This document shows positions 1 through 64,000 of a stretch of DNA of 64,000 nucleotides, piece by piece. This stretch comes from Natrononativus amylolyticus (GTDB lineage Archaea > Halobacteriota > Halobacteria > Halobacteriales > Natrialbaceae), in contig NZ_CP101458.1 in assembly GCF_024362525.1 (NCBI RefSeq), forward strand, positions 1,364,001-1,428,000. Direction: 5' to 3'. The first letter of the stretch is position 1. Each line of letters starts with the position of its first letter. Both the position numbers and the translations under genes were made by a program. The notes under the pieces were generated by a model. That model saw only the letters and a list, made by a program, of their open reading frames with translations, did not search any database and was not told the origin of the DNA.

Positions 1-240
1 GTTTGGACTGTGTCGTCTTCATTCGCCATTACTAACGACATCGCGTTTGCTTTCTTTTCCTGCCGGTACTGAGATGTTTCAATTCCCGGCGTTCCCCATT
101 GCGCGAAGCAATTGCGGTGGGGATTCCCATTCGGAGATCTCAAGTTCTTTCCCTCCATGCGGGTCCCTTGAGCTTATCGCAGCTTGGCACGTCCTTCTTC
201 AGCTCTTGAGCCGAGCGATCCACCAGCTGGCACAGTAGCC
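1..240 (-). rRNA. 23S rRNA, 5' end (partial)
   Basis: The reverse strand reads as the conserved 5' domain of archaeal 23S rRNA, including GGCTACTGTGCCAGCTGGTG near the 5' end, GATAAGCTCAAGGGACCCGC, and CTTGAGATCTCCGAATGGG. The 5' boundary near 240 is approximate. The gene continues beyond the left edge, so only about the first 240 nt are present. It lies downstream of 16S and tRNA-Ala in the same leftward operon. The spacer at 241-450 holds no other gene that I can see. Confidence 0.93.
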
Positions 241-450
241 ACGTTCTTCGGATCGGTAATGTGACCCGGGAACGGGTCCAGTGGACGCCTGGACTACACG
301 TACACACGGTCTCATCTGCACGCCGGTAGACGGCCGGCCTGCATTGACCCTTCCCAGTCACACTTGCGCGGACTGGTGCATCGGTTAGTCGGATTTGATC
401 TGAATCGCGCCACCCGTATAAGGGGAGCGATTCCGATCGCCTCCAAGACA

Positions 451-522
451 TGGACCCACAGGGATTCGAACCCTGGGCATCCTCCTTGCAAAGGAGGCAC
501 TCTACCACTGAGCTATGGGCCC
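451..522 (-). tRNA. tRNA-Ala (anticodon TGC)
   Basis: On the reverse strand the 72-nt sequence begins GGGCCCATAGCTCAGTGG, has the anticodon loop CTTTGCAAG (anticodon TGC) and the T-arm GGTTCGAATCC, and ends GGGTCCA, so the acceptor stem GGGCCCA/TGGGTCC closes with the discriminator A. CCA is not encoded. It sits in the 16S-23S spacer, the usual place for tRNA-Ala in haloarchaeal and many other euryarchaeal rRNA operons, and would be cut from the same precursor. Confidence 0.97.
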
Positions 523-546
523 ACCCCGCCTCTCGCGGGGTGTCAA

Positions 547-582
547 GAGCCATGATAGTTCTGAGGTGCTCGCTCGGCCGAC
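547..582 (-). other. 16S processing stem, trailer arm (bulge-helix-bulge)
   Basis: Positions 547-561 are a perfect 15-nt inverted repeat of 2231-2245, on the other side of the 16S gene. Moving inward, this arm has three unpaired bases (562-564), four bases (565-568) that pair with 2227-2230, and then 569-582, which pairs again with 2210-2223 apart from one mismatch and one G-U. Helix, 3-nt bulge, 4 bp, 3-nt bulge on the opposite strand, helix is the substrate shape of the archaeal splicing endonuclease EndA. It frees pre-16S from the transcript. Confidence 0.88.
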
Positions 583-650
583 GCGGCGTCGGTGTCGAAC
601 GGACCGAATAGGTTTCGATGGGCCACTCCGTCGGAGTGGTCCCGGTCTGT

Positions 651-2124
<1,474 letters not shown>

Positions 2125-2209
2125 GCTATTCCCCCGTGAAGGGGAAGGTTGGCGGAGAATCTCGCTTGATTCTCACACGTAACTTGGTCCGTTCGATGAC
2201 GACGATCGG

Positions 2210-2245
2210 GTCGACCGATCGAGCGTCACCGAACTATCATGGCTC
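2210..2245 (-). other. 16S processing stem, leader arm (bulge-helix-bulge)
   Basis: This is the partner of 547-582. In transcript direction it has the 15-nt helix strand (2245-2231), GGTG pairing with the trailer (2230-2227), a 3-nt bulge ACG (2226-2224), and the inner helix strand (2223-2210). The two 3-nt bulges lie on opposite strands and are 4 bp apart, the canonical archaeal splicing-endonuclease site. Cleavage here would leave about 90-100 nt of leader to be trimmed from the 16S 5' end. Confidence 0.88.
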
Positions 2246-2297
2246 ACATCAGATCTCATCTTGACGGCGGACCGCAGGGGTGAGATCCTCATCTCCT

Positions 2298-2335
2298 TCC
2301 GATTAATTCGTAGTCCCGGGTGAATACTTAACCCC
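2298..2335 (-). promoter_or_regulatory. rRNA operon promoter candidate
   Basis: On the reverse strand the sequence GGGGTTAAGTATTC (box A around 2322-2334) fits a haloarchaeal TATA element. A start about 25 nt downstream would fall near 2300, inside ACTACGAATT. It lies upstream of the 16S leader processing arm. A second weaker box-like motif, GGTTAACAG, lies near 2423-2431, and haloarchaeal rRNA operons often have tandem promoters. Start sites are inferred. The rest of 2246-2564 shows no gene. Confidence 0.5.
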
Positions 2336-2564
2336 TTCGTCTCGGATCCAGCGGGGCAGAGTCTCCCATGCATGGATTGGTTATCGCGTTGTCTTCTCGC
2401 GCCGCGGACGGAGTAATCAACTGTTAACCAGTGGTCTCTCTCGTGTTACCGCCTCCGCGTTCTCCCCAGTGTGTCAGGAGTTAGGGTGATCCGCGAGTCC
2501 GCCCGGTTCGCTCGAGACCCGCCCGGTCGACAACCATTAGCGAGCGGCGCCCCTCGAGTCGCTC

Positions 2565-2777
2565 ATGAACCAACAGCAGTTCGTCCAGCTGGCGATCCTC
2601 GCCTTCTGTCTCGTGATCGCGAGCTTCGTCGTACTCGGGACGAGCCGACTCCTCTTCGGCTACCGGACCGCCCAGTTGCTCGCGGCCCCCGTCGGGCTCC
2701 TGGGGTTCGGACTCGTCGTTTTCCTCTTTCTCCGGGCGACGGGAGCCGCCCTCGGCGTCGCCCCGATCGAGGAATGA
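2565..2777 (+). CDS. Small two-helix membrane protein
   Basis: This 70-residue protein has two strongly hydrophobic segments, about residues 8-28 (AILAFCLVIASFVVLG) and 38-60 (LLAAPVGLLGFGLVVFLFL), joined by a short loop with SRLLFGYR. It has no catalytic motif or signal peptide and I cannot assign a function. It lies 43 nt before hisD on the same strand, between the divergent rRNA promoter and hisD, so it may be co-transcribed with hisD. Composition and codon use look like those of the neighbours, and the hydrophobic pattern argues against a chance frame. Confidence 0.6.
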   Translation: MNQQQFVQLAILAFCLVIASFVVLGTSRLLFGYRTAQLLAAPVGLLGFGLVVFLFLRATGAALGVAPIEE

Positions 2778-2820
2778 GCGGACAGAAACGGTTTTTCGAG
2801 GGCCGACCCAATCGGGAGTC

Positions 2821-4101
2821 ATGACACCAGAGGTACGGCCGATCGCGGATCTCGGACCGGGCGATCGCGCGGCGTTCTTCGAGCGCGACGCCGGAATCGA
2901 CGAGGTGCGTGCCGACGTTCGAGACATCGTTTCTCGCGTACGCGAGGAGGGCGACGTCGCCGTCCGCGAGTTCTCCCGCGAGTTCGACGGCGTTGAGGTC
3001 GGAAACCTCGAGATCACCGACGAGTGCGAGCGTGCGTACGAGGGACTCGAGGCCGACCTGCGCGAGGCGATCGAGACCGCCGCGGCGAACGTCAGGGAGT
3101 TTCACGAGGCCCAGGTGCCCGAAGACTGGCGACGCGAGTTCAGCGATGGCCGCGAACTCGGGCGGCGGTTCCGCCCGATCGACCGCGTCGGGGTCTACGT
3201 TCCCGGCGGGACGGCGGCGTACCCCTCGAGTGCGATCATGGGCGTAGTTCCGGCGGTCGTCGCCGGAGTCGAGCACGTCGCCGTCGTGACGCCGCCAGCC
3301 GACGAGGTGAACCCGGCGACGCTCGCGGCGATCCACGCCGCGGGCGCGGACGCGGTGTACGGCGTCGGCGGCGCCCAGGCGATCGCGGGACTCGCCTACG
3401 GAACGGAGACCATCACGCGCGTGCGAAAGATCGTCGGCCCCGGCAACCGGTGGGTGACGGCCGCCAAGGCTGAGGTTCGCGGTGACGTCGAGATCGACTT
3501 CCTCGCGGGTCCGAGCGAGGTGGTCGTGGTCGCCGATGGGACGGCCGATGCGGAGGTCGTCGCCGCCGAACTGGTCGCCCAGGCCGAACACGACGAGAAC
3601 GCGTCGGTCGTCGCCGTCACCGACGACGAGGGGCTCGCGACGGCGGTCGCCGAGGCGGTCGATCGCCAGGCCGGCGAGCGCGAGCGCGAGGACGTGATCC
3701 GGGCGGCGCTCGCGAACGAGGCGAGCGGCGTGTTGCTCGCCCGGTCGATGAGCGAGGCGATCCTCTTCACCGAGGCGTACGCCCCCGAACACCTCGCGAT
3801 CGTCGCCGAGGATGACGAGTCGGTTCTCGAGCGGATCGACAGCGCGGGCAGCGTCTTTCTCGGGCCGTCCACGCCGGTTGCCGCGGGCGACTACGCGAGC
3901 GGGACCAACCACGTGTTGCCGACCAACGGCGGCGCCCGCGTCACCGGGGGGCTGTCGGTCGAGACGTTCCTCCGGTCGACGACGGTTCAGCGGCTCTCGA
4001 GTGGGGGGCTCGCGGATCTCGCGGACACCGTGACGAGCCTCGCCGAGGCGGAGGGCCTCGAGGCCCACGCCGAGAGCGTCCGGGTTCGGTTCGACGAGTA
4101 G
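2821..4101 (+). CDS. hisD: Histidinol dehydrogenase
   Basis: HisD catalyses the last two steps of histidine synthesis, oxidising L-histidinol to L-histidine with two NAD+ in the cytoplasm. The 426 residues cover the full family length. The family signature VPGGTAAYPSSAIMG begins near residue 129. The predicted zinc ligands fall where expected: Q253 and H256 (QAEHD), D357 (AAGDYASG) and H416 near the C-terminus. The blocks KIVGPGNRWV, DFLAGPSEV and APEHLA are also intact. No other histidine gene lies next to it, which is normal for the scattered his genes of haloarchaea. The long antisense open frame across it is a codon-bias shadow. Confidence 0.97.
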   Translation: MTPEVRPIADLGPGDRAAFFERDAGIDEVRADVRDIVSRVREEGDVAVREFSREFDGVEVGNLEITDECERAYEGLEADLREAIETAAANVREFHEAQVPEDWRREFSDGRELGRRFRPIDRVGVYVPGGTAAYPSSAIMGVVPAVVAGVEHVAVVTPPADEVNPATLAAIHAAGADAVYGVGGAQAIAGLAYGTETITRVRKIVGPGNRWVTAAKAEVRGDVEIDFLAGPSEVVVVADGTADAEVVAAELVAQAEHDENASVVAVTDDEGLATAVAEAVDRQAGEREREDVIRAALANEASGVLLARSMSEAILFTEAYAPEHLAIVAEDDESVLERIDSAGSVFLGPSTPVAAGDYASGTNHVLPTNGGARVTGGLSVETFLRSTTVQRLSSGGLADLADTVTSLAEAEGLEAHAESVRVRFDE

Positions 4102-4165
4102 GCGGGACCATCCCGATTTTCGTATCAAGCAGACACGCACTGTCTTTAAGAGGCTGCGTGAATGA

Positions 4166-4393
4166 ATGGCATTCGAAATGACCCCGGGCAAGGTCAACCC
4201 AACCGACCCACGAGTGCTCGAGCGCAACTACGACTACGCACAGAAGAACCTGAAAATTCTCTCGATGTGGTACGAGTGCGACCTCGAGCGAATGATCGAA
4301 CTACTGGCCGAGAACGACATCGCGCTCTCGGCGAACGACGAGCGGATGTTCGGCGGCTACTATCGGTCGGTCCAGCAGACTGCGTCGGCCTGA
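4166..4393 (+). CDS. Conserved small haloarchaeal protein, function unknown
   Basis: This 75-residue soluble, acidic protein has no motif I recognise. Notable stretches are NYDYAQKNLKILSMWYECDL and the C-terminal block DERMFGGYYRSVQQTASA, which is rich in aromatic residues and predicted helical. A box A (TCTTTAAGAG, about 4142-4151) lies upstream. Its spacing fits a leaderless start at the internal ATG at 4178 (MTPGKVNP) better than the ATG at 4166, so the protein may be 71 residues. It stands alone between hisD and the IscA-type gene. Confidence 0.7.
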   Translation: MAFEMTPGKVNPTDPRVLERNYDYAQKNLKILSMWYECDLERMIELLAENDIALSANDERMFGGYYRSVQQTASA

Positions 4394-4503
4394 CGCCGGT
4401 CGCGAGGGACACTCGACCGCAACAGGAGCAGGGCTTTTTATCGCGCAATCGAGGCGTGTGAGCGGGCGTCAAGGTTAACACGTTCGCGCGGAAAGGAAGG
4501 GGT

Positions 4504-4872
4504 ATGAGCACGGACAGCGCCGAGACGAACGACACCCGTCCACAGATCGAGGTCACGGAGACGGCAGCCGAGCGGGCGCTCGCGCTGCTGGACGAGGAGG
4601 GAATGGAGACGACCCGAGCGGGGCTTCGCCTGTTCGTCCAGCAGGGCGGTTGTGCGGGGCTTTCCTACGGGATGCGCTTCGACGGAGAGCCCGAAGAGGA
4701 CGACACGGTGTACAACCATCACGACCTCCGGGTGTTCGTCGATCCGGCGAGCCTGAAGTACATCGAAGGAAGCGTCCTGGACTACGAAAGCGGGCTGCAG
4801 GCCGAGGGGTTCCACGTCGAAAACCCCAACGTCGTCAGCGAGTGTGGCTGTGGCGAATCGTTCCGGACCTGA
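4504..4872 (+). CDS. HesB/IscA-type iron-sulfur cluster assembly protein
   Basis: A-type carriers bind iron or a [2Fe-2S]/[4Fe-4S] cluster and pass it to target proteins in the cytosol. In this 122-residue protein the IscA fold spans about residues 17-120. It has the three family cysteines: one in QQGGCAGLSYGMRF (about residue 45) and two in the C-terminal SECGCGESF. An acidic N-terminal tail of about 16 residues (STDSAETNDTRPQ) is a typical haloarchaeal addition. A GTTAACA box at about 4473-4479 could be its promoter. IscA, ErpA and SufA types cannot be told apart from sequence alone. Confidence 0.93.
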   Translation: MSTDSAETNDTRPQIEVTETAAERALALLDEEGMETTRAGLRLFVQQGGCAGLSYGMRFDGEPEEDDTVYNHHDLRVFVDPASLKYIEGSVLDYESGLQAEGFHVENPNVVSECGCGESFRT

Positions 4873-4894
4873 GTCTCAATTACAACAGACCGTA

Positions 4895-5095
4895 TCAGTC
4901 CTCGAGTCTGAACGCGACGGTGACTTCCGCCTGATACTCGCGGTCGTCGGCCGTCGCGACCTCGACGCCGAGTTCGTCGACTTCGACCCAGTGAACGTTG
5001 TCGAGGGTCTCCTCTGCGCGGTCGATGGCGTCGTCCGCCGCGGCGTCGAAACTCTCCGAGCTCGTCCCGATCAGCGTGATCTTTTTGAAGACCAT
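4895..5095 (-). CDS. Dodecin (flavin-storage protein)
   Basis: Dodecins form hollow dodecamers that bind flavins. The Halobacterium protein holds riboflavin and lumichrome and is thought to buffer free flavin. The 66-residue product begins [12 protein letters not shown] and has the typical beta-alpha-beta-beta pattern. The flavin-stacking tryptophan is in [14 protein letters not shown] (W36), and the conserved glutamine follows in [10 protein letters not shown] (Q55). The start at 5095 gives the exact family length; the open frame extends far upstream to 5734 but that part is a shadow of the opposite-strand aminotransferase. It converges with the IscA-type gene. Confidence 0.93.
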
Positions 5096-5215
5096 GGCGG
5101 CACCTACTACCCCACAGACGAACTTAAACGTACGCGAGGGGGAGACTGCTGTCAGTTCTCCGCGAGCATCGCCGTCGAGTGAACGTTTTTGGTGGTCCCT
5201 GTTCCACGTCAAGGC

Positions 5216-6415
5216 ATGGTCGACGGCAACACAGAGCCGCCAGCAGTCGACGAACTGACACCACCGGATCGGACGCTGATGGGACCGGGACCGAGCGACG
5301 TGAACCCGCGCGTGCTCCGGGCGATGAGCACGCCGCTCGTAGGCCACCTCGACCCCTCGTTCATCGAGATCATGGACGAGGTCCAGGAACTCCTGCGGTA
5401 CACGTTCCGGACCGACAACCAGTGGACGGTCCCGGTTTCGGGAACCGGCTCCGCGGCGATGGAGGCGGCGATCGGCAACGTCGTCGAACCCGGCGACACG
5501 ATGCTCGTACCGACGAACGGCTACTTCGGCGGTCGGATGGCGTCGATGGCCCGCCGCGCCGGCGGCGAGGTCGTCGAGGTCGACGCGCCGTGGGGCGAGC
5601 CGCTCGAGCCCGCGGCCGTCTCCGACGCGCTGGCCGAACACGACCCCGACGTCTTCGGCTTCGTCCACGCCGAGACGAGCACGGGGGTCCTCCAGCCGAA
5701 CGTTCCGGAGCTCACGGCGGCGGCCCACGACCACGACGCGCTCGTAATCGCCGACACCGTCACCTCGATCGGCGGCGTCGAACTCCGCGTCGACGAGTGG
5801 GACATCGACGTCGCCTACGCCGGCCCCCAGAAGTGTCTCTCCTGTCCGCCGGGGGCGAGTCCGCTCACGCTCTCGGATACGGCGATGGAGAAGGTCCTCT
5901 CGCGCGACGAGGACCCTCGCTCGTGGTACCTCGACCTCACCTTACTCGAGGGCTACTGGGGCGACGACCGGTCGTACCACCACACGGCACCGATCACGAA
6001 CGTGTACGCCATCCGAGAGGCGCTGCGACTGGTCGCCGAAGAAGGAATCGAGCAGCGGTGGGAACGCCACCGCCACCTGGCGGGTGCACTGAAAGCCGGT
6101 GTCGAGGGAATGGGCCTCGAGATGAACGCCCCCGACGAGTACTGGCTCCCCAGTCTGAACGCCGTGCGGGTTCCGGAGGGCGTCGACGACGGCGAGGTCT
6201 GTGCCGAACTGCTCGAGCGCTACGACCTCGAGATCGCCGGCGGCCTCGGCGACCTCTCCGGCGAGATCTTCAGGATCGGCTGTATGGGTCACTCCGCTCG
6301 CCCGCAGAACGTCGCCTACGTGGTGACGGCGCTGGGCGACGTCCTCGAGGACTTCGGCGCGGACGTCGACCCGGGCGCGGGCGTCGCGGGGATGCGGCGG
6401 GCGCTCGGCGAGTAA
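5216..6415 (+). CDS. Class V aminotransferase (alanine-glyoxylate / serine-pyruvate type)
   Basis: This is a 399-residue PLP enzyme of the AGXT/SPT family, which moves the amino group of serine or alanine to glyoxylate or pyruvate. Family blocks are [14 protein letters not shown] near the N-terminus, [23 protein letters not shown], the aspartate in [11 protein letters not shown], and the PLP lysine in [12 protein letters not shown] (about residue 207). The ATG at 5216 has a box A (CGTTTTTGG) about 28 nt upstream, which fits a leaderless start; an earlier in-frame start at 5189 is less likely. The exact substrate pair cannot be fixed from sequence. Confidence 0.9.
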
Positions 6416-6478
6416 GCGTTCGGACCGGCGAAAATCGGAGACGGGTGACGGGTCACCCGGCGGTCGTGGTGACGGGAA

Positions 6479-6799
6479 CTACGCGGAGGCGTTCGGGCCC
6501 GACGGGGCGTGTTCGACCTGGTACTCGTCGCCGTCGACGACGATGATCGCCCACTCGTAGTCGGGATCGGTTCGCTCGAGTCGACGCTCGAGGTCGTCTG
6601 CGTCCTCCGGCTGGGCGACGAAACAGCGGAACTCGCCCGGGCCGCTCGGCGGGTCTCGCGTCTCGAGGACGGTATTTACGTGAACGACTTTCCATCCGCG
6701 CTCGGCGCGGAACTCCGGACCCGATCCTTCGACGGAGTAGCCCAGTTCGGCGAAGATCGACCTGGCCTGTTCGACGAGCCGCATGTTAACAGGACCCAT
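6479..6799 (-). CDS. Conserved haloarchaeal protein, DUF7116-like
   Basis: This protein of about 106 residues has an alternating helix-strand pattern with MRLVEQARSIFAELGYSVEG at the N-terminus and DYEWAIIVVDGDEYQVEHAP at the C-terminus. I match it from memory to the haloarchaeal DUF7116 group, whose function is unknown. A CTTATGAT box A (about 6828-6835) places a leaderless start at 6799 (MGPVNMRL); starts at 6829 and 6784 are also possible. Its terminator region faces the aminotransferase gene. Confidence 0.75.
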   Translation of the reverse strand: MGPVNMRLVEQARSIFAELGYSVEGSGPEFRAERGWKVVHVNTVLETRDPPSGPGEFRCFVAQPEDADDLERRLERTDPDYEWAIIVVDGDEYQVEHAPSGPNASA

Positions 6800-6993
6800 T
6801 CGGGTTAGACGTACACCGCCGGCCATCATAAGCGTTGTTACGTCACAAGAAAGTGCCGCTATCTTTTAGACGTTTTTTGCGCGCCTCGGTCGATGGCACT
6901 CGAGTTTTTGCGTTCGATTCCGAGTTAGTTGACGACCTTTCGGTTTTCACCGGCCGTCCCGGGATCTCTCGCGGCGGCGTCGAGACCTGCGGT

Positions 6994-7233
6994 TCACTCG
7001 TGGGCGGCGTCCCACTCCGTCGGCTTGCGGAAGTTGCCACACCGGTTGCACTGGATCCGTCCCATCGAGTCCATCGCGTTGTCGAAGCTCTCGCAGTTCG
7101 CACAGAACCAGCCGTATCGGCGCTCGCCCTCGAGGGACTCGTAGGCGACCAGAAACGGCGCCTTCGAACCCCTGTCTCCCTCCGTTTCCGAGACGTACAC
7201 CGTCCGGCCGTCGTCCGTGGACATGGTTTCCAT
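6994..7233 (-). CDS. DUF5816 small zinc-ribbon-like protein
   Basis: This 79-residue protein carries two CxxC pairs, FCANCESF and QCNRCGNF, about 20 residues apart in its second half. That is a probable treble-clef or zinc-ribbon site. The ending KPTEWDAAHE and the N-terminal DGRTVYVSETEGDRGSK match the haloarchaeal DUF5816 family as I remember it. The role is unknown; small zinc-ribbon proteins of haloarchaea often bind nucleic acid or protein partners. It stands alone, transcribed away from the 5'-nucleotidase. The 194 nt between it and 6799 show no gene. Confidence 0.8.
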   Translation of the reverse strand: METMSTDDGRTVYVSETEGDRGSKAPFLVAYESLEGERRYGWFCANCESFDNAMDSMGRIQCNRCGNFRKPTEWDAAHE

Positions 7234-7342
7234 GCTCGTTCGTAGACCCGCGCGGATTAAAGCCGTGTCTCTCCCTCGCAGAACCTGGAGCCGCGTTCCG
7301 GAATCGACGCACTGATGCGCTCGCTGTCGGTATACCCGACGA

Positions 7343-8704
7343 ATGCCCCTCCGTCTGCTGCAGTACTCCGACGTCGAGAACGCCTGCGACGATCCCCCGC
7401 GGATCGGCCGGCTCGCGGCGCTGCTTCGTACCTACAGCGACGACGAAACGCTTCTCGTCGGAACCGGCGACAACACCGCTCCGGGCGTGCTCCCGCTGGT
7501 CACCGAGGGCAGGCAGGTGCTCGAGTTCTACGACGCCGTCGAACCCGACGTCGCGACGTTCGGCAACCACGACTTCGACTTCGGTCCCGAGGCCGCCCTC
7601 GAGGTCGTCCGCGAGTCCCCGCACCGGTGGCTGAGCGCGAACGTCCGGCGAAACGGCGGCGTCTTCGGCGCGGAGGCCGGCGTCGAGCCCTGGACGATCC
7701 TCGAGCGCGCGGACACGCGGGTCGGGTTCACCGGCGTGACGACCGCACGGACGGGCTCGCTGAACCCGATGGCGACCGGCCTCGAGTTCCGGGAGCCGAT
7801 CCCGGCGGCCAGGGACGCGGTCGACGCCCTCCGTGCGGCCGGCGTCGACTGCGTCGTGGTCTGTTCGCACCTGGGGTCGCGCGACGACGAACTGGCCCGC
7901 GCCGTCGACGCGGACGTCATCCTGGGCGGTCACGTCGCCAGTTCGCGGATCGAACGGATCGACGGAACCCTCGTGACCCGGCCCGGTGACGGGGGTCACG
8001 CCGTCGTCGAAGTAACGATCGACGCCGAGCCGACCGCGACGCTCCGGTCCGCGACGGAGGTGGCGCCGGCGCCCGACGTCGTCTCCGCCTTCGAACGGCT
8101 GGTCGAAACGACCGGACTGGACGACGTCGTCGCCCGCGTCGACGAACCGCTCGAGCGCACCGAGGAGACCCTGTTCGGCGGCGAGAGTCCGGTCGGAAAC
8201 TTCGTCGCCGACGCCTACCGCTGGCAGACCGGCGCCGACGTCGCCCTCCAGAACAGCGGCGGAATCCGGTCGGGCTCGCCCCTCGAGGGCGAGGTGACCG
8301 TCGCGGACTGCATCAGTCTGGTGCCGTTCGACGAGCCCCTGACCGTCGCGGAACTCGACGGGGAGACCCTCGAGGCCGTCGTGAGCGACGCCGCGGGGCT
8401 CGACCTCAGCTTCGCCGAGGACGACTGGTGGCACGCCCACGTCAGCGGGATGGCCCTCGAGTGGAACCCCGCGGATCACGCGGTCGACCTCCGGCGCGTC
8501 GGCGGCGAGCCGTTCGACCCCGACGGAACGTACACCCTCGCCACGTCTGACTACCTGTTTCACACCACCGACGAGTTCCCCGCGCTCGGGCCCGACCACC
8601 GGCGAGAACAGACGGCGGCGAGCCAGTACGAGGTCCTCGCGGCGTACGCGCGGGAGTTCGGAATCGAGCCCGGAGTGGATGGGCGGGTGCGACGCGTCGA
8701 CTGA
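7343..8704 (+). CDS. 5'-nucleotidase / UDP-sugar hydrolase family metallophosphoesterase
   Basis: This 453-residue protein has the two-domain layout of the 5'-nucleotidase family. The N-terminal calcineurin-like domain has QYSDVEN (normally a DxH motif, here DVEN), GTGDN, FGNHDFDFGPEA, and later histidines in VVCSHLGSRDDE and ILGGHV. The C-terminal 5_nucleotid_C domain begins near residue 270 with NFVADAYRW and QNSGGIRSG. There is no signal peptide, so it is probably cytoplasmic. The missing first-motif histidine is unusual and could affect one metal site. The substrate (nucleoside monophosphate, UDP-sugar or cyclic nucleotide) is not predictable. Confidence 0.88.
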   Translation: MPLRLLQYSDVENACDDPPRIGRLAALLRTYSDDETLLVGTGDNTAPGVLPLVTEGRQVLEFYDAVEPDVATFGNHDFDFGPEAALEVVRESPHRWLSANVRRNGGVFGAEAGVEPWTILERADTRVGFTGVTTARTGSLNPMATGLEFREPIPAARDAVDALRAAGVDCVVVCSHLGSRDDELARAVDADVILGGHVASSRIERIDGTLVTRPGDGGHAVVEVTIDAEPTATLRSATEVAPAPDVVSAFERLVETTGLDDVVARVDEPLERTEETLFGGESPVGNFVADAYRWQTGADVALQNSGGIRSGSPLEGEVTVADCISLVPFDEPLTVAELDGETLEAVVSDAAGLDLSFAEDDWWHAHVSGMALEWNPADHAVDLRRVGGEPFDPDGTYTLATSDYLFHTTDEFPALGPDHRREQTAASQYEVLAAYAREFGIEPGVDGRVRRVD

Positions 8705-8739
8705 AAAGTTTACCCGCCCGGACCTCGTTCGCTTCCGTG

Positions 8740-9150
8740 ATGACGCTGGTCGTGGTCCCCGTCAGATATCCGTTAACGAAGCACTCGCGCCAGACGCTCG
8801 AGCGCGCGGTCGCTCTCTCTCGCGAACAGGACGCCTCTCTCACCGTCTTACACGTAAACCTCTACCAGAACGGGACGAACGTGACCCGGACGGACCTCAA
8901 AGACGAGGTCGAACGGCAGTTCGGGAACGTCTCGAACGTTCGGTACGTGGTCAGGAAGGGATTTCTCGTCGAAGAGAGCATTCTCGACGAGGTGGCCGCC
9001 GAGAGGGCGGACGTCGTCGTTATCGGACACCGACAGGCGAGTCGCTGGCGGCGCGTCCTGCGTCGGTTCACCGACAACCCCGACATCGACCGCTACCTCC
9101 GAACGCACCTCGACTGCGAGGTGATCACCGTCGAGAGCGCGAGCGCCTGA
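8740..9150 (+). CDS. Universal stress protein (UspA family)
   Basis: The 136-residue single-domain USP begins TLVVVPVRYPLTKHSRQTLERAVAL and contains VLHVNLY, GFLVEESILDEVAAERADVVVIGHR and the C-terminal strand DCEVITVE. The ATP-binding signature G-x2-G-x9-G(S/T) is not intact: the region after VVIGHRQ reads ASRWRRVLRRFTDN. It is therefore probably of the non-ATP-binding class. A box A (AAAGTTTACCC, about 8704-8714) is about 30 nt before the ATG at 8740; a GTG three bases earlier is the alternative start. It converges with the MscS channel gene. Confidence 0.88.
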   Translation: MTLVVVPVRYPLTKHSRQTLERAVALSREQDASLTVLHVNLYQNGTNVTRTDLKDEVERQFGNVSNVRYVVRKGFLVEESILDEVAAERADVVVIGHRQASRWRRVLRRFTDNPDIDRYLRTHLDCEVITVESASA

Positions 9151-9156
9151 CGCCGG

Positions 9157-10182
9157 TTACTCGAGGGGGTCGCGGTCGGTCGGCGACGGCCGGCGGCTGT
9201 CGGCCCCGTCGCCGACGTCGACGCGGGCGACGCCGCTGGTCTCGTCGAAGACGTGGTGGGTGTGGGGGTAGGCGAACTCGACTCCTTCTGACTCGAAGCG
9301 GCGGCGGATCTCGGCCTGGACGTTCGAGCGGGTGATCGCGAGTTTGTACGGGTGTTTCACCCAGAAGCGAACCGAGAGGCGGACGCCGTGGTCGGCGTAC
9401 TCGACGATGTCACAGACCGGCGCGGCGCCGTACCTCGCGCTCCCGATCCGGATGTCCGGCCCGCCGGAGATGACGGTGTCGACGGAGCGGGCCGCCCGCG
9501 CAGTCAGCCGGCGGGCGGTCTCGAGGTCGCTCTCGTAGGTGATCTCGAAGTCGACGGAGACCCGCGTGCGCTCGTCCTCGGCGGAGTAGTTGATGACGTC
9601 GCGGGCGTGGATCTCGGAGTTCGGTATGACGATGAACGTGTTCTCGAGGGTGAAGATCTTCGTGTAGCGGATCGTGATGTCCTCGACGAACCCGCGGTGG
9701 CCCTCGTCGGTGATCTCGATCATGTCGCCGATCTCGTAGGGGCGGTCCGCGAGGATGAACAGGCCGTTGATGAGGCTCCCGATCAGCGGCGCGAGAACGA
9801 CGGCGACGATCGCGGAGATGACGGTCACCGAGAGGAGGATTTCGAACCCGCTGATCCCGCCGAGAATGCTGATCGCGATCACGACGGTGACGACGAGAAC
9901 GGAGATACGGACCCCGCGGAGAACCGTTCGCGTGACGCTGGGACGGCCGATTCGACGGGCGACCGTCCGACCCGCGAACCGGACGACGAGTTTCGAGAGG
10001 TACCAGCCGACGACGAGCACGACGAGCGCGAGCGCGACGTCGACGGCCAGATCCGGCACCCCGCCGGGGAGGACGCCGTCGAGGGCGGCCGCCGCCTCGC
10101 TCTCGTTTCCGGTCCCGCTCGAGCCGTCCTGTGGGCTCTCCTCGTCGATCGTCTCCGCCGCCGACAGGACAGCGCCGCGCAT
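9157..10182 (-). CDS. MscS-family mechanosensitive ion channel
   Basis: The protein of about 341 residues opens with a short acidic segment, then transmembrane helices ([55 protein letters not shown]). The last is the Gly/Ala-rich pore helix. The beta domain follows ([29 protein letters not shown]), and the C-terminal alpha/beta domain ends HTHHVFDE. Such channels open on hypo-osmotic shock, relevant for a salt-loving cell. The ATG at 10182 lies 26 nt from a box A (CCCTTAACC, about 10204-10212), fitting a leaderless mRNA. The longer open frame to 10278 would cross that promoter. Confidence 0.93.
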
Positions 10183-10287
10183 GCAGTGACTCTCATGGCG
10201 ACACTGGTTAAGGGTTCTGACCGTCGTGAGCCGGTCGACGTCGGAGACAACTGGATTTCGAAAACGGGTGTTACTCAATCCATAATA

Positions 10288-10300
10288 AATCCTTTAGTGG
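10288..10300 (+). promoter_or_regulatory. trmB promoter (BRE/box A)
   Basis: AATCCTTTAGTGG sits 21-33 nt before the trmB ATG at 10321, so initiation about 26 nt downstream gives a leaderless transcript. An AATAAATC stretch just upstream can serve as the BRE. It lies about 105 nt from the divergent mscS promoter. I saw no TACT-N7/8-GAGTA site, the TrmB operator described in Halobacterium salinarum. Confidence 0.55.
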
Positions 10301-10320
10301 TCGGGCGCGTGAGAGCAGCT

Positions 10321-11385
10321 ATGGCCTCTGACGAACTGCGCTCGAGCGTCGAACGGGTCGGCGACCGGTTCAACCTCGGCGAGTACGAGATCGACGCCTA
10401 CCTCACCGTCCTCGAGCACGGACAGCTGACCGCGAGCGAGATCGCGGACCGAACGGACATCCCGCAGCCGCGAGTGTACGACACGGTTCGCAGCCTCAGC
10501 GACCGCGGGCTCGTCGAACTGCGCGAGTCCCGGCCCATGAAGATCGTGGCGATCGATCCCGCGGAGGCGTTCGAGAACGTCCAGTCGTCGCTCGAGGCGC
10601 TGATCGACGACCTCGAGTCCCGGTACACCGCCCCCGCCCGCGACACGGAGGCGGTGTCGCTGGTCAAGTCCCGCTCGACGATCCTCCGCTACCTCGAGGA
10701 GGTGATCGACGACGCCGAGTACGAACTGGCGCTCTCGCTCACGCCCGATCTCCTGACGCGGTTCGAGGACAAGCTCCGGACGGTGACGGACGCCGGCGTC
10801 AGCGTCGACCTGATCGTCACTCCCGCCGCCGAAGCGCCCGATCCGGAGCGGTTTGACTACCTCGAGGTGGCGACCACCGCCCGGGCCCGCCGCGGGATCA
10901 CCACGCCGGTGATCGCCGTCGCGGACGGCAACTACTCGATCTACGCGACCCAGGACGCCCTGCGCGACGACCAGGACCGCTACGGCGTCATCTTCAACCG
11001 GTCTGCGCTCGGCTTTCTGGTCTCGGGCTTTTTCGGCACCGTGCTCTGGACGACCGCCGAGCGGACCCTCGGGGAAAACGGCGAGAGCCGCCCGTATCCG
11101 CGCCGGTACGCCTCGATTCGCCGGTGCGTGAAGGACCTGATAGACGCCGGCGGGGAGTTCTACGCGACGATCGACGGCCGCGACGTCGAGGTCGGGGGCC
11201 AGCGGATCGTTCGCGGCCGGGTCGTCGACGTCTCCTTCGAGATGACCGAGGAGGTCGCCGGGCTCACGATCGAGACCGCAGACGGCGAGGAGGTCACCGT
11301 CGGCGGCCGCGTGGCCGCACTCGAGGACATCGAGGCCCACCAGATACTGATCGGCGAGCACGAGCCGCCGGCCATCGAGCGGTAA
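10321..11385 (+). CDS. trmB: TrmB-family sugar-responsive transcriptional regulator
   Basis: The 354-residue protein has an N-terminal winged helix (residues about 18-80: [30 protein letters not shown]) followed by the TrmB sugar-binding region and C-terminal beta domain ([19 protein letters not shown]). Archaeal TrmB proteins bind sugars and control sugar uptake, gluconeogenesis and cofactor genes. Here it is immediately upstream of a sugar ABC transporter cluster on the same strand, so local control of that cluster is the natural inference. It is separated from the binding-protein gene by 384 nt, so the latter has its own promoter. Length matches the H. salinarum TrmB class. Confidence 0.9.
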
Positions 11386-11734
11386 CGGGCGTCGCCGCTC
11401 CGACGGACGCCGGGGAACTCGGTCGCCGTCCGTAGACGACCGACCGCCACGATCGGAGCGGAGCAGCGTTTCTCTCGGGGCCACCGGTGGAGCCTCACGT
11501 CTACAGGAGTTCTCGCCGCCGTCACCGACTCGCCGTCACGGAGCGGACGCCTCGAGGCGGTCGTGGCTTCGAGACGACACTCGAGCGGTGGACGGTGAGG
11601 TCGACGTCGCTTCGCCACCTCCGACACACTCCGTTACCCGATCTATTGCCACGATAACGGTATTCGGCGGTGGAAGCCGCGGAAATTGACAATCTTTCGA
11701 ATGGATTTGTCCGAGAACGGAGGGGTGCCGGCAT

Positions 11735-11746
11735 TAGAATTAAGGC
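11735..11746 (+). promoter_or_regulatory. Promoter of the sugar ABC transporter operon
   Basis: AGAATTAAGG provides a box A about 26-30 nt before the ATG at 11770, fitting a leaderless start. The preceding gap (11386-11734) holds no open frame I can support. It is GC-rich near trmB and turns AT-richer from about 11640 (GATAACGGTATTC, ATTGACAATCTTTCGAATGG), where regulator sites would be expected. Confidence 0.5.
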
Positions 11747-11769
11747 AGCGGGTGTGGCGAGTTTAGAAA

Positions 11770-13230
11770 ATGGGTCGCGAACGCTGCAATTCTGGAGGGC
11801 GCGACGGCGTCTCCCGGCGACGGTTCATCGCAGCAGCCTCGACCGCATCCGCCGGGACGGCCGCCATCGCCGGCTGTCTCGGTCGGGGTGCGGAGGAGGG
11901 GTCGGTCGTCGCCTACGGCGACACCGATTTTCAGGACATCATGGACCCCGACGGAGAGTTGCATCAGGCGCTCTGGGACGCCGGCCTCGACGAGGACATC
12001 ACCGTCGAGGTTCGCACCGGGCCGGACGAAACCGAGCAGCGCCGGTCTGCCGCACAGTCGGCGCTACAGGCGGGACGTCCCCAGCCCGACCTGTTCATGA
12101 TGGACAGCGGGTGGACGATCCCGTTCATCCTGCGCGAGCAGACGAGCAACCTCGAGGACCGTCTCTCGAGTGAGACGCTCGGTCTGATCGAGAACGACTA
12201 CCTCGAGGCGGCGGTCGAGACCGCTCGTCACCCGGAAACCGGGGAACTGCACGCGCTGCCGCTGTTTCCGGATTTCGGCACGATGCAGTACCGCAAGGAT
12301 CTCGTCGAGGACGCCGGGTACGACACCGACGACTGGGACACCGAGGCGCTGTCGTGGCAGGAGTTCTCCGAAATCGCGGCCGACGTCCGGGACCAGTCCG
12401 ACGCCGACATGGGGTTTACGACGCAGGCCGCCGCCTACGAGGGGCTCGCCTGCTGTACGTTCAACGAGGTAATGAGCACCTTCGGCGGCGCGTACTTCGG
12501 CGGACTGGACACCCTGTTCGAGGCCGGCGAGCGCGAGATCACGGTCGACGAGGAACCGGTCGTAGACGCGATCCGGATGATGCGGACGTTCATCCGCGGG
12601 CAGGACGACGAGTACGCCCTCGACGGCTACGAGCAGATCGCTCCGACGGCGATCGTCCAGTACACCGAGGAGGACGCCCGGGGCCCCTTCGCGAACGGGA
12701 ACGTCGTGATGCATCGAAACTGGCCGTACTCGATCGCGATCGCCCACGACGAAGGGATGGGTGACGAGGTCGGGATGATGCCGATGCCGTACGGCGTCGA
12801 GGAAGACGACGCCGAGTACGACGGTCTCGGCGGCACGGCAGCGGCCCTCGGTGGCTGGCACCTCACCCTGAATCCGGCGAGCGAGAACGCGGAGGAGGCG
12901 ATTCAGGTGATGGACGCCTTCGCGACCGAGGAGGTCATGCTCACGATCTTCGAAATTCAGGGCTGGATACCGCCGATCGTCGAGTTGCTCGACGATCTCG
13001 ACCCCGAAGAGAGCGGGCCGGTCGCCAACTACGCCGAGACGATCCAGATCGCGGGCGAAAACGCGGTTCCCCGGCCGGTGACCGACATCTGGCCGGAGCA
13101 GGCGGCGCACATCTTCGGAGAGGTGAACCGGGCCTACCGCGGCGTGAAGTCCCCCGAGGAAGCGATGGGGGACCTGAAGGAACGACTCGAGATGAGCGAA
13201 GCGGACGTGAGGGGACAAGATGGCAACTGA
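11770..13230 (+). CDS. Sugar ABC transporter substrate-binding lipoprotein
   Basis: This 486-residue protein is the extracellular capture subunit of the importer (family 1 solute-binding fold). The N-terminus has a Tat motif (SRRRFIAAAST, residues about 15-25) and a lipobox (AIAGC, cysteine near 36), so it is probably exported folded and lipid-anchored. Typical landmarks are DLFMMDSGWTIPFILRE, the hinge segment HALPLFPDFGTMQYRKDLVE, and GGWHLTLNPASENAEEAIQ. Many tryptophan and tyrosine residues fit a carbohydrate ligand. It overlaps the first permease gene by 11 bp and starts the operon. The actual sugar is unknown. Confidence 0.92.
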   Translation: MGRERCNSGGRDGVSRRRFIAAASTASAGTAAIAGCLGRGAEEGSVVAYGDTDFQDIMDPDGELHQALWDAGLDEDITVEVRTGPDETEQRRSAAQSALQAGRPQPDLFMMDSGWTIPFILREQTSNLEDRLSSETLGLIENDYLEAAVETARHPETGELHALPLFPDFGTMQYRKDLVEDAGYDTDDWDTEALSWQEFSEIAADVRDQSDADMGFTTQAAAYEGLACCTFNEVMSTFGGAYFGGLDTLFEAGEREITVDEEPVVDAIRMMRTFIRGQDDEYALDGYEQIAPTAIVQYTEEDARGPFANGNVVMHRNWPYSIAIAHDEGMGDEVGMMPMPYGVEEDDAEYDGLGGTAAALGGWHLTLNPASENAEEAIQVMDAFATEEVMLTIFEIQGWIPPIVELLDDLDPEESGPVANYAETIQIAGENAVPRPVTDIWPEQAAHIFGEVNRAYRGVKSPEEAMGDLKERLEMSEADVRGQDGN

Positions 13231-14248
13231 TACCGATACCGGAATCGGCGACGAATCGCCCGAGCGCGAGCGGTCAGGAAACGCCGTCGTCAACTGGATG
13301 GAGGGGCTCAGCGAGGCGGCGTACGCCTATCTCCTGTTGATTCCGGCGTTCGCCCTGCTCGTGTTCATCGCCTTTTACCCGCTGATCATGACGTTCGTCA
13401 TGTCCCTCCGGGAGGATCGGACCCGCGGCGCCGACCCGCTCGGAGGGTTCGTCGGCCTCGAGAACTACGTCAACGTCCTCACGGGCGACGTCAGGCTGGC
13501 CCAGCAGTTCATGGACGTCTCGCTGTCGGCGTCGTTCCCGTTCGTCGAGTTCGGCGTCCCGCTGCTCCAGCAGGCGCTGTTCGTCACGCTCGGATTCGCC
13601 GTGATCAGCATCTTCTTCGAGACGGTGTTCGGCTTCGGCCAGGCGCTCATCCTCGATCAGGAGTTCCGGGGCCGGCGCTGGGTGCGCGTCGCGATCATCC
13701 TGCCGTGGGCCGTTCCGATCGTCATCCAGGGGATGATCTTCTACCTGATGTTCCAGCCGGAGGTCGGCTTCGGAACCGACCTGATGCAGTCGCTCGGACT
13801 GTTCGGACCGAACCCGCTCGCCGACAGCGGGGACGCGTTCGTCATCGTCCTCGTCGCCGACATCTGGAAGTCGACGGCGTTCATGGCGCTGTTGATCCTC
13901 GCCGGACTCCAGAGCGTCGACCGCAGCCTGTACGACGTGGCCCGGGTCGCCGGCGCCTCGCCCTGGCAGCGGTTCAAGATGATCACGCTGCCGCTGATCC
14001 TGCCGGCGCTGCTCGTCGCGATGCTGTTTCGCACGATGGACGCGATGCGCGTCTACGGGTTGATCGAGTCGAGCGTCGGCTGTACGACCGTCCCGTCGCT
14101 GACGTGTATGGTCGTCGAGGCGATGTTCGGCGGCACTCGCATCTTCGCGACGGCCGCCGCCGTCGCGTTCATGACGGCTCTGGTCATCGGCCTGTTCATC
14201 GCGGTGTACATCGTCCTCTTCCGCGATACGGAGGCTGGTTTCTACTGA
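13220..14248 (+). CDS. Sugar ABC transporter permease (MalF type)
   Basis: The 342-residue membrane protein has about six to seven transmembrane segments, including AYLLLIPAFALLVFIAFYPL and VIGLFIAVYIVLFRD. The EAA loop that docks onto the ATPase is in VDRSLYDVARVAGASPWQRFKMITLPL (about residues 233-260). A large extracytoplasmic loop follows helix 1. It pairs with the next permease; the stop codon overlaps the next start (TGATG at 14246-14250), indicating translational coupling. Confidence 0.92.
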   Translation: MATDTDTGIGDESPERERSGNAVVNWMEGLSEAAYAYLLLIPAFALLVFIAFYPLIMTFVMSLREDRTRGADPLGGFVGLENYVNVLTGDVRLAQQFMDVSLSASFPFVEFGVPLLQQALFVTLGFAVISIFFETVFGFGQALILDQEFRGRRWVRVAIILPWAVPIVIQGMIFYLMFQPEVGFGTDLMQSLGLFGPNPLADSGDAFVIVLVADIWKSTAFMALLILAGLQSVDRSLYDVARVAGASPWQRFKMITLPLILPALLVAMLFRTMDAMRVYGLIESSVGCTTVPSLTCMVVEAMFGGTRIFATAAAVAFMTALVIGLFIAVYIVLFRDTEAGFY

Positions 14249-15279
14249 TGAGACCCAACGATCACGAGACGACTCGAGGCACCGACGCCGACAGAGACGC
14301 CAGCGGCCAGACCCGAACGCACGCCCCCGTTACCGACGGCGGGGCGGCGCTCGGGGGGTCCGGCGACGCCGAACTCAAGCGCGGACCGCTTCAGCGGTGG
14401 GTCGGCCGGTCGATCCAGAACCCCGAGCGCGTCTACAAGGCGATGTTCTACACCGCCGCGATCTTCTTCCTCTTTACGACGCTGTTCCCGTTCTACTGGC
14501 TGCTGATGGTCGCGTTGACTCCCGAGGGACAGCTACAGGACATCGTGTTCACCCCGAACGGGTTCAACCCCGGCGCGTTCGTCGAGGTGTTCGAGATGCT
14601 GCCGTTCCACTGGTACATGTTCAACAGCTTCGTCATCGCGACGGCCTCGACGGCCCTCGTGTTGATCGTCGCGAGCCTCGCGGGCTACGCGTTCGGCCGC
14701 CTCGAGTTCCCGGGGAAGACGCCGATGATGCTGCTCGTGCTGGTCGTCTCGTTCTTCCCACCGGCGGCGTTTTTCATCCCGCTGAACGACCTGTTCAACA
14801 CGCCGGTCACGGCGTTAGAGCCGATCATGAGCGACGGCACGCTCTACAACACGCCGGGGGCGATGGTGATCCCGATCTCGGCGATCTTCATGCCGCTCTC
14901 GATTTTCATCCTGACGACGTTCTACGCACAGATTCCCGACGGGCTAGAAGACGCCGCCCGGGTCGAAGGGACGACCCGCCTGGGCGCGCTGTTCCGGGTC
15001 ATCATCCCGCTGTCGGCTCCCGGCGTCGCGACCGCCGGCGTGTTGACGTTCATCGCGGTCTACAACGAGTTCTTCTTCTCGTTCCTGATGACCGACGGCC
15101 AGCCGGAGAACTGGGCGCCGATCCTCGAGGGAATCCTCGGCTACCAGGGGCAGTACGAGATCCTGTTCAACCTGATGGCCGCCGCGAGCATCATCGGCGT
15201 CCTCCCGGTCGCGATCATCGTGATCGTCGCCCAGGAGAAAATCGTCAGCGGACTCACCGCAGGAGCACTCAAGGAGTAA
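14248..15279 (+). CDS. Sugar ABC transporter permease (MalG type)
   Basis: The 343-residue second permease begins with about 50 hydrophilic residues (RPNDHETTRGTDADRD) before the first helix, YTAAIFFLFTTLFPFYWLL. The EAA loop reads IPDGLEDAARVEGTTRLGAL near residue 230. Five to six further helices end with IIVIVAQEKIVSGLTAGALKE, typical of MalG-type proteins. The start at 14248 overlaps the previous stop; an earlier open frame from 13705 is an out-of-frame shadow of the first permease. Confidence 0.92.
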   Translation: MRPNDHETTRGTDADRDASGQTRTHAPVTDGGAALGGSGDAELKRGPLQRWVGRSIQNPERVYKAMFYTAAIFFLFTTLFPFYWLLMVALTPEGQLQDIVFTPNGFNPGAFVEVFEMLPFHWYMFNSFVIATASTALVLIVASLAGYAFGRLEFPGKTPMMLLVLVVSFFPPAAFFIPLNDLFNTPVTALEPIMSDGTLYNTPGAMVIPISAIFMPLSIFILTTFYAQIPDGLEDAARVEGTTRLGALFRVIIPLSAPGVATAGVLTFIAVYNEFFFSFLMTDGQPENWAPILEGILGYQGQYEILFNLMAAASIIGVLPVAIIVIVAQEKIVSGLTAGALKE

Positions 15280-15285
15280 GATACA

Positions 15286-16485
15286 ATGGCACGAGTACGA
15301 CTCGAACACGTCACGAAGCGCTACGAAGACGTCGTCGCGGTCGACGACATGAACCTAGACATCAGAGACGGGGAGTTCGTCTGCCTCGTCGGCCCCTCCG
15401 GCTGTGGGAAGTCGACGACGATGGAGACCATCGCCGGCCTGACCCAGCCCACCGAAGGCAAGGTCTACATCGGTGACGACGACGTCACCACCCTCGCACC
15501 GAAAGATCGGGGCGTCGCGATGGTCTTCCAGAACATCGCGCTGTTCCCGCACATGGACGTCTTCGACAACATTTCCTTCGGCCTTCGGCTCCGCAAGTAC
15601 GACGACGAGGAGATCGAACGGCGCGTCGACCAGGCGGCCGACATCGTCCAGCTCGAGGGAATGCTCGAGCGGATGCCCGACGAGATGTCCGGCGGCCAGC
15701 GCCAGCGGGTCGCGATCGCCCGCGCGATCGTCCGCAACCCGGACGTCTTCCTGATGGACGAGCCGCTGGCGAACCTCGACGCCAAGCTCCGGGTTCACAT
15801 GCGGACGGAGCTCCAGCGCCTCCACAAGGAACTCGACACCACGATCGTCTACGTCACCCACGACCAGGCCGAAGCGATGACGATGTCCGACCGGATCGCC
15901 GTGATCAACGCCGGAAAACTCCAGCAGATCGACCCGCCGCTGGTCTGTTACAACGAGCCGGCGAACCTGTTCGTCGCCGGCTTCATCGGCTCGCCGTCGA
16001 TGAACTTCCTCGAGGGGGAGCTGACCGAGACCGGGCTCAGAACGGACCACTTCGGCCTCGAGTTCGAGACCGACTCGATCGCCGGGGTGCAGGTCGGCGA
16101 CCGCGTTACCATGGGGATACGGCCCGAGGACGTCTACCTCACCGAGCGCGGCCAGGACGTCGCCACCCCGACGGAGCCGATCGACGTCACGACGGACGTC
16201 CTCGAGCCGATGGGCGACGAGGTTTTCGTCTACCTCCAGTTCGACGAGACGGCAGAGCGGACGATGGCCGAAGAGGAGGGAGTCGCGACGGCGTCGAATC
16301 AGCTGTTGATGAGCGTCAGCCCCGACACGCGGATCGAGGAGGACGAGGACGTCGACGTCGTCCTCGACCGCTCGCGGATCCACCTGTTCGACACCGCCTC
16401 GGGGAACGCACTCTCCCACGGAATCGACGACCTCACCGACGCGGGTGGCGAAACGACGGCCCGGGAGGCCGAATCGGACAGCTGA
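15286..16485 (+). CDS. Sugar ABC transporter ATP-binding protein (MalK/UgpC type)
   Basis: This 399-residue ATPase powers the importer. Walker A is GPSGCGKSTT (about residues 36-45), the Q-loop VFQNIALFPHM, the ABC signature MSGGQRQRVAIARAI (about 135-149), Walker B VFLMDEPLANLDA, and the switch histidine is in VYVTHDQAEA. From about residue 240 the C-terminal TOBE regulatory domain follows (MGIRPEDVYLTERGQ). The C-terminal tail is acidic. It starts 6 nt after the MalG-type gene and is followed after 2 nt by a small membrane protein gene. Confidence 0.94.
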   Translation: MARVRLEHVTKRYEDVVAVDDMNLDIRDGEFVCLVGPSGCGKSTTMETIAGLTQPTEGKVYIGDDDVTTLAPKDRGVAMVFQNIALFPHMDVFDNISFGLRLRKYDDEEIERRVDQAADIVQLEGMLERMPDEMSGGQRQRVAIARAIVRNPDVFLMDEPLANLDAKLRVHMRTELQRLHKELDTTIVYVTHDQAEAMTMSDRIAVINAGKLQQIDPPLVCYNEPANLFVAGFIGSPSMNFLEGELTETGLRTDHFGLEFETDSIAGVQVGDRVTMGIRPEDVYLTERGQDVATPTEPIDVTTDVLEPMGDEVFVYLQFDETAERTMAEEEGVATASNQLLMSVSPDTRIEEDEDVDVVLDRSRIHLFDTASGNALSHGIDDLTDAGGETTAREAESDS

Positions 16486-16487
16486 CC

Positions 16488-16691
16488 ATGGACGGAACGA
16501 TCGCGCTGGCGTACTTCGGCGGGCTGTTCGCCCTCTTTTTCTTCTGGCTCTACGGCATCGTCTCGTTCGTCTTCGATCTGAAGAACAGGATCGTTCCCGG
16601 GCTCGTCCAGTACCGCCGGGGTAGAAAGCGACTCGCGGAGAAAGAGAACCGTGAACAGGAACGCACCGAGGAGGAACGGCAGCTGTACTGA
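16488..16691 (+). CDS. Small single-helix membrane protein in the sugar operon
   Basis: The 67-residue protein has one long hydrophobic stretch (IALAYFGGLFALFFFWLYGI, extending to VSFVFDL, residues 5-30). A strongly charged, probably coiled C-terminus follows (RRGRKRLAEKENREQERTEE). It begins 2 nt after the ATPase stop, so it is surely co-transcribed. It resembles no ABC subunit I know. It might assist assembly or stability of the importer, but that is an inference from position only. Confidence 0.72.
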   Translation: MDGTIALAYFGGLFALFFFWLYGIVSFVFDLKNRIVPGLVQYRRGRKRLAEKENREQERTEEERQLY

Positions 16692-16730
16692 TCGTCGCGG
16701 CCCCGTCTCGAGCGCCGCGGGAGGGGACCC

Positions 16731-17807
16731 GTGACGGCGGATCGCACGGCCGTCCGAACCGGCATCGTCGGGCTCGGAAACATCGGCCAGTACCACGCCG
16801 ATCGGCTGCTCGACCTCGGCGTCTCGCTCGTCGGGGGAATGGACGTCTCCGCCGACGCGCGCAGACGCTTCACTCAGCGCTACGACGTCGACGTCTACGA
16901 CGACCACCAGGAGCTGTACGACTCCGTCGACGCCGTCGTCGTCACGACGCCGAACAAGTACCACGAGCCGTACGCGGTCGACGCCCTCGAGCGGGACCTG
17001 CACGTTTTACTGGAGAAGCCCCTCGCACACACGCTCGAGAGCGCCGAGCGAATCGCGTCGGCCGCAGCCGACTCCGACGGCGTCTGCATGGTCGGCTTCA
17101 ACAACCGGTTCGCCAACGCCGTCCAGATCGTCAAAAACCGGATCGACCGCGGCGACCTCGGCGAGGTCACTCACCTCGAGGCGAACTACGTGCGTCGGCG
17201 AGGGGTTCCCGGCCGGGGCTCGTGGTTCACCCGTCGCGCCGTCGCCGGCGGCGGCGCGCTGATCGACCTCGGCGTTCACGCGATCGATCTCTCGCTGTAC
17301 CTCCTCGAGTACCCCTCGATTCGCGAGGTCACGGGCGTCACCCGGACGGAGTTCGGCTCGCGGGAGGACTACGCCTACCTCGAGATGTGGGGCGAGGACG
17401 CGGGCCCCGGCGCGTTCGACGTCGACGACTCCGCGAGCGCCTTCATCAGGTGTGCGTCGGGTAAAACCGTCTCCCTCGAGGTCGCGTGGGCGACGAACCG
17501 TCCGGCGAACCACGAGTTCGTCGTCCGCGGAACCGAAGCCGCCGCCCGGTTCGACCTGCTCGAGGAGGACCTCTCGTTTCACGCCGCGAACAAGGTCGGG
17601 CCGGACCACCTCGAGGACACGAGCGTGACGACCGCCCAGAACGACACCCACGCCGACGAGCAGCGGGCGTTCTTCGACGCGATCGCCGCCGACGCGGACC
17701 TCGGCGAGAGCGTCGCGCAGGCGCTGGCGGTCCAGCGGATCGTCGACGGGATCTACCGCTCGAGCGAGGCGGGCCGAACCGTCGAAATCGGCGAGTCGAA
17801 CGGATAG
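16731..17807 (+). CDS. Gfo/Idh/MocA-family NAD(P)-dependent sugar oxidoreductase
   Basis: The 358-residue protein starts at a GTG 39 nt after the small membrane protein. An N-terminal Rossmann fold has GIVGLGNIGQYHADRLLDLG. The family motif EKP appears in LLEKPLAHTLESAE (about residues 93-106). The C-terminal substrate domain has GGGALIDLGVHAIDLSLYLL, with the conserved Asp and His of this family. These enzymes oxidise or reduce hydroxyls of sugars and inositols, often at C3. Placement with an importer and a TIM-barrel epimerase suggests catabolism of an imported glycoside or cyclitol. The true substrate is unknown. Confidence 0.92.
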   Translation: MTADRTAVRTGIVGLGNIGQYHADRLLDLGVSLVGGMDVSADARRRFTQRYDVDVYDDHQELYDSVDAVVVTTPNKYHEPYAVDALERDLHVLLEKPLAHTLESAERIASAAADSDGVCMVGFNNRFANAVQIVKNRIDRGDLGEVTHLEANYVRRRGVPGRGSWFTRRAVAGGGALIDLGVHAIDLSLYLLEYPSIREVTGVTRTEFGSREDYAYLEMWGEDAGPGAFDVDDSASAFIRCASGKTVSLEVAWATNRPANHEFVVRGTEAAARFDLLEEDLSFHAANKVGPDHLEDTSVTTAQNDTHADEQRAFFDAIAADADLGESVAQALAVQRIVDGIYRSSEAGRTVEIGESNG

Positions 17808-17859
17808 CGTTGCGGGTAGCCACCCCTTTTATCCCGTCCCCTGCCGTTGGTTTGCCCGT

Positions 17860-18828
17860 ATGAAAATCGGCGTTCACACACCGCCGCTGGCGGACGAATC
17901 GCTCGAGGGTGCACTGTCGTATCTCAGCGAGATCGGTGTCGGCGCGATCGAACCCGGCGTCGGCGGGTTCCCCGGTGACGACCACCTCGTCCGCGAGAAC
18001 GTGCTGGACGACGAGGACGCCCAGACGGCGATCTGCGACCTCCTCGCGGAGTACGACGTGGAGATCAGCGCGCTGGCGACGCACAACAACCCACTCCACC
18101 CCGACGACCGACGGGCGAGCGAAGCCGACACGGAACTTCGAGAGGCGATCCGGCTGGCCGACCAGCTCGACGTCGGCGTCGTCACCTGCTTTTCGGGCCT
18201 CCCCGCCGGCGGCCCGAACGACGAGGTCCCGAACTGGATCACCGCGCCGTGGCCCACCGAACACGCCGACGCCCTCGAGTATCAGTGGGAGGTCGCCGAG
18301 GAGTACTGGCGCGAGATCGCCGCGCACGCCGACGAGCACGGCGTCGACGTCGCGATCGAGATGCACCCGAACATGCTGGTGTACGAGCCCCACGGGATGG
18401 CCCGGTTGCGGGAGGCGACGGGCGAGCGGATCGGGGCGAACTTCGACCCCTCGCACCTCTACTGGCAGGGAATCTCGGTCACGGACGCGATCAGGTACCT
18501 GGGCGAGCGCGACGCGATCCACCACTTCCACGCCAAGGACACCCGTATTTACGACGAACAGGCCCGCGAGAAGGGCGTTCTCGACACGACCGCCTACGAC
18601 GACGAGCCCAACCGCTCCTGGCTGTTCCGGTCGGTCGGCTACGGCCACGGCGAATCCCACTGGAAGGACGTCGTCTCGACGCTCCGGATGGTCGGCTACG
18701 ACGGCACTCTCTCGATCGAACACGAAGACTCGCTGACCAGCTCCCGGGAGGGTCTCGAGAAAGCGGTCGAACTGCTCGAGCGAGCGATATTCGAGGAGAC
18801 GCCGGGGGAGGCCTACTGGGCGGAGTGA
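17860..18828 (+). CDS. Sugar isomerase/epimerase, xylose-isomerase-like TIM barrel
   Basis: The 322-residue protein is of the AP_endonuc_2 / sugar phosphate isomerase fold. It begins KIGVHTPPLADESLEGALSY. Metal-binding acidic residues are visible in VAIEMHPNMLV, ANFDPSHLYWQGI, HHFHAKDTRIYD and LSIEHEDSL, the usual Glu/Asp/His/Glu set around the barrel mouth. A box A (CCTTTTATCC, about 17824-17833) lies about 30 nt before the ATG, so it can be transcribed by itself as well as with the upstream dehydrogenase. Its pairing with a Gfo/Idh enzyme recalls YcjR/YcjS and inositol pathways. Confidence 0.9.
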   Translation: MKIGVHTPPLADESLEGALSYLSEIGVGAIEPGVGGFPGDDHLVRENVLDDEDAQTAICDLLAEYDVEISALATHNNPLHPDDRRASEADTELREAIRLADQLDVGVVTCFSGLPAGGPNDEVPNWITAPWPTEHADALEYQWEVAEEYWREIAAHADEHGVDVAIEMHPNMLVYEPHGMARLREATGERIGANFDPSHLYWQGISVTDAIRYLGERDAIHHFHAKDTRIYDEQAREKGVLDTTAYDDEPNRSWLFRSVGYGHGESHWKDVVSTLRMVGYDGTLSIEHEDSLTSSREGLEKAVELLERAIFEETPGEAYWAE

Positions 18829-18831
18829 CAG

Positions 18832-19134
18832 TCAGTTCGCCGCGCTGTTGACCGAGCCGTTTGAGGGTGAGAGATCCGTCAGTTCGACCGAGCCGTCGCT
18901 GTGAACGACGACCTCGTATCCCTCGTACTCGAGGGTGACGCGGCCGCCGACGCGGTCGCCGCTTCGTTGGGTCGGTTCGAACAGTTCGTCGAGCGCCTCC
19001 GGGTTGACGGCTGTGTAGAGGGGGGCGTACTCCGGCGGTTCGACGTCGGTCGCGTCAATGCCTTCGTGAGCCGCGATCGCCTCGATGATCGCCTGACTGG
19101 GCGGCGTCTCCGTCGATGAGGACTCTTCTGACAT
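18832..19134 (-). CDS. HalOD1 output-domain protein
   Basis: The 100-residue protein starts MSEESSSTETPPSQAIIEAI and has the HalOD1 pattern: a helix (IIEAIAAHEGIDATDVEPPEY), the motif LYTAVNPEALDELF, and two beta strands (GRVTLEYEGYEVVVHSDGSVEL). HalOD1 is a small haloarchaeal domain found alone or attached to signalling proteins; its biochemical role is unknown. Box A CTTATACTTC (about 19161-19171) gives a start close to the ATG at 19134. It converges with the epimerase gene, with only 3 nt between stops. Confidence 0.85.
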   Translation of the reverse strand: MSEESSSTETPPSQAIIEAIAAHEGIDATDVEPPEYAPLYTAVNPEALDELFEPTQRSGDRVGGRVTLEYEGYEVVVHSDGSVELTDLSPSNGSVNSAAN

Positions 19135-19237
19135 CGTCGTGGGTCGCGCTACAGTGGAGGGAAGTATAAGCGTAGCGACTTTATTATGGACATCTGTAGG
19201 ATATATAATCCGCTTCCGTGACGCCCTCTCTACTCTA

Positions 19238-19251
19238 TTGGAAATTTCCAA
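19238..19251. repeat. Perfect 14-nt palindrome
   Basis: TTGGAAATTTCCAA is self-complementary over all 14 bases. It lies in the AT-rich gap 19135-19268, about 100 nt upstream of the HalOD1 start and just past the truncated end of the photolyase remnant. The position suits a binding site for a dimeric regulator, though none is encoded next to it. Confidence 0.6.
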
Positions 19252-19268
19252 AGATTATTAGGAGTGTG

Positions 19269-19565
19269 TTACTCGCCGGTCGAGGCCGCCCACTGCCAGC
19301 CACCGACGTCGTTTGCGGTCTCGTGATCCGCGAGTTTCGCTCTGTACCAGTCGTATCCCTCGCGCCAGTCGATCAGGAGGTCCTTCGTGAGAAACGAGGC
19401 GGCGATCGTTCGGACCCGGTTGTGGACCCAGGCTTCCTCGAGCAACTGTCGCATTCCGGCGTCGGCGATGGGGTAGCCGGTTTCGCCGGCGTTCCAGGCC
19501 TCGAGCTCCGCGTCGTCGTCTCGCCACTCGATTCCGCGGTCGTACTCGGAGAGATTCTGCGCCAC
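19269..19565 (-). pseudogene. Deoxyribodipyrimidine photolyase remnant (C-terminal FAD domain fragment)
   Basis: About 85 codons read as the FAD-binding domain of a CPD photolyase/cryptochrome: ETGYPIADAGMRQLLEEAWV, HNRVRTIAASFLTKDLLIDW and DHETANDVGGWQWAASTG. A full photolyase has about 460-500 residues; the N-terminal two thirds and the last 50-60 residues (normally continuing TDAQPYF...) are absent, with a stop right after STGE. Upstream in-frame sequence no longer looks like photolyase. It is therefore a decaying fragment, left by deletion or recombination. An intact copy elsewhere in the genome cannot be checked here. Confidence 0.85.
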
Positions 19566-19633
19566 GGCCGACGGGGCAAAGCGTTCGGCCCTACGACGGT
19601 TGGCGCGGGGGAAACCCCCAACGACCGCGCCGG

Positions 19634-20509
19634 TCAGCGACTCCCGGTCGTGCCATCGTCCTCGAGCTGTGAACCGATGTAGAGCTGGAGGGTCCTGACG
19701 ATGCCGTGGATGGAGTAGTTCACCCCGACGTAGACGCTGATCGCGGCGAGGGCGATGCCGGCGGCGACGTCGGAGAACCAGTGAATTCCCAGGTACATCG
19801 TCGAGACGACGACGCTGATCGCGATGAAACCGGAGACGGGAACCCAGAGCGGGTACTGCTTCCGGGAGAGAATCGCGAGGAAGAACGTCGTCATCGCCAT
19901 CGAGGTGTGCAAGGACGGGAAGACGTTGGTGCTCTCGTTGACCGTGTAGGTCAGATAGCCGGATTCGGGGAACGCGCTGTAGAGGACGTCCTCGAACAGC
20001 AGCGTATCGAAGTTACGCGGACCGAACGCGATGAACAGCACGTAGCAGACGAGGCCGATGCCGTAGTTGACCGTGTACGCGAGGATCAGCGTCGAGAGCT
20101 CGTCCATCTCCTCGAGTGCGAAGTAGGCGACGAACGGGAACAACAGCAAGAAGGCGTAGCCGTAGATGTAGATGAAGACGAAAAACGACGTGAGTTCGGG
20201 CGTCTGGAACGACTGAAGCACGGCGACGGGGCTCTGGCCGAACAGCGTTCGCTCGAACTCGAAGAGCAGCCCCGTGATCCGGATGCCGATGACGCGCTCG
20301 GAGAGGCGCGGCAGGACGTCGGCGGTCCCCCAGCGCAGGACGAGAACGCTCGCGAGCACGGCGAGCGGGAGCGCGGCGACCTCGAGGCGCCATCTGAAGT
20401 CACGGAACGCGGCGACGAGGCGGCGGGGGCCGACGATGACGAGCGCCGCCGTAACGAGCATCGTCAGGACGATGGCGGCGAGCTCGAGGGCGACGCTGAG
20501 GAGTGCCAT
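19634..20509 (-). CDS. PAP2-family membrane phosphatase/phosphotransferase
   Basis: The 291-residue protein has about seven to eight transmembrane helices. PAP2 catalytic motifs are partly visible: NVFPSLHTSMAMTTFF (the SxH motif) near residue 205 and YLGIHWFSDVAAGIAL (the final H-x3-D motif) near 253. This is the arrangement of the Aur1/inositolphosphotransferase-like branch (PAP2_3). It probably dephosphorylates or transfers head groups of lipid phosphates or polyprenyl phosphates at the outer membrane face. No partner genes flank it, so the substrate remains open. Confidence 0.87.
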   Translation of the reverse strand: MALLSVALELAAIVLTMLVTAALVIVGPRRLVAAFRDFRWRLEVAALPLAVLASVLVLRWGTADVLPRLSERVIGIRITGLLFEFERTLFGQSPVAVLQSFQTPELTSFFVFIYIYGYAFLLLFPFVAYFALEEMDELSTLILAYTVNYGIGLVCYVLFIAFGPRNFDTLLFEDVLYSAFPESGYLTYTVNESTNVFPSLHTSMAMTTFFLAILSRKQYPLWVPVSGFIAISVVVSTMYLGIHWFSDVAAGIALAAISVYVGVNYSIHGIVRTLQLYIGSQLEDDGTTGSR

Positions 20510-20576
20510 AGTCGGGGGATACGACGGCCGATGGTTTAATATGAATCGGTTAATCGGACGCGGGGCGATCCCGACC

Positions 20577-22325
20577 TCAGGCTATCAGCTCCCCGTCGTC
20601 GTACCGGTAGCCGACCTCCTCGAACAGCTCGCGCGCCTCGTCCCGGTCGAGTTCGCCGTCGGTTCCCGGGAACGTCGGAACCCCCCGGCTCGTCTGCCGA
20701 TCCCAGTCGTCGGGGTGGATACCGACGAGCGAGCTGTGTGACGCCGCCGGTTCGGCGTGACCGTCGAAGAACTCCGAGACCACGTGGTCTCGGTCGATGA
20801 GCTGCGAGAGAACCTGCCTGAACCGCAGGTTCGTGAGCTCCGGATGGCGAAGGTTGTACCCGATCACGTAGAACGAGCGTGACGTACCGCGAACGAGCGA
20901 GAGTTCGTCCCGTTCGTCCACCTCCGCTCTGTTCTCCGAGCGCAGCTCGCTCGCGATGAGGTCGATATCGCCGTCCGCGAGCGCTTCGACCGCCGCTCCG
21001 GCGTTCGGCGAGATCCGAAACTCGATCCCGTCGTACTGGGAGAACCCCTCGAAAACGGACGGCAGCTCGTCGTCGTCGAGCGTTCGGAACACGTGCTCTT
21101 CGAACGGCTCGAGCCGGAGGTGTTCGTCGCTCGAGTCGGCGAAGGCGAACAGCCCCGAGCCGACCGGCTCCTCGTTGTCCCAGGCGAGCGCTTCGGTTCG
21201 GTGGTCGCCGATGACCTCCGCGGTCGCCTCCCAGACGTGTTCGGGAAGTAGCGGGATCGAAAACACCCGGCGGGCGACCTCGCGGGAGACGTCCTCGAAC
21301 CAGAAGCGAACGCGCTCCGAGTCGAGGGCGGCGACGTCGTCGACGAGCGTCTGTCGACCCCGGTACCGGGGGGCAGGGACCCCGCCTTCGACCTCGCCGA
21401 GCGACGTGTCCGCGAGAAAGCGGTAGGTGAACGCGACGTCGTCGGCGTCGAGCGGTTCGTCGTCGTGCCAGGTGAGCCCGTCGCGGAGCGTGACGGTCGC
21501 GTACACGCGTCCGTTGTCGTCCTCCCACTCGATCTCCTCGGCCAGCCAGAGGAGTTCGTCGCCGTCGACGCGCCTGACCAGCGGATCGTAGAGGAGTCCC
21601 AGCTGGGTGCTGACGTCCCGGAGATCGACGACGATCGGGTTCAGACGGCTGGCGACTTGCTGGCCGAACAGCCCGACGCGGAGCGCGCCATCTCGCGGAC
21701 CGTCCTCGGGCTCCCGTCCCAGCAACTCGACGTAGTCGAGCAAGGTTCGGGGCGGCCGGTCCACGGCAACCGCCTGGTTCGTGGCCCCGACGTGGTCCGG
21801 AAACGCGACGGTCGTGTACGGCGCCGTCTCGAGGAGGTGCTCGAACAGCTCCTCGAACGTCGTCTCGCGGGTACCGCCCTCCTCGCTTCGCTGGCGCTCG
21901 AGGTACTCGTCGGCGGTGACGTCGGAGAAGCTAAACGGATTCTGCCAGCCCTGTTCGCTCACGAACCGCGAGTGGAGCAACGATCGCAGCGCGTCTAGTT
22001 CGTCGAAGCCGGGGTGGCGGGCGATAAACAGGTCGTAGTCGCGGTCGATGAGCACTTCGCGGTAGAGCTCCGCCTCGCCGACCGGTTCGCGGACGACGTC
22101 GATGCCGGCGTCGGCGAGGTTGTCCGCGAACTTACTCGAGATCTTGGTCGCGACGGGGTCGTCGTCGGAGGGAAGGGTCTTGATCGTCAGCGAGACCTGT
22201 TCGGGTGAGGTGTCCTCCGCTCGCGACCAGAACCGCTCCGAACAGCCCGCGAGCGCGCTCGCGGTAGCCACTCCGAGTCCGCCGAGTAGCCGCCGTCGGG
22301 TCGGCGACGGAGCGACATCATCCAT
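20577..22325 (-). CDS. Family 5 ABC substrate-binding lipoprotein (peptide/nickel type)
   Basis: The protein of about 582 residues has a Tat motif (TRRRLLGGLG) and lipobox (ALAGC) at the N-terminus, then a family 5 binding-protein body: VYATVTLRDGLTWHDDEPLD, DVAFTYRFLAD, NLRHPELTNLRFRQVLSQLI and DEARELFEEVGYRYDDGEL. Unusually, about 150 residues of related-looking sequence precede the standard domain (LTIKTLPSDDDPVATKISSK). No permease or ATPase lies beside it, so it must share those of a distant cluster or act otherwise. A longer start at 22346 is possible; box A spacing (CCTATACG, about 22349-22357) favours 22325. Confidence 0.87.
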   Translation of the reverse strand: MDDVAPSPTRRRLLGGLGVATASALAGCSERFWSRAEDTSPEQVSLTIKTLPSDDDPVATKISSKFADNLADAGIDVVREPVGEAELYREVLIDRDYDLFIARHPGFDELDALRSLLHSRFVSEQGWQNPFSFSDVTADEYLERQRSEEGGTRETTFEELFEHLLETAPYTTVAFPDHVGATNQAVAVDRPPRTLLDYVELLGREPEDGPRDGALRVGLFGQQVASRLNPIVVDLRDVSTQLGLLYDPLVRRVDGDELLWLAEEIEWEDDNGRVYATVTLRDGLTWHDDEPLDADDVAFTYRFLADTSLGEVEGGVPAPRYRGRQTLVDDVAALDSERVRFWFEDVSREVARRVFSIPLLPEHVWEATAEVIGDHRTEALAWDNEEPVGSGLFAFADSSDEHLRLEPFEEHVFRTLDDDELPSVFEGFSQYDGIEFRISPNAGAAVEALADGDIDLIASELRSENRAEVDERDELSLVRGTSRSFYVIGYNLRHPELTNLRFRQVLSQLIDRDHVVSEFFDGHAEPAASHSSLVGIHPDDWDRQTSRGVPTFPGTDGELDRDEARELFEEVGYRYDDGELIA

Positions 22326-22458
22326 GTCCTGAGGGTTAGCCACCATGGCGTATAGGACTTACTCTCGGGGAGATAGCTTCGCGACCGGCCGGCGAATCGG
22401 TCGGTATCCGCCCGGACGGGACCTCGAGAGCGCCCGTCCTGAACCGGGCAAACGACGC

Positions 22459-22478
22459 ATCAGTCACCGATTACTGAT
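22459..22478. repeat. Short inverted repeat in the CetZ upstream region
   Basis: ATCAGT and ACTGAT face each other across 8 nt in the 277-nt gap between the divergent binding-protein and cetZ genes. The surrounding stretch 22455-22545 is AT-richer than the coding DNA and contains possible box A elements such as CTTTTATGAG. Operator function is only a possibility. Confidence 0.3.
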
Positions 22479-22623
22479 ATTCACGAACTCATTACTGTCT
22501 TTTATGAGATCGTATTCTGGCCATAACAATACCCGAATCGGCGATACCAGCGAGTGTGGTCAGCGTTCACACCGGACGGAAGCGACGTGGTCTGGCGGCG
22601 TGGACGCCCACGGATGAACACCA

Positions 22624-23790
22624 ATGAAACTCGCACTCATCGGATTCGGACAGGCAGGCGGGAAGGTAGTCGACGAGTTCCTCGCGTACGACGCGTCGAT
22701 CGATAACGGTTTCGTGGAGGGGGCGATCGCCGTCAACTCCGCGACGGCAGACCTCGCGGGTCTCGAGCGGGTCCCCGAGGAGAACCGCGTGCTCATCGGC
22801 CAGTCCCGCGTGAAGGGCCACGGCGTCGGTGCCGACAACGAACTCGGCGCCGCCGTCGCAGAGGAGGACATCGACGAGATCCAGGCCGCGGTCGACCGCG
22901 TCCCGGTTCACGATCTCGACGCGTTTCTCGTGGTCGCCGGAATGGGCGGTGGCACCGGCTCGGGCGGCGCCCCCGTCCTCGCGAAGCACCTGAAGCGGAT
23001 CTACACCGAACCGGTGTACGGACTGGGTATCCTCCCCGGCACGGACGAGGGGGGAATCTACACGCTGAACGCCGCGCGGTCGTTCCAGACGTTCGTCCAC
23101 GAGGTGGACAACCTGCTGGTCTTCGACAACGACTCCTGGCGACAGACCGGCGAGTCGGTCGGGAGCGGCTACAGCCGGATCAACCGGGAGATCGTCGAGC
23201 GGTTCGGCCTGCTGTTCGCCGCCGGCGAGGTCGGCGCCGACGACACCGTCGCCGAGAGCGTCGTCGACTCCTCGGAGATCATCAACACCCTCTCGGGCGG
23301 CGGCATCTCGACGATCGGCCACGCGAGCGAGGACGTCGAAACCGACTCCGGCGGTCTCCTCTCGCGATTCGGCGGCGGCGAGGACTCGAGCAACGAGATT
23401 TCGGCGACGAATCGCATGACGAGTCTCGTCCGGAAGGCGACGCTCGGGCGGCTCACGCTCCCGTGTGCGGTCTCGAGCACCGACCGCGCGCTGGTCGTCG
23501 CGACCGGCTCGCCGACCCACCTCAACCGCAAGGGCGTCGAGCGCGGCCGGTCGTGGCTCGAGGAGGAGACCGGCTCGATGGAGGTCCGCGGCGGCGACTA
23601 CCCCCTGCCCGGCGCCGGTGAGGTCGGCAGCATCGTCCTCCTCTCGGGGGTCACCGACGTCCCGCGGGTCAAACAGCTCCAGGGGATCGCGATCGAGGCC
23701 CAGGAGACCGGCGAGGCCATCCGCGCACGCAGCCAGAACGACTTCGCGAGCCTGCTGGACACCGGTAACGAGATCGACGCGCTCTTCTGA
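22624..23790 (+). CDS. cetZ: CetZ, tubulin/FtsZ-superfamily GTPase
   Basis: CetZ proteins polymerise with GTP and control cell shape in haloarchaea (Haloferax CetZ1 is needed for rod shape and motility). The 388 residues match family length. The N-terminal nucleotide loop is GFGQAGGKVVDEF and the tubulin signature GMGGGTGSGGAPV is at about residues 101-113. GILPGTDEGG and INREIVERFG follow, and the C-terminal activation domain runs to the end with an acidic tail. An insertion with serine and glycine (DSGGLLSRFGGGEDSSN) lies around 240-257. It is monocistronic with a leader of uncertain length. Which CetZ subgroup it belongs to is not decided. Confidence 0.95.
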   Translation: MKLALIGFGQAGGKVVDEFLAYDASIDNGFVEGAIAVNSATADLAGLERVPEENRVLIGQSRVKGHGVGADNELGAAVAEEDIDEIQAAVDRVPVHDLDAFLVVAGMGGGTGSGGAPVLAKHLKRIYTEPVYGLGILPGTDEGGIYTLNAARSFQTFVHEVDNLLVFDNDSWRQTGESVGSGYSRINREIVERFGLLFAAGEVGADDTVAESVVDSSEIINTLSGGGISTIGHASEDVETDSGGLLSRFGGGEDSSNEISATNRMTSLVRKATLGRLTLPCAVSSTDRALVVATGSPTHLNRKGVERGRSWLEEETGSMEVRGGDYPLPGAGEVGSIVLLSGVTDVPRVKQLQGIAIEAQETGEAIRARSQNDFASLLDTGNEIDALF

Positions 23791-23980
23791 GGCCGCCGGA
23801 CACTCGAAGATCGGTCGCTTGATCCCGGTCGTCTTCGGTAGCAACGACCGCACCGTCGCGTATACAACGTTAAGAGCGTTGACTGTGTATTTCGCGTGAA
23901 CGGCGGACGCGGCGGTCGAGCGACCGAGGTCGCTGACGATCGACTTCGGTCGACTCGAGGCGTCCGCCCCCAACACATTC

Positions 23981-24985
23981 ATGACAGATCGAACGATCCA
24001 CCTGCCCGTCGCTGCACAGCCGAGCGTCGACTCGCTGGTCGACCTCGCCCGTCTCGGAGAGGCTCGCGGTTACGGCCGCGCCTGGCTCCCCGAAACGTGG
24101 GGGCGGGACTTCGTCACCGTACTGACGAGCATCGCCCGCGAGACGGACGAGATCGGGATCGGACCGAGCATCGCCAACGTCTACTCCCGCTCGCCGACCC
24201 TGCTCGGCCAGACGGCGACGACCCTCCAGGAGGTTTCCGACGGCCGCCTCCGCGTCGGCATCGGCCCGAGCGGTCCCGCGGTGATCGAGGGCTGGCACGG
24301 CGTCGAGTTCGACCGCCCGCTGCGGCGCACCCGCGAGTACATCGAGATCATGCGGACCGTGATGGCCGGGGAGACGCTGAACTACGACGGCGACGTCTTC
24401 TCGCTGGCTGGCTTCCGCCTGCGGTGTGATCCGCCCGAGACGCCGGTTCCGATCGACGCAGCCGGCATGGGTCCGAAATCCGTCGAACTCGCCGGTCGGT
24501 TCGCCGACGGCTGGCACGCCATCGTCTTCACCCCCGACGGCCTCGAGGAGCGCCTCGAGGACCTAGAGCGCGGGATCGAACTCGGCGGCCGCGACCCGGC
24601 GGACGTCCGGACCACGCTCTCGCTGACCGCGTGTGCGCTCGAGGACGGCGAGCGGGCGCGCGACCTCGCTCGCCAGCACCTCGCGTTCTACGTAGGCGCG
24701 ATGGGCACCTACTACCGGGAGTCGCTCTCGAGACAGGGCTACCAGGACGAAGCCCACGACATCGCGGCGGCCTGGGCCAGCGGCAACCACGGGGAGGCGC
24801 TCTCGCACATCTCCGACGAACTGCTCGACGACCTCGGGGCGGCCGGGACGCCCGAGCGCGCCCGCGAGGAACTCCGGAAGTTCGAGGTGCTCGAGGGGGT
24901 CGACGAAATCGCGATCGGCTTCCCCAGGGGGGCGACGACGGAGGAGATCGAAGCGACGATCGAGACCCTCGCGCCCGAGGCTTGA
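23981..24985 (+). CDS. F420-dependent LLM-class oxidoreductase (TIGR04024 type)
   Basis: This 334-residue luciferase-like TIM barrel resembles methylene-tetrahydromethanopterin reductase. Landmarks are LARLGEARGYGRAWLPETWG, GPSIANVYSRSPTLLGQTAT, VGIGPSGPAVIEGWHG, RPLRRTREYIEIMRTV and PVPIDAAGMGPKSVELAGRF. From memory it fits the haloarchaeal TIGR04024 family of F420-dependent enzymes. The substrate may be a C1-carrier folate or another compound; the sequence does not decide. It stands alone on the plus strand, with 64 nt to the next gene. Confidence 0.85.
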   Translation: MTDRTIHLPVAAQPSVDSLVDLARLGEARGYGRAWLPETWGRDFVTVLTSIARETDEIGIGPSIANVYSRSPTLLGQTATTLQEVSDGRLRVGIGPSGPAVIEGWHGVEFDRPLRRTREYIEIMRTVMAGETLNYDGDVFSLAGFRLRCDPPETPVPIDAAGMGPKSVELAGRFADGWHAIVFTPDGLEERLEDLERGIELGGRDPADVRTTLSLTACALEDGERARDLARQHLAFYVGAMGTYYRESLSRQGYQDEAHDIAAAWASGNHGEALSHISDELLDDLGAAGTPERAREELRKFEVLEGVDEIAIGFPRGATTEEIEATIETLAPEA

Positions 24986-25048
24986 ACGGTCGGCGGGCGC
25001 GGGCGAGCGGATCGAGAGAGTGAGGTGACTCGAGCGCGAGCCACCGGT

Positions 25049-25960
25049 ATGACCGCGGACCCGATTCCGGTAGGGACCGGCACGCCCGAGGGCCACAACA
25101 CGGCCTACCTTCTCGCGGACCACGACGCGCTCGTCGATCCCGGCCCGCCGACTGCCGACGCCCGGCGGGACCTGCTGGCGGGCCTCGAGCGGCGCGAGTA
25201 CGACGTCCGCGACCTCGAGTCCGTCCTCGTCACCCACTGGCACGCCGACCACGCGGGCCTCGCACCCGAACTGGCGGCGGCGGCAGAGGCGACGATCGCG
25301 ATGGGTGCGGCGGACGCGCCGCTGGTCGCCGAGTACGCCACAGAACGCGAGCGCCGGCTCGAGCGCGACGCCGAGACGATGGCTCGCTGGGGCGTTCCGC
25401 CAGCGGTCGTGGAGGCGGTCGTCGCCGGCGACGAGCCGTCGCCGATGCCGGATTCGGTTCCCGTCGACGCGCTGGCCGACGGCGAGACGATCGCGGGACT
25501 CGAGGTGGTCGCGACGCCCGGGCACACCCTCGGTCACGTCGCGTTCGCCTCGGCGTCCGACCTGCTCGTCGGCGACGCGGCGCTGCCGACGTACACCCCG
25601 AACGTCGGCGGCAGCGACACCAGGACGAGCGACCCGCTCGCGGACTACGAGCGGACCCTCGAGCGCCTCGACTCCCGCGCGGAGACGCTGCGGCCGGGCC
25701 ACGGGACGGCACTCGAGGCCGACCGCATCGCGGAGATCCGAAGCCACAACCGCGAGCGCACCGATCGGATTCGGGAGGCGCTCGAGGAGCGCGGCGCAGC
25801 GACCCCGTGGGAACTCGCGGGCGACCTGTTCGGCGATCTCGAGGGCGTCCACGCCAAGTTCGGGGCCGGCGAGGCGGCGGCGCACCTGGCGGCGCTCGAG
25901 CGGGAGGGAGCGGCGGAGAGTCGCCTCGAGGACGGGGGTCGGGTGTACGACGCCCGGTAG
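25049..25960 (+). CDS. Metallo-beta-lactamase-fold hydrolase
   Basis: The 303-residue protein has all binuclear zinc motifs: THWHADHAGL (HxHxDH, residues about 63-72), TPGHTLGHVAF, VGDAALPTY and RPGHGTALEADR. The C-terminal 70 residues form a helical winged domain (IREALEERGAATPWELAGDL) common in glyoxalase II-like and LACTB2-like proteins. It probably hydrolyses a thioester or other ester in the cytosol. The ATG at 25049 was preferred to 25025 because the alignable fold starts PVGTGTPEGHNTAYLL. Confidence 0.88.
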   Translation: MTADPIPVGTGTPEGHNTAYLLADHDALVDPGPPTADARRDLLAGLERREYDVRDLESVLVTHWHADHAGLAPELAAAAEATIAMGAADAPLVAEYATERERRLERDAETMARWGVPPAVVEAVVAGDEPSPMPDSVPVDALADGETIAGLEVVATPGHTLGHVAFASASDLLVGDAALPTYTPNVGGSDTRTSDPLADYERTLERLDSRAETLRPGHGTALEADRIAEIRSHNRERTDRIREALEERGAATPWELAGDLFGDLEGVHAKFGAGEAAAHLAALEREGAAESRLEDGGRVYDAR

Positions 25961-26005
25961 CGCTCGTCGAGAGGCGGGATTCGCTCCGGCCGTTGCTTCA
26001 GGGCG

Positions 26006-27376
26006 CTACTCGGGCGGCCGCGCTCTCATTCGGACGTCGGCTGCGGGCTGGAGCGTCGCGCCGGGCGCCAGTTCGGGCTCCGGATCGGACAGGAGATCGA
26101 ACTCGAGGCGCCGGAGCACCGTCGGGAGCACCAGTTTTAGCTCCATTCGCGCGAAGCGCATCCCGATGCAGTGGCGCGGGCCGCCGCCGAACGGGAAGTA
26201 GGCGTACTCGGGCAGTTCCTCCCCGAACTCGTCGGTCCACCGCTCCGGTCGGAACGCCGTCGGATCGTCGTAGAAGCGCTCGTCCCGGTGGATCCGAAAC
26301 TGCGGCAGCGTGACGTTGGTTCCCTCGGGGATCAGGTAGCCGTCCAGATCGATGTCTTCGACGGCCGTCCGGAAGACGGCGAACGCCGGCGGATACAGAC
26401 GCACGGCCTCGGTCAGCACCCGGTCGGTGTACACGAGGTTCGGAACGTCCGCCGGAGTCGGGTCGTCGCCGCCGAGAACGTCCGTCCACTCCCGCCGGAG
26501 GCGCTCACACACATCGGGATGTTGGGCCAACAGGAGCGTGGTGTACGTGAGCGCGAGCGACGTCGTCTCGTGGCCCGCAAAGAGGAACGTGAGCAATTGG
26601 TCCCGTAGCTCCCGCTCTGAGTGGCGGTAGCCGTCGGGACCGTCGGCGACCAGCAGCAGCGAGAGGAGGTCGTCGCGCTCCTCGAGGTCGTCCGCCCCGC
26701 GTCGTTCGCTCACCACCTCGTCGATCAGGTTCTCGAAGGCGGTCACGCTGCGGTCGTACCGACGCTGGCTGGGGGTCGGCACCCACGACGGGAGAAAGAA
26801 CTTGGACAGCGAGCGCGGATCTCCGCGCTCGTTGATGGCGTTCGCGACGTCCGTGACCGCCTCCCCCCGCCCGTCGACGTCGAGGTCGAACAGCGTTCGC
26901 GCGAGGATCTCCACCGTCAGCTCCGAGAGCCGGTCGTTGACCGCGATCTCGTCGCTCGTCGCCCAGCGGTCGGCGTGTTCGGCCGCTACCCCGACCATCG
27001 TCTCCCCGTACCGCTCGATCCGCTCGAGCGTGAACGCGTTCTGGAGTAGGGTTCGCTGGGCGCTCCACTGCTCGCCCTCGGTGAACAGCACCCCCTCCGG
27101 GGCGAACTCGTTGCCGCCGAACGCCTCGAACTGGAACTTCCGGACCAGATCAGAGTCGGTAACCAGCAATCGCTCGACCTGCTCGGGGTGGAACACCATC
27201 GTGAAAGGGAGGCCCCCGACCTCGTACCGGACCACGTCGCCGTAGGTCGCTATGCGGTCGAAAAACCCGATGGGGTCTCGAGCGAGCTGGAGCGTATTGC
27301 CCAGAAGCGGCAGCCCGTCCGGACCCGGGGGCGCTACGGCCGCCCCGTCCGCCGCTGATGACTCCTCGGTAGTCAT
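26006..27376 (-). CDS. Cytochrome P450
   Basis: The 456-residue soluble monooxygenase lacks a membrane anchor. Diagnostic parts are the I-helix oxygen-binding motif FAGHETTSLAL, the K-helix ExxR (TEAVRLYP), the PERF-like segment FRPERWTDEFG, and the heme loop FPFGGGPRHCIGMRFA with the thiolate cysteine at about 403. It resembles the CYP174-like P450s of haloarchaea by general layout. No redox partner or terpenoid pathway gene lies next to it. It is divergent from an HTH_10 regulator; an inverted repeat at 27404-27414 lies at its box A position. Confidence 0.95.
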   Translation of the reverse strand: MTTEESSAADGAAVAPPGPDGLPLLGNTLQLARDPIGFFDRIATYGDVVRYEVGGLPFTMVFHPEQVERLLVTDSDLVRKFQFEAFGGNEFAPEGVLFTEGEQWSAQRTLLQNAFTLERIERYGETMVGVAAEHADRWATSDEIAVNDRLSELTVEILARTLFDLDVDGRGEAVTDVANAINERGDPRSLSKFFLPSWVPTPSQRRYDRSVTAFENLIDEVVSERRGADDLEERDDLLSLLLVADGPDGYRHSERELRDQLLTFLFAGHETTSLALTYTTLLLAQHPDVCERLRREWTDVLGGDDPTPADVPNLVYTDRVLTEAVRLYPPAFAVFRTAVEDIDLDGYLIPEGTNVTLPQFRIHRDERFYDDPTAFRPERWTDEFGEELPEYAYFPFGGGPRHCIGMRFARMELKLVLPTVLRRLEFDLLSDPEPELAPGATLQPAADVRMRARPPE

Positions 27377-27403
27377 GACGGGCGAACGTACGAGTTCCGC
27401 TGA

Positions 27404-27414
27404 GAAACGGTTTC
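27404..27414. promoter_or_regulatory. Inverted repeat between P450 and HTH_10 genes
   Basis: GAAACGGTTTC is a perfect 11-nt inverted repeat centred on G27409. It is 28-38 nt upstream of the P450 start, where its box A would lie, so a bound repressor could block the P450 promoter. For the divergent gene a box-like CGACTTTATG occurs at about 27430-27439. Control by the neighbouring HTH_10 protein is an inference from position. Confidence 0.4.
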
Positions 27415-27486
27415 AGTCGAAGCACCTAGCGACTTTATGTACTCCGTCCGAAACGATTCAGCAGCGAGCCGATAGCGAACTCGAGC

Positions 27487-28149
27487 ATGAAGTACTGTAC
27501 CCTGCACCTCCGACAGCCCGACCGGCTGCTCCATCCGATGCAGCGGTTCATCCGAAACGAGGACGTCGTGTCGTACGAGGAGTTACTCGCGTGGAGCGTC
27601 CGGCCGGGTGAGCCGACCGAGTACGAGCTGTTCTACGCCGAGGTCGCCGACGCGGATCGGTACCTGGCGGCGGTCGAGGGCGTGGAGTCGATCCGATGGT
27701 ACAGGCACTCTCGAGTGGGCGACGACTCGCTCTACGTCTTCGCCTGTCAGGAGACGCGAGAAGACGACGTCGCGTTTCGACGCGCGTTCGGGCGGCTGGA
27801 ACTCATCGTCGTTCCGCCGATCGTCTACGACGAGGACGCGGCGATGACGCTGACGGTCGTCGGGCAGGAGGCGGACCTCGGGGCGCTCGTCGAGAGCCTT
27901 CCCGCGGACGTCGAGGTCACGGTCGAGGAGGTCGGAACGTACGACCACCCCCACGCGACGATCGTCGGCGGGCTAACCGACCGACAGCTCGAGGCGGTCG
28001 AGGCCGCCACGAGACTCGGCTACTACGACGTCCCCAGGACGGCGTCGCTCGCGGCGGTCGCAGGCGCGCTCGACTGCGCGGAGAGTACGGCCTCCACCCT
28101 GCTCAGAAAGGCGGAGTCGAGCGTCATGTCACACGTCGTGGGCCGGTAA
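27487..28149 (+). CDS. HTH_10 (bacterio-opsin-activator-type) transcriptional regulator
   Basis: The 220-residue protein has an N-terminal sensor-like region of about 150 residues without a known cofactor motif. The C-terminal HTH_10 domain shows the diagnostic GGLTDRQLEAVEAATRLGYY followed by DVPRTASLAAVAGALDCAES and TASTLLRKAESSVM. Bat-type regulators control bacterio-opsin, DMSO respiration and many haloarchaeal stress genes. This one is divergent from the P450 gene, separated by 110 nt, so it may regulate P450 and itself. Confidence 0.88.
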   Translation: MKYCTLHLRQPDRLLHPMQRFIRNEDVVSYEELLAWSVRPGEPTEYELFYAEVADADRYLAAVEGVESIRWYRHSRVGDDSLYVFACQETREDDVAFRRAFGRLELIVVPPIVYDEDAAMTLTVVGQEADLGALVESLPADVEVTVEEVGTYDHPHATIVGGLTDRQLEAVEAATRLGYYDVPRTASLAAVAGALDCAESTASTLLRKAESSVMSHVVGR

Positions 28150-28171
28150 CTCGAGACGCCGCCCCACTGGC

Positions 28172-28870
28172 TCACTCGAGGGGCAGCCCCGTCGTCTCGA
28201 TCCCCTCGCGCCGTCCGTCGAGTACCTCGAAGCGCTCCCCCCGACGACTCTCGAGCCAGTAGAGTAGCCGCTCGGCCCACCCGAGTTTTCGCGCCTTGAT
28301 CGGGTCGACGGCGGGGTCGTCGAAGTCCCAGCCGACGAAGACGAGTTCGGCGGCGCCCAGGTGGTCCGCCAGGAACGCCGCCCGGTCGCCGTCGGTGAAC
28401 CCCCCGACGTTTCGGACCGGTCCCGCGGGTGCGGCCTGGGTCGTCGGGAGGACGAACTCGTCCCGACACCGCGGGACGACCTCCCGAACGGCGGGCACGT
28501 TGTCCCCGTGTGCGGCGACGGCGACCGGAACTTCGCGCTCGGTCAGCGCGACGGCCGTCTCGGGGTTCTTGTCGAGGTCGGTCACCAGACAGTCGACGAC
28601 TACGCCGCCGTCGGCGAGGACGTCCGCAGCCGTCGAGGCCGCGAACACGACGTCCGCCGCGCTCGCGCGCTCGAGCGCTCGTGCGGAGTCGATCGACGGG
28701 CCGGCGCCCGCAACCGCGACGCGTGCGCCGCGAGCCGACGAGAGGCGGTCGAGATCGAACGGAGCCGTCAGCTCGGCCAGCACGTCCCGTGCCCGCTCGT
28801 CTGCGCCACGTTCGAAGCCGAAGTCGCGCAGGATCTCTTCGTAGACCGGTTCCCACTCCTCGAACTCCAT
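28172..28870 (-). CDS. mptE: 6-hydroxymethyl-7,8-dihydropterin pyrophosphokinase, MptE type
   Basis: MptE activates 6-hydroxymethyldihydropterin with ATP in archaeal pterin (methanopterin/folate) synthesis, replacing bacterial FolK. The 232-residue protein starts MEFEEWEPVYEEILRDFGF. The DUF115-like core has VAVAGAGPSIDSA, CLVTDLDKNPETAV, AAHGDNVPAV and ELVFVGWDFDDPAVD, then KLGWAERLLYWLE. It lies 131 nt downstream of folP on the same strand, consistent with a pterin pathway cluster. An AATTATTG box about 27 nt before 28870 suggests its own leaderless promoter. Confidence 0.92.
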   Translation of the reverse strand: MEFEEWEPVYEEILRDFGFERGADERARDVLAELTAPFDLDRLSSARGARVAVAGAGPSIDSARALERASAADVVFAASTAADVLADGGVVVDCLVTDLDKNPETAVALTEREVPVAVAAHGDNVPAVREVVPRCRDEFVLPTTQAAPAGPVRNVGGFTDGDRAAFLADHLGAAELVFVGWDFDDPAVDPIKARKLGWAERLLYWLESRRGERFEVLDGRREGIETTGLPLE

Positions 28871-29001
28871 GCTCGTCACTAGGCGGCGTAACACCACAAT
28901 AATTCCGCGATGTGGACCGGGAGTGCCTCCGAAGTACCCCTACCCGGGAGGCGCCCCGGCGTCCACTCCTCTCTTGCGAAGCCTCCGCCATAAGCTTTCT
29001 C

Positions 29002-30195
29002 TTACCGTACCGATTCTGCAAGCGCGTCACGGATCGTGGACAGGCCGCCGCGTTCTCGCTCGAGACGCCTCCAAACGATCGAAATTGCCGAATCGCTTCC
29101 GAGCAAGAGTATCTCGTTAGTTGGTAACTCGACACACACCGCGCCGTGTTCGGTTGCGACGGCCTCGAGCCGGGTACGGTCGGCCTCGGAGAGCCCCTCG
29201 ACGACGAACGCCTGGTGGACCCAGTCGCCGGCCAGTTCGGGATCGACGTCGGCGTCGGCGAGGCGGGCCCGGAGTTCGCGGGTCGAACCCGCCTCGAGTC
29301 GGGAGACGTCGACGCCGTCCGCGCTGTAGCGCTCGCGGTCGGTGAACGCCGCGCCGATCAGCGCCGCGTCGCGGGTTTCGGCGACGTCGTGGGTGCGGAT
29401 CACGTGCGCGCCGCGTTCGACGGCCATCGAGGTCGCCGCGAGGCTCACCGGTAGCCGCTCGTCGGTCTCGCGGCCGGCGATCTCCCCCAGGAAGTTCTTC
29501 CGGTTGATCGAGACCAGGATCGGTTTCCCGAGCGCGCGAAACTCCCGCAGCCTGTGAAACGTGTCGCGGTCGTTCTCGAGCGTCTGGGACTCGCTCCACC
29601 CGCCGAAGGCGGGGTCGACGATCGTCTTCTCGGTGAGTCCGTTCTGTTTCAGCGCCTCGTACACCATGTCGACGTACTCGGCCGACTCGGCCCACTCGGG
29701 GGACTTCCGGGCGGCCCAGTCGGTCTCCTCGACGGCTCCCGGCCGCTCAAGGTCCGGCGGACTCGCCATCTTGACTACCGCCGCGTCGTGGTCCTCACAG
29801 ACGGTCGGCATCTCCGGGTCCGCGAAGCCGCAGATGTCGTTGACCACGTCGAACCCGCTCGAGAGCGCCTCGTCTGCGACCCCGGCGTACCGGGTCTCGA
29901 TCGAGAACACCGCCTCGCCGGACACCCGATCGATGGTTTCCAGGGCCACGTGCAGGCGCTCGAGTTCCGCTTCCGCGGTGAGCACGTCGAAGCGCTTGTT
30001 GGCGGACTCGAGGCCGATGTCGACGATGTCGGCGCCCTCCCCGATGAGTTCGCGATCCACGTACCGGGCGGCGTCCGCCGGATCGTCGAAGACGCTCGGG
30101 TTGTACGGGGACTCCTCGCTGACGTTCAACACGCCCATGATCCGAGGCGGGTGGCCGTCGCCGATCTCGAGGCCCCCCGCGTCGACGCTGTTCAT
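29002..30195 (-). CDS. folP: Dihydropteroate synthase-like protein with C-terminal extension
   Basis: DHPS joins 6-hydroxymethyldihydropterin diphosphate to p-aminobenzoate. The 397-residue protein has a TIM barrel over about residues 18-270: IMGVLNVSEESPYNPS replaces the usual MGILNVTPDSF, and VDIGLESANKR replaces DIGGEST. Later segments VVNDICGFADPE and PILVSINRKNFLGE match the family. The last 120 residues (ELRARLADADVDPELAGDWV onward) form an extra domain absent from bacterial DHPS. With mptE just downstream, a role in pterin or C1-carrier synthesis is likely, though the changed motifs leave substrate choice open. Confidence 0.88.
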   Translation of the reverse strand: MNSVDAGGLEIGDGHPPRIMGVLNVSEESPYNPSVFDDPADAARYVDRELIGEGADIVDIGLESANKRFDVLTAEAELERLHVALETIDRVSGEAVFSIETRYAGVADEALSSGFDVVNDICGFADPEMPTVCEDHDAAVVKMASPPDLERPGAVEETDWAARKSPEWAESAEYVDMVYEALKQNGLTEKTIVDPAFGGWSESQTLENDRDTFHRLREFRALGKPILVSINRKNFLGEIAGRETDERLPVSLAATSMAVERGAHVIRTHDVAETRDAALIGAAFTDRERYSADGVDVSRLEAGSTRELRARLADADVDPELAGDWVHQAFVVEGLSEADRTRLEAVATEHGAVCVELPTNEILLLGSDSAISIVWRRLERERGGLSTIRDALAESVR

Positions 30196-30312
30196 ACCCG
30201 GACTCGGGAGGGCAGCTAAAAAGAGGCCGCGGTTCTGACGGCGGCGATCGACGGAGTGGCGACGAATCCGCCGAACAGGCACTTTTTGTCCGCCCGCGCG
30301 AAACGACTCGGT

Positions 30313-30864
30313 ATGGGCAAAGTCAGCATCGGGATGCTGGGCTGGCGCTTCGACGAGGACGACATCCTCGACGAGAACGGCGAGTTCCGTCCGCTCGAGG
30401 AGATGCCGAAAAACGACCGCGAGCGGTTGATTCGCCTCCAGAGCACCCTCTACAACGCGCCGTGTAACGCCTGCTGGCTGATCCACGGCGACGCGAATCT
30501 CGAGGAGTGTAACACCGCCCGCTACGTCTACGGCGAACCGCTCTCGGAGGTCGTCCTCTGTGAGGAACACGAACCCGACTTCGTCTACTGGTTCCGCCGC
30601 GACGGCGGCGGCGAGTACCAGGGCGAAGAGGAGTTCGAGGACCGGTTCTACGAGTGGTTCCTCGAGGGCGGGCGCGCACCGGAGGGCTACGAGGGGATGG
30701 AGTACGTCTCCACGGATCCCGACGACCTCCCGAAGCCGCCGAAGCCGGACCCCGACGAATACGAGGAACTGATGGACGACGACGTTTCCGACCGCGTCGG
30801 CCTCACGGAGGAGGAGATCCGCGACAGCGGCGTCGACCTCGGCTCGGAGTATCCGTCGAAATGA
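30313..30864 (+). CDS. Conserved haloarchaeal protein with a cysteine cluster
   Basis: This is a 183-residue acidic protein of unknown function. It starts GKVSIGMLGWRFDEDDILDE and carries cysteines in NAPCNACWLIHGD, EECNTARY and VVLCEEHEPDF, which could bind zinc. A region rich in Glu, Phe and Tyr (EEEFEDRFYEWFLEGG) and a Pro/Asp-rich tail (PKPPKPDPDEYEE) follow. Its stop overlaps the tRNA methyltransferase start by 4 nt (ATGA at 30861), so the two are translationally coupled and may act together. Start ATG 30313 is preferred to 30256. Confidence 0.8.
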   Translation: MGKVSIGMLGWRFDEDDILDENGEFRPLEEMPKNDRERLIRLQSTLYNAPCNACWLIHGDANLEECNTARYVYGEPLSEVVLCEEHEPDFVYWFRRDGGGEYQGEEEFEDRFYEWFLEGGRAPEGYEGMEYVSTDPDDLPKPPKPDPDEYEELMDDDVSDRVGLTEEEIRDSGVDLGSEYPSK

Positions 30865-31646
30865 CCCACGGTGGCGACCGCGGCTCGCCCGCGGCGGGAT
30901 CGGCGTCCCGACGAGCGCCCCCCGCCGTCGCCGTCGTCGACGCGCAGACGCCGGGTAACGTCGGCACCATCGCGCGGGCAATGAAGAACTTCGGCTTCGA
31001 GGACCTGTTGCTCGTCGATCCACCGGCGCTCGATCCAGACGGCGAGGCCTACGGCTTCGCCGGCCACGCCAGAGACGATATCCTGCCGAACGCGACCGAG
31101 ATCACGTTCGACGAACTCGTCTCGGAGTACCACACGATCGGCTGTACCGCGGTGACCAACGAGGACGACCGGAACCACATCCGATTTCCGTTCTCCACCC
31201 CCGCGGAGCTCGCCGAGCGGCTGCCGACCGTCGAGGCCCCGACCGCGCTCGTCTTCGGCCGCGAACGCGTCGGGCTCACGAACGAGGAACTCGAGCGGAT
31301 CGACGAGATCTGTTCGATCCCCGCTAACGCCGACTACCCCGTCCTCAATCTCGGGCAGGCGGCGACGATCACCCTCTACGAACTCCGCTCGCTGACCCTC
31401 GCGCCTCACGAAACCCAGCTTCCCGATATCGAGCGGGTCCGGGCACCGGAGCCGCTGCTCGAGCGCTGTTACGATCAGTGGGAGCGGCTGCTGGTCGAAC
31501 TCAACCACCCCGAAGAGAAGCGCGAGAAGACGATGCGGATGATCCGTCGGGTGTACGGCCGGGCCGACCCGACCGAGCGCGAGGTCAACACCTTTCTGGG
31601 ACTGTTGCGCCGAGCGACCGATCGACCCGAGCGCCGAACGGAGTAA
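30861..31646 (+). CDS. SPOUT RNA methyltransferase, TrmJ-like
   Basis: The protein of about 261 residues is of the SpoU/TrmJ group that 2'-O-methylates RNA, in TrmJ tRNA position 32. It has the three SPOUT motifs: AQTPGNVGTIARAMKNFGF, ALVFGRERVGLTNEEL and VLNLGQAATITLYELRSL. The C-terminal 80 residues (LLVELNHPEEKREKTMRMIR) match the TrmJ dimer or tail region. It is co-expressed with the upstream cysteine-cluster protein and converges with gatE. Confidence 0.92.
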   Translation: MTHGGDRGSPAAGSASRRAPPAVAVVDAQTPGNVGTIARAMKNFGFEDLLLVDPPALDPDGEAYGFAGHARDDILPNATEITFDELVSEYHTIGCTAVTNEDDRNHIRFPFSTPAELAERLPTVEAPTALVFGRERVGLTNEELERIDEICSIPANADYPVLNLGQAATITLYELRSLTLAPHETQLPDIERVRAPEPLLERCYDQWERLLVELNHPEEKREKTMRMIRRVYGRADPTEREVNTFLGLLRRATDRPERRTE

Positions 31647-31664
31647 CCCGGGTTATGTTCCGTT

Positions 31665-33539
31665 TCAGGCCCGCTTCTGTATCTCTTCGCGGAGCAGCCG
31701 ACTGACGAGGTCGCCGTCGGCCTTCCCGCGCAGGGCACCCATGCACTCGCCCATCAGCCCCGAGAACGCCTGCATCCCTTCCTGCTCGACCTGGTCTTCG
31801 TTTCGCTCGACGACCTCGACGACCGCCTCGCGGACCTCGTCCTCGCCGGCCGATCCGAGTCCGGCGGCCTCGGCGGCTTCCTCGGCCGAGCGGTCCGGCT
31901 CGCGGGCCAGCGCCGAGAGCAGGTCCGGGACGCCCTCCCGGGCGAGATCGCCGCCTTCGGCCATGCCGAACACCTGTTCGAAGTGGTGACGAGCGAGGTT
32001 CGCGACGGGCACGCCGTCCCGGCGCAGCTCCGTGACCGTCGACTCGAGGGTCGTCGCCGCGAGCGTCGGGTCGACGCCGTCGGCCACGACGGCTTCGAAG
32101 ACCGGCATCCGCCTGCCGTAGGCGACCTGCTCCGCCAAGCCGGCGTCGATGTCGTACTCCGCCTGGTAGCGCTCGACCTTCTCGGTGAGCAGTTCGGGTT
32201 CGGGAACCTCGCTCGGATCGAGGGAAACCGGCGGCACGTCCGTCTCGGGGTACATCCGCGCGGCGCCCGGCAGCGGGCGCAGGTACCGGGTGCTGCCGTC
32301 CTCGTTCGCGCCGCGAGTCTCCTCGGGAACGCCCTCGAGTGCCGTCTCGGCGCGGGCGGCAACGGCCTCGATGGCGGATTCCGCGACTTCGGTCTCGGCC
32401 GCGACGATGGCGACGGCGTCCTCCTCGCCAGCGTCCACCGATTCCCGTAGCGCCGCGACCTCCTCCTCGGTGACGCCGTAGGCCGGCAGTTCGTCCGTGT
32501 GGAAGATGCCGCCCGCACCGTGGCGCTTGGCGTGATCGGAGAGCTCGGTGCCCAGCCGGCGGTCGGGGGCGATTTCGCGGCCGACGAGGCCGTCGAAGCC
32601 GGAGAGGGGGACGGCCGTCACCGAACCGCCGGAGTTCAACGCCCCGGCGATCACGCCGCTGTCGGTCTCCGCGAAGACGTCGGTGACGTCGGCGGGTTCG
32701 CCGACGGCGGCGTCGCGGGCCTCGAGTTCCGCCGCAATCTGGACGAGTTCGGCCTGTCGACCCACCTCGGTCCGGACGATGTCGTCGATGTCGTCCAGGC
32801 TCTGGACGCCCTTGATCTCGACGCGGGCGCCGTCGGCGATGGAGACGTTGACGTCCTGGCGGATGGTTCCCAGGCCGCGCTTTACCTTCCCCGTCGAGCG
32901 AAGCAGCATCCCGATCCGCTCGGCGGCCTCGCGGGCCTGCTCGGGCGAGCCGATGTCCGGGGCCGTGCCGATCTCGACCAGTGGAATCCCCAGCCTGTCG
33001 AGGCTGTAGACCACGCCGTCGTCCGTTTCCTCGACCCGCTGGGCGCTCTCCTCCTCGAGCATCATGTCCTCGATGCCGACGGCTCCCTCGCTCGTCTCGA
33101 TCGCACCGCCGGTCGCCACGAGCGAGGAGCGCTGGAAGCCCGAGGTGTTCGAGCCGTCGACGACGATCTTTCGCATGACGTGGGCCTGGTCGACCGGCTC
33201 CATGTCCATCAGCTGGGCGACCTCGAGCACCGTCTCGACCGCCTCCTCGTCGATACGGTGGGGGGGTTCGTCGTCCTCCTCGACGAGGCAGGTCGAGTCG
33301 TAGGCGAGGTAGGTGAACTCGCGGTCGACTTTGCTCTCCTCGACGGCGGCCTCGTCGAGTTCGCCCAGCTCGCTCCGGGTGGGGTGGAGGTAGCGGGTGA
33401 ACTCGCGAACCGACGCCTCCGGCTCGCGCAGTTCGGTCGGACAGGCACAGAACAGCTTCGCCGCCGTGTCGAGTTGCTGGTGGATCTCCAGCCCGGCGAC
33501 GAGCCCGAGTTCGTCGTAGTCGTACTCGGTCTCGGTCAT
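31665..33539 (-). CDS. gatE: Glu-tRNA(Gln) amidotransferase subunit E
   Basis: GatE, with the asparaginase-like GatD (not in this window), converts Glu-tRNA(Gln) to Gln-tRNA(Gln); the GatDE form occurs only in archaea. The 624-residue protein contains the cradle domain (LGLVAGLEIHQQLDTAAKLF, LVEIGTAPDIGSPEQARE, GTIRQDVNVSI, VEIKGVQSLDDID). An AspRS-like insert (AGALNSGGSVTAVPLSGFDG, HTDELPAYGVTEEEV) and the C-terminal YqeY-like helical tail (FSGLMGECMGALRGKADGDL) follow. Start 33539 gives MTETEYDYDELGL; the longer frame is a shadow. Confidence 0.96.
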   Translation of the reverse strand: MTETEYDYDELGLVAGLEIHQQLDTAAKLFCACPTELREPEASVREFTRYLHPTRSELGELDEAAVEESKVDREFTYLAYDSTCLVEEDDEPPHRIDEEAVETVLEVAQLMDMEPVDQAHVMRKIVVDGSNTSGFQRSSLVATGGAIETSEGAVGIEDMMLEEESAQRVEETDDGVVYSLDRLGIPLVEIGTAPDIGSPEQAREAAERIGMLLRSTGKVKRGLGTIRQDVNVSIADGARVEIKGVQSLDDIDDIVRTEVGRQAELVQIAAELEARDAAVGEPADVTDVFAETDSGVIAGALNSGGSVTAVPLSGFDGLVGREIAPDRRLGTELSDHAKRHGAGGIFHTDELPAYGVTEEEVAALRESVDAGEEDAVAIVAAETEVAESAIEAVAARAETALEGVPEETRGANEDGSTRYLRPLPGAARMYPETDVPPVSLDPSEVPEPELLTEKVERYQAEYDIDAGLAEQVAYGRRMPVFEAVVADGVDPTLAATTLESTVTELRRDGVPVANLARHHFEQVFGMAEGGDLAREGVPDLLSALAREPDRSAEEAAEAAGLGSAGEDEVREAVVEVVERNEDQVEQEGMQAFSGLMGECMGALRGKADGDLVSRLLREEIQKRA

Positions 33540-33700
33540 TGTCGACCCCTCGGGGACGGAGGGGTAAAAAACCGTCCAGTTGCCGCTCGGACGGCGGTTC
33601 GGGTCGGGCCGCCGACCGCTGACGCGGACTCCCGTCGTCAGGTCCGGCGGAGCCGCGACCCGCCACGCCGCTGTGGCGATCGTCGGCACGGCAGACCGTC

Positions 33701-35020
33701 TCAGTCGTCGGCCGCCGGCTCGTCGGGAGGCGGTGAGCGCGACTCGCGCCTCGAGTCGACCGACGAGCCGGCGGCCGCGGCGACCGCTTCGAGCACGTCC
33801 GCCGGCTCGGCCTCGAGCGCGCGCGATCGCAACGTCTCGTAGCGACGGCGCGCCGCCTCGCCGGCGAAGTTCCGGTCCTCGAGCGGATGGCGTTCGACGG
33901 CCACGAGCGCGTCGACGTCGGCGACCGTCTCCAGCAGCAACTGGTTGCCGGCGGCGAGTTCGAGGTCCGCCAGGACGACGACATCGGCTTCGCGGATTCG
34001 GTCCGCGGCGGCGTCTCGAGCGCCAGCCGAGAGCGGGGCGAACGGCTCGACCGTGAGACACTCGCGATCGCACCGCAGGGCGGCCGTGGCGACGCTTCCG
34101 CCGTCCGGGACGGGGCCGGCGGAGGCGTCGACGCCGCCGGCCGAGAGCCGCGAGAGGACCGCGGCGGCCGTCGACCCCGACCCCAGGACGTGAACCCGGT
34201 CGGGAAGCGCTCGTCCCTCCGGACGGGGGAGCGCGGTGACCGACACCGTCCCCGTCACGGGATCGTCGGTCACCGCTGCGGCCGCGTCGAACGCCGTCTC
34301 GAGCGCCCCGGGGGTGAGCACGTCCTCGGGCGCTCCGTCGGCGGCGACGCGGCCGCCGGCGAGCAACACCAGCCGGTCGCAGTAGCGCGCCGCGAGGTTC
34401 AGGTCGTGGATCGCGGCGACGGCGGTCCGGCCGTCGTCGACGAGGTCGTCGACGAGTTCGAGGGTCTCGATCTGGTGGTTGACGTCGAGGCTGGCCGTCG
34501 GCTCGTCGAGCAGGAGGACGGGTGTCTCCTGGGCGATCGCGCGCGCCAGCAACACCCGCTGTCGCTCGCCGCCGCTGATCTCGTCGATTCCCCGGTCCGC
34601 GAAGGTCGACGTTCTGGTGCGCTCGAGCGCCCGGTCGACCTGCGCCCGGTCGCGGTTGGTGGGCGGTGCGAACCGCGAGCGGTGAGGGTGACGCCCCATC
34701 TCCACGACGTCGCGGACGGGGAAGGAAAACGAGAGCGCGGTGTCCTGTGGCACGACGGCGACCAGGCGGCTCGAGCCCGCGGCGGACAGGCCGTGGACGT
34801 CGGCGCCGTCGACCGCGACGGTCCCCGAGGCGGGCTCGAGGGCCGCGCTGATCGTCCGCAGCAGGGTCGTCTTCCCGGCGCCGTTGGGGCCGATGAGGCC
34901 GACGAACTCGCCTGCGTCGGCGGTCATCGAGACGTCCTCGAGGACCGAGACGTCGCCGAACGAGTGGGAGACGCGGTCGACGTCGATCGTGGCTTCGTCG
35001 GAGCGGACGGGGTCGCTCAC
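33701..35020 (-). CDS. btuD: Cobalamin-type ABC importer ATPase with C-terminal extra domain
   Basis: The 439-residue protein starts at a GTG that overlaps the permease stop (GTGA). The ATPase part (residues about 10-250) has Walker A GPNGAGKTTLLR, signature EISGGERQRVLLARAI, Walker B PVLLLDEPTASLD and H-loop AIHDLNLAARY. After it come about 180 further residues forming a Rossmann-like second domain (RVHVLGSGSTAAAVLSRL, EADVVVLADLELAAGNQLLL). BtuD normally ends near 260. Substrate assignment to vitamin B12 or cobamide rests on overall similarity and the btuC/btuF neighbours; heme or siderophore uptake cannot be fully excluded. Confidence 0.88.
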   Translation of the reverse strand: MSDPVRSDEATIDVDRVSHSFGDVSVLEDVSMTADAGEFVGLIGPNGAGKTTLLRTISAALEPASGTVAVDGADVHGLSAAGSSRLVAVVPQDTALSFSFPVRDVVEMGRHPHRSRFAPPTNRDRAQVDRALERTRTSTFADRGIDEISGGERQRVLLARAIAQETPVLLLDEPTASLDVNHQIETLELVDDLVDDGRTAVAAIHDLNLAARYCDRLVLLAGGRVAADGAPEDVLTPGALETAFDAAAAVTDDPVTGTVSVTALPRPEGRALPDRVHVLGSGSTAAAVLSRLSAGGVDASAGPVPDGGSVATAALRCDRECLTVEPFAPLSAGARDAAADRIREADVVVLADLELAAGNQLLLETVADVDALVAVERHPLEDRNFAGEAARRRYETLRSRALEAEPADVLEAVAAAAGSSVDSRRESRSPPPDEPAADD

Positions 35021-36114
35021 AGCGCGTACACCTCCCGGCGGGTGAGCAAGAAGAGGAAGAACGGGGCGCCGACGGCGGCGGTCACGATGCCGACGGGCAC
35101 TTCGGCGGGGCCCGCTCGAGCCACCGTATCCGTTACGACGAGAAACGACGCCCCGGCGAGCGCGCTCGTCGGCAGCAGGATGCGGTGGTCGGGGCCGACG
35201 ATCAGGCGCATGATGTGGGGGACGACGAGGCCGACGAAGCCGATGACGCCGGCGACGGCGACCCCCGCCGCGGTGATGACGCTCGCGAGCGAGAGCAGGA
35301 GCAGTTTCGTCCGCTCGACCTCCACACCGAGGTGGTGGGCGTCCTCCTCGCCGAGCAGGAGGACGTTCATCTCGCGGGTGAACGCGCCGAGGACGAGCAC
35401 GCCGGCGAGCGCGACCGGGAGCGCGAAGCCGACGTCGCTCCACGTGCTGTTGTGGAGGTGGCCCATCAGCCAGATCACGGCCTGGCGCAGGCTCTCGCCG
35501 CTGTGGACGAGCACGTAGGAGATGAACGCCCCCAGGAACGCCTGGACTGCGATCCCGGCGAGCAACAGCGTGGCGACGGGGGTGCGCCCGCCCTCGGTCG
35601 CGATGGCGTAGACGAGAAAGGCGGTGGCGAGCGCACCGACGAACGCCGCCAGGTGGAGACCGCCGACCGGGACGAGGGCGGGAAAGGCGATGGCGACGAC
35701 CGCGCCCGCGGCCGCCCCGGAGGAGACGCCGATGATCGACGGATCGGCGAGCGGGTTTCGGAAGAACCCCTGCATCACGGTTCCCGCCGCCGCGAGCGCG
35801 AAGCCGACCGTCGCCGCGAGCGCGATCCGTGGGAGGCGGACGTCGGCGACGATGATCTGGTGGGTTCCGGGTACCTCGAAGCCGAAGACGGGCGCGTACT
35901 CGAGCCCCGGCGCCGGCACCGTCCAGCCGACGCCGGGGAGCGTCGCGGACTCGAGGGCGATCCCCGAGGGGACGACGACGACGTTCAACGTCGCCTTCGA
36001 CACCGTGAGCGGATCGATCCTGACCGGGCCGAGAGCGGCGCTCCCGATTGCGACGGCGACGAGGAGTGCGACGAGCCCCCCCGTCCAGGCGAGTACTCGG
36101 CCCGGTCGTTCCAT
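35017..36114 (-). CDS. btuC: BtuC/FecCD-type ABC permease
   Basis: The 365-residue protein has about ten transmembrane helices. Family landmarks are the segments ADVRLPRIALAATVGFALAA, NPLADPSIIGVSSGAAAGAV, LLAGIAVQAFLGAFISYVLV, the coupling region LGVEVERT, and GVIGFVGLVVPHIMRLIVG. An unusually long extracellular loop (residues about 45-85) follows helix 1. The ATG at 36114 lies 30 nt from the centre of a palindromic A/T element shared with divergent btuF. Its stop overlaps the ATPase start. Confidence 0.92.
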   Translation of the reverse strand: MERPGRVLAWTGGLVALLVAVAIGSAALGPVRIDPLTVSKATLNVVVVPSGIALESATLPGVGWTVPAPGLEYAPVFGFEVPGTHQIIVADVRLPRIALAATVGFALAAAGTVMQGFFRNPLADPSIIGVSSGAAAGAVVAIAFPALVPVGGLHLAAFVGALATAFLVYAIATEGGRTPVATLLLAGIAVQAFLGAFISYVLVHSGESLRQAVIWLMGHLHNSTWSDVGFALPVALAGVLVLGAFTREMNVLLLGEEDAHHLGVEVERTKLLLLSLASVITAAGVAVAGVIGFVGLVVPHIMRLIVGPDHRILLPTSALAGASFLVVTDTVARAGPAEVPVGIVTAAVGAPFFLFLLTRREVYAL

Positions 36115-36138
36115 ACTACACAAGCTCGCTTGCATTAG

Positions 36139-36150
36139 ACAAATATTTGT
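36139..36150. promoter_or_regulatory. Palindromic bidirectional TATA element, btuC/btuF
   Basis: ACAAATATTTGT is a perfect 12-nt palindrome in the 61-nt gap between divergent starts. Its centre (36144.5) is about 30 nt from the btuC start codon (36114) and about 31 nt from the btuF start codon (36176). Start sites 25-26 nt to either side would leave leaders of 4-6 nt both ways. It therefore looks like one box A serving both promoters, or an operator laid over them. Confidence 0.65.
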
Positions 36151-36175
36151 TGGAGTGTGACGCACGGTTCGACTG

Positions 36176-37309
36176 ATGCGAACTTTACTGATCGTACTTG
36201 TTGCGACGCTCACCGCACTCGCGATGGTCGCACCCGCGGCCGCCGCCCCCGCCGGTCAGGCGGCCGTCCAGGACGACGCGACGTGTGAGTACCCGCTCGA
36301 GCTACCCGACGCCTCGGGCGAGGAGATCACCCTCGAAGACGAACCGGAAGCGGTCGTCGCGCTGTACCCCGGTGACGCGCGCCTCGCGTACGACATCGGC
36401 GCCGAGGAGGCCGTCGTCGGGATGCCGATCGGCGAGTACACCGACGCTCTCGACGCGGGCGACCGAACCGACATCAGCCAGGACGACGGGACGACCCCCG
36501 ACATCGAGACGATCGTCGACCTCGAGCCCGACGTCGTGCTGGCCGCGGACATCGTCCTTACCCAGGAGGGGCTGCTCGAGCAGCTCCGCGACGCCGGACT
36601 CACCGTCTACGTCTTCGACACCGCGACGACGCTCGACGACGTGAAAGAGAACGCCCACGTCGCGGGGCAGCTCACCGGCGAGTGCGAGAGCGCGGCCGAC
36701 ACGGTCGACCGGATGGACGAGCGCCTGGCGGCGATCGACGACGCCCTCGAGGACGAGGATCGCCCGCTCGCCTTCTACGAGATGGGCGAGGGGTACACGG
36801 CCGGTGCCGGCAGCTTCCAGCACGACGTGCTGACGACCGCTGGCGTCGAGAACCTCGGCGAGCGGGCCGGCATCGAGGGCTGGGGCCAGGCGAGCGAGGA
36901 GGTCGTCCTCGAGGAGGATCCCGAGTGGATCATCTACCCCGACCACGGGGCGGAGCCCGACTTGGCCGAGAGCGCGCAGTCGACGACCGCCTACGAGGAG
37001 GACAACCTCCTCGGCATCGACGGTAACACGATGAGTCAGGGCGGACCGAGCGTGATCGAGGTCGTCGAAACGATCGTCGAGGCGGTCCACCCCGAGGCGC
37101 ACGCGGAGCTCGAAGCGGCCGACGACGGCTCTGACGATACGAGCGCCGATGATGTCGACGAGGGGGCAGACGATACTGCGACCGACGCCGACGCTGGCGA
37201 CGACCCCGCGGACGATGCGGCTGACGACGACTCGATCCCCGGCTTCGGCGTTCCCGTCGCCGTCGCCGCCGTGGTCGCCCTGCTCGGGTTCGTCGTCCGC
37301 CGACGGTAG
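36176..37309 (+). CDS. btuF: Cobalamin-type substrate-binding protein, PGF-CTERM anchored
   Basis: The 377-residue protein has a Sec signal peptide (about residues 1-24, [20 protein letters not shown]) and a BtuF/FhuD-like binding domain ([60 protein letters not shown]). An Asp-rich linker of about 50 residues follows. The C-terminal PGF-CTERM signal ([17 protein letters not shown], then RRR) is the archaeosortase A recognition site. It would be processed and lipid-linked on the outer face, unlike the lipobox-anchored sugar binding protein of this window. It feeds the divergent BtuC-BtuD. Confidence 0.92.
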
Positions 37310-37389
37310 CGACCGCGGGGTCGAACGGAGCGACGCGACCGCGGCCCGTTTTGAAAAGCGTTTACTCGCCCGCCCACACAGCACACCTC

Positions 37390-37671
37390 ATGGTCGAGAA
37401 CGTCATCTGGCCCGCCTATCTCGATGCGGCGCTCTCGCGAGCCGACGGGCGGCGGGTTCCCGAGGAGCTGGCAGTCGAAGAGCCGACGGTGGACGAGATC
37501 GCGAAGGCCGTCCAGCAGATCGGCTACGACGCCGTGGTCGAACGCGACAAGGCTTACTCTCGAGAGTCCTGGCTCCAGCGCGGGCGGGTCGTCGTCCGCG
37601 GCGCCGAGGACTCGACGAAGAACGACCTCGTCCAGGCGGTGGCGGCCTACGTCGTCGCGATGCGCGAATGA
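37390..37671 (+). CDS. srp19: Signal recognition particle subunit SRP19
   Basis: SRP19 binds the 7S RNA and helps SRP54 load, for co-translational membrane targeting. The 93 residues match archaeal length. It begins [20 protein letters not shown], with the family IWPxY-(L/I)D start and a central [15 protein letters not shown]. The C-terminal [16 protein letters not shown] precedes a short helix. Box TTTGAAAAGCGTTTACTC lies at about 37350-37367. Its stop overlaps the gar1 start (ATGA). Confidence 0.95.
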
Positions 37672-37901
37672 GTATGCGCCGCGTCGGTCATGTCACGCGG
37701 ACGGCCCAAGGGCTCGCGATCCTTCGGGCGCCGGACGACGACGTGGTCGACATCGGGACGATGGTGCTGAACGATTCGCTCGAGACCGTCGGCCGCGTCG
37801 TCGACGTCTTCGGCCCGGTCGAGCGGCCGTACCTCGCGGTGACGCCCGAGGATAGCGTTCACACGCCCGCGCTCGTGGGGTCGACGCTGTACGCACGATA
37901 A
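37668..37901 (+). CDS. gar1: H/ACA snoRNP subunit Gar1
   Basis: Gar1 works with Cbf5, Nop10 and L7Ae in RNA-guided pseudouridylation. The 77-residue protein starts [19 protein letters not shown] and has the reductase/isomerase-like beta barrel with [31 protein letters not shown] and VGSTLYAR at the end. The short form without the eukaryotic GAR tails is typical of archaea. It is translationally coupled to srp19 by a 4-nt overlap. A second ATG at 37674 is an alternative start. Confidence 0.9.
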
Positions 37902-37944
37902 CGCTGTACGCGACCGGGCGGAGACGGGAAACGAAACCGGTCGC

Positions 37945-37974
37945 TGAACGGAATCGGTACGAAAATTCCGTTCA
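37945..37974. repeat. Perfect 10-bp inverted repeat downstream of gar1
   Basis: TGAACGGAAT (37945-37954) and ATTCCGTTCA (37965-37974) are exact reverse complements around a 10-nt loop. It begins 44 nt after the gar1 stop. It may be a 3' hairpin of the srp19-gar1 mRNA or a protein site. No U-tract follows, so a simple terminator is not obvious. Confidence 0.5.
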
Positions 37975-38044
37975 CGTAGACCATAGCTGAATATCACGTT
38001 CAGTACAGGTGAAGTAGGTATCGTGTAGTCCGAACTCCATCAGA

Positions 38045-38052
38045 GCTATATC
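38045..38052 (+). promoter_or_regulatory. Box A of the putative 33-residue membrane protein gene
   Basis: GCTATATC is centred near 38049, exactly 26 nt before the GTG at 38075. This is the standard spacing for a leaderless haloarchaeal transcript. The region 37975-38330 is otherwise AT-richer than its surroundings and has no further gene I can support. Confidence 0.45.
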
Positions 38053-38074
38053 TTTCAACGTAGAATGACGAACT

Positions 38075-38176
38075 GTGATTGAAATACTCGTACTTATTTT
38101 AGTAGTTATTGCGGCAGTAGCCGTTTTTTTCAATTCCTGTCTGGGGAACGTATTGGGCATCAAAGAGGCACGATAA
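38075..38176 (+). CDS. Putative 33-residue single-helix membrane microprotein
   Basis: The open frame GTG ... TAA encodes a hydrophobic helix (IEILVLILVVIAAVAVFF), one cysteine (NSCLGNVLG) and a charged end (IKEAR). The hydrophobic block of 18-20 residues is long enough to span the membrane. It is AT-rich, unlike its neighbours. A box A sits exactly 26 nt before the GTG. There is no database support, and a chance frame cannot be excluded for so short a gene. Confidence 0.42.
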   Translation: MIEILVLILVVIAAVAVFFNSCLGNVLGIKEAR

Positions 38177-38334
38177 TGACCGTTTTCTTGAACGTTTGAT
38201 TGACCGCTGAAGATTGAACCGATGGTCCATTCGCAGCCACACTTTGCAACCCAGTTCACTGAAGTCAGGACGCACCCGTATGACAGCGCCTCGAGACGGA
38301 AACACCAATACGGCAGGCACGCGAAGCCGGCGGC

Positions 38335-39306
38335 ATGAACGATCGCGCGCGGGTTCTCGCCGCCGTCGGGGTGACGGTGCTGTTGTTTCTCGGGGTTCAA
38401 CTGGGTGCGCTGGCGCTGATCGAGCCGTTTCACGACGCCGACCGCCAGGCCGTCGAGAACCCCGAGGACCCGACGAACAGCGTGGTCTACTTCGTGGCGA
38501 TTCTCCTCGCGACGGGCTTTATGCTCGCCGCGTTCAAGTACGACGTCCAGTGGCTCATCCGCGGGCTGATCATCGGGGTGAGCGTGTTTCTGGCGTGGTT
38601 CGTCTTCGCCGAGATCCTGCCGCCGCTGATCGTCGTCGGCGGACTGAACGCCCTCGCGCTCGGGGGCGCCCTGCTCGTCGGTCTCGGGCTGCTCGTCTAT
38701 CCGGAGTGGTACGTCATCGACACCGCCGGGGTGGTGATGGGCGCCGGCGCGGCCGGCCTGTTCGGCATCAGCTTCGGGCTCCTCCCCGCGCTCGTCCTGC
38801 TGGTGGTGCTCGCCGTCTACGACGCCATCAGCGTCTACAAGACCAAGCACATGCTCAGCCTCGCCGAGGGCGTCATGGACCTCAAGATCCCGGTCGTCCT
38901 CGTGGTTCCGACGACGCTCTCTTACTCCTACCTCGAGGCGATGGACGCCGACCCCGACGCCGAACGCGAGGGCGGGATCGAATCGCCGGAGGACGCCGGC
39001 CTCGAGGGTGGACAGCGCGACGCCCTGTTCATCGGCCTCGGCGACGCGGTGATCCCGACGATCCTCGTCGCCAGCGCCGCCTACTTCGTCGACGCGGGAA
39101 CGCTCGACGTTCCCGGCATCGTCCTCAACGTCCCGGCCCTCGGCGCGCTGCTGGGAACGATCGCCGGCCTGCTCGTCCTGATGCACATGGTCCTCAAGGG
39201 ACGCCCGCACGCGGGGCTGCCGCTGCTCAACGGCGGTGCGATCGCCGGCTACCTGCTCGGGGCGCTCGCCAGCGGCGTCTCGCTGACCGGCGCGATCGGC
39301 CTGTAA
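38335..39306 (+). CDS. Presenilin-like intramembrane aspartyl protease (family A22)
   Basis: The 323-residue protein has about nine transmembrane helices. The two catalytic aspartates lie in the presenilin motifs: VYDAISVYKTKHM (YD motif, about residue 162) and FIGLGDAVIPTIL (GxGD motif, about 233). The PALP-like motif before the last helix is replaced by HAGLPLLNGG. A hydrophilic loop with acidic residues (DADPDAEREGGIESPEDAG) separates the two halves, as in archaeal PSH. It should cleave membrane-spanning remnants of proteins, including signal peptides. Confidence 0.92.
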   Translation: MNDRARVLAAVGVTVLLFLGVQLGALALIEPFHDADRQAVENPEDPTNSVVYFVAILLATGFMLAAFKYDVQWLIRGLIIGVSVFLAWFVFAEILPPLIVVGGLNALALGGALLVGLGLLVYPEWYVIDTAGVVMGAGAAGLFGISFGLLPALVLLVVLAVYDAISVYKTKHMLSLAEGVMDLKIPVVLVVPTTLSYSYLEAMDADPDAEREGGIESPEDAGLEGGQRDALFIGLGDAVIPTILVASAAYFVDAGTLDVPGIVLNVPALGALLGTIAGLLVLMHMVLKGRPHAGLPLLNGGAIAGYLLGALASGVSLTGAIGL

Positions 39307-39418
39307 CCGGGCTCGAGTCACTTCGGAACCGGTCGAGACGCCGCCAGGTCTCGTCCGGCATTGGTCGCGCGGCGGTCGACGGTGGAAGCTTCAGGGGGCT
39401 GCTCCGTGTGCGAAGACT

Positions 39419-40417
39419 ATGCGATCCGAGCGGACCGGCTGGCGTCACGCGGCGTTCCGGTGGGTGGTAATCGACGGCAACCGGCTGATCGTCGCCGGCG
39501 CGTTGCTCGGCGCGATACTGCTGGTGTTGGGCGCCCTGCTCGCCGTAAACCTGTTCCCTCGAGAGCCCGGTGAGCCGCTGTATCTGCTGATAAGCGCGTT
39601 CCTGGGCGGGAACCTCACGCTCATCACGGTGGTCATCGCGATCAACCAGCTGGTGTTCTCGCGGGAACTCGGCTCGCCGGGAAGCCTCGAGCAGCGAACC
39701 CGAAACGCCGTCGAGTACCGCGATCAGGTCCAGGAGGTGATGGATCAGGCGGTGAGCCCGGTGATGCCGGGGTCGTTCCTGCTCGTGCTTCACGAGAACC
39801 TCGGAAAGCGAGCCCAGGCGCTGCGAGAGACGATCACGGACCCCGCCGGAGACGAGTTCTCCGCGGCGGTCGACGAACTCGTCGGCGCGCTCCGCGAAGA
39901 CGTTCGAACCGTCACGACGGCGCTCGACACCGCCGGTGCGGACGAACAGATCTTCGGTGCGATCGCCGCGACGCTGGGGACGACGCAGGCCGAACAGCTG
40001 TACGATCTCTCGCGGGTCGAAATCGAGTACGACGACCGACTCTCCGACGATCAGCGCGATCTGTTCGCGTCGATCCGCGAGCACCTGCTCCACATCGACG
40101 TCGCTCGGAAGTACTTCCGGACGGTCTACATCACCAAAGAGCTCTCTTTTCTCTCGCGGGTGCTCCTGATCGTCGGCCTGCCGGCGCAGTTCTTCCTCGC
40201 GGCGACGCTCGCGGTGTACGACCTCGCGGCGATCGAGGCGCTGGCGCCGCTTACGATCGTCGGGGCGACGCTCGTCGCGATGGTCGCCTGCTTCGCGCCG
40301 CTTTCGATCCTGGCGTCGTTCGTCCTCCGGCTCTCGTGGGTCGCCCAGCGAAACGCGACCGTCATGCCGTTCGCCGCCTCGGAGAAGGACTACACGCTGT
40401 TCTCGAGCGAAGAGTGA
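39419..40417 (+). CDS. Four-helix membrane protein with central coiled region, function unknown
   Basis: The 332-residue protein has two N-terminal helices (LIVAGALLGAILLVLGALLA and LISAFLGGNLTLITVVIAIN). A soluble middle of about 160 residues, mostly helical, follows (SLEQRTRNAVEYRDQVQEVM, DELVGALREDVRTVTTALDT). Two C-terminal helices (VLLIVGLPAQFFLAATLAVY, LTIVGATLVAMVACFAPLSI) end the protein with a charged tail. I do not recognise a catalytic motif. The shape suggests a cytoplasmic sensor or scaffold held by helix pairs. Similar haloarchaeal proteins are annotated only as hypothetical, as far as I recall. Confidence 0.8.
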   Translation: MRSERTGWRHAAFRWVVIDGNRLIVAGALLGAILLVLGALLAVNLFPREPGEPLYLLISAFLGGNLTLITVVIAINQLVFSRELGSPGSLEQRTRNAVEYRDQVQEVMDQAVSPVMPGSFLLVLHENLGKRAQALRETITDPAGDEFSAAVDELVGALREDVRTVTTALDTAGADEQIFGAIAATLGTTQAEQLYDLSRVEIEYDDRLSDDQRDLFASIREHLLHIDVARKYFRTVYITKELSFLSRVLLIVGLPAQFFLAATLAVYDLAAIEALAPLTIVGATLVAMVACFAPLSILASFVLRLSWVAQRNATVMPFAASEKDYTLFSSEE

Positions 40418-40458
40418 GACGCCGGAAATCGTCACGCCGCGACCCTCGGACGATCGTC

Positions 40459-41103
40459 TCAGTCGTCGTGCTCGAGGCCGCCGATCATCGCGTCGACCCG
40501 CTCGTCCTCGTCGGGGAGGTCGGCGGGATAGACGCCGACGATGACGAAGTGGTCGCCACCGTGGTCGGGCTGGGCGATGTCCAGCAGGATGTCCAGTTCT
40601 GCGTCCGACAGGAGCGTCGCCGACCCCTCGTGGGTTTCGACGGAGACGGACTGACCGAGGCCGCTGACGGCGCGCTTGCCGAGCAGCCGGTCGATCGAGA
40701 GCCCGTCGTACTGGTCCTGGACGAGTTCGACGATCTGTTCGCTGTCCATCTCGGCGAGCGGGTTGAACTGCTGGTCCGCGACGCTAACCCGCGGGGAGGT
40801 GATGACGGAGAAGACGCCCGCCTCGAGCTCGCCGAGGCCGGGGACGTCGACCGAACGGGTGTACTCGGTGAGGTAGTTCGTCACTTCGACGGTTTCGCCG
40901 GCGAACTCCTCAGACTCTTCGATCGAGGTGGTCTCCTGGTGGGTGTAACCGGCGTCGCTCGCGACCTCGTCGTCGACGGTCGCCGGGGACGCAGAAAACG
41001 TCGTCGCCTCCTCGAGGTAATCCTCGAGCGCCGCAGTCACACAGCCCGCCGTGAGGGCGAGACCGGTCGCGCTGGCTCCGGCAAGGTACGCTCGTCGTCG
41101 CAT
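40459..41103 (-). CDS. DUF6517 lipoprotein
   Basis: The protein of about 214 residues begins MRRRAYLAGASATGLALTAG followed by the lipobox cysteine, with a twin-arginine start (RRRAYLAG), so it is probably Tat-exported and lipid-anchored. The body matches haloarchaeal DUF6517 proteins from memory: FSASPATVDDEVASDAGYTH, VTNYLTEYTRSVDVPGLGEL and FSVITSPRVSVADQQFNPLA. Function is unknown. Start 41103 places the arginines at the very N-terminus; the ATG at 41112 is an alternative. Confidence 0.85.
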   Translation of the reverse strand: MRRRAYLAGASATGLALTAGCVTAALEDYLEEATTFSASPATVDDEVASDAGYTHQETTSIEESEEFAGETVEVTNYLTEYTRSVDVPGLGELEAGVFSVITSPRVSVADQQFNPLAEMDSEQIVELVQDQYDGLSIDRLLGKRAVSGLGQSVSVETHEGSATLLSDAELDILLDIAQPDHGGDHFVIVGVYPADLPDEDERVDAMIGGLEHDD

Positions 41104-41168
41104 GTCTCTCACTAGCTACACACCGAACGATAAAACTCGTGATGATTCTCACCGCGTGGCAGATCGGT

Positions 41169-42686
41169 TCAGCGACCCGAGGGCAGCCGGTGGGTCGGCC
41201 CCTCGTCGGTGTCCTGTATCTCGACGCCCAGCGCCTCGAGTTCGTCCCGAAGCTCGTCCGCCCGCTCGTAGTTTCCGGCCGCTCGCTCGCGCTCGCGCAC
41301 CTCGAGGACGAGGTCGACGACGTCGCCCGCCAGTTCGGCCTCTCCCTCGGTGTCGCCGCCGAAGGAAAGTCCCAGGACGCCGCCGAGTTCCTCGAGCGTG
41401 TCGACCGCGCGTCTGAGCCCGCGGTAGTCGTACGCGGGGCGGTCGGTTCCCGTCCCGTCTGCGCTCTCGAGGTGCCGGTTGATCGCCGTCGCGACCGAGA
41501 GCAGCGCCGACTGCGCCTCCCGCGTGTTGAAATCGTCGTTCATCGCCGCCGCGAACGCCGCTCGCGCGTCGTCGACAGCCCCGCGAAGCGCCACGTCGTC
41601 GACCTTCGTGCCGGCGGCCGGCGAGTCGACGGCCGCGACGGCGGCCTCGTGGGCGCGCTCGAGGCGGTCCCACCGCTCCTCGGCTTCGGCGATCGTCTCG
41701 TCGCTGTACAGCTGTGCGCTGTTGTACGACCCCGCCGTGAGGAAGGTCCTGAGGACGTTCGTCCCCCATCGCTCGACGGCCTCCTCGACGGTGACGAAGT
41801 TGCCCAGGCTCGAGGACATCTTCTCCTCGCCCATCTGGAACAGCTCGCAGTGGAGCCAGTAGTTCGCAAAGCGCCGTCCGGTCGCGGCCTCCGACTGGGC
41901 GACCTCGTTTTCGTGGTGTGGAAAGACGAGGTCGCGGCCGCCGACGTGGACGTCGAGGGTCTCGCCGAGGTGGGTCATGCTCATCGCCGAGCACTCGATG
42001 TGCCAGCCCGGACGGCCCTCGCCCCACGGTGAGTCCCACGTGAGCGCGGTTTCGCAGGCGCGGTCGGCCGGCGCCGCGCCCTCGTGGCGGTGCTCCTCGA
42101 TCGCCGACGGGTCGACCCCGTCTGCCTTCCAGAGCGCGAAGTCGGCCGGGTTGCGCTTCTCGGAGCGCTCGTCGGGGTCGCCCTGGGATTCGATCTCCTC
42201 GAGGTTCTGGTTCGACAGCTTGCCGTACTCGGGGAAGGCGGTGACGTCGAAGTAGACCGAGCCGTTCGACTCGTAGGCGTACCCCTTCTCGAGCAGCGTC
42301 TCGATCAGGTCGATTATCTCGGGGGCGTGTTCGGAGACTCGCGGGTAGACCTCCGCCCGGAGGAGGTTGAGCGCGCGCATGTCCGCGAGCGTGCGGGCGA
42401 CGTAGGTTTCGGCGACTGCCGCCTCGTCGCCGCCGAGGTCGTCCTCGCCGACGCGGGCGACGATCTTCTCGTTGACGTCGGTGAAGTTCTCGACGTGACG
42501 GACGCCGTAGCCCTCGTGGGCGAGCCAGCGGTGCATCACGTCGACGTGGACCCACGAGCGGGCGTGGCCGAGGTGGGGCGGATCCGAAACCGTCAGACCA
42601 CAGTAGTAGAGGAGAACGTTCTCTGGATCCTGTGGCTCGAACGGCTCCTTCTCGCCCGTCAACGTGTTCGTCACGTGCAGGGTCAT
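41169..42686 (-). CDS. cysS: Cysteinyl-tRNA synthetase
   Basis: The 505-residue class I synthetase attaches cysteine to tRNA(Cys). The HIGH motif is PHLGHARSW (about residues 37-45) and KMSKS is KMSSSLGN (about 265-272). The zinc ligands are the Cys in YYCGLTVSDPPH, the Cys in WHIECSAMSM and the histidines in FPHHENEVAQ. The C-terminal DALR helix bundle and the editing-free end are complete (AAGNYERADELRDELEALGV). An intact direct charging enzyme indicates that Cys-tRNA does not depend on the SepRS/SepCysS route. Confidence 0.97.
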   Translation of the reverse strand: MTLHVTNTLTGEKEPFEPQDPENVLLYYCGLTVSDPPHLGHARSWVHVDVMHRWLAHEGYGVRHVENFTDVNEKIVARVGEDDLGGDEAAVAETYVARTLADMRALNLLRAEVYPRVSEHAPEIIDLIETLLEKGYAYESNGSVYFDVTAFPEYGKLSNQNLEEIESQGDPDERSEKRNPADFALWKADGVDPSAIEEHRHEGAAPADRACETALTWDSPWGEGRPGWHIECSAMSMTHLGETLDVHVGGRDLVFPHHENEVAQSEAATGRRFANYWLHCELFQMGEEKMSSSLGNFVTVEEAVERWGTNVLRTFLTAGSYNSAQLYSDETIAEAEERWDRLERAHEAAVAAVDSPAAGTKVDDVALRGAVDDARAAFAAAMNDDFNTREAQSALLSVATAINRHLESADGTGTDRPAYDYRGLRRAVDTLEELGGVLGLSFGGDTEGEAELAGDVVDLVLEVRERERAAGNYERADELRDELEALGVEIQDTDEGPTHRLPSGR

Positions 42687-42712
42687 TACCCCACCCTACC
42701 CCCGGCCGAAAG

Positions 42713-43228
42713 TTAAACCGTGTGATGGCTCGCTACGGCGTCCTCGAGGACGCCGCCGGCGAGGCCACGCTCGACGGCCCGGACCGCGTTGGCCCCGGCG
42801 AGGCGCTCGACGACGACCACCAGCGAGTCGGCGCCGACCCCCGCGGCGGCGACGTCGATGTCGGCGAGATCGAGCGAACCGAGGACGTCCGCGAGCGCCG
42901 CCGCCTCGAGGTCGCCGGTCGCGAGAATGCCCGTGTAGCCGCCGCCGGTGGCGCCGAAGGCGGCGTCCCCGACGACGAGCAGCGCGTCCTCGGTCTCCGA
43001 CACCGGCTCGAGTCCGCTCTGCATCGTCACCCGTGCGTCCCTGGCCGGGGGCTCGTAGGCCGGCAACTCGTCGGCGTACCGCCGGAGCGCCGTCGCGACC
43101 GCGTCGGGATCGCCGTCGACCTCGAGAAACCGGGCGGCGGCGGTGTAGTTCACGACCCCCGCCCGGAGTGCGGCGACGAGAAACGGGTGGGAATCGGCGG
43201 CGCGGCGGGTCTCGGCGGCGAGTGACAT
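42713..43228 (-). CDS. Conserved haloarchaeal protein (DUF7523-like)
   Basis: The 171-residue protein begins MSLAAETRRAADSHPFLVAA and contains LRAGVVNYTAAARFLEVDGD and VATALRRYADELPAY in a helical N-terminal half. That part resembles the small wHTH-like regions seen in archaeal predicted regulators. The C-terminal half is small-residue-rich and beta/alpha (DALLVVGDAAFGATGGGYTG, LADIDVAAAGVGADSLVVVV), recalling ACT-like folds. I place it in DUF7523 from memory only; no function is known. It starts 27 nt upstream of cysS... in reverse order, meaning its stop is 27 nt from the cysS start, so they may be co-transcribed. Confidence 0.75.
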   Translation of the reverse strand: MSLAAETRRAADSHPFLVAALRAGVVNYTAAARFLEVDGDPDAVATALRRYADELPAYEPPARDARVTMQSGLEPVSETEDALLVVGDAAFGATGGGYTGILATGDLEAAALADVLGSLDLADIDVAAAGVGADSLVVVVERLAGANAVRAVERGLAGGVLEDAVASHHTV

Positions 43229-43448
43229 ACCGCCGAGAGTGTGAGGAACCGACATAAATTCGGGGGTCGGTTCACAGGGAGTGACACTGTCGGACAGAAC
43301 GCGGCGAGAAGTCGGTCGCGGGTCGTCGCTGTCGTCGCGGAGACTGCCACACTCGAGCGGCCGCCCTTCGAGTCGTGTTGTCCGACAGCCTGAGAACCGG
43401 CCGCGGCGGACCGCGGCGTTTTTGCCTCGAGCACTCGAGTCGGTTCGT

Positions 43449-43694
43449 ATGGATCCCGAAGCCGTCGAGCGACTCATCGAGGAGGGTATCGAGGGAGCGA
43501 GCGCGGACGTCTCCCGCGCCCGCGGTAAGCACGACGACGACCACCTGGCGGCGACCGTCGTCTCGCCCACCTTCGAGGGCGTTCCCCTGGTCGTCCAGCA
43601 CCAGCAGGTGTACGACGCCCTCGGCGAGCACATGACGACCGACATTCACGCCCTCGAGCTGTCGACGTACACGCCCGAGGAGTACGAGGAGTGA
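43449..43694 (+). CDS. BolA-family protein
   Basis: The 81-residue protein has the BolA-like small KH-type fold: EAVERLIEEGIEGASADVSR, then DDDHLAATVVSPTFEGVPLV and VQHQQVYDALGEHMTTDIHA followed by LELSTYTPEEY. BolA proteins partner with monothiol glutaredoxins in iron-sulfur handling or act as regulators. The conserved histidine of the FVxHR region aligns with LVVQHQQV. A box (CGTTTTTGCC, about 43418-43427) lies upstream. It has its own promoter and no obvious operon partner. Confidence 0.88.
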   Translation: MDPEAVERLIEEGIEGASADVSRARGKHDDDHLAATVVSPTFEGVPLVVQHQQVYDALGEHMTTDIHALELSTYTPEEYEE

Positions 43695-43865
43695 GACGGT
43701 CTGCTGTCCCGAGTACCGAGTTCTCGGTACACCCGCAGGGCGGCCCGCGGCGTGCGCCGGAACTGCCGTACAGGAGTCCGGCTGACGGGACGAGCGTGGC
43801 CCGTCGACGTCGAGTTCGGACGACGGAACCGCACCTTTTTCCTCCGCTCCTGAGACGGATCTGAT

Positions 43866-44327
43866 ATGGAATCGCTACATCCGCGCATCCGGCTGCTCTG
43901 GATCGCACAGGCGGTGCTCGCCGCGGTCGTTCTCGGCGTCGTGCTGGCGGCGCTCGACCGGTGGGTCGTCGCCGTCCCCGCGGCGGCGCAGGCGGGCGTC
44001 GGCCTCGCCGTCGTGATTCTGGGCGCCGTTTACGCGGTCCGGCTCTACCAGCTCTGGCGCTTCGAACTGCAGGACGACGCCCTCTACCTCGAGCGCGGCG
44101 TCGTCACCTTCGTCGAAACGTCGGTGCCGTTCGTTCGGGTTCAACACGTCGACACCCAGTTCGGACCGGTCGAGCGGGCCCTCGGGCTCTCGAGCGTCGT
44201 CGTCTACACGGCGGGCTCGCGAAACGCCGACGTCCGCGTGCCGGGGCTAACGCCGAAACGCGCACGAGCCCTCCAGGATACGCTCAGGGAACTCGCCGTC
44301 GAGAGCGAGGCCGACGACGCGGTATGA
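43866..44327 (+). CDS. PH-domain (bPH2/YdbS-type) membrane protein, pair 1 small subunit
   Basis: The 153-residue protein has two N-terminal helices (AQAVLAAVVLGVVLAALD, AGVGLAVVILGAVYAVRLY) and one bacterial PH-like domain with [35 protein letters not shown] and [20 protein letters not shown]. This is the YdbS pattern. YdbS/YdbT of Bacillus protect against some membrane-active peptides; archaeal function is unknown. Its stop overlaps the next start by 4 nt. It is clearly paralogous to 47956-48444. Confidence 0.9.
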   Translation: MESLHPRIRLLWIAQAVLAAVVLGVVLAALDRWVVAVPAAAQAGVGLAVVILGAVYAVRLYQLWRFELQDDALYLERGVVTFVETSVPFVRVQHVDTQFGPVERALGLSSVVVYTAGSRNADVRVPGLTPKRARALQDTLRELAVESEADDAV

Positions 44328-46000
44328 GCGGGAACCGGCTCCACCCGCTGTCGGCCGTGGTGAACGCGCTCGGGTACGCCATCCAGATCGGCGGGATCCT
44401 GTTCTTCCTCGTGATGATCCTCTCGGGGATCACCGGGGTCGTCGATTCGGCGTGGACGACCGTCGTGTTTCCGGTCGGCCTCGTTCTCGGGGCCGCGTAC
44501 GGACTCGCGTACTACTACCGCTTCGAGTACGAACTCACCGGAGACACGTTCGACGTCGCCTCCGGGGTGTTCTCCCGGCGCGATCGGGAGATTCCGTTTC
44601 GTCGGATTCAGAACGTCGACGTCCGCCAGGGAGTCTTTCACCGGCTGTTCGGCCTCGCGGTCGTCTCGATCGAAACCGCCGGCGGCGGGGACACCGAAGC
44701 CGCACTCCGGTTCGTCTCCCAGTCCGAAGCGACCCGCTTACAGCGCGAAATCCGGCGACGAACCGCCGAAAAAGCGGCCCGCGACGACCGGGGAGCGGCT
44801 GACGCGAACGCCGAACCGACGGCCGAGACGGAGGCACCCTCGCGCGACGGCCTCGACGACGTCTTCGAGACCGATCGTGGGGCGTCCGGACGGCCCCCCG
44901 CCACGCTCGAGTCGACGACGCCGACGTCGGGGGTGTCTCCGGGGACCGATCGGCCGACGCTGCTGTTCGACCTCCGGTCACGGGAGCTGCTCCTGTACGC
45001 GTTCACCACGTTCCGGCCGGCGGCCGCCGCCGGGCTGGTGTTCTTCGCGTTCCTGTTTACCGACCCGCTGCTCGAGTACCTCCTCGCCGTCTCCCAGCCG
45101 GTCGGCGGTCCGGCGGACCTCGAGACGGGGACGACGGGGAACTACGCGGTGTTCACTGCGATCTCCTTTCTCAACGCGGTGGGCGTCACCTACCTCTTCA
45201 GCGTCATCTACTCCTTCGGGGCGTACTACGGCTTCCGGCTGGGGCGGGCCGGCGAGGACTTCGTCTACGAGCGCGGGCTACTCCAGCGCTACAGCGGGAG
45301 CATCCCCGCCGAGAAGGTGCAGTCGGTGACGGTGACGGACAACCCGCTCCAGCGGCTGATCGGCTACGCCGGCCTCTGGGTCGAGACGGCGGGCTACGGC
45401 CCCGAGAGCAGCGGCGGCAGCCAGTCGGCGGTCCCCCTCGCGCGGAGCGGACGGGCGTACCGCTTCGCAGAGCGGCTCATGGACGTCGAAACGCCCCGGT
45501 TCCGGAGCCCGCCGACGCTCGCTCGACGGCGCTACCTCGGTCGGTACTCGATCCTCGCCGGCGCCGTCGTCGCGCTCGCGTTCGCGCTCTCGACGGTGAC
45601 CGCACTCGAGCGGTGGTACCTCGCGAGCGTCGTCTTCCTCGCGGTGGCGCCGGCGGCCCACCTGCGCTACGTCAACCTGGGGTACTACGTCGGCGACGAT
45701 CACCTGGTGATCCGTCGGGGGTTCTGGCGCCGGCGGACGACGGTGATCCCCTACTACCGGCTCCAGACCGTGTCGACGCGGCGGTCGATCTTCCAGCGCC
45801 GGCTGGGGCTCGCGTCGGTGGTCGTCGACACCGCGAGTTCGCGCACGCTGTTCTGGACGACGCCGACAATTTACGACGTCGACCTCGAGACCGCGAGAGC
45901 CGTCCACGGCGACGCCCGCGGCAGTCTCCAGGAGACGATGGCCGAGCGGCGACGGGGTGCCGACGGCGACGGCGGCGGGGTTTCGGTGGCTTTTACCTGA
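44324..46000 (+). CDS. Triple PH-domain (YdbT-type) membrane protein, pair 1 large subunit
   Basis: The 558-residue protein has repeated modules of helix pairs and bPH2 domains. PH 1 has VASGVFSRRDREIPFRRIQN and VDVRQGVFHRLFGLAVVSIE, PH 2 has [20 protein letters not shown] and QSVTVTDNPLQRLIGYAGLW, and PH 3 has LVIRRGFWRRRTTVIPYYRL and QTVSTRRSIFQRRLGLASVV. About 80 low-complexity residues (Ala/Glu/Thr/Pro) sit between modules 1 and 2. It overlaps the small gene by 4 nt, so the two probably form one complex. Paralogue of 48441-49997. Confidence 0.9.
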   Translation: MSGNRLHPLSAVVNALGYAIQIGGILFFLVMILSGITGVVDSAWTTVVFPVGLVLGAAYGLAYYYRFEYELTGDTFDVASGVFSRRDREIPFRRIQNVDVRQGVFHRLFGLAVVSIETAGGGDTEAALRFVSQSEATRLQREIRRRTAEKAARDDRGAADANAEPTAETEAPSRDGLDDVFETDRGASGRPPATLESTTPTSGVSPGTDRPTLLFDLRSRELLLYAFTTFRPAAAAGLVFFAFLFTDPLLEYLLAVSQPVGGPADLETGTTGNYAVFTAISFLNAVGVTYLFSVIYSFGAYYGFRLGRAGEDFVYERGLLQRYSGSIPAEKVQSVTVTDNPLQRLIGYAGLWVETAGYGPESSGGSQSAVPLARSGRAYRFAERLMDVETPRFRSPPTLARRRYLGRYSILAGAVVALAFALSTVTALERWYLASVVFLAVAPAAHLRYVNLGYYVGDDHLVIRRGFWRRRTTVIPYYRLQTVSTRRSIFQRRLGLASVVVDTASSRTLFWTTPTIYDVDLETARAVHGDARGSLQETMAERRRGADGDGGGVSVAFT

Positions 46001-46020
46001 CCGGCCGTGACCCCACGCCT

Positions 46021-47430
46021 ATGGCAGACGAGTTCCGCACCGAATCGGACAGCTTGGGCGAGATGCAGGTGCCCGCCGACGCCTACTGGGGGGCCCAGAC
46101 CCAGCGCGCCGTCGAGAACTTCCCCATCTCGGGGATCACGTTCGGCCGCCGGTTCGTCCGGGCGCTCGGCGTCGTAAAAAAGGCCGCCGCGCAGGCCAAC
46201 CGCGACCTGGATCTCGTCGCCGCCGAGGAGGCGGAGGCGATCATCGAGGCCGCAGACGAGGTCATCGCCGGGAAACACGACGACCAGTTCCCCGTCGATG
46301 TCTTCCAGACGGGCTCGGGCACCTCCTCGAACATGAACGCCAACGAGGTCATCGCCAACCGCGCCGCAGAGATCTACGGCGCCGAGGTCGGCGAGCGAGC
46401 GATCCACCCCAACGACCACGTCAACTTCGGCCAGTCGTCGAACGACGTGATCCCGACGGCGATGCACGTCGCGAGCCTCGAGGCGATCGAGAAGGACGTC
46501 ATTCCGGCCCTCGACACCCTCCGGGGCGCGCTCGAGGAGAAAGAGGCGGAGTTCGACGACGTCGTGAAGACCGGACGAACCCACCTCCAGGACGCGACTC
46601 CGGTGACGCTCGGCCAGGAGTTCGGCGGCTACCGCACCCAGGTCGAGAAGGGGCTCGCCCGCGTCGACAAGGTGCGCGAACACCTCGCGGAGCTCGCGCT
46701 GGGCGGCACCGCGGTCGGCACCGGCCTCAACACTCACCCCGAGTTCCCCGGCCGCGCCGCCGAGTACATCACCAAGGAGACCGGCGTCCAGTTCCGCGAG
46801 GCCGACGACCACTTCGAGGCCCAGGCGGCCCACGACGCCATGTCGGAGGCCCATGGCGCCCTGCGCGTGGTGGCGGGCTCGCTCAACAAGATCGCCAACG
46901 ACCTCCGTCTGCTCGCCTCCGGCCCGCGAAACGGCCTCGGCGAGCTCGAACAGCCCGAGAACCAGCCCGGCTCCTCGATCATGCCCGGCAAGATCAACCC
47001 CGTCGTCGCCGAAGCGGTCAACCAGATCCACAAGCAGGTGATCGGCAACGACGCGGCGGTTTCGGCGGCCGCCGCCGACGGCCAGCTCGACCTCAACCTC
47101 TACAAACCAGTGCTGGCACACAACTTCCTCGAGTCCGCCGAGATCATCGCGAACGGGAGTGCGGTGTTCGCAGAGCGCTTCGTCCGCCCGCTCGAGGCCA
47201 ATCGCGACCACTGCGAGCGACAGGTCGAACAGTCGATGGCGCTCGCCACCTCGCTGAACGTCCACATCGGCTACGACAAGGCCAGCGAGGTCGCGAAGAC
47301 GGCGCTCAAGGAGGCCAAGACGGTTCGGGAGGTCGCCCTCGAGAAGGGGTATCTCACCGAGGCGGAGGCCGACGAGGTGCTCGATCCCGTCAAGATGACC
47401 GAACGCGGCATTCTCGGGCGGGAAGAGTAG
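46021..47430 (+). CDS. fumC: Fumarate hydratase, class II
   Basis: FumC interconverts fumarate and malate in the citric acid cycle. The 469 residues match the class II (iron-independent) enzyme. Landmarks are MQVPADAYWGAQTQRAVENF, VFQTGSGTSSNMNANEVIAN, HPNDHVNFGQSSNDVIPTAM, KTGRTHLQDATPVTLGQEFG and the superfamily signature GSSIMPGKINPVVAEA with the catalytic Ser loop. It lies 20 nt after the PH pair 1 and may be read in part from that promoter, but there is no functional link known. Confidence 0.96.
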   Translation: MADEFRTESDSLGEMQVPADAYWGAQTQRAVENFPISGITFGRRFVRALGVVKKAAAQANRDLDLVAAEEAEAIIEAADEVIAGKHDDQFPVDVFQTGSGTSSNMNANEVIANRAAEIYGAEVGERAIHPNDHVNFGQSSNDVIPTAMHVASLEAIEKDVIPALDTLRGALEEKEAEFDDVVKTGRTHLQDATPVTLGQEFGGYRTQVEKGLARVDKVREHLAELALGGTAVGTGLNTHPEFPGRAAEYITKETGVQFREADDHFEAQAAHDAMSEAHGALRVVAGSLNKIANDLRLLASGPRNGLGELEQPENQPGSSIMPGKINPVVAEAVNQIHKQVIGNDAAVSAAAADGQLDLNLYKPVLAHNFLESAEIIANGSAVFAERFVRPLEANRDHCERQVEQSMALATSLNVHIGYDKASEVAKTALKEAKTVREVALEKGYLTEAEADEVLDPVKMTERGILGREE

Positions 47431-47645
47431 TCGGACTCGGCCCTCGCCAGACCACCACGAACGCACCCTGTCGCCGTCGATCTGACAGCATCCGTAGGAC
47501 TCGAGCCGGCGTACTCCGTTCTCTCGAACAGTCTTTTGTTCGTAGACGTCGACCGTAAACCGGTCGATAGGGGCCGTATCACCGGAGATATCGGCGGAAT
47601 AAAAGAACCCAAGCAGTTTTGACGGATGATCGCGTGGGTTGAACC

Positions 47646-47879
47646 ATGTACACCTGTCGTAGCTGCAACCAGTCGTTTCAGACTGAGCTTGCACTCGAGT
47701 TACACCGGGACACGTGCAAGGACGGGCAACTGATCTGTCGGGTCTGCGGCGACCGCTTCCGGGAGCGGGAGGCGACCCGCGACGGCTGGCACTATGCCTG
47801 CCCCAGCGACGACTGTGACGGCGAGGGGCTGACCGAGGATCTCGTCGACCTCCGCGAGGTCCGGACGGCGACGCACTGA
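47646..47879 (+). CDS. Small zinc-finger protein
   Basis: The 77-residue protein has a C2H2-type finger [20 protein letters not shown] followed by DTC, then a second metal site [11 protein letters not shown] and C...C in [12 protein letters not shown]. Small zinc fingers are abundant in haloarchaea and a few affect biofilm or motility; this one's role is unknown. It is preceded by a 215-nt gap without other genes, with a possible box GGAATAAAAG at about 47593-47602. It lies between fumC and PH pair 2. Confidence 0.82.
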
Positions 47880-47955
47880 CTCGACGGACGGGTCGAAACC
47901 CACACGCGGCACCGCAATCCGATCTTTTATTCTCGCGCCTTCCGTCTCGAGCGAC

Positions 47956-48444
47956 ATGGAACGGCTCAACCCGCGAGTTCGCGTCGTCTGGTTGCTCGTC
48001 GCCGGTCTCCGCGCGGCGATGCTCGGGGGGCTTCTCGTGGGTGGTGCGGCGACGGTGTACCTGACCGGTATCTGGGAGAACGCCCCGCAGCTGCTCGTCT
48101 GGGGCGCCCTCGGCGTCGCCGTCGCGCTGGGGATCGTCCGGCTCGCAATCGCGTGGCGGCGCTACGGCGTCTGGCGGTTCGAAGTCCAGGACGACGCCCT
48201 CTACATCGAGCGCGGCGTCTTCACCCGCGTCAAGACCGTCGTCCCCTACGTTCGGGTCCAGCACGTCGACACCCGGCGGGCGCCGCTCGAGCGGGCGGTT
48301 GATCTGGCGACCGTCGTGGTCTACACGGCGGGCTCGCGAAGCGCCGACGTCGCGATTCCGGGGCTGACGCCCGAGCGAGCGGAGGAACTTCGCGAGGAAC
48401 TCCGTCGGCTCGCGATCGAGAGCGAGGGTGAGGACGCGGTATGA
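47956..48444 (+). CDS. PH-domain (bPH2/YdbS-type) membrane protein, pair 2 small subunit
   Basis: The 162-residue protein parallels 43866-44327: two N-terminal helices, then [40 protein letters not shown], and [20 protein letters not shown]. The last 60 residues match the pair 1 copy almost position by position, ending with an acidic ESEGEDAV (ESEADDAV in pair 1). A box CTTTTATTCTC (about 47923-47933) lies about 28 nt upstream of the ATG. Its stop overlaps the large partner by 4 nt. Confidence 0.9.
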
Positions 48445-49997
48445 GCACGCTTCACCCCGCGTCGGTTCCCTACCGATCGATCTCGCGCAGCATCAATACG
48501 GGATTTCTGTTCTTTCTGGTCGGCGTGTTCGCTTCGCCCGGCGGCGCGGGTACGAACATCCTGGTCATCGGCGGGATGGTCGCCGTCGGGATCGCACTCG
48601 GCGTCGTCTACGAGATCGCCTACTACAAGCGGTTTCGCTACGAGCTCACGGGCGACACGTTCGACGTCGCCTCGGGCGTGCTCTCCCGGCGCGACCGGGA
48701 GGTTCCGCTCAGACGGATCCAGAACGTCGACGTGGGCCAGAACGTCCTCCAGCGGGCGCTCGGCATCGCCGCGGTCGACGTCGAAACCGCCGGCGGCGGC
48801 CAGACTGAAGTCACTCTCAGATACGTCGGCGAGGACGAGGCGCGGCGCCTCCAGCGGCGGCTCCGACGCGGGGAGGCGACGGACGAGGCCGAGGGCGACG
48901 CCGAAGACGAGGACGAGGAGCTGCTGTTCGAGCTCCAGCGCAACGAACTGGCCGTCCTGAGCGTGTTCACGATCGACCCCGGCGCGAGCTTGCTCGGGGG
49001 GATCTTGCTGTCGTTCGCCAGCGGGTTCGATCCCTCGACGCTGATCCCGATCGACGTCCTCGAGAGCGACCTCCCCGGAACGGGACTGATCGCCATCGCC
49101 TGGGCGCTTCTCCTGTTCGCGCTCGCGGCGTGGGTGCTCAGCGCGGCGCTGACGTTCAGCCGGTACTACGGCTTCCGACTCACGCGCGTCGACGACGAAC
49201 TGCACTACGAGCGCGGGTTGCTCCAGCGCTACAGCGGAACGATCCCGCTCGACAAGGTCCAGACGCTCACCATCAAGGAGTCGGTTCCCTACCGGTGGGT
49301 CGGCTACGGCTCGCTCGCGGTCGAAACCGCTGGCTACGCCCCGGGCCAGTCCGGCTCTCGAGGCGCCGAGTCGGCGGTTCCAATCGCCGCACGCGACCGG
49401 GTCTTCGCGCTCGCCCGGTCGCTCGAGCCCTTCGGCGAGACGGATCTCGAGACGCCGCCGGCGCGGGCTCGCGAGCGGTACGCCGTCCGGTACGTCGCCG
49501 TCCTGTGTCTGATCATGGGCGTCGGGTACGTTCTCGCGGCGACTACCGCCGTCGTGCAGGACTGGTACGCGTTCGCCGTCCTCCTGTTCGCCGTCCCCCT
49601 CGCGGCCCATCTGAAGTGGCGAAACCGCGGCTATCACACCGGCGATCAGTACCTCACGACTCGCACCGGGTTCTGGCGTCGCACGACGAAGGTCGTCCCC
49701 TACTACCGCGTCCAGTCGGTGATCTACCACCAGACGGTCTTTCAACGCCGTCGCCGGCTCGCCAGCGTGACCGCCGACACCGCGAGTTCGGCCTCGTTTT
49801 TCGGCCGGGCGGCGACGGCGTACGACGTCGACGCAGAGGACGCCCTCGAGCTACAGCGAACCGTCGAGGCGCGGCTCCAGCAACGACTCCAGGAGCGAAA
49901 GCGCCAGCGAACGGTCGGCCGCTGGTTCGAAGAGGTGGCCAGCGAGGACGATAGAGACGATCCGGGGGTCGGCCGCTCCTCCGAGGACTCCACGTAG
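48441..49997 (+). CDS. Triple PH-domain (YdbT-type) membrane protein, pair 2 large subunit
   Basis: The 518-residue paralogue of 44324-46000 has the same order: PH 1 with [22 protein letters not shown] 2 with [20 protein letters not shown], and PH 3 with [20 protein letters not shown] and [20 protein letters not shown]. The linker between modules 1 and 2 is shorter and acidic ([16 protein letters not shown]), and the C-terminus carries an added charged helix ([20 protein letters not shown]). Partner and role as for pair 1; divergence suggests specialisation after duplication. Confidence 0.9.
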
Positions 49998-50162
49998 CTG
50001 CTCTTCTAACCGACGGACCCACGTGGACGACGCAGTCTCATCCCCGTCGCTCGTCACCTCCGACACTCGAGGGACGCGAGCGCCGAGACGCGCTCTCCGT
50101 GGCGCTGCAGAAGTCGATTTCCGCACTCCTGAATTCGATCGCCCGCTACCCCCGATAGGCGG

Positions 50163-50176
50163 AATTTCGTATATCG
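50163..50176. repeat. 14-nt direct repeat, copy 1 (beyond the recombinase 3' end)
   Basis: AATTTCGTATATCG occurs here and again at 51806-51819 in the same orientation. The two copies bracket the recombinase/DUF5805 genes. Copy 1 continues into ATATCGTGATAT, itself an inverted repeat. It lies in the gap 49998-50280 between converging genes, where no promoter is expected. The gap otherwise shows only an unsupported short frame. Confidence 0.6.
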
Positions 50177-50280
50177 TGATATGGTTTGTACGTCGCGTGG
50201 GCGCCACTGTCACCTATCAGATAATGGATCTAACGTTCGACGAGGTCAGTGTGAGCACAGAAAACCGACGGTAAGCGTCG

Positions 50281-51321
50281 TTACAGCAGCGAGTAGATGT
50301 TCGCCTCGTAGACGGACCGAACCTGGTCGCCCCAGTTGTGGGTGTACGTGTCGATGACGTCGCTCGCGACGTCCCCGCGAAGGTACTTCACGACCCCTCT
50401 ATCACCCGTTCGGTCGCGGAGGTGCGTCGTGAAGAAGTGCCGGAAGTAGTGCGGGGTGACGTTTTCTGCGGCGCCGCCTCCCGTCCGGTACCAGCCGCGT
50501 TCGCGGGCATGTCGCTCGACGATGTAGCGAACGTCCGAGGGCTCGAGGCGCCGCCCCCACGCGTCGCCCGTGTCGAGAAACAGCGGCTCAGCCGGCGAGA
50601 CCGCGTCGGGACGGATCGCGAGCCACGGCTCGAGCGCTCGTCGTAGCTCCGCGTCGACGGGGATCACCGTCTCGCGCTTTCGCTTGTTCGACGCCGTCCG
50701 CTCCTCGCCGTTGACGACGACGCCGCGAGCGGGTTCAGCGGAGACGTACAGCGAGTCGGGTCGGGCGTCTAAGTGGACACGCGGCGTCCAGTCGATTTCG
50801 ACGGTCGTGACGTCCGTGTGCAGATCCCGGAGATCCAGGTTACACAGCTCGCCGACGCGCATTCCCGTCTTGAGAAGCGTGAGGATCACGGCGCGCTCGA
50901 GGGGGTGGTCGATCTCCCCGACGAACGAGCGCATCTCCGCGACCGAGAGGTCGCGCCTCGTCGGGTTCGTATCGATGGATTCGTTCATCTCCTCAGTGAC
51001 GAGCGCCATCGGATTCGATTCGAACACCCCTACGCGGTTCATGTAGTCGTAAAACCGGTGGGCGTAGGAGGCGTACGTCGCGACCGTACTCGGCTCGTGT
51101 CTGCCGCGAAGCGAGTGCACCCAGGCCATACACTCCCGCCGACCGGCGTTCTCGGGCGAAACGGGCGAACCGGTGTGGTCGGCGAGAAACGCCTCGAACT
51201 GCCGCAGGACGCGCTCGTAGGCCTCGAGCGTTCGCTCGCTCTTGCCGTGGTAGCGCTGATCGTCGAGGAAGTACGCGATCGGGTCCTCGACGACCTCCGG
51301 AGTCTCGGCGTCAGTCGCCAT
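50281..51321 (-). CDS. Tyrosine recombinase (XerC/D-like)
   Basis: The 346-residue site-specific recombinase has an N-terminal SAM-like core-binding domain (RTLEAYERVLRQFEAFLADH) and a C-terminal catalytic domain. Active-site residues visible are R155 (TGMRVGELC), H291 and R294 (PHYFRHFFT) and the nucleophile Y326 (VIDTYTHNW). The LGH histidine of bacterial Xer is replaced in YLRGDVASD. The start overlaps the end of a DUF5805 gene by 11 nt, a gene pair I recall from other haloarchaea. It could act in chromosome dimer resolution, replicon integration, or inversion. A 14-nt repeat flanks the pair. Confidence 0.92.
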   Translation of the reverse strand: MATDAETPEVVEDPIAYFLDDQRYHGKSERTLEAYERVLRQFEAFLADHTGSPVSPENAGRRECMAWVHSLRGRHEPSTVATYASYAHRFYDYMNRVGVFESNPMALVTEEMNESIDTNPTRRDLSVAEMRSFVGEIDHPLERAVILTLLKTGMRVGELCNLDLRDLHTDVTTVEIDWTPRVHLDARPDSLYVSAEPARGVVVNGEERTASNKRKRETVIPVDAELRRALEPWLAIRPDAVSPAEPLFLDTGDAWGRRLEPSDVRYIVERHARERGWYRTGGGAAENVTPHYFRHFFTTHLRDRTGDRGVVKYLRGDVASDVIDTYTHNWGDQVRSVYEANIYSLL

Positions 51322-51703
51322 CGCCCCTCCCGACGACGGTGTACCCGCCGTGGCGGCCGCTGTAGCGAACCTCGTTTTCGGCCTGGAGTTTCTCGAGCGC
51401 CTCGTCGAGTCGCGACTCGATGTCCTCGCTGACCGCGTCCAGCAGCTCCTCCCACGAGTACGTATCAGACTCGAGTAACGAGAGGACCCGTGTTTCGAGC
51501 GCGTTACCCCTAGGGGTTGCGTCCTCAGAACGGGGTTCCTCTCGATCGGACTCGAACCCTCGTCTGCCGGCCTGTACCATCGATCTGACGAACTCGCTCT
51601 GGCTCATCCCCAGAGTATCGGCGTGTTCCTTCCACTCTTCTTTCTGATAGGTGGGGACGTACGTCTTGACCGCGACGTTGGACGTGTCCGCGGAATCGGC
51701 CAT
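51311..51703 (-). CDS. DUF5805 DNA-binding protein (ribbon-helix-helix plus winged helix-like)
   Basis: The 130-residue protein has an N-terminal ribbon-helix-helix-like part (VKTYVPTYQKEEWKEHADTL and MSQSEFVRSMVQAGRRGFE). A C-terminal winged-helix-like part follows (ETRVLSLLESDTYSWEELLD, LEKLQAENEVRYSGRHGGYT). It matches the haloarchaeal DUF5805 family from memory. Overlap with the recombinase gene indicates joint expression; it may be its accessory DNA-binding factor and autoregulator. A possible promoter (GATAAAGTCCCTTATCC) lies at about 51748-51764. The ATG at 51718 is an alternative start. Confidence 0.85.
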   Translation of the reverse strand: MADSADTSNVAVKTYVPTYQKEEWKEHADTLGMSQSEFVRSMVQAGRRGFESDREEPRSEDATPRGNALETRVLSLLESDTYSWEELLDAVSEDIESRLDEALEKLQAENEVRYSGRHGGYTVVGRGDGD

Positions 51704-51801
51704 ACGCGAGTCTCTCACCCCAGCACCTTCACTGTATCCCCTGTGTCCGGATAAGGGACTTTATCTTCAGCAGTGACTCCAGTAATACGTGATTGTTGGG
51801 C

Positions 51802-51828
51802 ACTCAATTTCGTATATCGACTCAATTT
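51802..51828. promoter_or_regulatory. Direct-repeat element upstream of the DUF5805/recombinase genes
   Basis: ACTCAATTT (51802-51810), a 9-nt spacer CGTATATCG, and ACTCAATTT again (51820-51828) form an iterated element with 18-nt period, about two turns less three bases of DNA. It contains copy 2 of the 14-nt repeat (51806-51819). It is about 100 nt before the DUF5805 start, so it could be an operator, a recombination site, or both. Confidence 0.5.
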
Positions 51829-52600
51829 AGTCCTGTGATTTCACATCTCTGTTACAGGTGTCTGGTCCCCTCTGTTGGGATATCGTTCGATCCGTGGTAC
51901 ACCAACATCGGTTCCAGAACCCCGTGATCGGTAACTCGTGGCTCCGAAATTCGCCGTCAGAGACTGCATTTTATCTGGTACATTCGCCAGGGTTGGCGCA
52001 AGTCGCGTCGTTTTCGGCGACGTCCCTATCCGGTTCGGAGACACCAACGCGCAAGTTGACCGTCCGACTGCTATCGAACGCTGGCAGTGCGGAGAGGCGG
52101 TGCTATGACGAGCACAGTCGCGCTTTCAGGGCGTGACGGCTGACCGGATTCTCGAGCGCACACGACCTCTCGAGCGGATCAGCGCGGAACCGTCGCGGAG
52201 GTCGTTCGAAATTCCCGTTCGCCGATCGGCTGCAGGTCCGTTCTCGAAGGCTCCAAGACGGAAGAAAAGAGAGGCGGACGATCCGACAGCGGTGTTGGTC
52301 GGCCGCGATTGATGGGCGAGCAGCGGTGCTGACGGTGTCTCGAGGGCAGGGCGTACACCTTCGAGTCGCCTCCGTTGTACCGCACGTATGCACGCCGTAC
52401 GCGATCGTAGTCGAAGCGAACGCGTCGACCGCGAACGCCCCGTGAGCGCCCCGGTGTGGCCACACCATTGTCACCCGGTATTACTACCCATATTGGTCCG
52501 CGAGTGATCGAGGCGCTACTGACAAACTCCATAATGATATACCCAATTCGGCACCGCCGTCCGGTACGATCGACGAACCAGTCGGAAATCGGCACGTAAC
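51829..52600. other. Non-coding gap with relic-like composition
   Basis: About 770 nt hold no protein I can recognise on either strand. Short frames (minus 52103-52474, plus 51858-52136) have no hydrophobic pattern, motif or haloarchaeal acidity. No terminal repeats, tRNA or transposase pieces were seen. The right part contains a perfect palindrome at 52453-52466 and AT-rich box-like stretches (CCCATATTGG, AATGATATACCC) that probably serve the formyltransferase gene. Confidence 0.5.
52453..52466. promoter_or_regulatory. Perfect 14-nt palindrome upstream of the formyltransferase
   Basis: GGTGTGGCCACACC is self-complementary over 14 bases. It lies about 150-175 nt before the possible starts of the formyltransferase gene (52602 or 52629), upstream of the box A candidates. 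This suits a site for a dimeric regulator of the module. No regulator is encoded nearby except DUF5805. Confidence 0.5.
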
Positions 52601-52628
52601 AATGGTCGTGGTCGTCACACCGGTGGAC

Positions 52629-53666
52629 ATGACGGACGCGAACCAGCACTCGGTCGTCTACGTCGGCTGCACTGCTCCCGCCAGAGACGTCCTCGAGACG
52701 CTGCTCGAGCGCGACGTTCCGATCACCGGCGTCGTCACGATCGGGCCGGAGATGGCGCGGGCGAACGCAGTTTCGGGGTATGCGTCGCTCGCGCCGGTCG
52801 CGGACGAACACGGACTCCCGGTGTACCGACCGGAGTCGTACTCGATGACCGGCGAGGCGGACCTCGAGCGGTTCCAGGCGTTCGATCCGGACCTGCTCGT
52901 CGTCAACGGCTGGCAGCGCCTCGTCCCGGAGGCGATCCTCGAGACGGCCACGTACGGCGCGCTGGGAAACCACGGCAGCGCGTTCGGACTGCCGGAGGGG
53001 CGGGGGCGCTCGCCGCTTAACTGGTCGCTCATCGAGGACCGCGACCGGTTTCTCCTCTCGGTGATCGCACTCGATCCGGGCGCGGATTCGGGCGACGTGG
53101 TGACGACGCGAAAGTTCGACATCACCGAGTACGACACCATCGAGACGCTCTACTACAAGGTGACGATGCTGCTCAAGGAGATGCTGCTCGAGGTGATCGA
53201 ACCGATACTCGCCGAGGAGCAGCGTCGGGAGCCACAGCGCGGCGACCCGACGTACTATCCGAAGCGGACGCCCGAGGACGGAGCGATCCACTGGGGCGAC
53301 GGGACCGACCGGGTGTACAACCTCGTCCGTGCGGTCGCCGATCCGTACCCGGGCGCGTTCACGTTTTACGAAGACGAGCGGGTGATGATCTGGGAGGCGA
53401 TTCCGTTCTCGAGCGACATCGCACCGACGGCCGACCCCGGAACCGTCGTCGACGTCTTCTGGACCGGGGAGTTCGTCGTCGCCACCGCCGACGGCACGGT
53501 GCTGGTCAGGGAGTGGGAGGCCGACCGCTTTACCCCGGAGGCCGGTCAGGTCCTCGAGTCGACGGGCGAAAACGGCCGGATAGACGGCACAGAGCAGCGA
53601 CACAACCTCTCGAGTACGCCGACCGACGGCGCCGAATCGGAGCCGGAGGTCGAAGCGGATGCCTGA
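52629..53666 (+). CDS. Formyltransferase, probably acting on an amino sugar
   Basis: The 345-residue protein has the formyl-transferase N-domain (VVYVGCTAPARDVLETLLER, LLVVNGWQRLVPEAILETAT, HGSAFGLPEGRGRSPLNWSL, GADSGDVVTTRKFDI) and a C-domain (RTPEDGAIHWGDGTDRVYNL, ADPYPGAFTFYEDER). The family uses N10-formyl-tetrahydrofolate. Catalytic H115 and D153 are present; the usual N-x-H asparagine is glycine, with N114 next to H115. NGWQRLVP resembles sugar formyltransferases more than Met-tRNA formyltransferase, which archaea lack. The stop region overlaps the deacetylase start by 8 nt. A start at 52602 is also possible. Confidence 0.85.
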   Translation: MTDANQHSVVYVGCTAPARDVLETLLERDVPITGVVTIGPEMARANAVSGYASLAPVADEHGLPVYRPESYSMTGEADLERFQAFDPDLLVVNGWQRLVPEAILETATYGALGNHGSAFGLPEGRGRSPLNWSLIEDRDRFLLSVIALDPGADSGDVVTTRKFDITEYDTIETLYYKVTMLLKEMLLEVIEPILAEEQRREPQRGDPTYYPKRTPEDGAIHWGDGTDRVYNLVRAVADPYPGAFTFYEDERVMIWEAIPFSSDIAPTADPGTVVDVFWTGEFVVATADGTVLVREWEADRFTPEAGQVLESTGENGRIDGTEQRHNLSSTPTDGAESEPEVEADA

Positions 53667-54366
53667 ACTCTCGGTTCCGCGGCGACTCGACTACAGCTTC
53701 GACGCGTACGAGCGGTTGCTGCAGTCGCTGCTGGACGACGGGTTCTCGTTCACCCGGTTCTCGACGATCGGACGCGACGAGATCGCGCTTCGCCACGACG
53801 TCGACCTCTCGCCGCGAACCGCACTCCAGATGGCCAGACTCGAGGCGGACCTCGGCGTGACGTCGACGTACTGTTTTCTCCTGACCACGCCGGTCTACAA
53901 CTTACTCGAGGTCGACAACGTACGGGCGCTCACGGAGATCGACGCGCTCGGCCACGAGGTGGCGTTACACTTCAACACCCACCACTACTGGTCGTCCGAG
54001 CCCGACGTCGACGAGCTCACGACGATGGTTCGCGCGGAGTGTGACGTGATCGGCCAGCTCGTCGGCCGGACGGTCGACATCGTCTCGTTTCACCGGCCGC
54101 CGGAGTGGGTGCTCGGCGTCGCGTTCGACGGCTTCGAGAACACCTACCAGCCGGCGTTTTTCACCGAGCCGGTCTACCGGTCGGATTCGAACCAGAAGTG
54201 GCGAGACGAACCGCCGTTTCCGAACGGCCGGCCCGACCGCCTCCAGTTGCTCGTCCACCCGGGGTTGTGGGAGTCGTCGGCCCGCGAAATGCCGGAGATC
54301 CTCGAGACGATCGCCCTCGAGCGCCACGGCCACGTCGACACGTATCTCGGACCGCTCGGGACCTGA
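53659..54366 (+). CDS. Polysaccharide-deacetylase-like (CE4/NodB-fold) protein
   Basis: The 235-residue protein has the metal and catalytic signatures of the NodB fold: RHDVDLSP (H46, D47, D49), EVALHFNTHHYW (H104, H108/H109) and FHRPPEWVLG (H145, R146, PP). No signal peptide or membrane helix is present, so it acts in the cytoplasm, probably on a nucleotide-linked or lipid-linked N-acetyl sugar. Its 8-nt overlap with the formyltransferase suggests stepwise action: removal of acetyl, then addition of formyl to the free amine. Confidence 0.82.
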   Translation: MPELSVPRRLDYSFDAYERLLQSLLDDGFSFTRFSTIGRDEIALRHDVDLSPRTALQMARLEADLGVTSTYCFLLTTPVYNLLEVDNVRALTEIDALGHEVALHFNTHHYWSSEPDVDELTTMVRAECDVIGQLVGRTVDIVSFHRPPEWVLGVAFDGFENTYQPAFFTEPVYRSDSNQKWRDEPPFPNGRPDRLQLLVHPGLWESSAREMPEILETIALERHGHVDTYLGPLGT

Positions 54367-55293
54367 TCACCGGGGGACTGACAGCGCGGTCTCCGATTCG
54401 ACGCCGGTCAGCGCCGACTTGACGGCGGCGGTCGTCTCCGTCGTCTCGGCCGCGTTCTCCATCAACACCGTCTCGCTCGGGAACAACCGCTCGCCGAGTA
54501 CCAGTCCGTGTTCGCCGGCCGTCGAGCCGGTAACCGTCAGGTAGACGCCGAGTCCGGTGTCGGCGATCGCCGCCTCCTCCTCGACTCCCGTCTCGGGGTA
54601 CCGGAACTCGACTCCCTCGAGCGCCCGCGTTCCGAGCACGGCCTGGACGAGTCGCTCGTAGCGCGGGACGATACAGAGCTCGCCCTCGTAGGACTCGAGA
54701 AACGCGGGATCGACCGTCGCCGTGTGCGAGGCGACCGCCGGCGTCGCCATCAACGTGTGATACACCGTATCGCCGAGGCCCGTGACGACCCGGACGTCGG
54801 TGTCCGCCGGGTCGATTCGGGCGTTGACGTCGGCGATCCGCTCGAGGGGCTCCGGTCGCAGCTCGACGACCTCCTCGAGAACGAGATCGGCGCTGTCGAA
54901 GCCGAGCGCGAACTCGTGGGTTCGAAGCGCCCGGAACGGCTCCTCCCGGCCAACGAGCTGGAGACTGGTGCCGTCGGGGACGCCCTCGAGCCCTTCGAGC
55001 GGAATCGTAACGCTGTCGAAGACGATCCGGCGGGGCTTCCCCGCTCGGTCGTCGCGCACCAGGGTGTACTCCGGCGCGGTCGGCTCGTCGACGGCGCTGT
55101 ACGTCGCGAGGCGGCGGTAGACGTCTCCGTCCGCCGACTCCAGTGATCCCTTCGTGACCGCCTTCTCGTGGCGAAGCGTCGAGCTGACGTCGTCGGCCAG
55201 CTCCGTGACGCCGAGTCGGCGCGCGAGCCGGTCGAGCACCGACTCGAGCGGCCGTCCTTTCCGCGGGATCGCAACCGGAATCGTCTCGCCCAT
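54367..55293 (-). CDS. HisG-like (ATP phosphoribosyltransferase fold) protein
   Basis: The 308-residue protein begins GETIPVAIPRKGRPLESVLD, close to the HisG start (IRIALPNKGRL). Its later block LCIVPRYERLVQAVLGTRAL, then IADTGLGVYLTVTGSTAGEH and GLVLGERLFPSETVLMEN, follows the HisG pattern of the phosphoribosyl-binding loop (ADxIVDIVxTGxTLxxNGL). The middle (DGTSLQLVGREEPFRALRTH) is diverged. It may be a paralogue that has lost or changed activity. The family call is mine by eye and uncertain. It converges tightly with the deacetylase gene. Confidence 0.6.
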   Translation of the reverse strand: MGETIPVAIPRKGRPLESVLDRLARRLGVTELADDVSSTLRHEKAVTKGSLESADGDVYRRLATYSAVDEPTAPEYTLVRDDRAGKPRRIVFDSVTIPLEGLEGVPDGTSLQLVGREEPFRALRTHEFALGFDSADLVLEEVVELRPEPLERIADVNARIDPADTDVRVVTGLGDTVYHTLMATPAVASHTATVDPAFLESYEGELCIVPRYERLVQAVLGTRALEGVEFRYPETGVEEEAAIADTGLGVYLTVTGSTAGEHGLVLGERLFPSETVLMENAAETTETTAAVKSALTGVESETALSVPR

Positions 55294-55401
55294 CGCCCGG
55301 TGGTCGGGTACCGAGGGGTAAACGAGTTGCGCTTCGATGGACGGATACGGACACTCCTGTCCAGTCGTGGACAGCAAAAACGACCGCGGCGACGACGGGA
55401 C

Positions 55402-57030
55402 TCAGTTCGAGAACATCGAGCCGAGCTCCGAGCGCCACTCGGTGATCTCCGCGACGTCCGCCGAAACCGCCTCGAGCTCCGACTCGACGTCCTCGACGGT
55501 CTCCTCGAGGTCGGAGAGTTCGTCTACGGTTTCCTCGACGTCGTCCTCGAGGGCGTCCAGGCTCGCGTCGTGTTCGTGGACGTCCTCGAGGAGGTCCGTG
55601 ACGAGTTCGTCGGTCGCCTCGAGGTCGGACGCGAGGTCGGCCCGCTCGTCGTCGGCCGCCTCGACCTCCGTCTGGGTCCGCTCGAGGCGGTCGTCCACCG
55701 CCGCGAGCTCCGCCTCGAACGCCTCGAGTTCGGCTTCGAACCCGCGGATCAGCTGCCTGCCGGTGCCCTCCTCGTCGAGGAACTCCTCGAGGGCGCCCGT
55801 GTAGGCGGCGACCTCCTCGACGCGCGACTGGAGGTGGTCGACCTTCGCGATGTCGGGGCCGGCGGGCTCGAGGTCGAGTTCCGAGCGCAGCACCGCCAGG
55901 TCCGACTCCTCGAGTTCGCCCGCTCGGATTTCGGCGGCGAGGCGCGCGCCGACCGGCTCCGCCGGCTCCGCCTGTTCTACCGGCTCCGGCGTCGCCTCCC
56001 GGTCGGAGTCGGACGGCTCGTCGTCGGCACCCTCGCCGGCAGCATCCGACTCGTCCTCCACTTCGGGATCGGCCTCATCCGCAGCGTCGGCCGCCCGTTC
56101 CTCGGCGTCGGCGTCGGTCTCGGACTCGTCGGCGCCCTCGTTCTCGAGCGCCGTCTCCGGTTCGCCGTCGTCCACCGGGTCGTCGTCGGCCGACGACTCG
56201 AGAGCGAGCGGTTCGTCGTCGGCGTCCTCCTCGCCCTCGGCCTCGTCGGGGGCCGCCGCGGCCTCGAGGTCGAGTTCGATCGCCGGCTCGTCGTCGTCCA
56301 GTTCTGCGTCGGCGACGTCCTCGGGGTCGGGAATCTCGTCCTCGCCGAAGCCGAGGTCGATATCCGGTGTGTCGTCTTCCGGGTCGTCCTCGTCGTCGGC
56401 TGCGACGGGTTCCGTATCGACGTCGCCGAGGTCGAGGTTGAGGTCGGGCTCCGATTCGTCTTCGTCCGCCTCCGGCGGAGCCGGCGCCGCGATCGCGGCC
56501 TCCTCGTCGTCGTCCTCGAGGCCGGGGACGGCGTCGGCCTCGCCGCTCAGCATGTCCTTGACGACCTGGTTTCGGTCCTCCGAGATGATGTCGTCGATCA
56601 TCGTATCGTCGACCTCGGCGGTCTCGGCGTCGTCCCCGGCGGGTTCGTCGTCCGCGTCGTCGGTCGGACCGTCGACCGCGAGCGCCGGCTCCGAGAGGAA
56701 CTGGTCGACGTCCGTCTCGTCGTCGAGTCGGATCCCGTACACCGTCACGAACGACTCGTCGGGGTCGGCGACGCCGGAGAACTCGACGCGATGGTCCTGA
56801 AACGCCGTCCAGTCGTCGCTGTGGTACTCCGGGTGGAACCCGACGCTGTCCATCGGGAACGACGGTGGGATCTGTTCGGAGAGTCGGAACGGAACCGGTT
56901 CGTCCCGGTCGCACTCGATCTCGAACCGAATCGCTGGCACGGGGAACTCGTCGGCGGTGAACCGCTTTCGCACGGTCACCCCGTCGGCACTGACCTCGAC
57001 AACCTCGTCCGTATCGGCGGTGCTGCTCAT
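55402..57030 (-). CDS. Large acidic protein with C-terminal coiled coil, function unknown
   Basis: The 542-residue protein has three parts. Residues 1-105 form a beta-rich domain (FTADEFPVPAIRFEIECDRD, VEFSGVADPDESFVTVYGIR). About 260 residues are extremely rich in Asp, Glu and Ala, with a short conserved-looking helix (MIDDIISEDRNQVVKDMLSG) inside. The C-terminal 180 residues are predicted coiled coil (LEAFEAELAAVDDRLERTQT, LEDDVEETVDELSDLEETVE) ending WRSELGSMFSN. It resembles scaffold or tether proteins but I cannot name a family. It is not an antisense artefact: the opposite-strand frame lacks domain-like pattern. Confidence 0.75.
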   Translation of the reverse strand: MSSTADTDEVVEVSADGVTVRKRFTADEFPVPAIRFEIECDRDEPVPFRLSEQIPPSFPMDSVGFHPEYHSDDWTAFQDHRVEFSGVADPDESFVTVYGIRLDDETDVDQFLSEPALAVDGPTDDADDEPAGDDAETAEVDDTMIDDIISEDRNQVVKDMLSGEADAVPGLEDDDEEAAIAAPAPPEADEDESEPDLNLDLGDVDTEPVAADDEDDPEDDTPDIDLGFGEDEIPDPEDVADAELDDDEPAIELDLEAAAAPDEAEGEEDADDEPLALESSADDDPVDDGEPETALENEGADESETDADAEERAADAADEADPEVEDESDAAGEGADDEPSDSDREATPEPVEQAEPAEPVGARLAAEIRAGELEESDLAVLRSELDLEPAGPDIAKVDHLQSRVEEVAAYTGALEEFLDEEGTGRQLIRGFEAELEAFEAELAAVDDRLERTQTEVEAADDERADLASDLEATDELVTDLLEDVHEHDASLDALEDDVEETVDELSDLEETVEDVESELEAVSADVAEITEWRSELGSMFSN

Positions 57031-57088
57031 GGGTCGAACGTTACGAGAGAATTACCATAAAGGAAGCGGGCAGTATCAGATCTGGTAT

Positions 57089-57928
57089 TTAGCGGCCGAG
57101 ATCGACGCGATCGCCGATCTCGACGAGTTCGAGCCGCCGAGGGTACTCGAAGCTCCGGGCGTGGTGGTGAAGCACCTTCGGATCGGACGTCAGCCCGCGC
57201 CACATGTCCCAGTGAGAGGGGAGGAGGGCCTCGAGTCGGAGCGCTTCGGCGACTTCGACGATCTGATTCTCGTCGTTGTACCAGCGGGTGCGCTTCGGCT
57301 CCCCGGTTTCTTTCTCCGGCACGCGACCGACGGTGCCGAACGCCAGCGCGCCGAGGTCGATGTCGTACTGTTCGCCGATCCGGTCGAACTCGTCGGTCGG
57401 TTTCGTATCGCCGCCGTGGAAGAAGGTTCCGGCGTCGTGTTCGACGACGTAGCTCACGGGGTGGCTCGCGTCGGGGTCGTTCGCCGGCTCGACGTGGACC
57501 GTGAACTCGCCGATCTCGAGCGTGTCGCCCTCGGTCACCTCCTCGAACTGGTCGTCGGAGACCGCCCACTCGTCGGTCCAGTTCTCCGCCTCGCGGGCGA
57601 CCGCGAGGCTGTCGTCGGGTGCGTACAGCGTCGCGCCCGTGTTCTCGAGGATCGGCGCCTGGCTGGGGCCGTGGACGTGGTCGGTGTGCTCGTGGGTCGC
57701 GAGCAGGGCGTCGGCCTCCCGAACGTCCTCGGGGTCGAACGGCACCGGGATCATCCGAACGGTCCGGGGTGGGTCACCGAGCCCGAGGTAAGGGTCGACG
57801 AAGATCGTCGTTCCCTCGCTCCCCTTTAAAACGAAGCCGTTGCAGCCGAGGTACCAGACGCCGACGCCGTCGGGGTGGGCGTCTTCGATGTCGCGGACGA
57901 GCCAGTCGCCCCAGTCGCTGGTGGACAT
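57089..57928 (-). CDS. UlaG-like metallo-beta-lactamase-fold hydrolase
   Basis: The protein of 279 residues has VWYLGCNGFVLKGSEGTTIF and VDPYLGLGDPPRTV at the N-terminus, ATHEHTDHVHGPSQ (HxHxDH) near 82, YVVEHDAGTFFHGGDTKPTD, and LPSHWDMWRGLTSDP near the end. The lone DxH-W-D end and the -L-x-G-x(N/H)-G-F- start are typical of L-ascorbate-6-phosphate lactonase (UlaG) relatives. The substrate is unknown; such proteins act on lactones or phosphoesters. A box A (CACTTACG, about 57952-57959) gives a leaderless start; an inverted repeat sits across the ATG. Confidence 0.87.
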   Translation of the reverse strand: MSTSDWGDWLVRDIEDAHPDGVGVWYLGCNGFVLKGSEGTTIFVDPYLGLGDPPRTVRMIPVPFDPEDVREADALLATHEHTDHVHGPSQAPILENTGATLYAPDDSLAVAREAENWTDEWAVSDDQFEEVTEGDTLEIGEFTVHVEPANDPDASHPVSYVVEHDAGTFFHGGDTKPTDEFDRIGEQYDIDLGALAFGTVGRVPEKETGEPKRTRWYNDENQIVEVAEALRLEALLPSHWDMWRGLTSDPKVLHHHARSFEYPRRLELVEIGDRVDLGR

Positions 57929-57949
57929 ACCCGAACCACGTTCGGGTAT
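57927..57949. promoter_or_regulatory. Inverted repeat over the start site of the UlaG-like gene
   Basis: ATACCCGAAC (57927-57936) and GTTCGGGTAT (57940-57949) are exact reverse complements separated by CAC. The left arm includes the first bases of the start codon (57928), and box A lies just beyond the right arm. A bound protein would block initiation, as expected for a repressor operator. It cannot act as an mRNA hairpin because one arm is upstream of the expected transcript start. Confidence 0.65.
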
Positions 57950-58060
57950 CGGCGTAAGTGTTGTCTTCGGCCGGGTCGGACTCGAGTCCTCGCCGTCAGT
58001 CACCCGCCCCGTCTCTCGCCTGCAGAACGTTCATCCACTTCACTGTGACAGTCACCAACG

Positions 58061-58813
58061 ATGCGACGACCGACACCCGACAGGCGAACCGTTCTGCAGA
58101 CGCTCGGTATCGCGACCGGGGCGGCGGCGCTCGGATCAACGCTCCCCGGCGTCTCGGCCGACGACTACGACGAAGCGAACGCCACACAGATGAGCTACGA
58201 CCTTCCCGACCTCCCCTACGAGTACGACGCACTCGAGCCGCACATCGACGAACGCATCATGGAACTCCACCACGGCGCCCACCACCAGGCGTACGTCGAC
58301 GGCGCGAACGAGGCCCTCGAGACGGTCGATGAGATGCGCGCCGAGAGCGACTTCGAGGGCGTCCGGGCGGCCAAACGTGACTTCTCGTTCAACCTCTCCG
58401 GGCACGTCAACCACGTCGTCTTCTGGGACGGAATGAGTCCGGACGGCGGCGGCGACCCCGACGGCGAACTGCTGGAGGCGATCGAGGCCGACTTCGGCTC
58501 GGTCGAGGCGTTCCGCGCGGAGTTCACCGCCGCGGCCGAGAACGTTGAGGGCGACGGCTGGGCGATGCTGTTCTACGAGCCGCTCGCGGACGGCCTCGTG
58601 ATCGGCCAGCTCGAGGGTCAGAACGACCTCGCTCACCAGGGGTCGGTGCCGCTTCTGGCGCTCGACGTCTGGGAGCACGCCTACTACCTCCAGTACGAGA
58701 ACGACCGGGCGGCCTACGTCGAGGCGTGGTGGAGCGTCGTCGACTGGGACGAAGTCGCCTGTCGGTACGAGGCGATCACGTCGGAGCGAGCGCACGCGGC
58801 GATCGAGACGTAG
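58061..58813 (+). CDS. sod: Fe/Mn superoxide dismutase with Tat signal peptide
   Basis: The enzyme of about 250 residues converts superoxide to oxygen and peroxide. The catalytic domain begins near residue 45 (YDLPDLPYEYDALEPHIDER). Metal ligands are H in IMELHHGAHHQAYVDG, H in NLSGHVNHVVFWDG, and D/H in LALDVWEHAYYLQYENDR. Ahead of this are about 33 residues with a twin-arginine signal: PDRRTVLQTLGIATGAAALG and a cleavage-like PGVSA. Haloarchaeal SODs are usually cytoplasmic and about 200 residues; this one appears exported. No lipobox cysteine is present, so it would be free or loosely attached outside. Confidence 0.93.
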   Translation: MRRPTPDRRTVLQTLGIATGAAALGSTLPGVSADDYDEANATQMSYDLPDLPYEYDALEPHIDERIMELHHGAHHQAYVDGANEALETVDEMRAESDFEGVRAAKRDFSFNLSGHVNHVVFWDGMSPDGGGDPDGELLEAIEADFGSVEAFRAEFTAAAENVEGDGWAMLFYEPLADGLVIGQLEGQNDLAHQGSVPLLALDVWEHAYYLQYENDRAAYVEAWWSVVDWDEVACRYEAITSERAHAAIET

Positions 58814-58840
58814 AACGGCTCGGGCGGAGAACCGGGGGCG

Positions 58841-59890
58841 CTACCAGGTGCCGTGGAACGTGTCGAAGGAGAGATTCTCGAGCGGCTCGTTGCCCACCGC
58901 GATCTCGTACTCGCCGGGGGTGAGCATCGGCTTGTGAAAGCGCGGGCCGTCGTCGGTCGTGATCCGCGGACAGCCGGTGTTGACGAAGGCGTCCATGTCG
59001 AAGTTCCGCAGGCGGTCGGGGGTGACCTCGTCCATCGTGATGAGGTAGGCGTCGTCGTTGTCCGCCAGGATCTCCTGGGCGGTCTCCCAGCGCCCCTGAC
59101 CGATCTTGGTACAGAAGATGACGCCCCACTTCTCGGCGTCCATCGCGCGGTGGACCGCACCGTAGCGCTGTTTCATGAACTTCTCGGTGTCCGCCACCGT
59201 CACGACGTTGTTGACGGGGTCGGCGATCACGACGTGCTTCTCTGGGTGTTCCATCGCCAGCCCGAGCGGGTGGAACTTCCCGCCGCCGACGTACAGCACC
59301 TGGTCGGCGGGGACGTCCGCGCTGGCGTAGTTACAGCCCAGAACCTGGCCCTCGTGGGTGAGTCGGTCGTCGCCGCGGCGGCTGTATACCTCGTAGCCCC
59401 GGTCCTCTAAGAACGCAGTCATCTCCTCGTAGCGGTTCATGTGCTGGGCGGTCGTGACGAGGCCGACGCCTTCCGTTTCTTCCGGTGGCTCGAGCGTCTC
59501 CAGGGCCTCTTCCATGATCGGCGTCACCTCGACGTTCGAGAACAGCGGGACGTAGATCACCTTGTCCGTGTTCTTCATCGGCGAGTGGCCGAAGTGGACG
59601 AAGACGTCGGTGCGCTTCATCAGGTAGGTGTCGAGGTCGCAGGCCCCGTAGCAGGGCTGGCCCGAGAGCATGAACGTCACCTCGTCGCCGGAGAGCGCCC
59701 GCAGGTCGTCGGCCACCTTCGGACCGCGACGTTTCAGCCCCTCGGGGAACTGCAAGCCGACCGTCGTCGCGTCGCGCTCGTCGATCGCCTCGACGATCCG
59801 CTCGAGTTCGTAATCCCACTCGCGATCGTGTTTGAGGCTCATTCCGGTGTTCCGGAGGTCTCCGTCGCTGTACTCCGACTCCTGGCTCAT
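58841..59890 (-). CDS. dph2: Diphthamide synthase Dph2
   Basis: Archaeal Dph2 is an unusual radical-SAM-like enzyme: a homodimer with one [4Fe-4S] cluster per subunit that moves the aminocarboxypropyl group of SAM to a histidine of elongation factor 2. The 349-residue protein has three widely spaced cysteines, as needed: GQPCYGACDLDTYL, VLGCNYASADVP and VNTGCPRITTDDG. Other blocks are TVGLQFPEGLKRRGPKVADD and FVHFGHSPMKNTDK. An N-terminal extension of about 20 residues is present; an internal start MSLKHDREWDY is possible. Confidence 0.94.
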   Translation of the reverse strand: MSQESEYSDGDLRNTGMSLKHDREWDYELERIVEAIDERDATTVGLQFPEGLKRRGPKVADDLRALSGDEVTFMLSGQPCYGACDLDTYLMKRTDVFVHFGHSPMKNTDKVIYVPLFSNVEVTPIMEEALETLEPPEETEGVGLVTTAQHMNRYEEMTAFLEDRGYEVYSRRGDDRLTHEGQVLGCNYASADVPADQVLYVGGGKFHPLGLAMEHPEKHVVIADPVNNVVTVADTEKFMKQRYGAVHRAMDAEKWGVIFCTKIGQGRWETAQEILADNDDAYLITMDEVTPDRLRNFDMDAFVNTGCPRITTDDGPRFHKPMLTPGEYEIAVGNEPLENLSFDTFHGTW

Positions 59891-59982
59891 TACCCGTCGT
59901 TACGGCCACGGACGTATAACGGCGGCGCTTTCTGCCCCTCCGGATCCGGCAGGTTGAAACCGCACGCCTCCCAACGACGAGT

Positions 59983-60357
59983 ATGAGCATCGAAACGAGC
60001 CGCACGGAGGAACTCGGTCGGGAACTGGGCGAGGCGATCACCGAACTACCGGCCTACCGCGAGTTCGAGGCCGCCCAGACGGCCGTCGAGAACTCCGAGG
60101 AGGCCCAGGCGAAGATCGACGAGTTCGAGCGCATCCGCCAGGAGTTCATGCTCGCCCGCCAGTCCGGAACCGCCACCCAGGAGGACCTCCAGACGCTCCA
60201 GCGGACCCAGGATGAGCTCCACTCGATCCCCGTCATGGCGGAGTTCCTCGAGGCCAAGAGCCGGCTCTCGGGCCGACTCGAGGAGGTCAACAAGGCGATC
60301 TCCGAGCCGCTCGCGGTCGACTTCGGCGGCGAGGCCGGCGGCTGCTGTCAGGACTGA
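59983..60357 (+). CDS. YlbF/YmcA-family helical protein
   Basis: The 124-residue all-helical protein matches the Com_YlbF family: RELGEAITELPAYREFEAAQ, VENSEEAQAKIDEFERIRQE, and LHSIPVMAEFLEAKSRLSGR. In Bacillus, YlbF, YmcA and YaaT act with RNase Y in mRNA processing; haloarchaea lack RNase Y, so the partner here must differ. The C-terminus ends with GGEAGGCCQD, a cysteine pair that could bind metal or be redox-active. It is the sole gene between divergent dph2 and the converging LUD operon. Confidence 0.85.
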   Translation: MSIETSRTEELGRELGEAITELPAYREFEAAQTAVENSEEAQAKIDEFERIRQEFMLARQSGTATQEDLQTLQRTQDELHSIPVMAEFLEAKSRLSGRLEEVNKAISEPLAVDFGGEAGGCCQD

Positions 60358-60370
60358 GGTTCTTTTCGAG

Positions 60371-62560
60371 CTACTGCGGCCCGACGTGTTCGATCGGGTG
60401 TCGAGCCGGCCGCTCGAGCAGCGCCTCGAGTTGCTCCCCACAGGAGGTGCCGCTCGCGAGCACCGTTTCCGCATCGGCGAACGAGTCGGCGAGGGGCTCG
60501 CCGACGTCCACGCTCAGTTCGTAGTAGGCGCGCTTGTAGCCGAAGCTGCCGGCCATCCCGCAGCACTCGACGTCTGACGTGCGAACGTCGTAGCCCAGAC
60601 GCTCCAAGACGGCGACCGCGTAGGCGTCGGTTCCCAGCGTCCGGCCCTGGCAGTGGCCGTGGTAGGCGACCGCCTCCCCGTCGCCCGCACGCAGCGCGTC
60701 GGCGTCGGCGCCGTTCTCGAGCAGCCCGTAGACGTACTCCATGACGTCGTAGCTCGACTCCCGGAGCCGACGTGCGGACGCTGCGGGGAGCAGGCGCTCG
60801 TACTCGCGGTGGATCATCGCGTGGTCCGACGGCTCTATCACGACGACATCGCGGCCGGCGTCGACGTGTTCGGCGAGGCTCCCGTACACGTCGCTCGCGC
60901 GAGCGCGCGCCGTGTCGACCATTCCCTGGGACAGCGGTGCCCGCCCGCTCTCGCCGACCGGCGGCACCCGGACGGCGACCCCCAGCGACTCGAGGGCCCG
61001 AACCGTCGCCTTCCCCCGCTCGGGCGAGAGGTAGTTCGTGTACGTGTCGGGGTAGACGACGGCCTCGCGCGTCGCGTCCGCGGGGGCGACCCGGGAGCCG
61101 CCACGGGCGTCGAACCAGTCGATCAGCGTCCGGCGGGCGAACGTCGGCAGTTCCCGGCGTCGGTCGATCCCGACCGCGCGCTCGAGGACTGCGCGAACCG
61201 GGCGACTCGAGGCCAGCCGGTTCGAGACGGGCGCGGTCGCCGAGCCGACCCGCGCGAGGCTCTCGAAGTTGCCGAACAGCCGCTTCTGGAGCGTGAATCC
61301 GGGCGCTTCTTCGTCCGGCAGGAGGCCGTCGACGAGGTGGTCGAACCGGTCCGGGTCCTGCCCACGATTCAGGCGGTCGCGGACGACGGTGTTGATCCAC
61401 GGGATGTCGATCTCGACCGGGCAGGCGTTCACACAGCGGGTACAGCCGGTACAGAGGTCGTTGAACTCCGCGACGCTCTCCGCGCCGTGAACTCCCGCCT
61501 CCCAGCCGGTGGCGATCCCGCCGGTGTACGTCTCGCCGCCGAAGGCGTGGCCGCCGACGGACTGGAAGTTCGCACACGAGTTCGCACACGCGCCACAGCG
61601 GATGCAGTACAGCGTCTCCCGGAGTTCGTCGTCCTCCCGGAGATCGAATCGGCCGTTGTCGAGCAGGACGAGGTGGAACTCGCGGTCGCCCCCGCCGAGT
61701 TCGTCGCTCTCGAAGTCGAGGGTCGGGCTCTCGGTCGGCGGGGAGAGCATGGAGACGTACTGGGCGATCGGCTGCCCGGTCGCCGCGCGCGCGATGAGTT
61801 GCACGAACGGCTCGAGTTCCGCCACCGACGGGAGCAGCTTCTCGACGCCCGCGACCGCGACGTGGGTGTCGGGCGTGACCGCGCTCTTTCGGGCGTTGCC
61901 CTCGTTGGTGACGAGGACGATCGTCCCCGACTCGGCGAGCACGAAGTTCGCGCCGGTCATCCCCATGTCGGCCTCGCGGATCCGCTCGCCGAGGTAGTCT
62001 CGCGCGAAGCGGGTCAGTTCCTCTGCGGTCTCGAGCGGTTCCTCGGGCTCGAAGTGGCCGTTGAACAGCGCCGCGATCTCCGCGCGAGACTTGTGCATCG
62101 CCGGCCCGACGAGGTGACTCGGCGCCTCGTCTGCGACCTGGAGGACGAACTCGCCGAGATCCGTCTCCCAGACGTCGATCTCGCGGGACTCGAGGTGGTC
62201 GTTGACCTCGATCTCCTCGGTGGTCATCGACTTGCTCTTGACGACGGAGTCGACGCCGCGGTCCGCGGCGACGGACTCGACGTACGCGTTCGCGTCGGCC
62301 GCGTCGGCGGCCAGGTACACCGTTCCGCCGTTGTCCTCGACCGCCTCGGTGACGCGGTCGATCAGCTCGGGGAGTTGGGCGATCGCGTCCTCCTTGATCC
62401 CCCGCGCCTCCGAGCGGAGTTCGTCGTAGGCCGGAAACGAGTCGATCGCGTCGTAGCGCTTCTCGTTGAGCAGGGAGGCGTTCGCCGAGACCGCGGGGCC
62501 CTCGGTCTCGAGGATCGCTCGAATCCGCTCGGCGCGGCTCTCGTCTGCGTTCCGGCTCAT
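60371..62560 (-). CDS. LutB-LutA fusion: LUD domain, 4Fe-4S ferredoxin and CCG domain protein
   Basis: The 729-residue protein combines parts of the L-lactate oxidation complex. Residues 1-300 are a LUD domain (MGMTGANFVLAESGTIVLVT, NEGNARKSAVTPDTHVAVAG). Two [4Fe-4S] sites follow near 330-400 (CIRCGACANSC, CTGCTRCVNACPVEIDIP). The C-terminal half has CCG-type cysteine motifs (YHGHCQGRTLGTDAYA, DVECCGMAGSFGYK), as in LutA/LldE. It probably passes electrons from lactate or a related 2-hydroxyacid to the quinone pool. Its start overlaps the stop of the upstream LUD gene by 4 nt. Confidence 0.88.
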   Translation of the reverse strand: MSRNADESRAERIRAILETEGPAVSANASLLNEKRYDAIDSFPAYDELRSEARGIKEDAIAQLPELIDRVTEAVEDNGGTVYLAADAADANAYVESVAADRGVDSVVKSKSMTTEEIEVNDHLESREIDVWETDLGEFVLQVADEAPSHLVGPAMHKSRAEIAALFNGHFEPEEPLETAEELTRFARDYLGERIREADMGMTGANFVLAESGTIVLVTNEGNARKSAVTPDTHVAVAGVEKLLPSVAELEPFVQLIARAATGQPIAQYVSMLSPPTESPTLDFESDELGGGDREFHLVLLDNGRFDLREDDELRETLYCIRCGACANSCANFQSVGGHAFGGETYTGGIATGWEAGVHGAESVAEFNDLCTGCTRCVNACPVEIDIPWINTVVRDRLNRGQDPDRFDHLVDGLLPDEEAPGFTLQKRLFGNFESLARVGSATAPVSNRLASSRPVRAVLERAVGIDRRRELPTFARRTLIDWFDARGGSRVAPADATREAVVYPDTYTNYLSPERGKATVRALESLGVAVRVPPVGESGRAPLSQGMVDTARARASDVYGSLAEHVDAGRDVVVIEPSDHAMIHREYERLLPAASARRLRESSYDVMEYVYGLLENGADADALRAGDGEAVAYHGHCQGRTLGTDAYAVAVLERLGYDVRTSDVECCGMAGSFGYKRAYYELSVDVGEPLADSFADAETVLASGTSCGEQLEALLERPARHPIEHVGPQ

Positions 62561-63066
62561 CGGTCGGTCACCACGACGACGTGGACCTCGCGGGGGCCGT
62601 GGACCCCCTCGACCAGTTCGCCCATGTCGGCGGTCGCGCTCACGCCGGTCGCGAACACGACGCTGTCGGTTCCGTCGGCGAACTCACCGGCGAGCCGGTC
62701 GAACGCGCCGCCGAGGTCGTCGTAGACGTCGCTCTCGGCGACGACGGCGACGTGTTTCGGCGGGTAGAGGCTCACGGGTTCCTCGCCCGCCGACGTCGAC
62801 GGGATCGCGAGCGTTCCGTACTCCGCGATCGCGAACCGGGCCGGCGTCACGCCCGTTCTCGCCGACGCGAGCGAGTCGGGGGTCGGATCGGTGTCGACGG
62901 CCGTCGCCTCGAGCGCGCCCGGCGCGAACGGGAGCGGGGCGCCGACCGCGGGTTCGTCGATCACCCGCGCGACGTGGTCGGGGAGATCCGCGGCGGTCGC
63001 GGACGACGTGGTGACCGCGAGCGACTCGAGGGCCTCGGTCAATCGCTGTCGTGTCTGGCTGCCCAT
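62557..63066 (-). CDS. LUD-domain protein, LutC type
   Basis: The 169-residue protein has the LUD core: ARTGVTPARFAIAEYGTLAI, VSLYPPKHVAVVAESDVYDD and SVVFATGVSATADMGELVEG followed by VHGPREVHVVVV. It matches the LutC subunit of the lactate utilisation complex and is translationally coupled to the LutB-LutA fusion, giving a two-gene version of lutABC. A box-like ACGTATGG (about 63094-63101) and an inverted repeat at 63080-63090 lie just upstream. Confidence 0.88.
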   Translation of the reverse strand: MGSQTRQRLTEALESLAVTTSSATAADLPDHVARVIDEPAVGAPLPFAPGALEATAVDTDPTPDSLASARTGVTPARFAIAEYGTLAIPSTSAGEEPVSLYPPKHVAVVAESDVYDDLGGAFDRLAGEFADGTDSVVFATGVSATADMGELVEGVHGPREVHVVVVTDR

Positions 63067-63079
63067 CTAGTACGGTGTT

Positions 63080-63090
63080 TGTGAGTCACA
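63080..63090. promoter_or_regulatory. Inverted repeat upstream of the LUD operon
   Basis: TGTGAGTCACA is an 11-nt inverted repeat centred on 63085, extended imperfectly by GTG/CAC outside. It lies between the likely box A (near 63097) and the LutC-type start codon (63066), where a repressor would block the operon. The sensing factor is not in this window. The rest of 63067-63311 shows no gene. Confidence 0.42.
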
Positions 63091-63311
63091 CACCATACGT
63101 CCATCGTCGGGCGGTAGCGCTTGCCACCAGCCGCCCGCCGACCGCCGGCCGAAAGTACGTCGACGTAGAACGGTCCGTTCGCGGCGTGTCCTCGAGTGAC
63201 ATAGATTTACGTAGTGTTCGTGCTTCGGTTGGCGTGTCGCATGAGAAGAACTCACACGACGCGCCGACCGCTTCGACGAGTCCGGCCGAGTGCGGGCCGG
63301 GAGGAACGACC

Positions 63312-64000
63312 GTGACCGAACTGACGGACGAGGAACTCGAGTACCCCGCCGAATCGTGGACCGGATTCTTCAGGAACCACTTCGGGCCGTCGATGCTGTG
63401 GGCGCTGATCAGCATCGGCGGGAGCCACATCATCCTCGCACCCACGCTGGGAGGCTTCTTCGGCATCTTCGCGGTGTGGATCTTCCTGTTGATCTACGTC
63501 GCGAAGTACGGCGGCTGGGAACTGGGCATCCGGTACACCTACGGCGTCGGCGGCAACCCCGTCGAAGCCTACGGCGACCTCCCCGGACCGAAGAACTGGG
63601 CGATGTGGATCTCCGTGTTCATTTTTACCGTTCTCTACACGGGGATTACGGCCGCCGTCGGCTTCGGAACGGCCGCACTCGCAGCGGCGCTGACGCCGCT
63701 GGAGCCGCTGTCGGCGTACGTGATCCTGCTCGCCATCGCCGTCGTGCTCGTGCTGTTCTCGCGGTACGGCCTGCTCGAGAACATCCTCAAGGTGTTCACC
63801 GCGATTCTCGGCGGACTCATCGTCCTCGGCGTGCTGTTCGGGCCGCCGTCGACCGACGTGATCGCCGAGACTGCGACGGGGCTGCCCGAGGGGACCTCGC
63901 TCGCGCTGTTCGTCGGACTGTTCGCCGCCGCCGCCGGCTTCGCGCCAACTGGCCACAGCACCAGCATCCTGATCGGTAGCTGGTCGATGGCCAAGGACGA
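63312..64000 (+). CDS. Nramp-like transporter, N-terminal part (runs off window)
   Basis: From a GTG at 63312 an uninterrupted frame of about 229 codons reaches the right edge, with no stop. It begins TELTDEELEYPAESWTGFFR, then a chain of helices: GPSMLWALISIGGSHIILAP, ISVFIFTVLYTGITAAVGFG, YVILLAIAVVLVLFSRYGLL and GLFAAAAGFAPTGHSTSILI. The loop YGVGGNPVEAYGDLPGPKNW and the first-helix GP-x3-W pattern recall haloarchaeal Nramp-family proteins. However, the metal-binding DPGN of helix 1 and the MPH of helix 6 are not present. It may carry a different substrate. It is divergent from the LUD operon. Confidence 0.72.
   Translation, partial: MTELTDEELEYPAESWTGFFRNHFGPSMLWALISIGGSHIILAPTLGGFFGIFAVWIFLLIYVAKYGGWELGIRYTYGVGGNPVEAYGDLPGPKNWAMWISVFIFTVLYTGITAAVGFGTAALAAALTPLEPLSAYVILLAIAVVLVLFSRYGLLENILKVFTAILGGLIVLGVLFGPPSTDVIAETATGLPEGTSLALFVGLFAAAAGFAPTGHSTSILIGSWSMAKD

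Follow-up and report, generated by a model that had tools for sequence, protein, structure and literature searches.

A formyltransferase gene (FT) and a gene for a CE4-like deacetylase (DA) lie on the forward strand of the window, a 64,000-nt stretch of the genome of the haloarchaeon Natrononativus amylolyticus (Natrialbaceae), and both open reading frames were confirmed there (Table 1). The two genes overlap by 8 nt, as the original prediction had described, and their translation is likely to be coupled through this overlap. An upstream in-frame ATG at 52602 is also open and leads to an FT of 354 aa; the residues H115 and D153, counted from 52629, are H124 and D162 in this longer form. Since the flanking genes on both sides are on the opposite strand, the pair stands as an isolated bicistron. 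Its neighbours are an integrase gene, a DUF5805 gene and unrelated genes, and no sugar genes flank it in the window. Elsewhere in the window (58061-58813, +), a superoxide-dismutase-like protein, read by eye, has an apparent Tat signal (RRTVLQTLG) and may be exported.

Table 1. Features of the FT-DA locus, with positions in the window; FT residues are numbered as in the 354-aa form.
Feature	Position	Strand	Basis or conservation
FT, GxH branch, FT1 subfamily	52629..53666	+	345 aa; PF00551 and PF02911, ArnA relative, alignment-conserved start
GxH motif Gly122-Asn123-His124, replacing Asn-x-His	52965..52973	+	G and H invariant in 88 FT1 rows
Asp162 codon, equivalent of the catalytic Asp (ArnA D140)	53085..53087	+	invariant
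Overlap of FT 3' end and DA start codon, 8 nt	53659..53666	+	sequence
DA, NodB-fold metal-dependent deacetylase, CE4-like	53659..54366	+	235 aa; AlphaFold model, motif conservation
HDVD (H46-D47-V48-D49), CE4 base and metal Asp	53794..53805	+	D47 and D49 invariant
H104-x3-H108, CE4 metal-binding HxxxH	53968..53982	+	26/26 FT-linked DAs
H145 codon, SFHRPP motif, CE4 motif-3 region	54091..54093	+	invariant
H200 codon, LLVHPGLW, CE4 motif-5 catalytic His	54256..54258	+	invariant

The two encoded proteins

FT matches PF02911 (1.5e-16) and PF00551 (1.4e-11) in Pfam, with 45 and 61 bits for Formyl_trans_N and Formyl_trans_C, above both curated cut-offs, and its best solved relative is ArnA (5e-34). 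It has the two Pfam domains of ArnA, without the ArnA-type second (decarboxylase) domain, and the catalytic His and Asp of the ArnA N-terminal domain and of WlaRD, VioF and PseJ-type formyltransferases; unlike these enzymes, it has Gly for Asn and an active-site loop that is two residues longer (HGSAFGLPxGRGR). The Asn-x-His...Asp triad is incomplete: His124 and Asp162, correctly located by the original prediction, are invariant in the FT1 alignment, as are more than 80 further columns, and Asn is replaced by Gly122 in every row. Judged from the sequence, FT is filed as part of a GxH branch that would work like the sugar N-formyltransferase family, short of full membership.

Other identities considered for FT were set aside. 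A Met-tRNA or GAR formyltransferase was rejected on the patchy distribution of FT1, found in 22 of 391 genomes; besides FT, the genome encodes two PF00551 proteins, which by eye look like a PurU-like and a purine-type protein. A degenerate enzyme is thought unlikely, Gly122, His124 and Asp162 being invariant across the subfamily, and a viral origin was discarded, the viral contigs being without any FT1 relative.

For DA, no Pfam profile, that of polysaccharide deacetylases included, gave a match at E<1, and the only NCBIfam match is a weak one to ArnD (E 0.021). Structure prediction, which had been proposed as a check on both proteins, was informative for DA: its AlphaFold model (pLDDT 87.3) matches CE4 deacetylases, and the top 21 Foldseek matches are all CE4-fold hydrolases; the FT model (pLDDT 54.6) is too poor to use or to show the Asn replacement. 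Structural matches of DA (VIA Z) include PplD (13.2), ArnD (12.5) and WbmS (PDB 3hft; 11.7 over 180 residues), and several true deacetylases score level with ArnD; a profile search of DA against 3hft gave no match. The CE4 set of base Asp, metal Asp-His-His and C-terminal catalytic His is complete (D47, D49, H104, H108, H200), and these residues, together with H145, are identical in all 26 FT-linked DAs. Those named in the original prediction (H46-D47-D49, H104, H108 and H145) are all present, while H200 had been missed. With CE4 deacetylases, among them WbmS from the O-antigen synthesis of Bordetella, DA shares the fold, the Asp-Asp, the HxxxH and the C-terminal His; it differs from them in its very distant sequence and in being paired with a formyltransferase gene. 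Because it represents a divergent branch without a match to the Pfam polysaccharide deacetylase profile, we label it CE4-like.

Co-inheritance of FT and DA and the settings of their relatives

A neighbourhood survey in other haloarchaea, suggested in the original prediction, bore out the pairing. When 391 haloarchaeal genomes (class level) were searched with an FT profile, 22 matches were obtained at 486-643 bits and the next best never exceeded 185, leaving a clean gap. A DA match lies within about 160 bp of FT1 in 22/22 of these genomes, which rules out chance adjacency. Counting the window copy, the closest DA homologues (60-72% identity) have FT directly upstream in 13 of 14 cases, and these pairs occupy one and the same slot, which has an integrase/DUF5805 pair on one side and a HisG-like/coiled-coil/beta-lactamase-fold set on the other; one Natrialbaceae genome, G085, keeps DA in the conserved slot (L040:9355-10068) and lacks FT. 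Named close relatives of the locus are those of Natronoglomus, Halovivax, Natronosalvus, Natronobiforma and Saliphagus. A second set, of five genomes (DA 44-48%, FT 50-52% identity), has the reversed order, DA then FT, with ribosomal/RNA polymerase genes adjoining the pair in four and WecB in the fifth (L050). The order is thus FT then DA in most genomes and DA then FT in another group, in several genomic settings. The pairwise distances of FT and DA are correlated (r 0.91, 26 pairs, 0/5000 permutations), a value to which shared species history contributes. These results support the view that FT and DA are a real, conserved functional pair. A second DA copy without FT was seen in L045 (G007:C10), where GT2, DUF354 and flippase genes are clustered with it.

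Outside the Natrialbaceae the pair is often found within nucleotide-sugar clusters, whose genes were called with a simple coding-bias script and named from small custom profiles, the individual labels being approximate. L109 contains a hexapeptide acyltransferase, DegT, a Gfo/Idh protein closest to archaeal UDP-GlcNAc 3-dehydrogenase, DA, FT and WecB; L105 and L107 a UDP-sugar dehydrogenase, FT, DA and GlmS, with GlmM additionally in L105; L108 DegT, FT, DA, a flippase and GT2; and L101 and L103 a hexapeptide acyltransferase, ATP-grasp, FT, DA and GlmS. Sugar genes close to the pair were not seen in L104. The earlier statement that no glycosyltransferase or nucleotide-sugar genes flank the pair therefore holds for the window and fails for relatives elsewhere; the common precursor that it was taken to point to is a possible substrate.

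Relatives of DA are present in 108 of the 391 genomes, against 22 for FT1. In the DA tree the neighbours sort by clade (18 changes vs 48.6 in shuffles), and comprise FT1, an LpxD-like hexapeptide acyltransferase, WbqC, or a hexapeptide-DegT-hydrolase-DA-glycosyltransferase-ATP-grasp cluster; an AU test on the single-clade status of the FT-linked DAs gave p 0.42. The last of these clusters, with a hexapeptide acyltransferase and a metal-dependent hydrolase, is conserved in several haloarchaeal families (L160, L197, L199, L201, L203, L211, L219). An LpxD-like hexapeptide acyltransferase is encoded directly upstream of a DA-family gene in L158/L195, L202, L209, L213-L218 and L162, the overlap of the two genes being 4 nt in Halobaculum. 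WbqC (PF08889) adjoins DA-family genes in haloarchaea and Azospirillum (L053-L055, L062-L064, L069, L163). On bacterial plasmids, LpxD-like is followed by DA in Sphingomonas, and DA by WbqC in Azospirillum.

It is as if the acylating partner of DA were interchangeable across clades. The simplest common theme would be that DA frees an amine which a variable partner re-acylates, and WbqC could transfer an N-acyl or aminoacyl group once deacetylation has taken place. Every FT-linked DA retains H108, the second metal His, but this residue has been lost from the DAs linked to WbqC and from many of those in nucleotide-sugar clusters, so it would be unsafe to take the whole family as active.

GxH formyltransferases and legionaminic-acid clusters

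The Gly for Asn, pointed out in the original prediction, is no peculiarity of this FT: it is invariant in the subfamily, in all 88 FT1 rows, and common to a larger GxH branch, with 27 other haloarchaeal FT rows (both counts include overlapping loci), while the remaining haloarchaeal rows keep NxH. In a tree of 61 non-redundant FT proteins the 38 GxH rows make up one side of a branch with support 92 (not starred). A CE4-type DA or PIG-L gene lies within 4 kb of haloarchaeal GxH FT genes in 44/44 cases examined; with L113 set apart, the 16 GxH loci outside FT1 have PIG-L (PF02585) within 3.3 kb, and L113 has DA. Neither was found in any of the 14 NxH-only loci in the stretch examined around each, and a DegT aminotransferase lies within 3 kb in 9 of them. 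The Fisher value for GxH vs NxH is 6e-13 with relatedness ignored; since GxH probably has a single origin, it is fairer to count a single FT clade accompanied by deacetylases of two unrelated kinds.

Bacterial cases of a GxH FT directly followed by PIG-L are found in Sulfitobacter and Labrenzia. GxH FTs on plasmids of Ruegeria, Palleronia and Ensifer (L236, L237, L240) adjoin ATP-grasp and HAD genes and have no deacetylase within 6 kb, so that GxH is not always a sign of a deacetylase. We read the Gly for Asn as a property of an FT branch that acts after a deacetylase, and not as inactivation.

Archaeal N-formyl sugars, presumed undescribed in the original prediction, are in fact known: 5-N-formyl-legionaminic acid, detected chemically, is carried by Halorubrum sp. 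PV6 and its virus HRPV-1 (PMC6137143). The proposed formyltransferase of Halorubrum sp. PV6 is HrrPV6_1050; genes 1046-1051 are LegC, LegB, LegF, LegG, FT and NeuD, gene 1053 is LegI, gene 1052 is unmentioned, and the published pathway names no deacetylase (PMC6137143). Two of our loci, L123 and L115, run in the order DegT, LegB-like, NeuA, NeuC-like, GxH FT and hexapeptide protein, and continue with PIG-L and NeuB on the opposite strand; because this gene order matches, we predict that gene 1052 encodes PIG-L. In legionaminic acid, N5 comes from the nitrogen of the GlcNAc acetamido group, and a 5-N-formyl group consequently implies that the acetyl was replaced or never added. In six haloarchaeal Leg-type clusters (L111, L114, L116, L119, L124, L234) a GxH FT gene near PIG-L is accompanied by a second FT gene of the NxH type, and each enzyme may serve a different amino group.

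The window pair resembles the Halorubrum clusters in that a GxH FT adjoins a sugar N-deacetylase and the formylated nitrogen would come from the GlcNAc acetamido group. It differs from them in that they use PIG-L (PF02585), not a CE4-like enzyme, and contain NeuB/NeuC genes; NeuB, NeuC and PIG-L were not found near the window pair. No Epimerase_2 gene was found in the window's genome, which argues against ManNAc-type or NeuC-dependent sugars and leaves those of the GlcNAc or GalNAc type.

A probable acetyl-to-formyl exchange and its alternatives

FT and DA probably form a cytoplasmic acyl-exchange module, by which the N-acetyl group of an amino sugar bound for a surface glycan would be replaced by N-formyl. 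We infer that DA would act first, removing the acetyl from an N-acetylated amino sugar, most likely at the C2 acetamido group inherited by any UDP-GlcNAc-derived sugar, and that FT would then formylate the exposed amine with N10-formyl-tetrahydrofolate as donor; the product would be an N-formyl amino sugar destined for a surface glycan. The genome encodes the genes for the supply of this donor, formate-THF ligase (FTHFS) and FolD. The amine for FT would in this way come from a deacetylase and not, as in the ArnA-type formyltransferases, from an aminotransferase. Taking into consideration that: (i) N10-formyl-THF is cytoplasmic, and (ii) neither FT nor DA has a signal peptide evident by eye; the substrate is likely to be a nucleotide sugar or a lipid-linked cytoplasmic intermediate.

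The order of deacetylation and then formylation had already been proposed in the original prediction, and is backed by the neighbourhoods, by the contrast between GxH and NxH loci and by the pairs of PIG-L and GxH FT in Leg clusters. That a surface sugar has its acetyl exchanged for a formyl in two steps is, as a hypothesis, well supported. Counted against it are the lack of sugar genes beside the window pair and of an Epimerase_2 gene in the genome, the DA without FT in L040, the bacterial GxH FTs without a deacetylase, the absence of the catalytic Asn, and the fact that in the nearest solved relative, ArnA, the formyl is transient.

If the formyl were transient here too, FT would add it and an ArnD-like DA would later remove it, giving a free-amine product, which we consider unlikely. 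The Arn pathway does combine a formyltransferase, ArnA, with a CE4-fold hydrolase, ArnD, and these two are the best solved relative of FT and the (weak) NCBIfam match and a structural match of DA; however, several true deacetylases match the DA structure as well as ArnD does, many genomes with DA have no FT by profile, and beside LpxD-like or WbqC there is no sign of a formyl for DA to remove. In the Arn pathway the formyl is removed at the end, whereas Arn genes are absent here, no ArnB/ArnC-like genes adjoin the pair, and DA relatives are found in FT-free settings. ArnD, moreover, works at the outer face of the membrane, and DA is without an evident signal peptide.

It is distinctly unlikely that the two enzymes make independent modifications, an aminotransferase supplying the amine of FT and DA acting on another acetamido group, as in a 2-amino-3-formamido sugar. 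DegT adjoins the pair in L109 and L108, in keeping with this, but it was not detected within 3 kb in Natrialbaceae or in L104-L107, where the pair and its overlap persist, and in L109 a separate hexapeptide acyltransferase is available to the product of the aminotransferase; in addition, FT and DA are adjacent in every order and setting. That FT has ceased to be a formyltransferase, serving as a scaffold or using another one-carbon or acyl donor and leaving DA as the sole working enzyme, would fit the replaced Asn of all FT1 rows and the solitary DA of L040, but is very improbable given the invariant His, Asp and more than 80 other columns, unlike a dead enzyme, and the occurrence of GxH FTs in clusters that share the gene arrangement of Halorubrum, an organism with N-formyl groups on its glycan.

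Returning to the acetyl-to-formyl exchange, and taking into consideration that: (i) haloarchaeal N-formylation is known, and (ii) parallel PIG-L pairs exist; we regard the pair as a variant of sugar N-formylation and not as a new kind of system. A literature search that covered mainly freely accessible papers found none describing a deacetylase-formyltransferase swap. Relevant N-formyl sugars are also associated with the wbm cluster of Bordetella and the O6 cluster of P. aeruginosa. Tentatively, exchange by a deacetylase and an acyltransferase could be a general, modular way of rewriting GlcNAc-derived N-acetyl groups in archaea and bacteria, with GxH FTs as its formyl arm, LpxD-like, WbqC and ATP-grasp proteins as other arms of DA, and the window pair as its formyl version in free-standing form, modifying a nucleotide sugar that the cell already makes.

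If the exchange is true, it would explain how an N-formyl group arises at a position that UDP-GlcNAc always delivers acetylated, and would fill a gap in the legionaminic-acid pathway published for haloarchaea. It would also provide a sequence rule for formyl placement, by way of a deacetylase for GxH and of an aminotransferase for NxH enzymes, and would give WbqC proteins a testable role.
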